Part shown: in pieces, positions 1-64,000 of the stretch
How the letters are laid out: each line of letters begins with the position of its first letter
How positions within the stretch are numbered: position 1 is the first letter of the stretch
Assembly (NCBI GenBank): GCA_961205875.1
Contig: OY540815.1
Location: forward strand, 6,386,001-6,450,000
Reading direction: 5' to 3'
Length of the DNA stretch: 64,000 nt
DNA from: Sialis fuliginosa
Taxonomy: Eukaryota; Arthropoda; Insecta; Megaloptera; Sialidae
Position numbers and translations under genes: made by a program
Notes under the pieces: model-generated
What the model was told of the DNA's origin: nothing
Seen by the model: only the letters and a program-made list of their open reading frames with translations
Databases searched by the model: none

Positions 1-576
1 CGATTATTTTCAAGTTGGCTGCGTGAATTATATAAGGATGTGTATTCAATTCATTTTCTGTCATCAAATAAAATATTTTCTTGTAGAATTTTCAACGCCA
101 CTTTGCAATAATAAAATTCAGTTCATCACCGACAAGTTGCTCGTTTTTACTTCTCTCTTTTTTTGTCGGAGAGATAAAAATGAATATTTAATAACATTTC
201 TTTTGATGTGCCAATTCTTATTAGAGTTTTCCCTTCGTTGCAATTATCCTTACCCCATAAGTCATCATAAATTCGGTGCCCCTCAAGCAAATAAAGTATG
301 AGGTCTAATCTGAAACATCTATTAAATATTAACACTTTTGTTCTTGAAAGGATTTTTTTTTGCTTTTGTTTCCGTTCATTGTAAATTTAAATTTTTTCGT
401 ACGCTTTGTATCTTTTTGTAAATTTATTTTTATTTTTATTTTTAGGGCTGTTTAAAAATTGAGACACGATGTTTATTTTTAGATGTATGTCGTGTACCTT
501 TATTTTAAAAATTATAAATTTATTTTCATCTGTGAAGAAATTAAAGAGAAATAAATTCCACAACAACGTTTTTCTC
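1..576. other. No gene recognised
   Basis: AT-rich sequence. Short open frames on both strands show no recognisable motif. Nothing else seen. Confidence 0.5.
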
Positions 577-1012
577 AAAACAATGTTTTAATCTTAGATT
601 AGGAAATACTATAGATACATAACAACCAATGCTAGTCCGTATATGAAACTGTTACCAAAATTTGACGGTGGCCATCTTTTCTTAAATGTCATTTTCGTCA
701 TTTCCTGATTTCCATGCAAATTATCCCAGAGGCGTCAGTTGAAAATTTATAATATGTAAATATGCTTTAAATTACAATTGAATTTGGTATGTATGAGAGA
801 TGATAGTTCCAAATAGATTTCTCTGTTAATCAATTATCGTTAAAATATTTTTAAAGACATAATAAAACATTTATTAATAATTAATTTTATAATTCAAAAC
901 AATTGATATTTATTTTAAAATCCGAATAATACGTCAATGACTCGTAGAGCGATTTTTTGTGGAACGATATGGTAACAACCATTGTCTAAGGTTTAACTCT
1001 GAAATCACCAAA
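577..1012 (+). repeat. Dispersed repeat, empty-site copy
   Basis: This stretch is closely similar to 24042-25015, including the segments CCAATGCTAGTCCGTATATG and CCAGAGGCGTCAGTTG. This copy lacks the 579-bp insertion carried by the other one, so it serves as the pre-insertion reference. Clear inverted ends were not found; both copies end near a GGTAACAAC motif. Class unknown. Confidence 0.7.
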
Positions 1013-1079
1013 TTAAACTAGATTTTAATTTTGGAATTAGGAATTTTGGTTGATAAATTTTAGCTGTAAAGCGTTCTTA

Positions 1080-1218
1080 TGCCGTGTTCAGACCGAAAAA
1101 ACAAAACAGCAACATCGTGTCTTTTTGACAAAAGTGCAATAAAGCCTATGCATTTTTAAATACGACGTGTTTTCAAACACCGTGTTGCTGTTTTGTTTTC
1201 TTTGGTGTGAACACCGCA
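1080..1218. mobile_element. 139-bp MITE with TTA target duplication
   Basis: Ends are TGCCGTGTTCAGACC and, inverted, TGCGGTGTTCACACC. Both continue into a shared AAACAAAACAGCAACA, so the element is almost all inverted repeat. TTA flanks it at 1077-1079 and 1219-1221. A 3-bp TTA duplication fits PIF/Harbinger-type MITEs; the superfamily is inferred from TSD size only. Confidence 0.6.
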
Positions 1219-1281
1219 TTAGACAGACACATAGACGTTATTGAGATTGTGGTACTTCAGGAGCACTCAAAACGTGTAGTT

Positions 1282-1579
1282 ATATATGGGTCATTTCAAA
1301 ATTTGTTGCAGATAAACTTGTCCCAGAAGAAAAAACATTGATTATTGTTAGTTACATTCAAACTTAGATAATATTTTGGAATCAATAAACAAAGCACCGT
1401 ATTTTTAAACATCTTTTATAAAAAGAAATAAACCCCATTTGTTACTTTAAAAAAGTAATTTTAAGTGGGATTTATTTCATTTTATAAAAGATGTTTAATA
1501 ATACGGTGCTTTGTTTATTGATTCCAAAATATTATCTAAGTTTGAATGTAACTAACAAAAATCTTCTGACACCCATATA
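1282..1579. mobile_element. Foldback element with nearly loop-less hairpin
   Basis: From about 1346 to 1559 the sequence is an almost continuous inverted repeat. It includes the shared blocks GTTACATTCAAACTTAG and AATCAATAAACAAAGCACCG, with the centre near 1450. Outer ends TATATGGGT (1282) and ACCCATATA (1571) are also inverted, suggesting the true termini. The left outer arm carries extra sequence absent on the right. Confidence 0.65.
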
Positions 1580-2086
1580 ATAATAAAAAAGTAAAAAAAT
1601 AAAAATAATTATAATCCTTTAAACAATTTCATTAACAGTTTGAGAAGCACTGTACACATACATACAGATCTCATTGGCAGAGACAAATAACATAACTACT
1701 TTCGACACGGTGCGCAGAGCAATAACATTCATTCATAATATTTTGTATTTATATGATATCATTTTTTCAATATGATGTAGTGCTCTATTATAAATATGAC
1801 AAGGGGTAGATGCGCGCTCTCAGACATATGAAATGATCAACACTACTCTATGTTCCTTTATTTAGATATTGCAGAACATGACATCATGTATGAAGTCTAA
1901 AATATGATGTATTTTTTATCTGTTGAATAAATAAAACTAAAAAAAAATATACGTGTTAGTTTGTTGAGAAAGAATAAATTTTATAATGACTTAAAATAAT
2001 TATTATTCTTAAAATCTTTTTGCCCCATCTTCCTCCTCTCCTCCTTGTGGACGCCCATGAATGTAACCAATATTTATTATTATTAT
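1580..2086. other. No gene recognised
   Basis: AT-rich sequence with a short ATTATT run just before the next element. Nothing recognisable. Confidence 0.5.
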
Positions 2087-2452
2087 ATTGGGTGCGTTTA
2101 GCGAACGCCAGCGGTTGAAATGCTGACCAAATCAGTTTCGCTAAACGGGCCACTGCGCAAACGCTGACTTCCAACTGTTGAGTAAACAAGTCAGCGCAAA
2201 AAATTAACGCTGCGTCGGTCAGCTATTAGCTGGCTCTGACTTGTTTATATTTAGACGTCAAAACTTTTTGGTTCGGTAAATTTTTTTTGCGTTTTCTGAG
2301 TCGCTCTTGTCGAAAAAAATGAAGAAACCAATTTTTTAAAAGGATTTCTATGTAAGCTCAAGGTTTAGAGAATTTGAAGCAGTTAACTGTCAGCATACTC
2401 AGCATAATTGACTGCTGACTTTCAACCGCTGAGCTCGCTAAATGCACTCAAT
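2087..2452. mobile_element. 366-bp MITE with TGCRTTTAGCGA termini
   Basis: The left end ATTGGGTGCGTTTAGCGA and the inverted right end ATTGAGTGCATTTAGCGA match, and both continue into an inverted CAGCGGTTGAAA. CAGC/GCTGAC motifs recur inside. The TSD is ambiguous because the flanks are TTATTATT-like. No coding capacity seen. Confidence 0.6.
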
Positions 2453-2456
2453 TATT

Positions 2457-2740
2457 ACTAGCTGTTATCTGCAACTTCGCTCACATCGTAAATATAATAA
2501 AATGTATATGGTTCGCGTAGAATTTAGGTTAAGTATAAGCTGCCCCCCATGAAGAAGAAGAAGTAGAAGAAGATAAAACAGGTTGCACGTACAAATGTCA
2601 TTTATTGTATCTAATAAATTTTTCGGGATACAAAGTAGCCTATGTCTTTCCTCAGGATGGGAGCTATCTCCCTGCAAAATTTAATCAAGATCGGTTCAGC
2701 GGTTTAACCTTGAAAAGGTAACAGACAGACACATTATTAT
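2457..2740 (-). mobile_element. Helitron-like (Lep1-type) short repeat, copy 1
   Basis: On the minus strand it begins in a GACAGACAGA tract and carries the ACCGATCTTGATTAAATTT and GGACATAGGCTACTTTGTAT modules. It ends GAAGTTGCAGATAACAGCTAGT. Similar to 44775-45075 (plus) and 3510-3720. The CTAGT-type 3' end and lack of inverted repeats resemble non-autonomous Helitron-like repeats known in insects. A CTTCTTCTTC-type tract interrupts the interior. Confidence 0.5.
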
Positions 2741-3300
2741 CATTGCTATGGTGAGAATATGGTGTCATTTTTATAGCCTCCAGTTGCACAGGCATTAATC
2801 GAATAAATTTATTAGAAAATCGAAGGGTGAAATTGATCATTTTGGCTTGTGAACATTTTAAACGAATTACCGCGGGTCCACAGTCCATTTTAGTGATCCG
2901 GCCGCCGCGCCGCGCCACAATAAATTTGAAAGGTTGCAGCATACGGGCAGCATAAAGGAGAAGAATACTTTTATGCCGACGCCATTGTGCTTTGGCGGCA
3001 GCTAGTTGGAATAATAATGATATATTTTTTTGACTTTATATTCAACATCTGAAATATTACCTTTCGCGTTTATTGAAATTGCCCTTTCGGGATTCGGCCT
3101 GTAGAGCCAATTTGGCTGTTTTCACGCACTGCAAACTAATGCATTACACCGGGAAAACATGTGAACATTTATTATGTCGGGATTTACACAAACGGAGGGG
3201 GGGAGCTTTATTTGCGCGCGTTGTTGTCCTCTTTGTACGTACGTTTTCGATTTACGTATTTTGTTACTGGATAGCTACCTACTGCGCGGAATGAATTATG
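2741..3300. other. Unassigned, locally GC-richer segment
   Basis: 2870-2960 contains CCGGCCGCCGCGCCGCGCC, unusually GC-rich for this window, but no open frame or repeat structure I can name. Confidence 0.4.
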
Positions 3301-3509
3301 TTAGAAGGGCAAGCGCTTGCTACTAGTTTTTTTTTTTATAATTGCAGTGGACATATTTAAAAAGGTCTTTATGTTAAAACTTATGTATGCGAAAGCATGC
3401 AATTCAGTGAACATTACTGTTCAGAAACAATTTCTGTTATGATATTCGATAAAACAGGCTTTTAGTTTTACATTTGCGCGCTAGATGTCACTAAACTAAC
3501 GTAACCTAT

Positions 3510-3720
3510 AGCACGTACAAAAGTACACATACCCATTTTTTTTCTAATCAATTTTTGAGATACAAACTAGCCTATGTCCTTCCTCAGAATGCAATATATC
3601 TTTCCGCCAAATTTCATCAAGATCGGTTCAGCGGTTTAGTCGTGAAAAGGTAACAGGCAGATAAACCGACAGAAAGACACAGAGAGAGACACTTTCGCAT
3701 TTATAATATTAGTATGGATA
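3510..3720 (-). mobile_element. Helitron-like repeat, copy 2 (truncated)
   Basis: It shares the GATACAAACTAGCCTATGTCC and GATCGGTTCAGCGGTTTA modules (minus orientation) with 2457-2740 and 44775-45075. It ends in AGACAC...ATTATAATATTAGTATGGA. The CTAGT-side half is missing. Confidence 0.5.
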
Positions 3721-3763
3721 TAAATATTAAAATACTTGAATAAAAATATTATTTTCTTTTAAA

Positions 3764-3835
3764 CCAGTGTCTGCCAAACTTTTTTATCTTATGACACACA
3801 GGACGGGGAGGATTTTTCCCGGCACACTATTAAAA
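3764..3835 (+). mobile_element. hAT-like terminal fragment
   Basis: CAGTGTCTGCCAAACTTTTT at 3764 has the form of a hAT 5' end, followed by a GACACACAGGACGGG and CGGCACACTATT interior. No matching inverted 3' end or 8-bp duplication was found, so this is a solo end. Confidence 0.4.
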
Positions 3836-4050
3836 TTCCTGACAAAATTTAAATATACATATTTTACTGCTATGAAAAAAATACATTAATTCTTATAACT
3901 TATTATAATAAAATATTATATTTATATAATTTAATATAACCCTATGTTATATTAAATTACTGCTTTATATTGATTGGTCCATAACTTTTTGGAAAAATCT
4001 TGTTAAAATTTTTTGATCAGCATCTCGTTGTCTCAAGTGCAATCACAATA

Positions 4051-4587
4051 GGCATGATGCCTAATTTTTAAAAACTATTTTTTGATGATCTTACGTGTCT
4101 CCTATTTCCAAAAAAAATACTTATTTCTGCAGAAAATAAAGATTTAATCACAAAAATTGACTCTTTTAAAACTAATTTTGAATTTGACGCCAAAACGCTA
4201 GCAGGTGTCATGGCGCATTTTTGACGTCACGCCTATGTAAAGACTCCTTGTCAACAATAATAAATCCTTGTTCCATCGCAAACATTTCTCGGTTTTAGTT
4301 TTGGTAATACAAAACTGAGCAAATTGATAATTTAAAACAACAAAAATTATTTTATAAACAGTGCAGATGAATGAAACAAAAATGATGTTTACTTAGCCGT
4401 GACGACATCCACTCTGACTAGTGTTTTATCTAACAAGGCGGATTGCTGTATTTTGAGTTTTTATTTGAACAAAAATCATATTAATCTCGCTTTTTATATA
4501 AAAATAAATACATTTTTTAGAATCTTTTTAACCTATTTCATTATTTAAAATCATAGTTTAATGAAACTTTGTTACTGACATCATGCC
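4051..4587. mobile_element. 537-bp TA-flanked MITE, copy 1
   Basis: Termini GGCATGATGCC and GACATCATGCC are inverted, and each is itself nearly palindromic. TA flanks both sides (4049-4050, 4588-4589). The body is closely similar to 25609-26142, including GCTAGCAGGTGTCATGG and TTTTTGACGTCACGC. TA duplication suggests Tc1/mariner mobilisation; no open frame. Confidence 0.6.
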
Positions 4588-4591
4588 TATT

Positions 4592-5822
4592 CTAGTTAAA
4601 AATATTCAAAATTTACTTTTATTCCAAAAATCATCCTTGGATTAAATACAAAACCCGAAGTATTCCACTTTATACAAAAACGAAAAACAGTATAATGCAG
4701 ATACATTTCTATTCGCAAACAAATATAACATATGTAGGTATAATTATAACTCTTATAACAAATTAATTATAATACATTAGGACATAAAACCATTTGTAAA
4801 CATATTAAATACTGAATATATGAGTTTACTTAAAACTTAGTGTCATAAATATATAGCAAACGCTAAAATATCCGCCATAATTACTTTAGAAAATAATGCT
4901 CTTGATAAAAGGGATGAAGATTATATGCAAATGTATTACTTAATATGTAATGTTATTTTAAAATTTCCTACTTCAATGTATATTTGAGGCTTTCATGGTG
5001 TGATATATAGATGAATTCTTGACTTATCGGTATTAATAATGATACTTAAAAATTTTATGTTTCTTGGTCCAGGAGTTGATGAGTCACAGATTTTTTTTTA
5101 TATACACATATGGATAGTAAAATATTTTATAAACTGAGGGTGTTTGAGGTAATTGAGTGATCATTGCTAACTTTATTATTATTGGAGCTAGAAAATTGTT
5201 TAAATGGGAAAAGTAGGTATCAGTATTTTTTCCGTGCCACAAAAACATTTTTTTTAATGGAATATTTTGTATATAGGTAATTATTGGATTTTATAGCTAA
5301 GAATGTTCTGTTTATAAAAGTGTGGTACATGTACGGTGTTAAAATTGATATAAAACAAGATATAAAAAGTATTAAATTAATAGAAAATATCGAAAAATAG
5401 AATAAATAGGTAATGAAGATAATGATTATAATTTTGGGATTTTATGCCATTTTTAAGCGGGTTTACATGGTTTTTGAGAATTAATAATAAAATATTAAAA
5501 TTAATAAAAATGTTCTTTACCAATAATACTCGAAAAAGTTAACAATCTGCAAACAAACGACAAAAATACCTGATATTATTGTTTTAAAAATTATAATCAT
5601 TTGTTTGTTGTTTATTCAATTTGCATAGCACACTATTTTTTCGATATTTTCATTAATTTAATAAAATAATTTAATTAACTATTTCACATTGAATTTTTTT
5701 TTGATACCGCAATTTCTCATCTCGGAAAAATAAAATAAATAATTTGCCTATTTAAATGATCGAGCTTAAATAATAACAAAATAAGTAATACAAGTCTTGA
5801 GGCTTCCGCGGTGATCTTGATA
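4592..5822. other. No gene recognised
   Basis: Very AT-rich. No inverted ends, repeats or coding signal that I could recognise. Confidence 0.5.
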
Positions 5823-6016
5823 TAGATCTTGGCTTCTGGGTGGTAACCGCGTCGGTTTGACCGTGTTATCGGCCAACGTTTCGTCACACATTACAGTGGA
5901 CATCTTCCAAAAGTGAACTTTTAGAAGAGCCCTGAAGATGTCCACTGCAATGTGTGACGAAACGTCGGCCGATAACACGACCAAACCGACGCGGCTTACA
6001 CCCAGAAGCCTAGATC
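5823..6016. repeat. Long hairpin repeat with GACGAAACGTYGGCCGATAAC arm
   Basis: The left arm (5823-5907) and right arm (5934-6016) are almost perfect inverted copies. They contain GGCTTCTGGG, CGTCGGTTTG, GTTATCGGCC and AGTGGACATCTTC. The right arm reads CTGAAGATGTCCAC...TGTGTGACGAAACG, which resembles a hammerhead-ribozyme core (CUGANGA, then GAAA), though flanking stems I and III are not convincing. Related copies lie at 6188-6316 and, degenerate, at 54795-54922. Confidence 0.6.
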
Positions 6017-6041
6017 CTAAATAAGTAATAATCACTCGATT

Positions 6042-6430
6042 CCTACGAACATCCTGTATAAGTGATAGATAATATTACATTAGTCTTGATTATAACATCC
6101 AGAAAAAAATCTATGAGATTATATACGCGTGCAGTGTGCACGTACCAACCTATAAGCAATTTATTTAATCCAACACGTTTACGCACACATTGCAGTGGAC
6201 ATCTTCTAAAAGTGCATTTTTAGAAGAGCCCTGAAGATGTCCACTGCAATTTGTAATGAAACGTTGGCCGATAACACGACCAAACCGACGCGGCTTATAC
6301 CCAGAAGCCAAGATCCAAAATAAGTAAGTCCTACGAACATCCTGTATAAGTGATAGATAATATTACATTAGGCTTGATTATAACATCCGTGCACGTACCA
6401 ACCTATAAGCAATATATTTAATCCAACACG
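6042..6430 (+). repeat. Tandem duplication containing second hairpin copy
   Basis: The block starting TCCTACGAACATCCTGTATA recurs about 287 bp later, followed both times by GTGATAGATAATATTACATT and ACCTATAAGCAAT. Between them (6188-6316) is a second copy of the CTGAAGATGTCCACTGCAAT unit with its own small hairpin (6188-6254). Confidence 0.65.
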
Positions 6431-6948
6431 TATATACACATCTGGAGATCTATCTTCGAGATATTTTACAACTCAAGTTAACCAGAAAAATCGAAGACCC
6501 ACCACATAAATATAGGACGTGTTTTTTCCATAAAAATAACAAGCACCTATGCTTCATGAATATATTTTTTATACATACGGGGGTAAAAAAAATATGTATC
6601 ACGTATAATGTGCTTCATCTCTGGAAAATTATCATTATGGTACGCGAAAAACATGCAAAGCAAAATAAACAAATAACATATTTGTTTTCCAGTTTGTATC
6701 TGATCATATTCTGTTGACTGTGGTATTTTTGAAATTTCAGTAAAACATTTTTCTGTAAGGTGGTACAGTGGTACCAAATATTTTAGTTATTAACTTCCCA
6801 ACAGAAAGTTATTGAAATCGGTCCGAAAATCGAAATAAAAAATTTACACTATTTTCAGAATGTGTGTTTGTATGTGTATGTACGTACATGCGTGTAATTT
6901 TTTCCTGCACGAAATCTTGCAAATAAAAAATGCTATTGACTTCGTTGG
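6431..6948. other. No gene recognised
   Basis: AT-rich. A 76-codon minus frame here has no recognisable motif. Nothing else seen. Confidence 0.45.
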
Positions 6949-6956
6949 GGTACCAA

Positions 6957-7163
6957 CAGGGCCGCAACTAGCGACTTAAATTTTTTTTTAATTTTTCGTT
7001 GCCAACTTGAATTTTACACTTATTATTAATTATAATTAATAAGAAGTGTAAAATTCAAATTGGCGACCAAAAAAAAAGGGTTTCAATTTTTATTTTTGAA
7101 TATTCTGGGGGGCCCTCGGTCACTTCTTGCCCCGACCTTCCCGAGTCTCTAGTTACGGCCTTG
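6957..7163. mobile_element. 207-bp hAT-type MITE
   Basis: Ends CAGGGCCGCAACTAGCGAC and, inverted, CAAGGCCGTAACTAGAGAC. Perfect 8-bp duplication GGTACCAA at 6949-6956 and 7164-7171. The interior holds a tight palindrome at about 7001-7064 (arms near 28 bp, GAATTTTACACTT). CAG ends with an 8-bp TSD are the hAT signature. Confidence 0.8.
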
Positions 7164-7171
7164 GGTACCAA

Positions 7172-7609
7172 TCGAAGCGTCTTGAAAGAAAGGATTTTTC
7201 GAAATTCAACCCTTATGGGTTTACTTGAAATTTGGTACAAAATCTTTCATTAATTTTTAAACTATACGCTAATTGTACAAGAATATAAGGGTATGTAATA
7301 GAATATTTTGATATAAATTAATTACAAATTAAAATTTTATTGCGAGCAATATTAAAAAGTTACGTGACCTTAACGTTGAGTACCACTGGTGTATAAAATA
7401 GTGACCGTGGTTATCAACTACATACAGTGATGTTTTGAATTTATCAGGAGAGTGTGGCTTACATTGTAAAATTTAATGTTTTTTAAATATCTAATTTATG
7501 TATGTTATATTTTTTACGTATATGGTAATACAGGGGTGACTAAAAGTAAGAAAGATTGAATCTACAGAATCTTCAATTTATTCCAGGCAATGTTGCAATG
7601 ATTACATCT
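7172..7609. other. No gene recognised
   Basis: AT-rich; nothing recognisable. Confidence 0.45.
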
Positions 7610-8020
7610 AATCGTCATTCGAAAAATGAGACTTTTTTTAGGACTTTTTTTGGAATAATAAAAAAGCAATCAAATGAAATTTGGAGGCTTCATTGTACAT
7701 GTCTCAAAACATATTTTTTTAAATAATGTATAAAACAAAATCAACCACGATTAGTTAATCAGTTATTTTCAAACCATGATTAATGTTAATTCTAAACTTA
7801 ATCTCAATTTGTAAATGAACAATTCACTAAATATGCTGATTTTTTAGCTTATAAAATATACCATAACCGTGATTGTTTTTTAGAATTGACGTAATAATGG
7901 TTTTAAAACAACTGACTAACTAATCGTGATAAATTTTGCTTTATGCACCCCAAAGTGAGTGCATCTTTTTTGTTATGTGCTCCACTGCGGAAAACTTCTA
8001 TGGATCAACATCCAGAACAA
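7610..8020 (-). repeat. Dispersed repeat, minus copy
   Basis: Reverse-complement similarity to 58812-59050: shared GTTCTGGATGTTGATCCAT, ATAACAAAAAAGATGCACTCA and GAGACATGTACAAT blocks. Class unknown; no inverted ends found. Confidence 0.55.
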
Positions 8021-9615
8021 AAAAAAAATTATAGTTATTTATATGAGTTTTGTTTTATAATTTTTATGATATTTAAAGGGTTGGAGTTTCGAATAATCAG
8101 TGTTTAAAACGTCTCTGTATAGAATTTCAATAAATAGAACACTTCTGGCGAGTTCTTTCATATACAGTGTATTAAAAACTCTAGGTGTATTAAAAACTCT
8201 ACGTGCAATATTACTTTAAAAAATTAGTAAAATATATGAGCTATCCATAAATAACAAATTTTAGACTTTTATCTATACATAATGATCGAATAACCTTAAC
8301 GCATGAGTTTAAGGCAAAAAACAGGCCTTATCTATCCACCTCTTTTATCCATAAGAAACTATTCATTTTACTTACATTTTAATAGATCGATTTAAACGTC
8401 TCTTCTGTATTTTATTGAAAACCCAGTTGTTTCAGTAAATAATTATGGGTTAGGCACGTTTTAATTTGTAGCTCCATGTTTAATAGATCAACACACACTC
8501 ACACATGTGTACTTCGCGATAGACTGACAGATTAATACATCAGCCAGAACGTGTTCCAATTAATATTAAACCGTACCGGTATAAAATATATTCGGCAACA
8601 GACAAATAAGTTATTCGACATAGTTTGCAGAGTTTTGTTTAGAATATAATATTAAATAGACGAAGACAAGATGTTAATTACGAATCCGAGACTTATTTAG
8701 TTAAATGACTGTTGTAAAATAATATTAAAATATTCAGAAATTATAAAAAAATCTTAAATATAATGTTTCCTGGCCAATTTATAAATAAAATAACATAATG
8801 AACTACATGAGAAATGCTGAAAATCTCTGATTGTTGTACAATAATATGATTGTTTTCTAAAAGTAGATTGTTTTTGTTTTTTTTTTATATTTACTGAGAA
8901 AGTCTCAAATGACGAAACGTTTAAATAAATAATGTTATAACACGTATAACTGTTTTAATGACCTAAAACCTCGAAGAAAATAAAACAAAATTTATAAATA
9001 AATTGGTAGTAAAAAGAAGCCTAAGACCCTAAAATATATTTTGACTAACGTTTTGATGACTTACATGGCAGTTGCGCAGTGTTTAAAGCAGCCAGTTGTG
9101 CAGTCTTTAGTTATAACGAATAAAATGATCAAATAATATAAAATTATAAATTAATTATAATATTTCGTTTCAACTGTAAAAATTAATATATTTTAAATTA
9201 ATATAATAATAACAAAAACAAAAAAATAACCTCATAATGTAACGGGCGTATGTGTGCATATATACCCGGGTACATTCGTGCGGAAAATTAAAAAAGTAAT
9301 AAAATGAAAGGGTCGCAAAGTGGGAAAATAAAAATAAGGTCATAAACTGTGGTTCGACCACAGCAAAAAATAATTCATACAATGTGTTATGGGCGAAAGG
9401 CAGAAAACGCTCGCTCTACACTGAACTTGACAGCTAGAACTTTTCTCATTTATTATTATTTTTTCATTAATTGTACGCATTTAATTTAGGGCATGCGTAC
9501 AATAATTTCAGTTTAGTTTTTAGATGAGACGTGCACATTATAAACTGTCTGACTTTTCAAATTTATTTCGTTAATTATAAAAGGGTATATGTAAGTGGGT
9601 GTACGCATATTTAAA
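8021..9615. other. Long AT-rich stretch, no gene
   Basis: At 8908-8931 there is CTGAGAAAGTCTCAAATGAC followed by GAAACG, similar in form to the hairpin arm at 5934-6016. Otherwise I see no coding signal, repeats or element ends. Confidence 0.45.
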
Positions 9616-9960
9616 ACTAGCTGTACTCGCGGCTTCGCTCGCTTAAATATAAAAGTTAGATAAATGCCATCGCAGAGTTTATTTCAGATATTTTTATTAT
9701 ACACAATTCTTTACTACATTACATTGTATTTAACGGTTTATTGCAAAAGATCGCGTTGGCGGTAAACTTTTTTCCGAGTTGATTTACTATTATCGTCACT
9801 GTTTATTCCTTATGTTACATAACGTAATAAAATATATACTAAAACCTGGGCAAAGAACATATCTATGAATAAAAAAAACACGTAAATCGGATAAGTGGTT
9901 CTCGAGTGATAAGCGTATAACGGACGGACAGACAGAGAGACGTTGCGTTTTATAATATGT
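9616..9960 (+). mobile_element. Modular Helitron-like repeat, family 2 copy A
   Basis: Begins ACTAGCTGTACTCGCGGCTTC and carries TTTACTATTATCGTCACTG and CACGTAAATCGGATAAGTGG. It ends in GACAGACAGAGAGACGTTGC plus an AT run. Related copies: 20670-20997 (minus), 41825-42680 and 56536-56885. No TIRs or TSD seen. Helitron-like by analogy, unproven. Confidence 0.5.
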
Positions 9961-11526
9961 AAGGAGCAGACATTCTCCAGGGTTTTATCCGCGTTTATTT
10001 CAAATTTTTTTCACTTTTTAATAAGGGTCTGTCTTAATTCTTTTAACTATCAAAATAATTTTATATTGTCTGTAAAATTAAAAATATCAAAATATATATC
10101 TACTCCCATAGAGGCCATAAAGCGTACAGATTTTAATGGATTAGAATGGTTATGTGGGTTTAAGGCATGCTTTTATAATAAAACTTAATTAAATTTAACA
10201 TTTTAGCGTGGTTTGCATTGGACATCTTCAGAAAGTTGAAAGTCAGATAAGTATATATAATTTGTTTTCATTGAAGTTAGATTGATTCCAAAAGGTCAAA
10301 TTCTTTCTTTTATCGTACGAATAACAAGTAAAGAAACAAGAATTCTCTCTTTTATTCATTAAATTATATAACAGTCCTTTGTGGTAAGTATTAAAACGAT
10401 TATCTTTATAAGAAATCTTAGTAAACGTATAGTCGAAAAACGAGCCAAATAATGGACACTAAATTATCTTTAATTTCACCAAAGAATTCAACATCAACGG
10501 TATATCTTTCAGTTAGTTAATAGACATTAAAAAGGCATAAAAACTTTAGTGCGTCAAATTTAATTACAAAATAAATATTCAATTGTAATCAACGGGTATC
10601 AGGAGAACAGCAGCAGTAAATGCAAAAGGGGTATATTTTATATAGCTTACGTATTTTATTATTCAATCCTTATTTTGTTATGATTCTCTAAAATGTTTCT
10701 ACTACAAAATACTAAAAGTTTTAATGTTCCAGGACAAAGATCCTGGCACAATTACCTTCATTAAACTGTAGTTATTGTAGAAGTCTCTGAAGCTATTAAA
10801 AATACCCCTTTTCATTACCTGGGGTGGAACAGGGTGGAATATTACATTTTAAACGAATAATACGTGTTTTTTTCTGCTACTTTTACTCCTTGCTATGTTG
10901 TGCTTATTTTTTATTGTTCTTTTACGACACTAGGGTTCTTCAAAGAACTGTATAACCTATAATCCAATTAAAGTTCAAAGTATGTAATATGTACGAAATA
11001 TTATTGGGTTCAACCATAATTTCAGATAAATGATGAGCATTAGAAGTAAATATTAATTTAGTAAAAAATAAGGGCAAGATGGGTGCATATTTCAAGAATT
11101 CACAGTAATTAGTATTTTAAAGCAAAATTTTTTTATATCCACATTTATTCAATAATTAGATTTTTTAAGTAATGCAGGTCTTGCCCCTTCAACTCTCAGT
11201 TGAGTCTTTTTGATTCATCAGTATTAAAATATAAATATAAAAAAACTTATTTATAATATATTAAATAAAACGAATTACTATCCTCTACAACAGGGATTCA
11301 AACCTTTTTGTACTTATGAGCACATTAATACCGGTCTGTCTGTCTATCTGTAGACGCTGTAACTAAAATACGGGAAACCGTAGAAAGATGAAATTTTATA
11401 TTTAAGATTCATTTTTATTGGGAAGAAAATCTTCTATTTTTGAAAGAGATTTTTCAACCGGGAACGGATGTTTACTCTTCTCAACATTTGAATTTTTCGA
11501 ATTATTTTTATTAGAGAAATATGATC
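9961..11526. other. No gene recognised
   Basis: AT-rich. Open frames of up to 81 codons run out of the preceding repeat and show no family motif. Nothing else seen. Confidence 0.45.
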
Positions 11527-11885
11527 AAGTTAAAAACATCTGTCGAGTAAATGCACAGTGCTTCCTCGTGTTAAATTCACTAAAAGTAGTTAATTATTGA
11601 ACAATTTAAATAAAAACCGAAGAAGTGTTGAGATAAATTGCCTAGCATTGGTTAAGCATTTAATTTTTATACAATTTTATTAAAAAATATTAGTTACATG
11701 TCAAAGTAAATATCATTAAAAAAACACGATTTTTTAAAGCAAATTGAGATACATCTTTGTAAGGTAATATTTTCAACAAACGTTGTGGATCTATATTATA
11801 GGAAATTGAATGCCCAACAAAAGATTCTATACAATTTTCACGTAACATGTGTCGTTCTTGAGATATCTTGAAAAAATAAATAAGG
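11527..11885 (+). repeat. Dispersed repeat family, copy 1
   Basis: Shares CACAGTGCTTCCTCGTG, AAAGTAGTTAATTATTGAA, CAACAAACGTTGTG and ACATGTGTCGTTCTTGAGAT with 13352-13830, and a subset with 38925-39262. It ends ATATCTTGAAAAAATAAATA. No inverted ends; could be a retroelement 3' fragment. Confidence 0.6.
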
Positions 11886-13351
11886 GTGAGTTTTTTATAT
11901 GTTCATCTGCAATTCACATTTATTATGTTTTCATTATTTTGTTAGATATATTTTTTAATAAAATTAGAAACACGTGTACTATTCATTCTGACTATTACGT
12001 ATAAGAAAGTCCTGGAATACGTTTTATCGTGCAGGCACATGTAAAATGGTCGACGGGCGCTATGATGCCCACGTGCATAGGGTTGAGGACCCCTGCTCTT
12101 TAAAATCAAGAACATTATTTAATTCCAAATTAAATTTATAATCATGACGATTCCACATTTGGAATCAAAACAATAAATTTAATAAACCACCAATTTATTC
12201 CCAAATCAGCATGATTTACCTCCCCCCCCCCCCTCCACCACTCGTTGATTAATCGTTTTCAATAACCAGCAGAGAAAAATCAAATTTTCTCAGGCAAGTA
12301 CGAAAAAATAATCGTAAATAAAATACATTTGTATAATTGACATTAAGCTCAGTGCAAGTGGAGGAATTATTTGAACCAGGTACATAAATAACGGCGTTAG
12401 TGGTGTCTGCGTGCGGGGGCGGGGGGGGGGCAAATAGGAGGGTAGATTTGTTAGGGCGATGGGTGGGTGGTAGTCACGGGTAGTGGAATTCCACAAGCCA
12501 GTGGAGATATGTGTGTGTATTTCGCGAATACCGCGAGTCGTAATGCGTGTAGTTACGATGCTCAAGTACACGTTTAATGAACACAGGGACGGATTCAGAC
12601 GAAATTTCAGTTAGGGAACATCCATAAATTACGTCACATACATTTCATGGTTCCTCCCACCCGCCCTTGTTCAGGTTGTCACATTCGTGTACCCCCCCTC
12701 CACCGATCCCTGTTGTAACGTCACACATCTAGAACTAATTTAGATTAAAACATTTCCATAATTATTTTAAAATCTTTTCACATTAACAATTTGTGGGTTA
12801 CGAAACAATAAGTATACTCACGGAAAAAATTAAAGGACCACTTTTATTTTTCGAAAAAATTGCTCATTTTCAAAATAGTGCCGATAGGTCAAATATGATC
12901 CTTTTTTTACTTATAGGATATGAAAATTGAAGGAAATTTTATCATCTTTTCGAATTTAGGGGTATTTTTGTATTATCAAACTTATGTTTGTGACTAAATC
13001 GCGGTTTAATAAAAAATAAAATTATTGTTTTTTTTTTTGCAATTTTGAATGTTACCCACGGGGATGTAAGTTTTTTTTCTAAAATTTCAAGATAACCGTT
13101 TTGTATAATAGATACTTAAAATCAACAGAAAAAAAAAACAAAATAAATATTCTAATTGTCTTTGGTTGTTTATACCTATTATTTTTATTTATACACAATT
13201 TTATTAATAAAAATTATATGTAATTTTAACTTGCCTTTCATGATAAAAATTACTATGTAGCATTCATGCACATTTGAAATTTTCCCCATAACTCTTTACG
13301 GGTTTCGAGTTACACAAAAACTACTGAACCGATTTTGATGAGACTTAGACT
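11886..13351. other. Mostly unassigned; small DNA-transposon relic
   Basis: 12616-12725 contains ATCCATAAATTACGTCAC near the left and GTAACGTCACAC near the right, with C-rich TACCCCCCCTCC between. This recalls a degraded MITE. There are poly-C/poly-G runs near 12221 and 12414. No genes seen. Confidence 0.4.
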
Positions 13352-13830
13352 GTAAAAAAACATCTGCCAAGTGAATGCACAGTGCTTCCTCGTGCTAAAT
13401 TCACCAAAAGTAGTTAATTATTGAATAATTTAAATAAAAACCGATAGTGTTCAGATAAATTGCCTGGAATTGGTTAACCATTTAATTTTTATACAATTTT
13501 ACTAAAAAATATTTGTTCGAAATTTTTCATAAAACGCACCTGATTATTTTTCGTATATTTTTAATTTTTTGATAATTTCAATCTAAATCTAAATTTATGC
13601 AAACGTCAATATGACATTTAAAACATCAAAATGACATTTAATATGTCCAAGCAAATATCAATTTAGAAAAACAAAACACGATTTTTAAAAATAAATTGAG
13701 ATAAATCTTTGTAAGGGAATATTTTACAACAAACGTTGTGACCCATATTGTAGGAAATTTAATATTCTACAAAAAATATTCTATAAAATTTTCACGTAAC
13801 ATGTGTCGTTCTTGAGATATCTTGAAAAAA
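13352..13830 (+). repeat. Dispersed repeat family, copy 2 (longest)
   Basis: The most complete of three copies, with an extra central block around CAATCTAAATCTAAATTTATG that is shared with 38925-39262. It is followed by a CCGACCAAGTTTC...GACAGACAGACAGACACGG tail (13907-13998) like those on other repeats here. Confidence 0.6.
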
Positions 13831-14174
13831 TAAATATTTTGGGATGTCATCCCTCCCCCTTATACATGATTTTGAAATGGGACCGTCCTCAAGCCAGACC
13901 CAACCATCCGACCAAGTTTCAACAATATCGGTTGAGTGGTTTATGAGTTATGCGTGTGACAAAGATTCAGGGGACAGACAGACAGACACGGAACGAAAAG
14001 TGTTTGTCTTAATGTGAAACGGAAAGATAAATTTAAAATTTTGAAATCGGAGAACATTTTTTTTGTCTCAATCTGAAACGATCACAAAGCTACTCGTATC
14101 TTCGATATTGCGAGGAAGCAAAATCTGAGACTAGAATTAGTTTTGGCTGTAATATGATAATATATTTAGAGTAT

Positions 14175-14551
14175 ATAATTTCAAATAAAAAAAATGTTTA
14201 AATAAGTTTTCATAAACTTACTTTCAGCTAGCTCTAAAAAATATATTTATGTGGTTATTTATAATAAACCCTCTCTTCATATAAATACATGTTATTCCAA
14301 TAATACAGTACCAAAATACATACTTCTAGATCGATTTAAGTTTTGTATATAAATTATATTATAATTTCAAATAAAAAAAAACTTATAATAAGTTTTCATA
14401 AACTTACTTTCAGCTAGTTCTAAAAAATATATTCATGTGGTTATTTATAATAAAATTTACCCCCTCTTCATATAAATACATGTTATCCCAATAATACAGT
14501 ACCAAAATACTTCTAGATCGATTAAAGTTTTGTATATAAATTATTTTATAA
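14175..14551 (+). repeat. Tandem duplication, two units of about 186-190 bp
   Basis: Two adjacent copies both carry AAGTTTTCATAAACTTACTT, ATAAATACATGTTAT and CAATAATACAGTACC, with a few small indels. A third partial start follows at 14547. Confidence 0.75.
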
Positions 14552-15063
14552 TGTTCCTTCAGACATTTCCCAAAATACACAAAATCCATTACTGTCCATT
14601 GAAAGGGCTAAGTCTCTCGACAAGAGGGAAATTCCGAAGGGGAAGGGGGCGGGGGTCGAAACAGGGTTCTCGAGTTTTATTAAACCTGCTGACTACACCA
14701 GGTGCATGCGCTGATACAGGGGTGTAGTTAAAATTTTATTCGAAGCAATTAACCTTTAGTGCTCGTTAAAAAGGTAAAAGAAAATTGTAAAATGTATGCA
14801 ATAATTTAGCCGATATTTGAATGTGTCAGCATACCTCTGTTTAGAATTTAATTCGGAAATTAGCTTCTTCCGTGCTATTTTAATTACATTGTTGTCGTTT
14901 TTAACGCACATTTACAAATTAACACATGTTTTTAAATAGCAGATTCATTGTTGCAATTTTATCAGTTTGAAAAACGTACAAATATTACATTTACATTTGA
15001 TTAATTCTGTAAATTTAATTTATAATGCATCTAGAAAAGGAGGTTCTCATTTCCATCAATATA
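14552..15063. other. No gene recognised
   Basis: Contains a G-rich patch (14638-14660). Nothing else recognisable. Confidence 0.4.
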
Positions 15064-15590
15064 AGGTAAAGGCACCAGTTATGGCCGCTATAAGAGCAAG
15101 TTTTCGGTTTTTTTTTTGGATTAATTTTGTAATTTTCATGTACTCATGTTACTAATAAAACAAGTAACTCTTTATTTAATCAATTTAATTACCAAAGTCT
15201 GCAAATATAGTTTGGTTTTTTAAATTATAGCCTTTTATTTTGTTCATATTTTTTCTTCAGTAATGGCGAAGGTAAAACTAGTAATGAGCACGCAGTGATG
15301 GACAGGAGCTAATGATTACAAAATGATGATTACTACGACACAAAAGATATAAAAGAAAAAATTGTAAAATTTTAAACAATGTAAAGCAGTTGCTATGATA
15401 ATATAATAATTAATAAATAAATTATACTAATAATTTTATTAGTTTAAATGTCCACCATTTTGACACCTATTGGCCGATTGTCATCAAATCACGTTCTATA
15501 TAGATTAATATTCAAAAATGGTAGTAATCAAATATCAACACATATTTCTAATTCAGTACATTTAATTAAAAATTTGCCTTACATATTAAT
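15064..15590 (+). mobile_element. MITE family GGCACCAG, copy 1
   Basis: Starts GGCACCAGTTATGGCCGC and shares TGTCCACCATTTTGACACCT and CAGTACATTTAATTAAAAA with 38092-38520. It also matches 16644-17200 in inverted orientation. The 3' terminus seen in the inverted copy is missing here. Confidence 0.6.
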
Positions 15591-16643
15591 TAAAAATTAA
15601 CCTTATATATTTTATGAATGTTCGAGCATAACTCCGACAAATATGCATCGATTTGGACGTTTTTTTTTTTGTTTGAAAGCATATATTCCGGAGGTGGTCC
15701 CATATATAAATTTTATCAGAATTTGACCATGGACTTCTTAGATACGCCAATCGAAAGGAAAAATTTTATTATACATTTAATTATACAAAAAATAAAATAA
15801 AATGCTCATTATTTTGGTTTTTATTTTTTTAAGGTTATGTAACAAATTTATAAGATTTTAAACTATTCAGTTTTGTAGGGAAATTCAAAACGAAGACAAT
15901 GTTTTCTTTTAAGCATTTTCTGCATTCCGGCCTATAGAAATGTAGATATTTTTTAACAATGTACAAGAGAAACCGTAAAAATATAGTTTTTTCAAAAAGG
16001 TAAAAAAATTGCCTTCCAGGGGCACCCAATGTAAAGATTTCAGTTACGTACTCCCTGTGATGACTAGAATAAGTTTTAAAAAAATGCTCCGTCCTTTCAG
16101 TTCTTTGAAAAAAGAATCGCATGTGCATATTTTATTGCTTGTAATTAAAAATCAATAAAAACAATTAATAACAAATATAGAGCTCTCAAATCTATGAAAT
16201 TATTTGCATCAAAAATATTTTATTTAACTAATGTACATTTAACTATTGCAGGAATACGTTCTTATATCTAACCTTATGTATTTGAATTTTAAATATGGAA
16301 TAATAATTTAATTAAAACAATTAATAAAAATTTAACAAGGTCTCGTGCTAAAACGGCATATTCTCTCAACTAACCCAATTAAATTAATCAAAGCAAGCTA
16401 TGTAAACCATATGCAGATAAAGATTAGCTCGCCGGCTAAGTTTAAGGATTAATTACACCATAAATAAAACTGCCGCGAAGTCGGATAGAACAGTAATATT
16501 AACCATGTAATAATAAAAACTAACCGAGGTTCTTGAGTTGTGGCAAAACTTGGTCTGTGGAAAGTTGCCGCTGACTCAAAACGTTGATTTTGTTTTATTG
16601 TTTATGAAATTATGATTTTGAATTTAAAAAAATAAATTTATAC
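15591..16643. other. Spacer between inverted MITE copies
   Basis: A 97-codon minus frame at 15835-16128 shows no family features. No repeat ends seen. Confidence 0.4.
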
Positions 16644-17200
16644 GGTGCAGGCACCAGTCTTGGATATGACACCAGTAATGGCTATTTTTAAATTAAATGT
16701 ATTGAATTATAAATATTTGTCGATATTTGATTACTCCCATTTCTGAATATTAATCTAAATATAACTGTCTTACAGCGTGATTTGATGAGAATCGGTCAAT
16801 ATGTGTCAAAATGGTGGACATTTAAACTAATTATTAGTATAATTTATTTATTAATTATTATATTATCAACTGTTTTACATTGTTTCAAATTTGATGATTC
16901 TTTCTTTTATATCTTTTGTGTCGTAGTACTTATCATTTTGTAATCATTAGCAAGTGTCCAACACTGCGTGCTTATTTCTGGTTTTACTTTATCCATAACT
17001 GGAGAAAAAACATAAACAAAATAAAAGGCTATAATTTAAAAAACAAACTATATTTGCGGACTTTGTTAATTAAATTGTTTAAATAAAGAGTTACTTGTTT
17101 TATTAGTAACATGGTTTCATGAGAATTAAAAAAAAGAAGCCCGTCAATCACAAAAATAATAAACCTTGCTCTTATAGCGGCCATATCTGGTGCCAGTACC
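16644..17200 (-). mobile_element. MITE family GGCACCAG, copy 2 (full length)
   Basis: This is the most complete copy. Ends GGTGCAGGCACCAGT and, inverted, GGTACTGGCACCAGA give short TIRs. It lies opposite to copy 1 about 1 kb away, so the two could pair as a large hairpin. No clear TSD. Confidence 0.6.
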
Positions 17201-17264
17201 TTATTTGTAAAAATATTTTACAGAAAAAGTGGAGAAACCTAATTAGACTCAAGAGCTACATTAA

Positions 17265-17458
17265 CTCTTAACTGGTTTCATGGGGGTCAGCCAGTCCCCA
17301 CAGGTGATGTTTTTAAGTTTTTCTAAAAATCTAAGTATCGTGCACACTCGCCATTTTAAGTAATCTCATTACGTCGCGAGTGCAGGAAGTTTAGGGATGG
17401 AAGTACGTGCGTATTAAGGGCCGGCCGGCCCCAATGATACCAGTTGATTTTTTTTATG
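17265..17458. mobile_element. Possible piggyBac-like MITE
   Basis: TTAA flanks at 17261-17264 and 17459-17462. Near-terminal inverted blocks AACTGGTTTCATGGGG and, inverted, AACTGGTATCATTGGGG. A related CCCCACTATACCAGTTAC lies at 17731. The TTAA flanks suggest piggyBac or Kolobok type, but TTAA is common in this AT-rich DNA. Confidence 0.4.
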
Positions 17459-17462
17459 TTAA

Positions 17463-20400
17463 TTATAGGCATATAAACATGTCTTTTTGCTTAATTAGTT
17501 CATATTAGATAAGAAATAAAATTTTCCCCTTTTTCAGAATTTTTGTAGGCATATAAAAAAAAATGTAATTTCATAAGAATCTCTCGTAGAAGATAATTTA
17601 GTAAAATAATGGAAATTAAAGCTATTTGTTTACATAAAATGAGTGTATAATTTACCATCTAAAGTGTTATCCAGTCTCATTATAGAAACTCGCTTGTCAA
17701 AAGCTAATCTTCAGTGGAGGCCGCAAATACCCCACTATACCAGTTACGTTTGTAAAATTTACGATACCAGTCAAATTCGAAAACTTGAATGGACATTTAA
17801 ATTATTTGATATGAAAGTTATTTTTGACAGTAGTGTAAACAGGGACCTAATTTATTTCTAAATTTTTCGTTCATGGTAACAAATAGTAACTACTTTTTCC
17901 TTGACTGTAGTAAAAAAAGAATGTTACATTTATGTTTAGCCTGCACTTTTTTTTAAATATCATATTTATATGTATATCTCGGTGAAAAAAATCGTACAGT
18001 AAAAAGTAAAAGTTAATTTTAAAGGGGAAATATAGTACTATTTATTGCTATCAACAAATATTTAAAAAAATTACCTGTTTGGTAATAGATTTATAAATAC
18101 GATCAAAATTATCATTTTTGCAATTCGAGCAACTTCGGAATCGCCTATTATAGTCCAGGGTAACACAATCAGTAAAATCGAATAACAATTTGGACATATA
18201 ATCCACTGACTGTTTTTAGATATACACATTTGAGGATAAACACAATCTATCCTGGTTTTACAACTGAATGAGTAATCAAATGACAATATTAGTAATTAGT
18301 TATGATCCCGTGTACCAGCACTAAGAGGATAATTCAGAAATACTATTACATTAAGCCGCATTATACGTTTATTATTTATGAATTTCCGTTATGGGGCTCA
18401 TAGGCAGTATGCGTGACTAAGTTTCGAATATTATCAACAGGGGTGGGCTGAGGTTTGAGGGTCGTGTAGGTTTACACATGCCCTTCCCCCCATTCGGTTA
18501 ATTTATTTAGGTGGGTATCAATACATGAGCTAAGGTGTTATCAAAGAAGGATTAGTGTGTGTATATTCAGGTGCGTCTTGTAGATTTTCTACAAGGAGGG
18601 TGCATATGTGATGAGGTGGGGGATGTTTAAACACTTTAAGAGATTATTATAGTATCTGGTGTGATTTTTTTTCTAAAGGCTTGGCAGGTAAGTTTACCCT
18701 TTCTTATGTCAGGTACTATTAATAGGGACATTGGATTTTAGATTTTTTTTAGTTTGCACTTGAGTAGTGAAATAATTTTTAGGAAAGAGATATTAATTTT
18801 TAAAATCAATCAAATTTTTGGCTAAATTCTTCAAAATGTGTTGTAAAATTATTAATAGTACAGGCAACGAAGGGAAAATTTTCCCTGTTTTTGGAACAAA
18901 TATATTATAAAAATATATTATACATAAAATATTCTCTACAAATTTTACTAAAAACATTTATTTAATTCACACCGTTTCAAAAATAATCCGAAAAGAATGT
19001 TCGTTTTTTTTAAACAAAGGAGGTTTTTTTCCTTGAAGAAAATTGATCCTAAATAAAAAATTTCACACTTCTATGTATGTCATTTTTGCGTTACAGCGTC
19101 TACAAACCGACACACAGACATAGCGAAAATAATCAGAAGGTAACAAACGAATATTTTCAAAATGTTAACATAAAAATATTTAAAACAGTTAAAAAAACAT
19201 ACATTTATTAACTACACAAATCAAAAATCTCCACTAACACCTATATTTAACCCTCTAAAACCATAGATTATGAATATATGCAACCCATTCACAATCCCAC
19301 ACATGAAATAATGAAATAAAATTAACTAGATTACCTTTTATTATATCCTCACCCCATTCACGTAAACTACGCTCCTGGCTTTATTTATTTCGGTGGTATG
19401 AGGACACGTGGCCAGACAACAAAAAACTGTAAATATTGTTTATGTTTTACGCTCTCAAGTAGATTTTATACAGATAATTAATGAAAATAGAATTCTTAAC
19501 TCACGACACTTTTTTTATTATAAGTATAAATATTAAACAGTCGTTTGTCACTAAGGGGGTTAAACATTTTGATTTATTTGTTGATACCATTAAATTTTAT
19601 CTTTTGTCTACCCATTTAGTGTTATATAAATATTAATATAAGAGATTAAACAGAGAAAGGGGGCAAAGAGGGTGTTTAATGTTTGTATTAATTGAATTCA
19701 TTGCAGAGGCGGTCAAAAGTTAATATTATTTGACGATTCATTAATTTTATAATACAGCTGGTATAATTATAATAAATGGTGGACCAATAACAGACCTAAG
19801 TTATAAAAATAAAATTTATAGTTTTTGGCGATTTTTAGGGGGGCAAATGGGTTATAAAAAAATATATTTTTCATTTCCAGCGAGTGGGGTATCAAATAAA
19901 AGTTGACAACTCAAGGAATACTTATAAATCTGAAAAAAATTGAGAGTATGTAAAATGGTGCCAAGATTAAAAGAAAATTATCAGTACTCACCGCACTTAT
20001 CAATAATAATTCAAAATTTTATAATTAAAATGTAATATAATCAAAAGTCGTGACTCCACTGTATATAAAGGTGTTCTTTTTAATATCTCAACATTTATTT
20101 CACATGTTAACAACAGGGAAAACACGTCTTTTCTTTCACAAAAGGAAATCTCATTAGTTATTTTCCGCCTTCACGTTTAAATTACTTGCACAGTTCTTTC
20201 TCTCAAAAGTGCATTTTATTGCTCTCATCGATATTACCCTAGCTCAATTACTTTCTACCCCTCCTTTTGTCAAAGTACCTGTATATATTGTACCCGCCGT
20301 GAAGAATTGCTAAATAAGTTAACTTCAAAATGAATTGAGGCAGATTAAAATTGCACCAACAATAGACAACCTTTCAACCGCCGTCAATGTATTTTTATTA

Positions 20401-20669
20401 ACCGTTTTTTTTGAGTATTAATTAAATTATGTTATGTCGGTTTTTTATAATTTTATTTTAAATTTTGTTTCAAAAAATTATTTTTAAATGAAAAAAGCTG
20501 GTTTAGATGATCTACAAGGACAGTATTAACGTATCAGTTTATAAGAGGAGTGGGGAGAGATTAAATTTTAATTTAAAAATAATTGAAAAAGTGTTTATTA
20601 TAAATTATAGTCTATGTGAGAATAAAGAAATACATTTATAAGTACATTAATATTATTTTAATCCATGTA
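17463..20669. other. Long unassigned stretch
   Basis: Contains short frames at 17643-17861 and 18071-18286 with no motif, a G-rich segment near 18600-18625, and generic sequence. I see no element ends or exons with splice sites that encode a known domain. Confidence 0.4.
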
Positions 20670-20997
20670 TATTTAAAGCTCAGCGTCTCTCTGTCTGTCC
20701 GTTCGTACACTTATAGCTCGACGCGTTTTTTAATTCATAGATATTTTCTCTGGTCAGGTTTTAGTATATATTTTGTAACGTTAGGTAACACAAGGAATAA
20801 GCAGTGGCGATAATAGAAAATCAAGTCGGAAAAAATCGGCTCCTATATCGTGATAGGGGGTTCTTTTCCCCCCAAAATCCCTCATCTCCGTGATATTTTT
20901 CCCAGCAGATCTAATGAAACTAATTACAACCCTCCATACGTGACAGGGGATCAAATATTAACTCCCATGCAAAGCCGGGGAGGGTTCGCTAGTTATA
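20670..20997 (-). mobile_element. Helitron-like repeat, family 2, mosaic copy
   Basis: On the minus strand it starts AACTAGCGAACCCTCCCCGG. It has CCCCTGTCACGTATGGAGGG (shared with the element at 57743-58046) and then TTATCGCCACTGCTTATTCC, CGGACAGACAGAGAGACGCT (shared with 9616-9960). It thus joins modules that occur apart elsewhere. Confidence 0.5.
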
Positions 20998-21397
20998 TCT
21001 AATTGCAAGGTGATTCATATAAAATTTCTACGCTAACTAACAGGAAAGGTTTTTTTTAATGAAAAAAAAATAATCGATTTCCTAATATTTGTTTAATGGA
21101 TAAAACATAAATTAAAGATACTATTCTCTTCAACTTTAATTGTAAATATTTTTTCAAAAATAATTAGAAGAATTCTAAAATTGACAAGAATAAACATTTG
21201 TTTTCGGTTTAGTGATCGTTTTCAAAAATAGGAAGTACATTGTAAATTTCACCGTTTTGGCTGAAAAGCGTTTACACACCGATAGATACACATATGTCAT
21301 TGAAATAATTGGTCGTACGTGATTCAGGGATCTTCAAAACGTGTAATTCTGTGCAAATACCGAGTTCGATTTTTTTCATGATAACTATACTTTATAC

Positions 21398-22289
21398 TAG
21401 GCATGGCCAACCCAAATTGCACCGCGGGCCGCATTGACGACTAAAATTTTCCGAGGGACGCACATAAATAAGAAATTTGTAAAAAAATTTAGATTTTCCG
21501 GTTTTGAATTTTTTTCTAATCAATTTTTTTTTTTTTTTTTTGTAGTAGAACTATGACTTCCCCCGCAAAATTAGGGTATAAACTCAGAAACACGAATGTA
21601 ACAAAAATATGTATGTCACACTTTGAAAGCGTATATCTCCGGAACTAATAATCATAGAGCAATAAATAAAAAGCCAATAGATAGCTTATGTAATCAATTT
21701 TATAATATAACCCCCCATCCTTAAACTCTTAAATGTATTAGCATAGAAAATGTAAAAATAATTTTCACAGATGAAAGGTTGTAATTTATCTTATTTGATA
21801 CGGTGCAGGTGGGAATAAACCTACATAAGTGCAGGAGTTTTAGAGAAAAAATTACCCAGTACTACCTCGCATAGAAACCGGGATATTTACAATTTTGTAT
21901 AATTTATAAATAACGAAATATAATTATATAATAAATAACTCAATATTTTATCCCGTCACAGATAGGGGTTCTAATTTTTTTCATTCGATCCAAGGGAAAA
22001 AACAAACAAGTGTTCAGTCATAGTAAATTTTAAAAAATATTTAACCAACGAAAAAATATATCTGTATTGTTTGAAGTATTTTAAATACTAATAAATATAA
22101 AATAAAATTATCAATTAAAATGAGTAGTTAAGTCACATAAATAGAGCAATATTTTAAAGAAAACAACGGGAAATTAAAACCAACCTCAGTCATTGTGAAA
22201 CACCTGATAATTAAAATAAACATAATTTGTTCATATGTGACCGCGGGCCGCACATAAGAGCGTCGCGGGCCGCAGGTTGGCCAGCCCTG
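21398..22289. mobile_element. 892-bp non-autonomous hAT element
   Basis: Ends TAGGCATGGCCAAC and, inverted, CAGGGCTGGCCAAC. Perfect 8-bp duplication CTTTATAC at 21390-21397 and 22290-22297. Subterminal CGCGGGCCGCA motifs occur at both ends, typical of hAT elements of this form. No transposase frame remains; the interior is AT-rich. Confidence 0.85.
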
Positions 22290-22297
22290 CTTTATAC

Positions 22298-22998
22298 AGT
22301 ACATTTCATGTGTATAATTATAAAAAATATTTTAACACTTGTTTTTTGTTTTAGTTTCACCCCTTATTTGTTTAATCTCTCAGTTAAAATGATAAATCAT
22401 GTTCACAAACTTTGAAAACCGCTGATTCCAAACAATTATCTATTTATTGCTGACATTCAAAATACCAACCCAAAAAAATTGCATTGTATACATAAATACT
22501 TATACCCCCCCCCCCTTACCCTCCCTGCACACACACATCCATTAACAGTAAACCGCGTATTTAACATGACTGTGTGTGAGTGTTATTTAACTAAAAACAA
22601 AATCAGTTGGCAGCCGTGTTTGCTGACGTCATTATCGCGAGGGCGAGCGAGTCTCTCACGAGAGCCATCTGGTGCATCGCTGTGTAAACCTGCACAGGTA
22701 AACACTATTGCAACACATTTGTGTGTTGTGTATGCGTGTACAGGATGTGAGAGCCACTTGATGAAATGGGTATACGAGTAGTAAATGGCGTAAGGAGTAT
22801 GTTGTGTATAGGAAGATTGCGCAGTTGTTGGAAATGCAAGTTGATTTCATATAAGTTACATTCACGACAATCCAAACGTCCATAGCTGGGAAACACTTAC
22901 TTATCACTAGAGGTGTACCGGAATTCACGTCTAACGTCACTATTATTATATTTTAAATATAAATACATAGATTTTTACCTTAAATTAACATAACATTG
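22298..22998. other. Unassigned; C-run and moderately GC-rich patch
   Basis: A poly-C run (22506-22515) and a GC-richer patch at 22600-22690 lie here. Open frames up to 100 codons on both strands overlap each other and have no recognisable domain. Confidence 0.4.
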
Positions 22999-23006
22999 TT
23001 CTATAT

Positions 23007-23685
23007 CAGGCCTGCACAAAATACGGCCCGCCAGCACCTACTTTGCGACCCGCGAAGATTTTGATGAAAATTCATAATATTATAAATAAATAAAATATTT
23101 CCTAGCTTATTGATTTATAATATTATGAAAGGTATACCTTTAGACTTATTTCTAACAGATTATTTACAAAATAACGAATTTTCAGAAAAAATGTATCAGA
23201 CAAAAGTTTAATAGTTTTGACATTATGGGGTGAGCTTAGAAAGATTACTTTAATGGGTTTTCAGGTTCAACTTTTCTTTTTCAAATCTAAACCTATATTT
23301 TTTGTTGCAGATAAACAATTTTAGTTCGGAACATTTTTCTGAAATTGTCAATTTTTTATTATAAGGAGCAAACCAAAGAAAACTTTCTGGATTTTCCATA
23401 CTTTTTTACTCGAAAATTACCTACAAATTTTTTAAAAGCAAGAGGTAAAAAGTACTTTGATTTATGCAGATTCTCACAATTTTTCTTTATAAAAAAGTTG
23501 CATAAAAAAATTAACAATAAATTTTAAAAACAATTCTACGAGAATCCTTGCTTAGTTCTAACAATAAGTATTTTTTTAATTTTTTTAAAAAGATTATAGT
23601 TTTCGAGTAAAAAATTTTCTTTCGGCCCGCACAATTTTTCATAAAGTATTACGGCCCGTTTTACATTTTGAGTTGTGCAGGTCTG
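23007..23685. mobile_element. 679-bp non-autonomous hAT element
   Basis: Ends CAGGCCTGCACAA and, inverted, CAGACCTGCACAA. Perfect 8-bp duplication TTCTATAT at 22999-23006 and 23686-23693. ACGGCCCG motifs sit just inside both ends. No transposase frame. Confidence 0.85.
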
Positions 23686-24041
23686 TTCTATATGGTATTT
23701 CTTTAAGAAAATACATTAAATTATAAAAATTGTGTTTTCTACATATTCTGCAATTTTTACAGCTTCGTAAAACTATTTGTATAGCTATAATTTCGTTTAA
23801 TTATTTGTGTAGCATTAATTTTGTTAAATTATTTGTATAGCATAAATACGTTCTTTTCGATTGAATGTAATTACATTTATAGTGTCAATAATAATATAAT
23901 ATAAAAATAATAATAATAGTAGTGACGTTAAAATATTCACTTTAAATCTACATACATACATATATACGTACACTTCTACTTATCACTTTAGTTTACATTA
24001 GTCACAATGTCCACGGATGGGAATCATCGACTCATCATTTT

Positions 24042-25015
24042 ATCCTTAGATTAGAAAAAACTGTGGATACATAACAACCAATGCTAGTCCGTATATGGGC
24101 AAATCCACAGAACGTGGCCGCTTTGGGGGAACGGCAATAGTGCGCGTGTGGGAATGTATATTACCCACCCATAAGTACACGAACTCAAAGTATACTTTAT
24201 TGTGGATGTAAACATGGAGTTACAAGTCGATTGCTTGATTCATATAAAAACTGCAGCACAATTTGCATTGAAAAATCGGTTATTTTCACGTTTTCAGAAT
24301 GGAACTTTAAAAAAAAGAAATTTCATATCACCGCAATTTTCTCAGATTCAAACCAATGAATCTGAAATTTTTACTGGACATGTTTTTTGGTACAATGAAC
24401 CTTTTCCCGGAGTTTCAAAGGCCCACACCTCTTACATTTCATATGCGCGATTGTTTTATCCAGCGAACGGCAATTTCAGCGTTTTTTATTTGGTTTATTT
24501 GCTGTAACTTTTGGAACATCCGAAGCACACTCCTGAAATTGAGACCAATTATTCTTCTCTTTGTTACGAAGATTTTGAGACGACATAGAAGAGTGTGCGT
24601 TCAATGCTCCATTTTGAAGAAGCTTTTGAGTATATTCATTTAAAGCTAATGCGGCCACGTTCTGTGGATTTGCCCATATGATATGAAAGTGTTACCAAAA
24701 TTTTACGGCGGCCATCTTTTCTTAATTGTCAAAATCGCATATTATCCCAGAGGCGTCAGTTGAAAATTTATAATATGCAAATATGCTTTAAATTACAATT
24801 GAATTTAGTATGTATGAGAGATGATAGTTCCAAATAGACGTTTCTCTGTTAATCAATTATCACTGAAATACTTTTAAAGACAATATAAAACATTTATTAT
24901 TAATTAATTTTATAATTCAAAACAATTGATATTTATTTTAAAATTGAATGATACGCCATTGACTCATGGAGAGATTTTCGTGGAGCGATATGGTAACAAC
25001 GCTATGTAATGTGTT
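24042..25015 (+). repeat. Dispersed repeat copy interrupted by a 579-bp insertion
   Basis: Same family as 577-1012. The two halves (24042-24096 and 24680-25015) align to continuous sequence in the other copy, which dates the insertion after the family spread. Confidence 0.7.
24097..24675. mobile_element. 579-bp element with perfect 25-bp TIRs
   Basis: The first 25 and last 25 bases are perfect inverted copies beginning GGGCAAATCCACAGAACGTG. ATAT flanks both sides (24093-24096, 24676-24679), and the homologous site at 577-1012 is empty. A 4-bp duplication limits the superfamily (Sola, Chapaev and others use 4 bp) but does not settle it. Frames occur on both strands; the minus strand has a short MKCKRCGPLKLREKVHC-like piece with a C-x2-C pair, too little to name. 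Confidence 0.8.
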
Positions 25016-25027
25016 ATTTGTCCTTTA

Positions 25028-25064
25028 TACGGGTTTTTTCGGGTTCAGGTTCAAGTCCCTGTTT
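25028..25064 (-). mobile_element. Solo end of the CAGGGACTTGAACC hAT family
   Basis: CGGGTTCAGGTTCAAGTCCC followed by TG matches the inverted terminus of the element at 40783-41376. Only this end is present. Confidence 0.5.
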
Positions 25065-25608
25065 CTAATATTCAAACTACGCCACTGCATGTTTGCTCCA
25101 GACAAATACATTAGACAAATTCGCAGCAGCAGATAATTTGAGTTCATCCTGTATATATTCTTCTTGCACACAGCATCATCTACATTAGTAAACACGTTTC
25201 ACAGTAATGAACACAAAAAGCCTTTTAACCTGAATTGAAATATCCTGTTAAAGATATTTCCCTAGTAAAGGAGACATACATACATAAATACATAAAATAT
25301 TAACATTTTTGAGTGTAGCTGTACAACAATTCCATACATCATTGTCTTGTTGTAATGTTGTGTGTTTCGTGTTTGTATTATGTTATGTAAGCCTCCCCCC
25401 CTTCCTTTTTCCTTCACCCAACTCATCTGCTACCGCCACCTCACACGGAAGGCTAGCGTGCCGTTTTTTTACCAGTAGTTCAACATTTTTAGACATGTTT
25501 TTATTATCAAATAATCTATACGTATATAATAATAACCGAAAGTATTTATATATTTATACAACATTTATTATAGACTCCGATTTGACTAAACGGATTTATC
25601 TGCAAGAG

Positions 25609-26142
25609 GTATGATGCCTAATTTTATTTTATGATGATCTTACGTGTCTACTATTTCAAAAAAAATACTTATTTCTGCAGAAAATAAAGGTTTAATCACA
25701 AAAATTGACTCTTTTAAAACTAATTTTGAATTTGACACCAAAACGCTAGCAGGTGTCATGGTGCATTTTTGACGTCACGCTTATGTAAAGAATCCTTGTC
25801 AACAATAATAAATCCTTGTTCCATCGCTAACGTTTCTCGCTTTTAATTTTGGTAACACAAAACTGAGCAAATTGATAATTTAAAACCACAAAATAATTTA
25901 TAAACAGTGCAGATATTAATGAAACAAAAATGATGTTTACTTAGCCGTAACGTCACACACTCTGACTGGTGTTTTATCTAACATGGCGGATTGCTGTATT
26001 TTGTGTTTTTATTTGAACAAAAATCATATTAAACTCGCTTTTTATATAAAAATAAAAACATTTTTTTAGAATCATTTTAACCTATTTCATTATTTAAAAT
26101 CATAATTTCAGTGATACTTTGTTACTGGCATCATGCCTATTT
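25609..26142. mobile_element. TA-type MITE, copy 2
   Basis: Closely similar to 4051-4587 over its length. Left terminus GTATGATGCC is degraded; right terminus GGCATCATGCC is intact and followed by TA. Confidence 0.6.
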
Positions 26143-28459
26143 TTTAAATCATAAATAAGATAAGTGCAAGTTATACTTACACAATAAGTGTTTCGAGCAA
26201 TTATTAAAAATTTTGAAAAACGTGTAAGGACAAAAGTTGTTCTTTACATCGTAAGAAATATTTTTTATCGAAAAAAATTTCCTCTAAAACCAATAGTTCA
26301 GCAGTTATAAGGAAATTAAATTGTTTATAACAATTGATCACGCTCGAATTTTTCAATCCTGAAAATTTTGGCTCAATCTACACCTAATTCTCAATGTTCA
26401 TGATTATTTTCAGATTTTTCTGCGCGATCCTTTTGGTGATATTAATAAGAGTGGAGAACAGCAATTTTCAAGCATTTTTCACAAAAAATGTTGAATTCGT
26501 GCTTCAATAAACTTTCATTTGACACACCCTACGACCTACAAAATGCCCTTGAATTTTTTTCCATTTCCCAATTAAACCCCAGAATCAAAATTCAACTTTT
26601 TATACTTAACGTCTATAATTGGGCCACCATACTCTACTTCTGTGCTAAGTTAAAATTGTTCACGTAGAATAGTTTCAGAGAAAATTGCCTGTGACAGACG
26701 GACGGACACCGAAGTGATTCCATAAATGTTCCGTTTTCACTAAAAATGTATAAAAATAGATAGTTTAACGTTTTTTGTTTTAATGAAAACTAAAAGATAA
26801 ACCAAACAAACAAAGTATTTTTGCATGTAACATGTTATAACAAAAATAGAATTATTATGTTTACTAATTTGTTTAAAATTTTGTCGTTAATATAAACATA
26901 TATTTCGTGTAGGTACAAATATTTATGTGATAAAAACAAATTTATGTCCAACAATAATATTTGTAATTATGATTAATATAATCAGATATCATTGTTTTTA
27001 TTAATGATGATTATAACTCATGTTTTAAAATATTACAAAATCATGTACACAAATAACAAACATAACATCAAAAATGATTAAATATTAACTAAAATAAACA
27101 TATTGGATGTCACACTATTAGCTTTTTGAGTGCCAACAACGATGCATCGGTGTTTGTTCTGTATTTCATCGATGGACAGTTGCGGTGAAAGTATAGAATT
27201 ACATTAGTTATTGATGATGTATATCAAATTATTATATTTATATGATATATTGGGATCAAAATTAACTTCGTTAAAAAGGTAATCTTTTTTGTTCGTCCAT
27301 CTGAAGCATAACTAAAAAAATCAATCCCGAAAATTTCATTTTTGACATGATTTTAAAAAATATTTGTCTGTATGCATAAGTGGGGTATCATAATACACGT
27401 CTTGTTAACTGATTTCGAAAATATGTACCTATAAGAGATTAATTACCAGTTAAAAGTGCAAACTTCAAAGAACTGACTTTTAAGTTTGATGAAAAAAACA
27501 ACTAAAAAAATTGAGAGCATTTTTTTATAGAAGCTACTGTAATGAACAGATAATCTAAAATACCTATTAGAAAATATAAAAAAAGTTGCCATTGGTACCA
27601 TGGGACTTATACGTAATACCAAGAAAGAAGAGTGAGTATACGTGTTTCTAATTTTATTTAAAAAAATATATATATATTTCTGAAAAACTGATTAAGGATG
27701 GAAAAAATGAACATAAATTATAGATAATATTATTCTCTACAACTTTTATCAAATACATTTTTCTCTAATACGTACTGTTTCAAAAATAAATCGAACAATT
27801 CAAATATTGACAAGAAAAAACAATTAAATATAAAATTTAACCCTTCTACTATGGTGCTGTATTTGAGTTACAGCGTTTCCAGACAGACGGACCGAAGGAA
27901 GGTCAAAATTGAATAATTCCATCAAAATCGGGAATTAGAAAAAAATCGGCTTAACAATACTTTCTTATACAATATTTCATAAAAAGGTAAATAGGTACAT
28001 ATTAAACACTAAATGAATATAAATTATTTATTTGCTACAATGAAAATTACTGTTGTCTTTTGTTTCTGTTGCCAAACGTATCGTGTTTTCCACTGATTTT
28101 TCGTGGTCCTGCCACGGAAATAACATTTTCTATTAAGTTTCGTGACCGTATTAACAACACTGCGTACTCCCAATGTTCTCAGACAATTGTATTGCCTTGA
28201 TTATTACACACACAGTTGTCTTTTTCTTTCATTAACTGCTTCTTCGAATATATTTCCGGATCTTCTGAATACTTGGACCGTTTACGGTTTAGTTTAATTA
28301 TGTTATAATAATAGCGTGTTTATTAAAAAAAAACAACGTTAAATAAATGAAGCAATATTAAAAGATACTAGAAATTCTTTTGCAATCGAATCTTCTTAAT
28401 TTTTATTAGAAAATATAAACTGTCATTTTTTGAGTTCCGTAAAAAACTAAGAACCCGTC
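26143..28459. other. Long unassigned stretch
   Basis: AT-rich with a GACAGACGGACGGACACCG tract (26694) and a second CAGACAGACGGACCG (27871), tail motifs like those of repeats elsewhere in the window. No genes or element ends seen. Confidence 0.4.
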
Positions 28460-28790
28460 TTTCTGCCAGTCTGTATGCCACATATCTCTCATTATCTCAT
28501 TTATTTACCTCTTAAGATGAAATGGACGTATATTGATGACCCCAAAACAGAAATGATAAGATTTTTTGGACCCCCCGCACTGAAAAGTGTACTCAATTTT
28601 TTTTTCACTTATTATATGGGGTGTCTTTAGATACATATCCTAAAATACAATTTTTTTAAAGACCTTTTGATTTTAACCCTTCAGTCACGATATATTTGGT
28701 TTCAAAGTTGTTACCAGAATGCCCCTCCTCTAATTTCCAAACTATCGATGCAATAAATCTAAAAGAATTCCAGTGTAAACTAATTATATC
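28460..28790 (+). repeat. Dispersed repeat, also at 40345-40680
   Basis: Shares ACCTTTTGATTTTAACCCTT, CAGTCACGA and TCTAATTTC...ACTATCGATG with 40345-40680, including TAAGATGAAAT near the start. Class unknown. Confidence 0.55.
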
Positions 28791-29354
28791 ATAGGATCTT
28801 AGGCTTTACAATAGTGAAAGTTCCATAAAAATCAGCTCAGTAGTTTTCGTTTCTTCTTTCCTTCAATTCTTAAATAGCATGTTAAATTTAAGAGATAATT
28901 TTTTTTTCAAACACAAATTTAACCTAACGTACTAACACGGTTTAAACAATACCTTATTAAATTTTTACAATTATTTATTACAAATTATTGCTAGCGAATA
29001 ATTCACTGGCAATTGAATTATAGTTTCGTATTCAACTGTCACAAACTCTGAACACAATTACTGCGCAATATTATTGTCTTTGACAAGTTTTGATCTTATG
29101 AACATGACTCGTAATTTAATTTATAGAGTTTCAAACATTAGTGTAGAGGTACTATATTATTGTCTCTCTAAACTAAATGATTAATTAATGTTTTTTTTAC
29201 TACTGAAATATTAATGTGTATTTATTATTTACCTTTAATGTTTGTTATTATAAGGAAATTAAATTATATTTGTTCACTTATAAGCAATTTGTTGTCAAAT
29301 TAAATGACAGTTTTGTGAGAAAATTTTTTTTATAAAAATGAAAATCATTTATGG
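28791..29354. other. No gene recognised
   Basis: AT-rich; nothing recognisable. Confidence 0.45.
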
Positions 29355-29435
29355 TACAGAAGTCCTCGAATTACGCGATTAATTCGTTAAAAAGGTTTTC
29401 ATTTAAGTCAAAAAATCGTGTAAATCGATGACTTA

Positions 29436-29769
29436 TGTTTGGTATTATAAAGGAGCTAGCAAAATTTGCTAGCTAGCAAGCACTTTCAAATGAGGTTTGT
29501 AACCTATCTGACAGTTCTTCTTTAGTTTCATGAAATGTTTGACAATTTTCGCGCACGCGTGGTATGTAAACACCAACGGTATTAAAACAGTAGCGATATT
29601 ATGAAAATTATTTTGTACGGTCAGAGTCGCCAACTGTGTTACAATACGTTGAAGAATCACTGCTCTAAATTTTATAGCTAATAATAATAGATACTATCAC
29701 AAAATTAATACCCCAATTCAAAGTGCTTGCTAACTAGCAAATTTGCTAGCTCCTTTATAATACCGGACA
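29436..29769. mobile_element. 334-bp TTA-flanked MITE, copy 1
   Basis: Left TGTTTGGTATTATAAAGGAG and, inverted from the right, TGTCCGGTATTATAAAGGAG. TTA at 29433-29435 and 29770-29772. TIRs continue through GCTAGCAAATTTGCTAGC for about 45 bp. TTA duplication suggests PIF/Harbinger. Confidence 0.75.
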
Positions 29770-29796
29770 TTACTGTAGCAAAAAATATAACAATCT

Positions 29797-30129
29797 TGAC
29801 CGATATTATAAACGAGTTAGCAAAATTTGCTAGCCTGCAAGCACTTCCAAATGAGGTTTCAAACGTATCTGACAGTTATCTTTAAGTTTCATGAAATGTT
29901 TGACACTTTTCGCGCACGCGTGGTATGTAAACACCAACGGTATTAAAATAGTGGTGATATTATGAAAATAATTTTGTACGGTCAAAGTCCCCAACTGTGT
30001 TACAATTAGTTGAAGTATCATTGCTCTAAATTCCATAGCTAATCCGTAGATACTAGTACAGAATTAATACCCTATTTGATAGTGCTTGCAAGGTAGCAAA
30101 TTTTGCGAGCTCCTTTATAATACCGGACA
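29797..30129. mobile_element. 333-bp MITE, copy 2
   Basis: Same family as 29436-29769, in the same orientation by internal similarity (CGCGCACGCGTGGTATGTAA in both). The left end is eroded (TGACCGATATTATAAACGAG) and the target duplication is unclear. Confidence 0.7.
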
Positions 30130-30424
30130 TCAGTTTTGTAAAACAGGTGAACGCAACAGAGAAAAATGTTTAAAATTGTAAATAAAATACACCAACTCAG
30201 TACTAAAAACCCTAAAAAATATATAAATTCCCTGTTGTGCCAACTAAACTTTTAGCATATAGACAAGGGGGAAATGAGGAAAAGGTGCGGTGTTTGACAA
30301 TCTCGTTTGGTACAATGGCCGCAGGGATACAAAGCACCGCGAAATAAAAAAAACACATTTTTTTCAAATCGCATAAGTATGAATTAGTGTAAACCGAAAT
30401 TGCGTAAGTCGAGGACTACCTGTA

Positions 30425-31037
30425 CTCGTATTTATAAAAAATTTAACATAGGGAGAATTAGAAATATTGTAGTAACTTTTGTGTAAATATATTAGTACTT
30501 CATATGCTTACATATATGAAAAAATATGTAATAAAAACGAATCATTACATTTCAGCACGTTATTTTTTTTTTTAATATTTTTCAGCAATGATTTTTTTTT
30601 CTCACAATTTAGTTCTGTATGTGTATAATTTTTTTATGAAACTTGTTGCTAAATATGTGAGTGACGTGTTGTGAAAATTTCAGATTTTTCTCGATGCTTG
30701 AACCATGTGTTTTATTGGACTTTAATCGTCAATACAATTCTGCTATAGGAGCCCATGTTAATTTAAAAAAAGAATAACTTTCAAACTATTTATGTTGTAA
30801 AACCTTTTGAAATTTTGTGTGGGTACTTAAGATTTATAAAGGAGTAACTTCTCCAAATGTCAACTATTTCTCGTTGAAATTAGATACCTGCCATACATCC
30901 TTAAGTTAAAAACAAAAAAACTATTGGTTAGTTTAAAATTTATCAGTTAGTTTCGAGGCAGCATTTCAAAATGAACCAATCACATATCGTTATATTAGTT
31001 TAAATTCATCCAATATTAAATTTTCTATAGAAGATAC
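30425..31037. other. No gene recognised
   Basis: AT-rich flank before the large CACTG element; nothing recognisable. Confidence 0.4.
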
Positions 31038-31253
31038 TGCACTGTTAAAAATTTTTGTAAATTTACTACATTTTTACTAAGCAGTTGCTTTGTAAAATTA
31101 CAAACTCTCGTATTGTATTGGAATTTTCAAACGCATTCGTAGTAATATTGCAATTTGTAATAACAAGAGTACTAAGCAGGTTGCAATTTTACAAATTTTT
31201 TGTATTCGTCAGAAACTTGTTGTAATTTTACCATTCAAAGTTGTAGAATTAAA

Positions 31254-32106
31254 TCTAAAGTTTTGTAAAATTTCCATACATATTCGGAATTTAATTTTAC
31301 CACAATTATCTGTAAAATTACTAACCAAAATTTGCAATTACAATCTCAAGAAGTGATTGGAAATTTACAAATCATTATTTATTTTTTCAAATTTTGTTTG
31401 CATTTTTACAAAAATTCATTCAAGTCATGAGCGCTATGTATTTTTACAAGTCTTGTTTGTAATTTTAAGTCTAAAACTTTGTAAAATTTCTACACATATT
31501 CGGAATTTAATTTTACCACATTTATCTGTAAAATTACTAACCAAAATTTGCAATTACAATCTCAAGAAGTGATTGGAAATTTACAAATTATTATTTATTT
31601 TTTCAAATTCTGTTTGCATTTTTACAAAAATTCATTCAAGTCATGAGCGCTATGTATTTTTACAATTCTTATTTGTAATTTCAAGTCTAAAACTTTGTAA
31701 AATTTCTACACATATTCGGATTTTGATTTTACCAAGATTAATAGTAAAATTACTAACCGAAACTTGCAGTTACAATTACAGGAAATTTACAAATCATTAC
31801 TTTTTTTTTTTAAATTCTGTTTGCATTTTTACAAAATTTCTTTCAAGTCATGAGCGCTATGTATTTTTACAATTCTTGTTTGTAATTTCAAGTCTAAAAT
31901 TTTGTAAAATTTCTATACCTATTTGTAGTCTAATCTTACTACAGTTATCAAAAAAATGACTAACTGAAATACGTAATCCAAATTGCAAAAAGTGATTGAA
32001 AAATTGTAAAACTTTAATTACTTTAGATTTGTTTATATTTTTACTAGTGTCTCTTACAATCATATAGTTTTATGTAATCTTCTAATTCTGCTGTGTAGTT
32101 TCAAGT
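31254..32106 (+). repeat. Subterminal tandem array, four units of 207-217 bp
   Basis: Unit starts at 31254, 31471, 31687 and 31894 (CTAAAACTTTGTAAAATTTC), with a fifth start near 32107. Units share CATTCAAGTCATGAGCGCTA and TTTGCAATTACAATC. The repeated open frames here are products of the array, not genes. Confidence 0.85.
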
Positions 32107-32656
32107 ATAAAACTTGGTATATTTATTTTGCATTTTTATAAAATTGTGACTTATGCAGATTTAAAATTTAATTTGAATGCAGTTCTAAGTAAAATTAGTA
32201 GCAAACATTTATACTTGAATTGCAAGTATGAAGTATAGATTATAAAAAAATATTTTTTTTTTATTAAAATGTTTTAATATACATGTTGTTTCTGAATATG
32301 AAATATGTTAGTTTTATAAAAAAAACCTCATAGAATCGATCAAGTGTATAAAAAAAATTGTGAAAGAACCGAATTATTCACTGTGGTAAAAAATAGTGAT
32401 AAAATTTAATTGTAAGTGTAATAGGGTATGTTCAAATCTGCATATCAACATTTTTTATATTTGAAAGTAAGTAAATCTTTGCTAATTATTATTTATGAAT
32501 TATATATAAACTGGTCAAAATGCCTAAAACAACCTTTATAAATGCTCCATATGCCGGTGTAAAACAACCTTTAATTTTATTCGAATTTGCAAGTCCCGAC
32601 CAGCATAGAAAAAATCATTGTTGCGTTTCTTTTGACATGCCGACACAAGTATAGAA

Positions 32657-34464
32657 CAGTGATTCTCAAAGTGTGGGTCGCGACTCCTAGGAAGGTCGCA
32701 GAAAAATTGATGACATAAACCGAGTTTAGTAAGCAAACAATTATTTTTTACTTGGTGTGAAAACAGTGTCCACTATTCGCTGAATTAACAATGACAGTTC
32801 TCTTGCCATTTGCAACCAACTTATTTATAGGCGAGCGGATTATCGAGTCTAGCTCGCTTAGAAATGACAATAACCGACCAATCGACGTTCTAGTGGCTAA
32901 AAATGATTTTATTAAATTCTTTATATTTTTCTGAGAAAAAACATCTATATACATGATATTTTTTTATGCGGTCCTTCAATAGGTACACACATTTTTTTGT
33001 TTAATAAATCTAAATCTGCATTAAAAAATCTGAAAAAATTATGTAAGCTTCATTGGATTAAAATGAACATTTTTTGTCTCATAAACTTTTTTTTAAAATC
33101 AATTGTTTTGAAGATAAAAAATATTTATACTTTAAAAATAGCGAAAAATTCGTATATTTGTGATTTTTTTTCTCGGAAACTAATTGTTCAATCAAAATAA
33201 ATCAAAAACAAAAAGAATCAGCCAACTTTGAACTATAACTATATTTTTTTTCATTTTCATCATTACTGTAATTAAATGTAAAAACTTCATTAGAGCCGAA
33301 CTCACTCTTTGCGCCGTAAATCGATACCATGGCTGGCTACAACATTCATTTAATAATAATTGAAATATTTAAATACTGGGATGAATGCATCAATAAAAAC
33401 ACTTTAGAATATTTTTATTGCACATTTATTTGTCACGATTATTTTCTTTATTATAATATTATACTTATCAGAACATCTACAAAAAATATTTCTGTTCTTG
33501 TTGCGGAAAATTTCCTTGTACAGCTAAAACATGCTCTTGTTTGGATTTAGATTTAAAATGTTGTTCAGTTTGTAGATGTTTTGATAAGTGTAACAATAAA
33601 GAAAATAATTGTAACAAATAAATGTGCAATAAAAATATTCTAAAGTGTTTTTATTGAAACTTTCATCCCAGTATTTAAATATTTCAATTATTAAACGAAA
33701 ATTGTAGCCAGCCATGGTATCGATTTACGGCGCAAGGAGTGAGTTCGGCTCTAATGAAGTTTTTACATTTAATTACAGTAATAATCAAAATGAAAAAAAA
33801 TCTAATTATAGTTTAAAGTTGGCTGATTCTTTTTGTTTATGTTTTATTCTGATTGAACAATTAGTTACCGAGAAAAAAATTCACAAATATACGAATTTTT
33901 CGCTATTTTTAAAGTTAAAATATTTTTTATCTTCAAAACTATAGCTTTAAAAAAAAAGTTTATGAGACAAAAAATGTTTATTTTAATCCAATGAAGCTTA
34001 CATAATTTTTTCAGATTTTTTAATGCAGATTTAGATTTATTAAACAAAAAAATGTGTGTACCTATTGAAGGACCGCATAAAAAAATATCATGTATATAGA
34101 TGTTTTTTCTCAGAAAAATATAAAGAATTTAATAAAATCATTTTTAGCCACTAGAACGTCGATTGGTTGGTTAGTGTACTCGAAATAGCTGTAATCCGCT
34201 CGCCCTATTATACGAAATGGTATTTTCAGTACTGACCAACATCAAAACAAAGCCGCGCTCACTCATCACATTAAATTTAATTTAAAATATTTTAAGTAAA
34301 CTCAATTAGTTAGTTAAGTTAATGTCGAAAAATATACAAATAATATTTTGTTCAAAGATGTACTCGAGATAAGTTATTAACTTGTTATTAATTATTATTG
34401 ATATTAAATTTCGCTATTAATCACAATTATGAGTGATTCAATTCAAAAAGTTTGAGAAATACTG
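32657..34464. mobile_element. 1,808-bp hAT foldback nested in the CACTG element
   Basis: Ends CAGTGATTCTCAAA and, inverted, CAGTATTTCTCAAA. Perfect 8-bp duplication GTATAGAA at 32649-32656 and 34465-34472. The interior is a giant palindrome: left arm about 32831-33483, right arm about 33569-34203, joined by an 85-base loop. Mirror-image open frames in the arms are by-products. The loop overlaps a short cysteine-rich frame (33457-33621). The bare terminal stretches outside the arms differ (174 and 261 bp), so the palindrome is an internal rearrangement, not just long TIRs. Confidence 0.85.
33457..33621 (+). pseudogene. CXC (tesmin/TSO1-like) cysteine-rich fragment in hAT loop
   Basis: An open frame of 54 codons runs between TAA at 33454 and TAA at 33619, without an ATG. 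It has 12 Cys, at residues 13, 15, 16, 21, 26, 28, 35, 36, 39, 41, 45 and 52. The spacing C-x-C-C-x4-C-x4-C-x-C-x6-C-x3-C-x-C-x3-C is very close to the CXC/CRC zinc-binding domain (CxCx4Cx4CxCx6Cx3CxCx2C) of tesmin/TSO1 and MSL2-type DNA-binding proteins. The frame spans the unpaired loop of the palindrome plus some of each arm. It is likely the remnant of the last exon of the parent transposon's protein; no start or upstream exon was found. Confidence 0.5.
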
Positions 34465-34956
34465 GTATAGAACATAGTTTCATGTGAACGCGCTGGCGGA
34501 AGGGGTAAATTTTGTTACATTTTATTTTCTCACGATGCTAAGCTACTGCGTATGAGCAATAATACGATTTTTGAACAGTCGTTATTAAAAATTTGTTGTG
34601 TAAAGATTGATGCTGCTACAAGTGATTTTTTATAATTCTGTTGTTTAATCCAATAATTGTTTTTAACGTTTATTGAATATATATCTGTTATAATTCAGGT
34701 AACTTTTTCACCTACTTACATCTTTAAGCTGTAGCCATTTGTCTAAACAAATGATTTTTATTTTTGGAGTTAAAATTTTAAGGCAAAAGAAATATTTTCT
34801 TGTTTCAAATAATTTTTTTCCAAAACTAAGATTTTAATATTTGAAATGTGTAATCAAATTTTGATAAGTGTTTTAAAATTTCACGACAAATAAGTATAAC
34901 TTCTAACGCGTGTACATAAGTACACATACCCACTTTTTGTTTTGTTTTTTATAGAC

Positions 34957-36357
34957 ATGGATCATAAATATCGTCTTATATTATATTATATTATATATAC
35001 ATGGCTTCATTTTGAAGAAGATTCTGATAAGGTATATTGCAAATATATGCCAGGCCTGCTTGATGATCCAAATGTATGCGAAGAACTGCAAGAAATGGTG
35101 AAAAATTTAGAACCACCCAAATCTACATAGCCAACATTTCTAGTGGATATTCACGGAAGTGCTCGTAAGTAATGATATGTTATTTTAAAATAAATTCTTT
35201 ACCACAATATTAATTTTTTTACATTTTATTAATTTTTTATGAGCAAAAAAAATATTTTGACATATTATTAATCAATTTTTTAGATACTTATAAAGAAGCT
35301 GAAAATAAAATCGTTGAGTTAGAAACAAAACCATATGTATACTCGACAGCAAATGAAGAATCTGCAAAAAAAAGCAGATACTGATAAGAAGGCTCTGAAG
35401 CGCAAATTTGTTGCAAAGAATAAAGAGCTCATTAACAAACAATTTAGTCAAGCAGCATTGAAATGGACAGACGATCTTCGTATAAAAATTCGTAAGTAGT
35501 TTTAATTTTTTTTGGTAAAATTTTTTGTTATAAATATGCAACAAATATATTTTTTTTAATGTTAGATTCATCTAATCCTAAAAGTCAACACACAAAAAGA
35601 AAAAAATTGAATTCTAAATCGATTTCAATCCCAAGTTGTCACCCATCTGATGACACTGACATTAAGTCAACTTCAACGGAATTTTCCAGTGATGAAGACA
35701 ACACTAACGGATTAGATCCAAACAATATATTAAATCCAAAAAGGATTGTAAAAAAAAAAAGCTGAAGAAAAACTCGAGACCAGTGCAAATCAACCAATGA
35801 CAATAGGTAAAAACATACATCGTTTTTTTTTTCTTTAATGTGTATTGGAAACGTGATTTTTTTTGTTACAGAAGATCTGCATCAATTCATATCGAGCTGT
35901 TTTGTAAGCATCGGCAAACGTTTGTCAAATTTAGGAAGTCAATTAACCAATTATTCAACCAGATTACAAAGCCTTGAAAATGTCATTGAAAAACTTCATA
36001 ATTCAACAAGCATTTTGAGTGACGAAATCAGTAACTCTGAGAGTGAATTTGACATGATTCTTCCACTACAAAATGAAGAAAGTTTTATTAAATTTAATGA
36101 TAAAATTAAAAATGATGTTGATTTTAAAAAAAAATTGGTAAGTAATCACAAATAAAATTATTATTTTTTTATATAAGCCCTATTTTATATAATTCGTTTA
36201 TAAGACATGAATAATAATTTTCTTTTTTTAGATTTACAAATTGTTATGCTAAATAAACAAGACAGTAGATATAACCAAGAATATTGGAAAGATACTCCGT
36301 GCCTACATTACTCGTGATTTGGCAATTAATTATGTGGCAATCAAAACGTCAGAATAA
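34957..36357 (+). pseudogene. Five-exon DUF4806-like gene, recently inactivated
   Basis: Exons are 34957-35164, 35284-35491, 35566-35806, 35872-36137 and 36232-36357, each with consensus splice sites. The first three junctions are phase 1 and the last is phase 0. The order is an N-terminal segment, a Lys-rich middle, a Ser/Asp-rich linker, a possible coiled-coil (residues GKRLSNLGSQLTNYSTRLQS) and a C-terminal block starting LPLQNEESFIKFNDKIKNDV. That block, with RAYITRDLAINYVA in the last exon, resembles DUF4806, a domain of unknown function common in arthropod proteins linked to transposons. Damage: TAG at 35128, an extra A in the run at 35366-35373, an extra A in the run at 35750-35760, and TAA at 36250. 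Good codon structure outside these suggests recent death. A possible 5' non-coding exon ends at a GTAACT near 34698. Confidence 0.6.
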
Positions 36358-36925
36358 TCTTCAAAAAAAATTTAAAATTTGTGTTAGCATTAAATTATGT
36401 TATTATTTTCATAATATAAATTATTGATAACACTGTTATAATTAATGACATATGTTTAATTGTTAATTAAATAATTAATAAATTAATATTTAATAAATAT
36501 TTTATATTTAACACTAAAATACGCTGTTGTAGCATTCATTGATTTAACAATTTTTTTCAGTAAAATTACAGTCTGATATTGAAATAAAGCTATGCAAGTT
36601 ATATCCCGATGCATAGTAATATTGCAACGAGCGGTTTGTATTTTTTTCAAATTGACTTGATGTAAGTTGGGTAGTAAAAATTCAATACTGCAACAAATAG
36701 TTTGTAATTTTTCGAAACTAAATTGGTATTAGTTGGGTTGAAAAATTACGATATATGGTTGTAAAATTACTAAATGTATTTAATCTAATTTGTTTAGTAA
36801 AATTCCGACTATTGTATTGTAATATTACTAAACAATTTTTTAATAAAGGTTAGTAATATTGCAACAAATAGTTTGTAATTTTTCTAAACTAAATTGGTAT
36901 AAATTGTCTAGTATAATTACAATAA

Positions 36926-37363
36926 ATTTTTGTAAAATTACTAAAATTATTAGAAACATTTGGCTTAGTAAAATTACGAATAATGTACAGTAATATTACT
37001 AAACATAAGTCTAGTAAATGATTAGTAATTTTGCGACAGATGATTTGTAATAGTTTAAAATTGAGTTGTGATAAATTGTATAGTAAATTTACAAAACTGT
37101 GTTCCATAATTCCGAAAATTGTGGTGCGTAAAAACTTCCTACACATTTTTGTAAAATTACTAAAATTATTAGAAACATTTGGCTTAGTAAAATTACGAAT
37201 AATGTACAGTAATATTACTAAACATAAGTCTAGTAAATGATTAGTAATTTTGCGACAGATGATTTGTAATAGTTTAAAATTGAGTTGTGATAAATTGTAT
37301 AGTAAATTTACAAAACTGTGTTCCATAATTCCGAAAATTGTGGTGCGTAAAAACTTCCTACAC
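36926..37363 (+). repeat. Two identical-looking 219-bp tandem units
   Basis: Copies start at 36926 and 37145 (ATTTTTGTAAAATTACTAAA), and a third partial start at 37364 runs into the element end. The translated frames of the two units are the same, so the duplication is recent. It is the right-hand counterpart of the 207-217-bp array at 31254-32106. Confidence 0.85.
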
Positions 37364-37401
37364 ATTTTTGTAAAATTACTAAAGAAATTTTTGACAGTGT
37401 G

Positions 37402-38091
37402 TATATCATCATTTCATGAAATAATAAAACGACGACTTCTATTATACGTACCATAATTTGCAATCAAATTGCAAATATCAAAAACTACACGAGCTGCAAA
37501 ATCTAAAACTAATTACGCCCAAGGGGCAGAATCGGGAAGAATCGTAATAAAAAATATGGAAATATGTGGACGATGATCTATTTTAAATAATCGAATGAAG
37601 AACACAATACTAAAGAACAAGGGGTGAAAGAACAGACTGTCAAGGGATTACACGCTAGACGGAACCAAAATTGAAACAATTGTTCCTAATTTTCACATTA
37701 TATATTTTTCATTCTGTAACATAATTACGCGAGCTTTGTGCGCTAGAAAAAGAGAGAGAGAGAGACTGAAATATCGTATTACCTTTACAACTACGTTGTA
37801 GCAACAAGCGTCGAATAAACGCAAAAATTATCCTTGAGGGCAACTCTGAGTAGTGAGTTCATTACAAGGCGACGTTGGTGCCTGGCTTACAAAGGAATTA
37901 ATGTACCCGTTCTTGTCAAAAGATGTGCGGCGTGTTATAGTGTTGACAATGGGCCTCTTTCAATACGCGAGGACGTAGAAAACTCCCTCAAGGCTGGCTA
38001 CCTAATATTTGTCACATATTTTTTTAATAATAAAAAATATATTTTTTAATTCCCAAATAAAAATAAACTGAATTTCGTAGCTAGTATTTAA
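37402..38091 (+). other. Unassigned; GA repeat and weakly coding-like frame
   Basis: A (GA)n run lies at 37750-37765. A frame at 37834-38049 (about 71 codons) contains RRRWCLAYKGINVPVLVKRC, with base composition richer in GC than its surroundings. It has no splice context I can defend and no recognised family. Confidence 0.25.
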
Positions 38092-38520
38092 AGTACTGGC
38101 ATCAGTTATGGCCGCTATAAGAGCAAGATTTACTGTTTTTGTGATTGACGGGCTTTTTTTTGTAATTCTCATGAACTCATGTTACTGATAAAACTCTTTA
38201 TTTAATCAATTTAATTACCAAAGTCTGCAAATATACTTTGTTTTTAAATTATGGTCTTTCATTTTGTTTATGGTTTTTCTCCAGTACATGTACACTTGCT
38301 AATGATTACAAAATGATAAGTACTACGATATAAATGAAAGAATCGTCTTTGAAATAATGATATTATGCTATGATAATATAATAAATAAATAAATTATACT
38401 AATAATAATTAGTTTAAATGTCCACCATTTTGACACCTATTGGCCGATTAATATTCAGTAATGGTAGTAATCAAATATCAACCAATATTTCTAATTCAGT
38501 ACATTTAATTAAAAAATAGT
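38092..38520 (+). mobile_element. MITE family GGCACCAG, copy 3
   Basis: Begins GTACTGGCATCAGTTATGGC and follows 15064-15590 closely to CAGTACATTTAATTAAAAAA. Truncated at the same 3' point as copy 1, so copies 1 and 3 may descend from one deleted master. Confidence 0.6.
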
Positions 38521-38924
38521 CATTAGTGAGATAAGCGAATTTGAATGAAAACTGGACAACCACTTCTGCATTTCACTGTATTTGAAAATTACAAAATTGT
38601 TTTGAATGAGTTGTACGTTTTTTTTTGTTGTTTTCACATCGTTTATTAAATCCTAGAGGGCACGCTAGGGAGTGCACGTGCAGTTTAAAAACATACACAT
38701 ATGACGACAGTTGCATCTGCAGTTCAAAGCGTGCATTGTGATTAACTCTTGTGAGTAAATACTCTCGACAAAAACAACGGCGAGCAGCGTATGCTCGCAA
38801 GCAAAAAGGCCAAACATTTTCATTAAACGAAAATGCATTTGCTGCGGTGAAATCTGGGATTTCTAGAATGGTCTGTTTGATTTTGCTTGTTTGTTTCATG
38901 TGAGGTTCATGTTATATTAGATAC
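38521..38924. other. Possible degraded coding region, both strands open
   Basis: At 38735-38905 the plus strand is open and reads SRQKQRRAAYARKQKGQTFS in its middle. The minus strand is open over 38573-38899 (108 codons). Only one could be real and neither matches a family I know. The lysine/arginine-rich plus-strand segment is the more protein-like. Confidence 0.25.
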
Positions 38925-39262
38925 ACTTTAAAAAAAAACATCTGTCATGTGCTTTCTCGTGCTAAATTCACTAAAGGTAGTTAATTATAATTAAAGTATT
39001 CACAAGAATTGCCATTGTTTACTTAACCATTTAATTTCTATACAATTTTATTAAAAAATATTTTTTCGATATTTTTATTTTTTGGACAATTTCAATCTAA
39101 ATCTAAATTTTTCTGTTGTGCAAACGTTAAAATTACATGTCAAAGTAAATAACGATTGTAAAAAAACGATTTTTTAAAACAAATTGAGATAAATCTTTGT
39201 AATATTTTACAACAAACGTTGTGGTGACCTATATTATAGAAAATTCAATGCACTATCAAAAC
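38925..39262 (+). repeat. Dispersed repeat family, copy 3
   Basis: Related to 13352-13830 and 11527-11885: CTAAATTCACTAAAGGTAG, CAATCTAAATCTAAATTT and CAACAAACGTTGTGGT shared. Confidence 0.55.
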
Positions 39263-40344
39263 ACTTTAAATTATCCAAATCTCAAATAATCAGACATCAT
39301 TAGAAAGTTCATTATTTCTACTTTTTAAAGAAAAATAAAAAATCATTAATATTTAACGAAACTAGAGCACTTTTAGTAAAACCCTATAATTTGGGAATAA
39401 GTCGCCATATTTTCTAAACAATTGAATGTATGAAATTTTTTTTTTACAAAAGTTTTGTATTTTTTTATGATCTTTAAAATGATGTACTTTTGGATATACC
39501 GTTCCATTTGATTTTGCTGAGAAACGGGCATGTAGGTACCCCTCAAACTACCCCCAAAGGAAAGGTTTTATGGGGTTGAAAATATTTTCCTGAAATTCTT
39601 TAGGATCGATATATACAGTAAATATTTTATCATAAAACTCTCTCTTCTTTAGTTTGGGCGTAAAACATAGTGGACGGGTGTTCTGGAACACCCGGTATAT
39701 ACAATCAAATTGAGAACCTCCTCTTTTTTTGAAGTCTGTTAAAAATAGGTTAAATAGTAAGTCTAGACTTAACTACAAATTGATAATTTAAGTTAATAAT
39801 AAGAGTGAAACCAGCTAGTTACAAAATTAAATAACGACTCAGTTTCAAGTTGAATTAAATTTCACAATTTCTACAATCAACATATCAGCATCTCCTTGTT
39901 TTACATAATAATGTAATAAGTAGATAATTTCTTAAGGTAATAGACAAAGTCTCACCTCATAATACCATTGGGGGTGGAGTTAGGAGGTTGTTTAATGTAG
40001 TACATCGCACCTCCCAGTCAAATGCCATCAGATAAAATGGGTACAGCTCGGTAAGCATGCATACTATGCAATACAAACCGCCTTTGAATACCTTACAAGG
40101 GTTATATTGTATTCGATAATATCGGAATAGGGTAAATGCGACGATAACCAACTAAATAAAGTATCCTTTCATGATTTAAGATATCCGCAAAGATCCTTTG
40201 GAAGATTATTCACAAAAAGGTGGTTAAGTTATTCCAAGTACATATATGCACCCAAATTTTAAATTATGGTATTTCAATGTTGTATTTATATTTTTATGTG
40301 TTAAATTTATTATACACTTTTTTGGGTTTGAATTGAGTTTGAAC
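39263..40344. other. No gene recognised
   Basis: Contains GGTGTTCTGGAACACCCGG at 39677, a short palindrome of a type often found at repeat ends. Otherwise nothing recognisable. Confidence 0.4.
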
Positions 40345-40680
40345 ACTTTTAGTTTCTCTTTGTCTGTCTGTATGTACGTCTCATTCTCTTATATACCTAT
40401 TAAGATGAAATTTGGTATACGGACGTAAATTGATGATCTAAAAAAATAAATATTTTTTAAGCCCCCTCCTATACTCGATTTTTTTCATTACCACATTGAG
40501 TGGGGTGTTTTTAGATAGGTCTCCTAAAATGAAACAGAAATGTTTAGGACCTTTTGATTTCAACCCTTCAGTCACGAGATTTTTGCTTTCAAAATTGTTA
40601 TCAGAGTGACCCCCACCTTTCTCTAATTTCTAAATTATCGATGTAAAAAATCTGAAAAAATTCCAGAATGTAGCTTTTCA
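40345..40680 (+). repeat. Dispersed repeat, also at 28460-28790
   Basis: Similar over about 330 bp to 28460-28790, with TATTAAGATGAAATTTGG near the start and CCTTTTGATTTCAACCCTTC in the middle. Confidence 0.55.
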
Positions 40681-40782
40681 TTAGTGCTTTCAATGAAAAT
40701 TGTAACGAACACTGTAGATTTTTTTTTAAACTTTATATTGCATTGTTAGATGAAATGTTAATTCAACAGATAATAATTTAAT

Positions 40783-41376
40783 CAGGGACTTAAATTTGAA
40801 TCTGAACCCGAACCCGAAACCTGAAAAAACCCATATTTTTCATTAACCTGAACCTGAACCGAACCGTTATATATCAAAGTCAATGAACCTGAACCTGAAT
40901 CCGAATCTTTTCATGGATAACCGGTAACCATATATTTTAAAAGGTTCAATATATTATTTTTAATATTTTTCTCCAAAGATGATAAAATGAACTATCTGAA
41001 AATCTGTTTGAATTTTATGGTATATGAGTTATCATGTCCACTTCTAAAATTTACAAAAAATTTTCATTCTTTTTTTTATTCTATAATTGAATTACATTTC
41101 AGTTTGCAAAAATTTTTGAAAAGTAGAGATTTCAATCTTTAAAATGTAATTTTATTTTTTGTCCTTTTTTCTGGCGATATTTTAATGGCAACTAATGTTT
41201 TTTTTTTCAGAAGTATAATTTTTTTCCAATAAAATAATTTTCTTTCTATTACAAACTTGAACCCCAATTCGAACCTGAACCATAACATATTGAAGCCAAA
41301 CCCGAACCCGAACCGAAATTTATATTTGAACCCGAACTGAATCCGAACCATAAAAAAATTCCGGTTCAAGTCCCTG
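40783..41376. mobile_element. 594-bp hAT-type element with GAACCC-rich ends
   Basis: Ends CAGGGACTTAAATTTGAA and, inverted, CAGGGACTTGAACCGGAA. Perfect 8-bp duplication AATTTAAT at 40775-40782 and 41377-41384. Both subterminal regions consist of degenerate CCTGAACC/CCCGAACC hexamer arrays (40797-40910, 41258-41350). The middle is AT-rich with no transposase. Confidence 0.85.
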
Positions 41377-41384
41377 AATTTAAT

Positions 41385-41824
41385 TAATTGTTTTTACAAA
41401 TGTAATAATTTAACCAATTTTTGTATGAATTTTGTACGACGTATCTACTCTACGCAAAAAAGATTATATTGAATTCGATAATATCGAATATTCACAGAAC
41501 AGAAGAGAAAACTGGTCCCACAGAGAGTATGTAAATGTGGAAAATTTGCTAATGTAATACGATACGGAAAGAGCAGGAAAAATTACTTGTCTGCTGAATA
41601 AAAATGTGTATATTTTGTTTGAAGTTTTCCTTTAAGAATTTCCATGGCTTCCGCTAACATAGACACAGTCGAATTTTTTTTACGTTTCAATAATAATTAT
41701 ATATTATAATTTATACATAATTTTTCCAATAAGTACCTATAATTTAATTTTTATATGTAACGTCTTTTTTTGTTTTGAATGATCGCAAAATGATTTTGAG
41801 AAATACATTTTGAAAATATAAGTA
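41385..41824. other. No gene recognised
   Basis: AT-rich; nothing recognisable. Confidence 0.45.
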
Positions 41825-42680
41825 ACTAGCTGGGCCCGCGCGGATTCGCTCGCGTGGACTACGGAATTATTGTTTAGGATTTAAAAAAAAAATACATAGT
41901 TGAATTAAATACAAACACGATTAGTTATTATTGTAATAAACTACCTAACAATAACAAATCAGAACAAAAAGTAAAAATAATTTTTGTTCTATTTAAATTT
42001 AAAAGTTAATTATTGAAAACAAAATAAACAAGTGTCAATCAAAAGAATACCGACTTGTGATCATTCCCTCTGCCCTGCGTCTACTTTGCATGCTCCCTCC
42101 TTGCCGCACGCCGCGACACGAGTCGCCATCGCGCGAATAATATGTTCCCGTATGTATATTTCGATATTTTACTATAATACGTCCAAATTGGATGCTGTAA
42201 AGGGCAAATTATATCTACATTAAGTACTTATGACGATAAGGATTAATGTTTTGCAGGTCATAAGTCCACGTAAATAAAACCAAAATATTTTAACTTTTCT
42301 TTGTAACATAAAAGCAGTCATTGTGGCTTAAATATAAAAGTTAGACATATGGTGTTAAAGTTAGACTTTATTGTAGATCTTTTGATTCTACACAATTCTT
42401 TATTCCATTATTTTGTTCAATATTGAACGGTTTAGGCAGCGTATTGCAAAATAGCGCGTCGACGGCAAATTTTTTTCCGACTTGATTTACTATTATCGTC
42501 ACTGCTTAGTTGTTATGTTACCTAACGTAACAAAATATAGCCTATAACCTGACTAGAGAACGTACCTATGAATTAAAAAAGAAACCACGTAAATCCGATA
42601 AGTGGTTCTCGAATGATAAGCGCACTAACGGACAGACAGATAGACAGAGAGACGTTGAGCTTTATATATATATATTAAGG
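41825..42680 (+). mobile_element. Helitron-like repeat, family 2 copy B (enlarged)
   Basis: Starts ACTAGCTGGGCCCGCGCGGA and ends with the TAAGTGGTTCTCGAATGATA and GACAGACAGATAGACAGAGA modules and a TATATATA run. It is about 500 bp longer than copies A and C. The extra middle (about 41990-42320) includes a GC-rich patch at 42060-42140, possibly captured sequence. Confidence 0.5.
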
Positions 42681-43289
42681 ATGTAGGTACATATTTTAGT
42701 ACATTAAATATTTGTGATTTTGGGGGTATATTTTCAAGATATGTAATATAAATTTGACAGTCGATTTAAAAGACCTTACGATACCAAAAATACAAATTCA
42801 AGAAATGCAGAACAACACTATATACACGGTTATTTGATTTGCTCAGAAACAATAAAAATAAAAGTATTTCAACAAAGTTTTCCCTTGCACACATTGAATC
42901 TATTCTCTACCCCCTCCCCCTCTCCCACCTTGCCCATACAACCGGCACCATCACGTTCTGTAAACTCAAACAGATGACACGGTACCTTCAAAATGTGATA
43001 AACAAACTGCACCCCTTTGCGCCACCCTCTCACACCCTCTATTAAATTGTACCTGCACACAAACACCTCTATGCGTGTAGAGAGTGATCATAAAGTATTT
43101 TCTTAAATAAGTTTTTAGAACTTTATTGTATAAATAATTAAAAAACAAATCATGAAAATTTTTATTATATTACCTTACATAGAATGGGTTCCCATTCAAA
43201 AATACATTGTTTAAAAATATTATATTAATATTAAATTCAGTAAGTGATAATAAATCTGACCCTCTGTCAAAATTATTTGCCCACCCGTG
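42681..43289. other. No gene recognised
   Basis: A pyrimidine-rich CCCCCTCCCCCTCTCCCACC patch at 42910 makes overlapping minus-strand frames. No domain seen. Confidence 0.4.
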
Positions 43290-43297
43290 GTATAGAA

Positions 43298-43922
43298 CAT
43301 AGGTGTCCAACCTTTTGAACCTTTTGGGCCGCATAGCATAAACCCAATCTACCAAGGACCGCACAAAAATTTTTTTGCTCAATGTATTTATCCCCCCCCC
43401 GTCCGAATTTTTTTCTTACTACTCTACTGAAATTTGACCATAGACTTCGAAGATACGCCACTCAAAAGAATAAAAAACTTAATTTTAAGAAAAAAATAAA
43501 ATCGACTTAAAAAAAACTAAAAACACTGAGAATAATACATAATAATTAAATTTAACAGTTTTTGAAATCGGTGCCAAGCCAATAAAAAACTTTTTAATAA
43601 AGAGAAAAGAAAACCGGCTTCAAAAACTGTTAAATTAAATTATTAGGTATACATTTCAGTGTTTCTGGTTATTTTAAGTCTGTATTATTTTTGTTTATTT
43701 TTTAAGTTTTGGAAGCTAAATCTGTCAACCAATTAGGATCTTCCAAATAAGGTACCTCTAGTTTTTCTTTTTGATTCTAAAAACATTGTATTTTATTTTT
43801 TAAATCGTAGAATCCTTTTAACGTTGTGTTATGTGTTATATTCATTATTATAAGATTTTTTTTTAATTATCTGATGAGGGCCGCAACAAAGATATTCGCG
43901 GGCCTCGGGTTGGACAAGCTTG
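43298..43922. mobile_element. 625-bp non-autonomous hAT element
   Basis: Ends CATAGGTGTCCAACC and, inverted, CAAGCTTGTCCAACC. Perfect 8-bp duplication GTATAGAA at 43290-43297 and 43923-43930. GGGCCGCA and GCGGGCCTCG motifs near the ends resemble 21398-22289. An internal inverted pair (AACAGTTTTTGAA and TTCAAAAACTGTT, 43554-43632) gives partial foldback. Confidence 0.85.
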
Positions 43923-43930
43923 GTATAGAA

Positions 43931-44774
43931 TATCTACACCAAATTGTGTTATATTGATTATGGAAACTAGTTTGCTAAAATCCATAGACAAAAAAACAGA
44001 AATAACACCAAGCACAATATAAATAAAGTTACGACAAATGTTTCTTTAAATATAATAAAATAAGATTTCAGTATTGATAGAATCACACATACATATAATA
44101 ATATATAGACTTCCTGATCACACCATATACACATACGTACATGTATGTATTGATAAAACAAATTCACAACAAAGAGCGTTCGACACGTTGTTGAAAGGTT
44201 TAAGATATTATCTATTTTGCTTTGAAGCCAGTCAATAACTAGACAGCTATTCCCCCTCCTTTATCCCTACAAAGACCCCCCCTCCACCCACTACATAGGC
44301 AATCACATTTACCAAACTAGTAGTATCATTGTGAGTATAGATAAGAAATTAAATGAAAAGGAAGTTGGGAGACTTTTTGCGCTATGAATATACTGGCAGA
44401 AGGTATTCTTCTGAGAAAATTAAATTCATTCCGAACAAATAATAACGTGAAATGAAATTTTCTACGCTATGAAGGTAGGAGGGGTGGTGGGGGTGAGAGG
44501 GTAAAATATAACGTATTAGTTTTTCTATATTTTTTATTTGACGACGGCAAGATCTTAAAAGCTTATAGTGGAACGTAATCCTGTGTTAGTTGCAGTACTG
44601 AATTTGCTCTATGATGGAAAATGAAAAATCTACTGGGATATATTAAAGAGAATGGGATATTTAATGGAGATTATTTTGTACGAGATTACTTTTGTATTAT
44701 TTAATTGTATTTTTAATAGAGTTTAGAATACTGAGAATATTAAAATGTATAAATTATTTAAGCTCAAGAAATCC
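43931..44774. other. No gene recognised
   Basis: C-rich and G-rich patches near 44270 and 44485; nothing recognisable. Confidence 0.4.
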
Positions 44775-45075
44775 TTACTAATATTATAAATACGAAAGTG
44801 TGTCTGTTTGTTTGTAACCTTTTCACGGCCAAACCGATTTTGATGAAATTTGGCAGGAAGATAACTTACATCTTGAGGAAGGACATAGGCTACTTTGTAT
44901 TCCTAAAATTTAATCCTGAAAAATTTATTAGATAAAAAAAAGTATATGTGACATTTGTATGTACTTACGTGCGACCTGTTTTATCGACTATCTCTTTTAC
45001 CTAACTTAAATTTTACGCGAACCATATACATCTTATTATATATATGACACGAATGAAGTTGCAGGTAATAGCTAA
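44775..45075 (+). mobile_element. Helitron-like (Lep1-type) repeat, copy 3
   Basis: Begins TACTAATATTATAAATACGA and carries AAACCGATTTTGATGAAATT and GGACATAGGCTACTTTGTAT. It ends GAAGTTGCAGGTAATAGCTAATA. The mariner-like element at 45078 starts directly after. Confidence 0.5.
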
Positions 45076-45077
45076 TA

Positions 45078-45791
45078 CAGTAAGTACTCGACTTACGCGA
45101 TTAATTCGTTCCAAAGGTTTTCATGTAAGTCGAAAAATCGTGTAAGTCGAGGACTTACTGTAGCAAAAAATATAACAATCAGTTTTGTAAAAGAAGTGAA
45201 CGCAGCAGAGAAAAATATTTAAAATTGTAAATAAAATGTAACAACTCAATACTAAAAACCCTAAAAAAATATATAAATTCCTTGTTGTGCCAAGTAAACT
45301 TTGAGTACATAGACAAGAGGGGACTGAGGAAAGGGTGCGGTGTTTGACAATCTCGGTTGGCAAAATGGTCGCAGGGATACAAAGCGCCGCGAAATTAAAA
45401 TAACACTTTTTTTCAAATCGCGTAAGTATGAATTCGCGTAAGTCGAGGACTTATGTCCGGTATTATAAAGGAGGTAACAAAATTTGCTATCTAGCAAGCA
45501 CTTTCAAATAGGGTATTAATTCTGTACTAGTATCTATGGATTAGCTATGTAATTTAAAGCAGTGACACTTCAACTAATTGTAACACAGTTGGTATCTTTG
45601 ATCGTACAAAATAATTTTCATAATATCACCACTGTTTTAATACCGTTGGTATTTACCTACAAGGCGTGCGCGAAACTTGTCAAAGTTTTCTACAAACTCC
45701 AAAAAAAACTGTCATATAAGTTTGATATCTCATTTGAAAGTGCTTGCTAGCTAGCAAATTTGCTAGCTCCTTTATAATATGGACATTACTG
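45078..45791. mobile_element. Tc1/mariner-like element with nested MITE in its 3' end
   Basis: Starts CAGTAAGTACTCGACTTACG and ends TTACTG, with TA at 45076-45077 and 45792-45793. Its 3' TIR (GTAAGTCGAGGACTTA...CTG) is split by the MITE at 45454-45785. An internal copy of the terminus makes 45078-45165 a small hairpin of its own. Homologous to 29357-30422. Confidence 0.7.
45454..45785. mobile_element. 332-bp TTA-flanked MITE, copy 3
   Basis: Starts TGTCCGGTATTATAAAGGAG, and the right end inverts to TGTCCATATTATAAAGGAGC. TTA at 45451-45453 and 45786-45788. The same family occurs at 29436 and 29797, inverted internally relative to those. Confidence 0.75.
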
Positions 45792-45793
45792 TA

Positions 45794-47612
45794 GTAATAT
45801 ATTCTTAGATTATATTCTAGTTCAGTGATGAGTACCCTTTAAGTTTCTTTCCTCATATTTCTGGAAGGGAAATATATTAATCAGTTAAGAATTAAACGAA
45901 TATCAATTAAGATAATTAACCATTGCGTACAGTAAAAGTACTAAAGAGTAAATAAGATTAACAAAAAGTCTAAAAACTTAAATAATAAGATAAATTTTGG
46001 TTTAAAAATACATAACGATTAAAGAAAACAAAAACAAATTATAACTTTTACGCGCTAAAAACTCTATTATAAAAACATTTTCTGCTGTCAAATAAATAGC
46101 ACACGAAAAAAATAACAGCAAACTTTTCGACTGTTGAATTTGAAAGAGTCTACATAAACTTTGTTTCTTGAGATGAAGACTGCTTTGAAACGTAACTAAA
46201 AAAAAAGTTATGGAAAACACGAAAATATATTTCATTTGCATAGCCTTTAAGTTAGGCTTTCCCCCTTTTCAATCAGTCGGAGAGATGGTATATAAGGGTC
46301 CCCCGTTTAGATCTAACAAGCTTCTTTAATGTTTAACTTAACGTTCTTTGACATCCGGGACATCCAGGCTTTTACATATGTATCTCTACACTTCACTGAT
46401 GTCTCTCTGCATGTATCATAAAGTTTTATATGATGGGCCCATTTTATCAAAGCTATTCCTGATGAATGATAGTGATACACACTAACATTAAAAAGTAATA
46501 CTCCATTTAGGAAAATGTAGAAATATGAGAATATAATGATTTTCATTTGAACGCATTAAGAAAAAAACTTCAAGTCTCCTGTTTGACGACATAGTACTTT
46601 TGAACTATAAATCTCACAGATTTTTTATTAGTCTTAAAATGTTCGATATATAATCTATGTTTACGTAATAAAATTTTAAATGATTTCAACAATTACTGTA
46701 TTAATTATAGCACTTTAAGTGAAGTAGTACTTAAAATTCGAAAGGCAAGTGTGTCAATTGTTTTTGATGCTACAAAATGAAATGAGTAGCTTCTCAATTA
46801 ATTAAACCTTATTCAACTCGTTTATACTGCATTTATAAATTAATTTAAAACGTAGATGTACCAAAATTATTAATTATTGTTAAAACAGAGAATTTATTAA
46901 TATGTATTTTAAATAAATGGCTGTAACTTTTAAAGTATGCATCGAAATTAATTGAAATTTTGATACGCAAAACTAGATTATATAACACACATTTTAAGAT
47001 TAATTTGAAATTTTTGTGATGTATAGTTTCAATGTACTAAGTCACCAAACATAAGACGTTTTTATTATAATTCAGATTAAATGAAGATTAAAAAAAATAC
47101 TTTAAAAACTAGAAGATCGGAAAAAAATGTTTGGCTTAAATTTTCATTTAAATACAAAAATTACTGTTTACATAAAATAATGTGGAATTAAAGGGAAAAA
47201 AACAACATTTTAGCGGAAATGGGTCAGGATATTTTAAATAAACACATAAAATCCTTATATTTCGCTTACGTTGACACAAAGAAACTACGTTTATCTGAAT
47301 TAGATCTCGATTTGTATAAAAAAGGACCCACCTTTATCAGATTGTACGTGTCTATAATATTTAAAAGTAAAATCTAATGATAATATACACACACCATTGT
47401 TTCAAAATAAATGAAAACTGCGCGCAACGGCGTTTAAGAAAATTAAATAGGCTTTTGTAATAAATACAAGACGTTAAAGGAATGAACAAAACAATAAAAA
47501 TACCTGGAAAAAATAGAAAGGAAAAAAGATTTTCACGTTGTTTTAACTTGAAGAACCATCATAAAACTCTGGTCATTAGTGTGTGCGTTTTTTTCCCCCT
47601 ACAAATTAATCT
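45794..47612. other. Unassigned stretch
   Basis: 46292-46300 reads TATATAAGG, with a TATA-box shape, but no downstream exon follows. Frames at 46002-46546 (minus) have no known domain. Nothing firm. Confidence 0.35.
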
Positions 47613-47740
47613 TGATTCACACAAAATCATTTGAGTCGAGTCTAGTTCGGTCGAGTCAAGTTGAGAATTTCAGGTGAATTGATTCGACTTTTATCTATAT
47701 ATATTTAACAGTTGGACTCGAGCGATCTGGTGTGAAGTCA
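47613..47740. mobile_element. 128-bp MITE
   Basis: TGATTCACACAAAATCATTT and, inverted, TGACTTCACACCAGATCGCT, both followed by a GAGTCSAG block, form imperfect TIRs of about 28 bp. TSD not clear. Confidence 0.5.
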
Positions 47741-49335
47741 GCCTAATGCTTGTGAGATGTGTGTAAGAGAGAGAGATGGTCACTCATACATAACCAACAG
47801 TTTCCGGAACATCTTGCATAATACAGAAATAAAAACCGCTTTTAGTTTTCGTAAAAACAGATAAAACGTGTTGGTTAAGAATACAAACATGACTTATTCA
47901 TTGATGAAATGTAATCAAAAATAGCTTTTTGAGATTTGGGGGGAATGTTATAATGAATCGATACGAATATTTTAATTTTAATCATATTACTTTTTCTGTG
48001 AACATTTTATTTTTCTAAATAAATTAATTTTTTCAATTTTTATTATTGAAAAAAAATGTTAAAATGCAATAAATAAATAAATAAATAATAATAAAACAAA
48101 GAAATATAATTTTATATAGAAAATAACGCGGAAAGTTGAAATTTTTAAACCGCAGATCTGTATCTCAAACCGATCTCGAGATATAGCCATTCAAAGTTTT
48201 GTTTTTTTTTTCTAAATTTTGAAGAAAAATGGTCGTAACTTTTGAACTAATGATCGGAATTGATTTTAGTAAACGAATTTTAAATCAGAGTGTCAAAATC
48301 TATATGATGGCATATACAATTCTTAAAAATTCTTGAAAAAATTTGATAAAAAAAAAACGATTTTTCGCGAAATTTTTTTTGCCGAATTTTAAGAATTATA
48401 CATGTCATTTTAAAGATTTTGACACGCTTTACGGTCATTTTTCTTCAAAATTTACACAGAAAAAAAATGTTAATGGCTATATCCCGAAAACGGTTTAAGT
48501 TACAGATTTTTTTTTTACTTTCACAATCACAGAACTTTTACAATCACAGAAAAATCTACTTAAAAATATGAAAATAAGAAGAAAGATTCATAACCCTCTA
48601 CATAAATAGAACGTTATAAAATACATTCAAATGCGCGAGTATCCGACTTTTTTTGTATAAAGTTTTCAAGTTTTAATTTATTTTTTACAAAATTTCATTG
48701 TGATTATTTAAACCAAAGCTACAGCTATTTGAATATTGCAATTTTTTTTAAATGAAAATGCAAAATTCAAAAAGATAGCAAATAGCAGAATCACACACCT
48801 AGGGGGGAACCGTCTCCCTGGAGAGGGCGCCTATGGTCGCAACCTACACCCAAATCCTACACTCACATCTACACATGCATACTCACATATGTAAAATGTT
48901 AGAGTTATAATTCCAAATTTAATTAGAAAGCTTTTAAAAAATTATTCTAAAATGAAATATTACTTTGTATCTGTCGTCGCAAATAAAAGTTCGAATATTT
49001 ATTGTTCTAATAAATCAATTCATGAAAACTAAGAAAAACAACAACCGAATGATACAAATGAAATAAAAAAATAAATAAAAATTGTTCATTTCAGCTAGGG
49101 GAGGCGGGATAAGCCGGACTAAACAAAAGGTATACACTGGAATGACATGGGGGTTGAAATAAACCTAATTCTGGACCCAACCCTCAACCGCACAACGGTC
49201 GTATCCCTGGAAATAACACTTTTGTAATTCTTTATTTCTTGTTAACGCTACAGGATTCAATCTGTTAATTTTAAGTTGCATTTTAAGAATAAATACATGA
49301 CTTCCACGTTCTAAATATTTTTAATATTAGTTTTG
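47741..49335. other. Unassigned; imperfect inverted region
   Basis: 48170-48500 has loosely inverted halves (CCGATCTCGAGATATAGCCATT against AATGGCTATATCCCGAAAAC), perhaps a decayed foldback. An AATA repeat lies at 48065-48090. No gene. Confidence 0.35.
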
Positions 49336-49911
49336 CAGGGGTCAAAACTAGTCAGTAAAATCAGTAAAAGTCAGTTTTTTGTAATCCGGTCAGTTAAAGT
49401 CAGTTTTTTTGGAAAAATGGTCAGTTTTGTCAGTTTTTTGGTTTGGCACTCAAAGTTTTCACATCGGAGCCCTATTTATCGTGTAAAAACTCTATTTGAC
49501 TTCAAAATGACACAATTACTGTGAAAAATATATTCAAATTATAAATAATGTTCTATTTTGTTTACTTATTTGTATTGTTTATTATCAACTTTTAGAAGAT
49601 ATTTTATGACATAATTGTAACGTATGTAAACGTGGACATATAAACATCAAAATCTCACCCTAGCACTGGCTATGCCAAGTTTGGTGAGAAAAATTAATTG
49701 CGATTTTTGTTACTTTTGTTATGAACATAATAAAAAGGTAGTAAGAGTTGGCTATGGGGATGGTGGAGACCAATAATTATAAAAGTATTTTTTTAATACA
49801 TAACACCTACATTTTTTAACTTGGTTCAGATAGTCAGTAAAAGTCAGTATGTTTAGATTTCTGTGTTAGTAAAATCAGTATTTTTGAACAATGAACTTGT
49901 TTTGATCCCTG
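49336..49911. mobile_element. 576-bp DNA element with 6-bp duplication
   Basis: Ends CAGGGGTCAAAACTAG and, inverted, CAGGGATCAAAACAAG. GTTTTG directly flanks both sides (49330-49335, 49912-49917). GTCAGT/AAAATCAGT motifs are repeated many times just inside both ends. The ends look hAT-like but the duplication is 6 bp, not 8. Confidence 0.65.
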
Positions 49912-49937
49912 GTTTTGTAATATCCTCAATAACATTT

Positions 49938-50520
49938 AAAACAATTCGCTATGGCCAGTAACCACTCTGCCACCTAACGGTTAAAACATGAACCCTTCTG
50001 AAGTTCCCAAACAGCGATTTGAATTCAAATTTAGAAACATATTTTTCTATTATTAATATTATTTATTATATATTTATTTATGTAAATGTACTATTAAAAA
50101 AGTCACTGGAAGTAAAGCGTACACAGCAAACATAAATATTTTTATAATTAATTATAATATAATATTTTAATAATTGTAACAACTTATTTTCATAATTTTT
50201 ACATTATAATATTTAAAAATTTCAAATCGCTGTTTGGGAACTTCAGAAGGATTCAAGTTTTATCTGATAAGTGGCAGAGTGGTCTCTGATCATAGCGAAT
50301 AAAAATCTGACAATTTGAATTTAGTTGCATTTGTTTCTCAGGCAAAATTCTCTCTCATAATTTTTACATTATAATATTTAAAAAAATTCAAATCGCTGTT
50401 TGGGAACTTCAGAAGGGTTCAAGTTTTATCCGATAGGTGGCAGAGTGGTCACTGACCATAGTGAATAAGAATCTGAAAATTTGAATTTAATTGCGTTTGT
50501 TTCTAAGGCAAAATTCTCTC
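49938..50520. repeat. Inverted arm plus two direct 165-bp units
   Basis: GAACCCTTCTGAAGTTCCCAAA (about 50000) is inverted against CTGTTTGGGAACTTCAGAAG at 50231 and 50396. The units 50191-50355 and 50356-50520 are direct tandem copies. A further fragment of the GACAATTTGAATTTAGTTG segment lies at 52037. Confidence 0.7.
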
Positions 50521-50720
50521 CAAAAATAATTTAATTCGATGTATTTTTATAGTAGTTATCATGAACGAAAGAAAATTCTATATCCAGACACACGTACAGG
50601 TGTCGTGCAGAAAACAGCGTTTTGAAGTACAATCAGAATCTGCTTTTATCTCGGACACAAATTTTCGACGGTATTACAATACTACCATTTCTTTCAGAAC
50701 GTGTAAGTAAAAAAATTCAT
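50507..50720 (+). repeat. Dispersed repeat, copy 1
   Basis: Shares TAGTAGTTATCATGAACGAA, TCTATATCCAGACACACG and GACGGTATTACAATACTACC with 52310-52500. Class unknown. Confidence 0.55.
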
Positions 50721-51594
50721 GTGATATAGGGTTAGAAATATACGTCACATCTATATATTATTGATTACTTGTATTTTCTCGGAATGAAACAAATCCTAAA
50801 CCACGGAAACAGTTTCCCCTCCCGGTTTAAATCCCAAATCTTGTTATTAATTCCCTACCCCCCCTCCGCACGCCAATCGTATGTCACGTTAGTACGCCAA
50901 TGTCATTTGGGACGAAACTTATTTCAAATCAGCAACGTTTTACAGTTTGACGTAAAATGATCGAAAAAATAGTCACGTGTTCGATATGATCAAAGGAAAA
51001 TAGAAAAACGGTGCTTCTGATATCACCCCAACCCCAAACGTGCGTACTTGATAAATTGATATATGTGGACAAGGGGTTTATATATATATATATTTTTCTT
51101 TCAAATCCCCCGTGTGAGAATTTAGATGTTGAGGGTATATTTTTTTTCGTTTGAGATTACCTATATGAATTCTTGGTTTATATATTTCCATAGTCACATA
51201 TTTTTGAGGGACACGAACGTTACACTAGGGTCTACCAAACCCCTAATTTATTTATTTTTTCTTCATTTTATAAGCTTATGTCAACTATATATTTCCGAAA
51301 AAGTGATAAAAGAAAAATTAATAACTGTATTTATCATATAAGCATTAAAAAAAGCTAATTTTCGCTGATTTTCAACAATTTTTTACCCCCCCCCCCTTTA
51401 TTTTGCCCCTTTGTCGGTAAAAATCTAAACATCAAGACCCAAACACACTCACAGAATATTTAAATGGTCCCATAAAAATAAGAAATTACAAAATATTTTC
51501 TAAATATTAGTTTATATTATGTTTCGACTTTTAATTTGAGTTATACAAAACGACCATTTCACTTAATAACTTCGTAATAAAAAAAAGTACTTAC
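50721..51594. other. Intronic sequence downstream of the Sema2-like exon
   Basis: A TATATATATATA run at 51081 and a poly-C run at 51387. No second semaphorin exon found here. Confidence 0.45.
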
Positions 51595-51646
51595 CTCACA
51601 ATGGGATTGACTGATGTTGCTCAAATTTAGTCGGTAAACACGATCC
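51595..51646 (-). CDS. Sema2a: Internal exon of a class 2 semaphorin (Sema2a-like)
   Basis: On the minus strand a T-rich tract ending in GTTACAG precedes a 52-base exon followed by GTAAGT. Read with a one-base carry-in, the exon encodes DRVYRLNLSNISQSHCE and ends on a codon boundary. From memory, secreted insect semaphorin-2A proteins have a segment of the form LYVGAM-DRVFRxNLxNIS-SxxC at the first blade of the sema beta-propeller. The leading G would complete an AT|G methionine codon from the upstream exon, exactly where the family has Met before Asp-Arg-Val. Class 2 semaphorins are secreted axon-guidance ligands that act through plexin B. I could not find the next exon in either direction, so the flanking introns would span the rest of the window. 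The short length is the main weakness; the combination of both splice sites, phase and peptide is the strength. Confidence 0.75.
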
Positions 51647-52309
51647 CTGTAACAAAAAAACACACCATCATTAGTGAAACTTAGCAACCAACTAACATTT
51701 AAGGATAAAAAAATAACAAAAACAACGAAAGTATCTACAAAACTCTGTACGGACGAAAGCATGTGTCGTTGTACAGAGCTGGCTTTTAATATTTTTCGAG
51801 TGATAAAATAGACTTCAGGCTTAAATCTCAGGGTAAACTAATGTCCGATATTATAAAATATCGGTATGGAGAACCATACATGACTTCCATGTTCTTTAAT
51901 ATCTTTTTAAATAATTTTTAATATATGAAAAAATTCAATGGGATTTGTCAGAAATAAACACACCTTTGTATTATAAATATTAGTTTTCTAATGTCCTACT
52001 GTCAAAAATATAATACACATTCGCAGAATAACTAATTTGACAATTTGAATTTAGTTGTATTTATTTCCAAGGCAACATGAATAACGTATAAATTAGTATT
52101 TAAAATTAAAATTTTGAGGGTGATTTACACCCCATTAATAGTTATTTAGGCACGTACAAAAAATAAAATTTTTATTAAAATTAATGAGATAATACTCGCA
52201 ACGTTCACTTTTTAGACGATTCTAGTTACAAAATTTTGAATATTTCCTAAACCCCCCATCACATTAGCACCAAAATCAATAAGTCTGGAGTACTCACTAA
52301 GACAAACAT
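51647..52309. other. Intronic sequence upstream of the exon
   Basis: The acceptor tract GTTTTTTTGTTACAG (minus strand) begins the region. ATGTCCGATATTATAAA at 51840 resembles the terminus of the 332-bp TTA MITE family as a relic. Nothing else. Confidence 0.4.
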
Positions 52310-52500
52310 TTTCCCCAAAATAATTCAAATCGGTGCATTTTACAGTAGTTATCGTGAACGAAAAAAATTCTACATCCTGACACACAGACGCACGCACAGC
52401 CGCCATGCGGAAATTAACTTTTCATTACGTTTTGAATGTAGTACAATTTTTGACGGTATTACAATACTTCCTTTTCCTTCAAAACATGGAAGTAAAAAAT
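52310..52500 (+). repeat. Dispersed repeat, copy 2
   Basis: Homologous to 50507-50720, with CAGTAGTTATCGTGAACGAA and TTTTGACGGTATTACAATAC. Confidence 0.55.
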
Positions 52501-52628
52501 TGGTTTAGTTTAAAAACAAATCAAACGCTTTTTGTATCAAACAGTGGCATAACCAAATTTTTTTTGAGGGGAGAGGACAAAATATAAAAATAAAAGGAAA
52601 TTTTACTGTATATCATATACTGATTTTA

Positions 52629-53115
52629 GTCCTAGGTTCCGGCTTTAAATTTTGAAATAAAAAATACTCCTCTGAAACTTCGTGAGTGGGTTCATTTTGG
52701 CGTAACCTACAACTTTTTTATCTTCGAAAATTCTGAGAATTGGGGCGTTTTTGATGTGACATGCGTTATACATGTTTAGGGCGTAGGTCAGGGCAAAAGA
52801 CCCTTAATTTTTGTAGGTCAGTATAACCATAACATTTTACTATTATTTATCTAGCAATTGTGCAAACATCAGCCAGTTATTTATAAATTACATAACATCA
52901 TGAATTTGACATGTTGAGGGTGTAGGTCTCGCTTAATGCCCCAATATTTTTGTAGGTCAATATATTTCTCGATGTTTGCATTATATTAATCGTAAATTTC
53001 CTATAAACGCCCCAATTCTCAGATAAAAAAGTTGTAGGTTACGCCAAAATGAATCCACTCACGAAGTTTCAGAGGAGTATTTTTTATTTCAAAATTTAAA
53101 GCCGGAACCGAGGAC
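52629..53115. mobile_element. 487-bp element with about 115-bp TIRs
   Basis: The left arm from GTCCTAGGTTCCGGC and the inverted right arm from GTCCTCGGTTCCGGC match for about 115 bp. The match runs through ACTTCGTGAGTGG and AACCTACAACTTTTTTATC, with one 10-base insertion in the left arm. TA flanks (52627-52628, 53116-53117). TGTAGGTC motifs recur inside. Tc1/mariner-type by TA only. Confidence 0.75.
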
Positions 53116-53117
53116 TA

Positions 53118-53741
53118 TTTATTTTTAATAATACATATTTCAGTAACTAGAAATAACCGCGGAAGCCTGAAAGTTAGTGTGTACATATTTATATTTCTCC
53201 AAGCCGGCCCGTTTGTGCTTTCCTCTAACCACTTTATCCGGTGTAACTGTTGAAAGTGGGTTGAGGGGGTAGGACGGGAAGGTACTACTGTATTAATGTG
53301 ATTGGAGTTGGCACAACTCCAACAGCTACTTCTTTGCCCGCGCGTTATTAAAACTAATCTGAATGCGGGAAGCGGTAAGTATTTATACAGAATTAAGAAG
53401 TAGTCGGCTTGTTTTAATTTTATTATCAGTACGTTTAGCGCTTATATTAATTGTAATGTGTTCCTGCATATATCACGAACATACTTTTTTTGACATAGTG
53501 TATTTTTTCGGTATTAGTTTTTGGTGTTGGTTGCACAAGAGACGAGAGTTACGTAAGTTTTGTCTCGTATTGGTATCGAATTTTACAAATAAGTCTTGTA
53601 CAAAATTAAACCTGTCTCGTTGACAGATAAAAATCTTCATCTCGTGTGAATTTTTTCAATTTTACCTCTGTCTCAACCTCTCGAAACAGAGACCAAGATT
53701 AGATCAAGGAAATTATCTTCTCGTCGTGCAGCCCTAGTTTA
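53118..53741. other. Unassigned; possible solo hAT end
   Basis: The block ending GAGAAG...CTCGTCGTGCAGCCCTAG near 53735 has the form of a hAT right terminus (inverted CTAGGGCTGCACGACGAG), but no left partner was found. An 86-codon frame at 53363 is hydrophobic and without support. Confidence 0.3.
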
Positions 53742-54110
53742 GAATACTAATACATATATAAAAATGAATGTTTGTATGTATGACGTTTGTTGACTCGAGA
53801 ATTACTGAACCGATTTCAATTCTGTTTTCATTAATAGATAATTTTTCTGTGCATCTTCGTGGCTATTAATATTTTATGAAAACCTAAGATTTAACATCAA
53901 AAAACTAAAAAATCTTTATCAAGTCGTGTTTTGTTTCCATGGTGTAACAACATACAACTGTTATTTATATAAAAACATCACAGAAACATAGTAACCATGG
54001 AAATTCTATAATTTATGATTTCAATTTTTTATTAATTTAGGTCACTATGATCACGTCATTCACTTCCAAGAAAAGTAAAATATCGAAATTGGTTATGATT
54101 GTTGCTAACC
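53742..54110 (+). mobile_element. Helitron-like relic with small nested hairpin
   Basis: Begins ACTAATACATATATAAAAAT and has ACTGAACCGATTTCAATTCT. Within it TTTCCATGGTGTAACAAC and GTAACCATGGAAA (53934-54002) are inverted, a likely MITE of about 70 bp. Confidence 0.35.
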
Positions 54111-54119
54111 TATTTATTT

Positions 54120-54300
54120 ATTTTGATTTTCATAGGCTCAATAACTACTGAACGGATTTTATTCCGGTTTTCACTAATGGATAGTATTTCACGAGGAAGG
54201 TTTTGGTATAATTTGTGGATATTTACCCGGGTAATGCGTTAGTAATTTATAAAAATTATTTTTTAATTCTGTTGAATTTTATTAATGAAATTATGAGACA
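54120..54300 (+). mobile_element. Fragment of Helitron-like family 3
   Basis: ACGGATTTTATTCCGGTTTT and CACTAATGGATAG followed by TTTCACGA match the start of 61016-61825. Confidence 0.45.
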
Positions 54301-54794
54301 GATATATCTTATTTCTTCGAATATAAATTAATTGAAGAAATCATTTTATAATTAATACCAAACATTATAACACTGATCACATAAAACGTTTTGCTACCAC
54401 TGATATAATAAACTACACAACTAATTATCCATAAAGTATTATTTCAATACAAATATCAATCAATCTAACTGACAATTAACGACACGTTCTGGATATAGTC
54501 TGTCCTGACATGTATGTAGAGCAGTTTAAATTTCATTAATATAAATTACACTTCAATTTTTCACTTGAAACAAACGGCAACTGTGATATTTACATTATTA
54601 CATAATAATTACAATCGATATTATTATAAATGACGGGTATTTTGTATATATTATATTAATGTTTTCATTTGTCCAAGAGGATTTTTGTCGTATTTTAAAA
54701 GTTAATTAAGTGTAATTTTACTATATTAAAGTACATTTTTCTTTCTCTGTTTAACTATACTTATGATGAATCTTGGTTACTGGTTTTCAGTTGT

Positions 54795-54922
54795 GTCGTT
54801 TTGGTCGTATTATCGACCAACGTTTCGTAGAATATTACAATGAACGTTATTAGAGCTGTTGAAAATGTCCACAGTGGTTGAGTTCGACCAAAAGTTGACT
54901 TACACCCAGAAGCCAGAATATA
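54795..54922. repeat. Degenerate copy of the GACGAAACG hairpin repeat
   Basis: TTATCGACCAACGTTTCGTA, AATGTCCACAGTGG and CTTACACCCAGAAGCCAGAA correspond in order to blocks of 5823-6016. Confidence 0.5.
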
Positions 54923-55094
54923 TATAATGTAGGATAAGTACTTACAAACAGACTTATGGATTTAATTGACAAATGAAAATATTGAATGTTTTTTTTTAAT
55001 TTATTGGTAATTGATTGATCAAAGTCAATTAAACAAAATTGATATGGTATTGATTAATTAGATTAACCTCGTTGAACTGGATTATTATAATTAT

Positions 55095-55760
55095 AATTAG
55101 AACAGATGACAAAAACCGAATACACTTGAGGCGGCAGACCCAATTAGAATTTTGAAAAAATTCATTTTATCTTTGCATTTTCTCAAAGTAGAATATTTCA
55201 AAAGTATTCTCTGAAAATTTCAGACAAATGTCCTGTCCGTAGACGCTTCAGTGTAAGTTCCAAAATAATTTTTTTATCTGCATGCAAATCGTACACAAAT
55301 TTTAAACGCGTTTTTCTCGAAACCATGTTTTCGAAGTCGGTGATCACTGTAACTTGAGAACAACGGCTTTACCGATCCGGTTTGAAATTTTTCTCACTTA
55401 TTCTATACATAATTGTCCTCTGGATGGACGAAGGATTTTTTTTGGACGATTATTATTTTTTTTATAGCCGAAATTGCGAGTGAAATTTTTAGTCGAATAA
55501 AGAACTTTGACTTTCAATATCCGGAGCATTATGTCATTATCTAATGATCCTTTTTTTTATTTCAGATGATTTAGTGACAAGCAGCAGTGATCACGGCAAA
55601 ACACTTTTTTTTGGACCCCTCCCAAATTTGCTGTATCCCACTTATTTTTTAATATTTTTCCATAAAAAAATTACAATATTTTCTGTAAATACCTATCTTT
55701 CATGAGAAAAAACATTTGTTATTAATTATTTTAATGCGTGACCAAAAAAAAAATCCTAAA
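55095..55760 (+). repeat. Long dispersed repeat, copy 1
   Basis: Closely similar to 59513-60150. Shared blocks include GGCAGACCCAAT, TATTCTCTGAAAATTTCAGA, TATCTGCATGCAAATCGTA and CAGCAGTGATCACGGCAAAA. The other copy has small indels. No inverted ends or coding frame conserved in both. Confidence 0.65.
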
Positions 55761-56535
55761 AAAGAACTTTTTTGGAAGTCCCAACTAGGTCTACCCCCTT
55801 AATCTCAAAAAACAAATTAACAAAATTTTGTTGGTAACCCATTTTCCCTTTCCTCGCAACAATAGCTTAAAATTGTATTTTTATACCAAACTATTAACTC
55901 AGCTTTTTAGGTTAAACGGTTCAGTTGTTAGAAAGTAAGAAAGCTGTAACAGACAGACAGACGGAAAATTCCATTTTCTCTATTTCGATACGGAATACGT
56001 TTTGAAAAAAATAAACCGCGAATGGATTTTATTAGAAACTTACATCTCATGTAAAAATTAATGGACTCTTGCTGCGTTGCTATATTATTGACAATTACAT
56101 AAATAAATTGAAAATTCTATAACACAAAATACATAATTCTGCATAATACGTGTTTACCTCCCACATTCATTTACAAATATCCTAAACAATTTCCCAAAGG
56201 AATCGGAAGGGTACCTCGATGTTTATCTAATAATTACACACACACACACACACATACAATTAGTACCGCTTATTTACCGTTCCGACGTGAATGTGAAAAC
56301 GTAATAATTATTATTATTATTAATTATTATAACGTTTACTTGCTGAAATTGGTGTCGACATATTATGGCGGAAATTGTATCTCATTGATATTTTTGATAT
56401 AATTTCCATATTTAATACCGACGTTTAATTATTCGATTTTATACAAAAACAAAGTACATTATAATTGATCTTTTTGTAAAAAATGTTTTATACTTACCAG
56501 AAACAAAATATACCTAAAACAAATAAATATTTGGT
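55761..56535. other. Unassigned; CA microsatellite
   Basis: (CA)n at 56235-56254 and a CAGACAGACAGACGG tract at 55953. Nothing else. Confidence 0.45.
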
Positions 56536-56885
56536 ACTAGCTGTACTTGCGGTTTCATTCGCGTGGACTACGGAATTATTGTTTAGGATTTTTGAAAAAT
56601 ATAGTTGAACTATTTTAGATCATTTTATTCTACACAATTCTTTACTACATTATATTGTTCAAGAGCGCGTTGGAGGTAATCTTTTTTGCGTCTTAATTTA
56701 TTATTATCGTCACTGCTTCCTTCTGTTACCTAACGTAACAAAATATATACTAAAACCTGGACAAAGAACATAAGTATCTATGAATTAAAAAAAACACGTA
56801 AATCGGATAAGTGGTTCTCGAGTGATAAGCGCACTAACGGACAGACAGACAAACAGAGAGACGTTGCGTTTAATTATATATAGAT
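56536..56885 (+). mobile_element. Helitron-like repeat, family 2 copy C
   Basis: Begins ACTAGCTGTACTTGCGGTTT and ends with TAAGTGGTTCTCGAGTGATA and GACAGACAGACAAACAGAGA. It shares GTGGACTACGGAATTATTG with the 41825 copy. Confidence 0.55.
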
Positions 56886-57530
56886 ATACATGCAAGTAAA
56901 CATCAATAATAAACTTATGTGGCCACCACAGGACTTTTTTCTATACATTCATGCTATACAAAAACGAATATCTAAAAGTTGAAAATGATTCCATCTTCTT
57001 TAAGATAATTAAATCTCTACAATTTTTATTGAAATTTTTCTTTATTGGATGGATACTTACATCAAATTTTGAATTTGAAAAATATCGGCCATATAATATA
57101 TACCTAGCTGTAAAAATATAAAAATAGTACATACAAAAAAAAAAATAATTAAATAACTTCACTTACATATCTGCCGTCATAAATTTTAGAGTAACATATT
57201 ACACATATGTCGTTCATAAATAAAGCAAACAGTGTTATAAACTTCTTAAACTAACGTGCTTTATTAAAAACCAACATTTAAACATTACAATTTATAACCG
57301 TGGTGTAATTTATTAGTTTTTACAATTCATAACGCATTTAGATTATTAATCTACAAACCCAATAAAGTACTTTTGCTGTGTGTTCGTTAACTGTACGCTT
57401 TGCGTTATATCACAAGCGTGTCTGGTGGATAAAAATGTTATTAATAGTTGAGTGTCACGGCTGGCTTAACCGTTTCTTTCGGAGTTATATTCTTCTACGT
57501 AGTGCACAATGTTTAAACCTTATCTTCGAT
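56886..57530. other. No gene recognised
   Basis: AT-rich; a 73-codon minus frame at 56941 has no motif. Confidence 0.4.
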
Positions 57531-57648
57531 CAGAGCTGTACTTAGACATTTTGAGACCTAAGAAGCAAATTTTAACACATAACGCACCACTGTCTTTCAC
57601 GAAGTCCCTAGTTAGTGCCACATGCGCCTGTTTATAAGTACGGCTCTG
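57531..57648. mobile_element. 118-bp hAT-like MITE
   Basis: Ends CAGAGCTGTACTTAGAC and, inverted, CAGAGCCGTACTTATAA. The 8-bp flanks TCTTCGAT and TCTCCAAA agree at only 5 positions, so the duplication is decayed or absent. Confidence 0.5.
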
Positions 57649-57742
57649 TCTCCAAAGAAGAAATAGAAAAATGCGTTAATACACAAAATATTATTTTTTA
57701 TATCAGATACCCACATATTCGTTTTTATTAAGTTATATTTTA

Positions 57743-58046
57743 CTAGTGGACTCGTCCCGAATTTCGCATATTTCACCCCCTGTCACGTATGAAGGGTTGT
57801 AATTGTTATTTTAGCTAACCCGGCAAACGTTGTACTGCCCAAAAATAATTTGTTTAAAAATTAAACCATAAATACACATTTTCGTAAATATCTCGACCCC
57901 AGCGCCACCCACCGGGTTCAAAAAAAATATAAACCTAACGGAGAACCAAACAAACATATGGTGTGAATATGGCTTCGATACGTCCAGTGTTTTAGGCCTG
58001 ATGAGAACACATACATACATACGCATCAACGTTTTTATATATTAAG
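57743..58046 (+). mobile_element. Helitron-like repeat, family 4
   Basis: Begins ACTAGTGGACTCGTCCCGAA and has CCCCTGTCACGTATGAAGGG (module shared with 20670-20997) and AACCCGGCAAACGTTGTACT. It ends TTTTTATATATTAAGTGAC. No TIRs. Confidence 0.45.
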
Positions 58047-58811
58047 TGACACAATTTTATATTTTGATTGAAATCAGGATAATGGTGGTGTGGTACAGGA
58101 CAATAATTGAAATAATATGAAGCACATTTTGTATTTTATGTGTGGTTTAAAATGTGTTAATGTTTCATATGAGTAAATTTCTTTTGTTTGATTTGACTTT
58201 GAAAGCAATTAATTTTTGGTTTGTGATTTAAGAGGTTACATCTAATGTATTAACTAATTTTTGAGAATTTTTTTAATTGGTCTAAATGATGTATAAACAA
58301 CTTAAATTTTATTTTTTATGAACGAACGAAATAACCTAGATGGTGAAAGTGGTGAAAAATGAGTCATATTGAGTATATGGTAATGTAAAGGGGCACCGTA
58401 ATTCGGTCTCAAGCCAAAACAGAAACAAAATAAGCAATCGAAAACCGCCAAACCGACATAGTCACGAAAAGAAGTCGGAACTAACGTCGACGTTTGCATG
58501 TAGTAAAACAGTTTTCAAACTTTAAACTCATTTTTACCGAAACCACGTTTTTAAAAACTGCAGAAAACGTATCTTGGCCATTTTTCATCCGATCGACTTG
58601 AAATTTTAACTGTAACTTTTAAGATAGATTTTACATCGCAGTACACACGATTTTTACGATTGGTTAACAATTACGGTTTTTATAAACAATGTAAGGTCGT
58701 TTTTTTCGTCAAACACGCGATTTTTTGTTCAAAGTGATACAAAATTTGCAAAAATCGGTATTTTTTAATAATCGTGTGTACTTCGATGGGAAAACTCATC
58801 TAAATAACGAG
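58047..58811. other. No gene recognised
   Basis: Nothing recognisable apart from AT-rich sequence and a 65-codon minus frame without motif. Confidence 0.4.
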
Positions 58812-59050
58812 AATGTTCTGGATGTTGATCCATGGAAGTTCTGTTTACTATAATGGAGTACATAACAAAAAAGATGCACTCATTGTAGCAAAGCTAAAGT
58901 CACCATTTTGTTTTATATTTCATTTAAAACAATTTTGTTGTATGTATTGAGACATGTACAATAAATCCTCCAAATTTCATTTAATTGCTTTTATTATTAT
59001 TCTAAACAAAAAATCATAAAAAAGTATCATTATCCGAAGTGAAAATTGCA
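58812..59050 (+). repeat. Dispersed repeat, plus copy
   Basis: Homologous to 7610-8020 in reverse orientation (GTTCTGGATGTTGATCCATG, CCTCCAAATTTCATTTAATT). Confidence 0.55.
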
Positions 59051-59512
59051 TTCATAACTCGAAAATGATAATTTTGTTGGTTGATACGTGAGTGCATAAC
59101 AGTGTCCAATTTCGGGTATAAGATTTCATTGAACTTTGGTTTAAGTGGGGTGACTCAAATATAGGGTTAATAAATATACTTTCACAAGAAGAGAGGTCAG
59201 GGGACGAGGGAGATCACAAGCCAATTCAATTTAATGATATCTGAATATATTTTATGTATATACTGTATGCTTGGTTAGAAATAACATATGCCACTCAGCG
59301 TCCTACTTGTAAATTTTTCAAGATGAAGGAAGACATGTGATGTGAATATTTAATTTGTTTCTTCCTCAAATAACCCAGGCTCAGCCATGTATGCGAGCTC
59401 CCTAATTCTATATCAATATATATAGGCTGGGCTGACATAATTTATTCAGTAAAATTTTCGAACTTAAACCTGCTTCGATTTTCTCATTAATACTACCTAA
59501 AATAACTATTAA

Positions 59513-60150
59513 GAGGGCAGACCCAATAAAAATTTTGAAAAAATCCATTTTTTTGCATTTTCTCAAAATAGAATATTTCAAAAGTATTCTCTGAAAATTT
59601 CAGACAAATGTCCTGTCCATAGACGATTCAGTGTAAATAAAATAAATTTTTTATCTGCATGCAAATCGTACTCAAAACTTTAAACGCGTTTTTCTCGAAG
59701 TCATCTGAGAACAACTTTGCCGATCGGTTTGAAATTTTTTTCACTTATTCTATTCATAATTGTCCTCCGGATGAAAAAGGATTTTTTTTGGACGATTATT
59801 ATTTTTTTATAGCCGAAAATGCGAGTGAAATTTTAGTCGAATAAAGAACTTTGACTTTCAATATTCGCCATTTTGTGAAAATTCAAAATTTTCAAATCCC
59901 TTCGTCCATCCGGAGCATTATGTCATTTACTAATGATCCCTTTTTTTATTTTTTTTTATTTCAGATGATCTAGTGACGAGCAGCAGTGATCACGGCAAAA
60001 CACTTTTTTTGGACCCCTCCCAAATTTGCTGTATCCCACTTATTTTTTAATATTTTGCCATAAAAAAATAATAATATTTTCTTTAAATACATATCTTTCA
60101 TGTTCTTAATTCATTGTTCTTAATTATTTTAATGCGTGGCCAAAAAAATC
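59513..60150 (+). repeat. Long dispersed repeat, copy 2
   Basis: Partner of 55095-55760. It keeps an extra CAAATCCCTTCGTCCATCCG segment (59895) missing from the first copy. Confidence 0.65.
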
Positions 60151-61015
60151 CTAAAAACGAGACAGACTTAAATCCTGACGGGACAACATTGTTGATAATT
60201 GATGAAGTATATAAAAATTTGCCCGAGAACGAGACGAGACTTAACTAATTCTAATCTTATTTTGATAAGCGACGAAACGTTGGCAAAGAATATGATTTGT
60301 ATTACCCTTACTTATTAGTATTCAAGAAATATATTTTTGCAAGCCTGATATCTCTTATTAGCGTAATTTTACATAACGGAATATATTTTTTCTGCCACAT
60401 AGAAAGATGAGGGTCATTTGGAATTCCGTCCATGAATTCTGTTTTTTAAATATTTCTTGTCTTGTGATCGCGCGTTCGCTAAAAACGTCGCAGCTAATTT
60501 TATTATGTTTGATTTTTACCAACATTTTTCAAACATTCTCTCGAGCTTTAATTTTTTTTTTATTTAACTCGTGCGGTTTTAAAATCACGAATTTTATTTG
60601 ATTTTTTCCACAAAATTTTTATTACGGTAATGAATGTAATATATTCAATTATGACTTTCATACGAGTACATTTTTCATAAAATAATAAAATTATGGTACT
60701 CGTATCATCTGGTTTATAACTATTCGCTCTTTTGAATTTTTGATATTATAAATTCTTCACAGTTTTCTATATTTCTCTTTAGATTTGCAAATAATATCAA
60801 GATATAATATATTCGTTTTGCAGTGGTGGACTAAGGAAGAGCGATACCCAATGCACCTAAAAACATATATACATTTTAAAATGAATTCTGTTTATAAAAT
60901 AGTTTTTTTCGATTGTTCATTAATTAATCGCATTGGTTATATTATTTACTGAATCCCAGACACAGAAAAATACATATAATTCATATATTATAATAGCAAT
61001 ATCAATCGATTTATC
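60151..61015. other. Unassigned
   Basis: GCGACGAAACGTTGGC at 60269 echoes the hairpin repeat of 5823-6016. Otherwise nothing. Confidence 0.4.
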
Positions 61016-61825
61016 TTCTATAAATAGTATAAAACAAAGTTCCTCGCCGCGTCTGTCTGTGCACGATTTTCTTAATAACTACTGAACGGATTTTATTCCG
61101 GTTTTCACTAATGGATAGAATGTTTCACGATGAAGGTTTAATTGTACAATTTGTGGATTTTTGTGTAAATGAAAGTCGGAAAAATATCTTCGCGTAATAT
61201 GAAGCGATAAGTAAAAACCAAGGTTAGTAAAGTAATAGGTTGCCTCGTAACTCTGGCGAAGAGTGGCATGAGAGGGGAGAACGTGTCATCGTGAGGAACT
61301 CTTTGACATTATAAATGGCTGTCAAACTATATTTACTCTTTATTTTAGTTAAGCTGATTTATTGTAAGTTGTTTTTAAATATTTTCATTTGATATTGATA
61401 GTGTACTGAGTTTTAAATCTAAATTTTTATTATTTTATTATTATAAGTTATAGTTTTAAACAAGTGTTTTTTTATGTGTAACCAACAAATGTATTTTCTT
61501 TAAGCATTGATTTCTGACATCATTTTAAAGTTTTTATGAAGAAATATTATATGTAATAATTTGTGCTTCTGTAATAAACAATAATATTTCCTTTTTTTAA
61601 ATACAAATATCCAAAAATTCGAAATAATTAAAAAAAAAACTTAAATATGAAACAACGTTTAAAGGTTCCTCAGGGTGACGTCATCACACGCAGCCGCTGA
61701 TTGGTCAAAAAGTTATGAGGCAACCTATACACTATACATATACTAACCTTGAGTAAAAATTATGTTTAATAGGTTTATTAGATTAAATTTATATTACCGG
61801 GTAATACCGGGTCCAATATGCTAGT
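61016..61825 (+). mobile_element. Helitron-like family 3 copy with nested element
   Basis: Begins with GCGTCTGTCTGTGCACG and ACGGATTTTATTCCGGTTTT, and ends GGTCCAATATGCTAGT, a CTAGT end. A 533-bp element is inserted at 61219-61751. Another fragment lies at 54120-54300. Confidence 0.5.
61219..61751. mobile_element. 533-bp nested element with 8-9-bp duplication
   Basis: Perfect terminal CAAGGTTAGTA in inverted orientation; both sides continue into ATAGGTTGCCTCRTAACT. AGTAAAAA flanks at 61210-61217 and 61752-61759 (9 bp if one mismatch is allowed). An 8-9-bp TSD with CA ends could be P-like or Mutator-like. No transposase. Confidence 0.65.
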
Positions 61826-62130
61826 TTACAATAAAATCCAATTCCAAACAGTATAATCCGAAGTGCATGCAACTACATTTACCATGTGTGAAACATGTTA
61901 AGCTTTATGGGCAATGCATGCCGGCTGGCAATAAATTGTAAGTGTGGGGCAAAAGTGCATTCTTCGTAATGCAGTCTTCATTATACGTGAGAAAGTCAAA
62001 CAAATTTATTACATGTACAAGAATTTATAGCATTTACACATCCGAGGTTAACTCAATTTATAAAAAAATAACAGCCTACATTAAGTTATAATAAATTAGA
62101 ATTAGAATTTTATCGAGGAAAAACGTATAT
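61826..62130. other. No gene recognised
   Basis: Nothing recognisable. Confidence 0.4.
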
Positions 62131-63358
62131 ACACTGCCGTGCCAAACTTGAACGGTAGATTGAGAAAAATATTTTAATCAAAAAACATTATATGAACATG
62201 TCTCCGGAAATTTTTCGTGAGGGGGCTATTACAGCTCTCCAAAGATTTTACTCAAAATTAGTTTTTATTTAATATCTTGAGAACCCATCGTACTACAGTT
62301 ATGAAATTTGCTACAGAGTTTATGATTAATAAGTGTTATCTATTTCCAGTATTAACCAATAGTAATTTAGACCAGGATTGTATGAGGTCAGTGGGCCCGT
62401 CGATTTTTATCCAGTGTTTTATTGTTCATTAATTTTTTCCTGAGTTAGGAACTTGAATAATATAACATGATACAAAAATATACTTTGCTCATTTATCATA
62501 GGATAAACCGTTTACGAGAAATATAGATACAGAAGAAAGCGTGTAGAATTTTACTTATTGTTAATACGAATGCTTCCAATTACACATAATTTTATATTCT
62601 TATTCTATGATTAAAGGTAAGAAAGATAAATATACATATCTCCGATTACGTGTCTTCTTAAACCTATAGTCAATTATATTACTGTTAAATGTACGTTATT
62701 AACTTAACTAAAAATCGGTATTTAAAATGGGTATGTCTTATTTTTTATGATAGAAAAAGAATATACTCGTAAATTCAATTTTTGTAATTTGAAGCATCCG
62801 TATTAAGTACAATTCTGCATGCTTTCTATTGCATTGATATTTCTCGTAAACGGTTTATTCTATGATAAATGAGCGAAGTATACTTTAGTGTATTTTGTGT
62901 TATACAATCTTATATAAGTACCCAACTCAGGAAAAAATTAAAGAACAAAAAAATACTAGATAAAAATCGATGGGCTCACTGGCCCCATAAACTCTAGTCT
63001 AAATTACAAGGGTGTCCACTGTTTTTCGAAAATAAAATTCCCTGACTTTCCCTAACCACTAGAGGCTCACGGGCAAGAAGTGATCTGACTTCCCAGATAT
63101 AATAAATTCTCTGACTTTTCCTGACCACTTTAGACTTCCCTGACTTTCCAGAAAGTGGACACCCTGATTATCATTGGTTGATACTGGAAATCGATAACAC
63201 GGGTTCTCAAAATATGAACTAATTTGGAGTAAAATTTTTGGTGTGCTGTAGTCCCTTCACGAAAAATTTCTGGACATATGTTCATATAATGTTTTTTTCT
63301 TAAAATATTTTTCTTAAGTTACTGTTCAATCTTGAAACGTGCTGAATCATCCTGTATA
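62131..63358. mobile_element. 1.2-kb foldback element
   Basis: The left arm (about 62131-62570) and right arm (about 62800-63358) are inverted copies. They share AACATTATATGAACAT, TTTTTCGTGAGGGG/CCCTTCACGAAAAA and GATAAACCGTTTACGAGAAA against TTTCTCGTAAACGGTTTATT. The ends are eroded (TATACACTGCCGTGCC and an inverted TATACAGGATGATTCAGCAC). The right arm holds a 160-bp insertion at 63007-63166. Likely a Tc1/mariner-type long-TIR element by its TATACA ends; not certain. Confidence 0.65.
63007..63166. mobile_element. 160-bp hAT-like MITE inside the foldback
   Basis: Ends CAAGGGTGTCCACT and, inverted, CAGGGTGTCCACT. ATTA flanks both sides (63003-63006, 63167-63170). The opposite palindrome arm is uninterrupted at the matching place near 62370. 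CCTGACTTTCC motifs repeat inside, as in widespread CAGGGTGTCC-type hAT MITEs. Confidence 0.65.
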
Positions 63359-64000
63359 TCGAGTGTTCAAAATAATACGTTATAAATTTTTATTTCAAAA
63401 AGTATGCGATTTACAGAAAAACTTTTCAAATAGAAGTTATTAAGTTTAGATAAGGCAATAGCATGATATTTTTTAGTTTTTATTTTACTTTACTCAAAGG
63501 TATTAACAGAATAATTGGAAATTTCAATACGTAAACAGTTTAAGACGAATCCAGAGTTTTTATGATTTGTACTTTCGGAGTATTTACTAAATAAATGATA
63601 TGATTTAACTCAATTCACGAATGGTACCACATATTTTCCTGAAATAACGACTGCGGAGTACATTTAACACGTTTTTAAGCAAGTGTATCTAATCTAGTTA
63701 GCCGTGAAGCTGTGCTAAACGACTCCGATGTGTTATAGTCAGCACGTTTCAACCATAGTCACTTGAAAACATCGCGCAGCAAACACTTGACCCATATAAT
63801 TAGCACCTTTACCGCCACACAATTCCGGCCAAATGTTTTTAACGAGTATTGCGCCCCTGCCACACGTCTGCATATGTGTGGGGAAATGGGAGGGGTAAAT
63901 AACACTGACAAAATAACTGTCTCTATGTACGTATGTATATTTATTTAATTACTATGTCGAAAAATTTAATTGATGTTGGAACGTAATTTATTATTTATTT
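63359..64000. other. No gene recognised
   Basis: Nothing recognisable to the end of the window. Confidence 0.4.

Follow-up and report, generated by a model that had tools for sequence, protein, structure and literature searches.

A recently amplified element with inverted CACTG ends

The window analysed here is a stretch of 64,000 nucleotides from Sialis fuliginosa (C7:6386001-6450000), whose genome comprises 392 Mb in 20 contigs. Positions 31040-37399 of the window hold an element of 6,360 bp with CACTGT...ACAGTG ends. Its left end, CACTGTTAAAAATTT, and its right end, AAATTTTTGACAGTG, are near-complementary, and TG flanks the element on both sides. The left terminal inverted repeat, identified from the sequence and from genome counts, spans 31040-31054 on the plus strand; the right one spans 37385-37399 and reads CACTGTCAAAAATTT on the minus strand. 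The two TG dinucleotides, at 31038-31039 and 37400-37401, represent the copies of a 2-bp target duplication. Terminal inverted repeats of this form were present in all 21 full copies that we compared (20 fetched from contig C1 and the copy in the window), and they follow the pattern 5'-CAC(TR)...GTG-3' of CACTA/EnSpm elements.

Next to both ends lie subterminal tandem arrays in plus orientation. The left array consists of 3.3 copies of a 216-bp unit (31254-31964), rich in GTAAAATTAC-like motifs, and the right arrays of 2.4 copies of a 171-bp unit and 2.1 copies of a 219-bp unit (36684-37383), which bear such motifs as well. With at most one mismatch, the core GTAAAATTAC and its complement were found at 9+9 positions of the left 1,150 bp and at 15+9 of the right 900 bp, certain sites being scored on both strands because the core is nearly palindromic. 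No site was found in the 4,310-bp interior (0+0) and 5+7 sites in the 57.6 kb of the window outside the element, while shuffled controls gave means of 0.2-0.65 per strand with a maximum of 4. Motifs in both orientations at both ends are likewise a property of CACTA/EnSpm (TRC, CMC) elements. The boundaries drawn in the sequence-only reading proved exact, and the dense inverted subterminal motifs and tandem arrays that it described are present.

That reading, sound in treating the element as real, overlooked a palindromic repeat of about 1.39 kb nested in its centre (32825-34211, approximate borders), of which many copies occur elsewhere. A 42-mer of the palindrome arm yielded 275+281 (556) genome matches with up to three mismatches, so that there are over two matches for every copy of the element, and four copies outside the element (L081-L084) matched at 94-98% and had TAGGCGAGCGGATTA-like ends in common. 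Judged from these copies, the central palindrome is an independent repeat and does not belong to the design of the transposon itself. A long palindromic structure also lies elsewhere in the window (15061-17204), with arms of 53-192 nt that are 85-92% complementary; the sequence of its outer arm is also found directly beside the insertion of copy L028.

Copy number and target duplication

The 15-mer CACTGTYAAAAATTT had 205+209 matches in the genome compared to 15+25 for the reversed control, a raw end count that is inflated because an unrelated repeat (L033, L038, L050, L051 and L052) carries the 15-mer CACTGTCAAAAATTT behind AACGAA. The more specific 45-bp left end, with up to two mismatches, gave 82+82 = 164 matches and none (0+0) in the control. 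From 100 listed 15-mer places, 76 could be joined to 38 convergent end pairs with a median length of 6,358 bp (range 6,082-9,654), and 23 of the 38 fell within 6,300-6,400 bp. Copies elsewhere in the genome that share these boundaries, on which the sequence-only reading depended, are thus plentiful. Of the 24 unpaired ends we read 20, which represented three right ends of the same family, eight members of an older CACTG-ended family, five cases of the unrelated repeat and four unrecognised sequences. The older family (CACTGTCAAAAATTTCCGAGTCAAATTTACAAG...; L034, L036, L039, L040, L041, L045, L046 and L047), whose motif occurs at 17 exact genome places, has a subterminal sequence that by eye resembles the right end of the window element; BLAST at 1e-5 returned no match between the two.

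Eighteen of the C1 copies and the window copy were near-full-length and could be aligned over 6,386 columns. All 19 differed from the consensus by only 1-19 substitutions (0.02-0.30%), with a median pairwise distance of 0.24%. The burst of this family is very recent.

In 19 of the 21 copies the same two bases flank both ends (13 TA, 4 TG, 2 AA); two copies (L021 and L026) show no matching duplication, and a match over 3 bp was seen in 0/21. TA is favoured at the junctions, so that flanks of unrelated copies also agree at 2 bp in 44.5% of comparisons (positions 20 bp away agreed in 2/21). The argument for a 2-bp duplication therefore relies on the copies flanked by TG or AA and on empty sites. 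Two copies, L012 and L017, are inserted three bases apart within copies of one repeat, and the joined flanks of L017 matched 40 genome places at 80-84% identity. Six of these empty paralogues were read, and all six carry a single TG at the target of L012. For L017, too, these six sequences agree with a single TG; there is a length difference of 6-7 bases just upstream of its site. These empty paralogous sites are stronger proof of the 2-bp duplication than the flank matches. Where a duplication of 2 or 3 bp had been anticipated, the empty sites thus show 2 bp and not 3, a short duplication of the CACTA/EnSpm (TRC, CMC) kind.

The internal DUF4806 gene is broken

The only domain found in the element belongs to a broken gene on the plus strand, whose exons were set by eye at GT-AG borders (4/4 introns), so that another splice form could skip a stop. 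Its first recognisable exon (34957-35164) contains an in-frame TAG (35128-35130). Two exons with A-runs of variable length follow (35284-35491 and 35566-35806), a DUF4806-like domain begins in the fourth (35872-36137), and the last (36232-36357) holds the remainder of the DUF4806-like stretch together with an in-frame TAA (36250-36252). Read through this one stop, the C-terminal 77 residues matched PF16064 (DUF4806) with E = 2e-4 and 22.1 bits. The match covers positions 5-58 of the 90 in the profile and extends across the stop; the score lies below the curated cut-off of 25 bits for membership in the family. The 316-aa read-through that ends at the last-exon stop gave no DUF4806 match at E up to 1. 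We consider the internal gene to be the remnant of a spliced DUF4806 gene, with a likeness that is real but weak.

The damage to this gene is shared by the copies. The first in-frame stop stands at codon 58 in 19/19 aligned copies, the inferred spliced frame is interrupted by 10-37 stops per copy in these 19, and the last-exon TAA is present in 21/21 copies. The two A-runs vary among copies (8-10 and 8-12 letters) and the reading frame consequently differs between them, certain copies retaining the frame at single A-runs. Sequence surrounding the first stop was found at 82+82 genome places. TAG was present in 100/100 of the matches listed, and sites that carry additional changes near the stop lie outside these 100 of 164. 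A protein search agreed: among the N-terminal matches listed, 25/25 had a stop (24 TAG, 1 TAA). Moreover, the pseudogene exons of the 19 copies show no deficit of substitutions compared to the rest of the element, with 29 in 19,932 sites (0.145%) vs. 129 in 100,693 sites elsewhere (0.128%). The stops and the lack of a substitution deficit indicate that the gene was dead before the burst or early in it, and thus the burst was not driven by the gene in cis.

The remnant nevertheless belongs to the family. A left end in the same orientation lies within 10 kb of 94 of the 100 listed first-exon places, and of the remaining six, three (C1:11781787, C2:2844814 and C2:20031419) adjoin right ends that were read. 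The DUF4806 remnant therefore travels with the element ends in this genome, and the sequence-only reading, which would have been contradicted by DUF4806 copies never associated with such ends, is sustained on this point. Its suggestion of a DUF4806-like gene holds as a weak likeness, while the broken state of the gene had escaped it. The further proposal that DUF4806 travels as working cargo or as an accessory transposition protein is not supported for the amplified element: the copies that were read carry a broken gene without a substitution deficit, and the family has nevertheless reached 164 copies.

Search for a transposase and an autonomous partner

No stop-free frame in the window exceeds 174 aa, and the one of this length lies inside the right tandem array. 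Four open Transposase_21-like (CACTA-type) frames were found in the genome, on C10, C11, C13 and C14: L031 (C10:1744038-1746281) with 748 uninterrupted residues, L053 (C11) with 933, L032 (C14) with 826 and L054 (C13) with 716. Using these four frames as queries against the element consensus, tblastn returned at best a single 17-aa match (E = 0.87) and a profile built from them reached a best E of 0.11. By these searches the element has no transposase of its own, as the sequence-only reading had stated.

All four loci appear to be of low copy number, and they may represent old or domesticated CACTA transposases. Other genomic relatives of these frames were short or largely broken, and a 60-residue query taken from the L054 frame recovered only itself and one fragment. 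As autonomous partners of the family the four were rejected, since its 15-mer ends are absent at 4/4 loci. No DNA match to the element at E <= 1e-3 was found in L031, L032 or L053; L054 had two short matches (32 bp, E = 1.5e-5; 31 bp, E = 7e-4), which we took for AT-rich noise. When the loci were examined for subterminal motifs, one GTAAnnTTAC site was seen in L053 and none in L031, L032 and L054.

Two long copies were also considered as the autonomous form and rejected. The additional ~3.5 kb of L021 (9,654 bp) are an insertion with ends that look Helitron-like by eye, and the additional ~2.2 kb of L009 (8,573 bp) are an insertion that is bounded by TA and has inverted ends of its own.

Following left ends inward (100 of the 164, all of them exact, with inexact ends among the other 64) led to a match with the pseudogene protein within 10 kb in 76 cases, and five were copies that had been fully read. 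The remaining 19 were probed with 700 bases, and 19/19 matched the consensus at >=99.3%, in one case (L073) confined to the nested repeat. A different interior was thus found behind none of these 100 of 164 left ends, L073 being judged by its nested repeat only. Neither these ends nor the four Transposase_21 frames supplied the autonomous copy with a DDE transposase that the sequence-only reading had hoped to find by alignment. Since none of these searches turned up a transposase with matching ends, we assigned the superfamily on the basis of the ends, the duplication and the subterminal structure.

Interpretation

We propose, with a probability of roughly 85%, that the element is a non-autonomous cut-and-paste transposon of the animal CACTA/EnSpm (TRC, CMC) kind, and that its DUF4806 gene is a fossil. 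The absence of a transposase is expected of a non-autonomous CACTA member; no Transposase_21-type DDE transposase was found in the element, and none of the four genomic frames carries the family's ends. A transposase supplied in trans by another element or gene would bind the subterminal motifs and the CACTG ends, excise the 6.36-kb unit and insert it at TA or TG dinucleotides. An ancestor would have picked up or inherited the DUF4806 gene, and the gene would have decayed, either ahead of the burst or in its early phase, and been carried along as a fossil beside the nested palindromic repeat. The best reading of the family is that it is new but ordinary in kind, being young, high-copy, non-autonomous and CACTA-like. 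The CACTA interpretation given earlier thereby stands with regard to ends, motifs, arrays, copies and the missing transposase, and finds no support with regard to DUF4806 as a working protein.

The DUF4806 protein could instead be a present or recent accessory factor, TnpA-like in binding the subterminal motifs, with the broken copies derived and a functional one persisting. The tight association of the remnant with the family and motif arrays that would suit a DNA-binding partner are in keeping with this idea. We consider it unlikely, as the copies that were read contain a disrupted gene without a substitution deficit, and none of the 100 listed first-exon places (of 164) lacks the TAG. Just as doubtful, and concerned with the past of the family, is the proposal that an autonomous ancestor encoded a BEN-like DUF4806 accessory factor that bound the GTAAAATTAC arrays as a counterpart of TnpA, the broken gene being its relic.

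Two further alternatives concern the class of the element. The predominance of TA, in 13 of the 19 matching duplications, and the lack of a matching CACTA transposase would also suit a non-autonomous element of another, TA-targeting superfamily, such as Tc1/mariner or ISL2EU, that has come to look CACTA-like by convergence. This is improbable given the four TG and two AA duplications, the TG confirmed at empty sites, and CACTG ends and subterminal motif arrays that fit CACTA. A non-autonomous element of 6.36 kb is a large one, and the copies here fall in a single length class, so that one might also suspect an autonomous element whose transposase is too diverged for recognition. With a longest frame of 174 aa within the right array, no better than the 17-aa match and the profile E of 0.11 to the four CACTA frames, and a broken DUF4806 remnant as the sole domain, we regard this as very improbable.

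Read as a non-autonomous CACTA-like transposon, the family offers a clean example of a 6.4-kb unit without a transposase that has multiplied very recently and to high copy number; the 100 of 164 left ends and four frames examined in the 20-contig assembly revealed no partner with matching ends. The DUF4806 cargo of the amplified form is a fossil, a hitch-hiking relic and no working part, and it illustrates that a transposon-borne gene need not function for the element to spread. The linkage of this fossil with CACTA-like ends also bears on the origin of a DNA-binding-like domain. If DUF4806 had indeed been an ancestral accessory factor, this would imply a transposon origin for DUF4806 proteins, a group that has undergone expansion in several animals.

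Comparison with known systems

Plant CACTA (En/Spm) elements have CACT(A/G) ends, a 3-bp duplication and the genes tnpA and tnpD, and their subterminal motif arrays bind an accessory protein. The window element resembles them and their deletion derivatives in its CACT(A/G) ends and subterminal motif arrays, but it differs in a duplication of 2 bp and in having neither gene.

Animal CACTA (TRC) elements, such as SmTRC1 and the TRC elements of Aedes and Tribolium, make 2-bp duplications and encode a Transposase_21 protein (PMC1636069). According to the sections of that study available to us, they share with the window element terminal inverted repeats, a size of several kb, an internal tandem-repeat region and a 2-bp duplication demonstrated against paralogous empty sites. 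They begin with CCC and encode Transposase_21 (PMC1636069), whereas the window element begins with CACTG, has arrays on both sides and no transposase. For the wider clade, CA..TG ends and duplications of 2-5 bp are described in the accessible part of a further account (PMC12730594).

The portions of the literature mentioning DUF4806 that were available to us do not tie the domain to transposon ends. A table covering two Hydra species, in which transposase domains are listed as well, gives 69 and 54 DUF4806 domains (PMC7642931).

Spongebob_HMa / EnSpm-4N1_HM of Hydra is 5,836 bp long and present in 441 copies, and its exact transposase was not recoverable (PMC4298943). It differs from the window element in its CCC ends and older copies (~6% divergence), and the excerpt of its description available to us makes no mention of a DUF4806 gene (PMC4298943). 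For neither element was an exact transposase recovered, and Spongebob_HMa is, like the element described here, long, high-copy, of CACTA/TRC type and flanked by a 2-bp duplication (PMC4298943).
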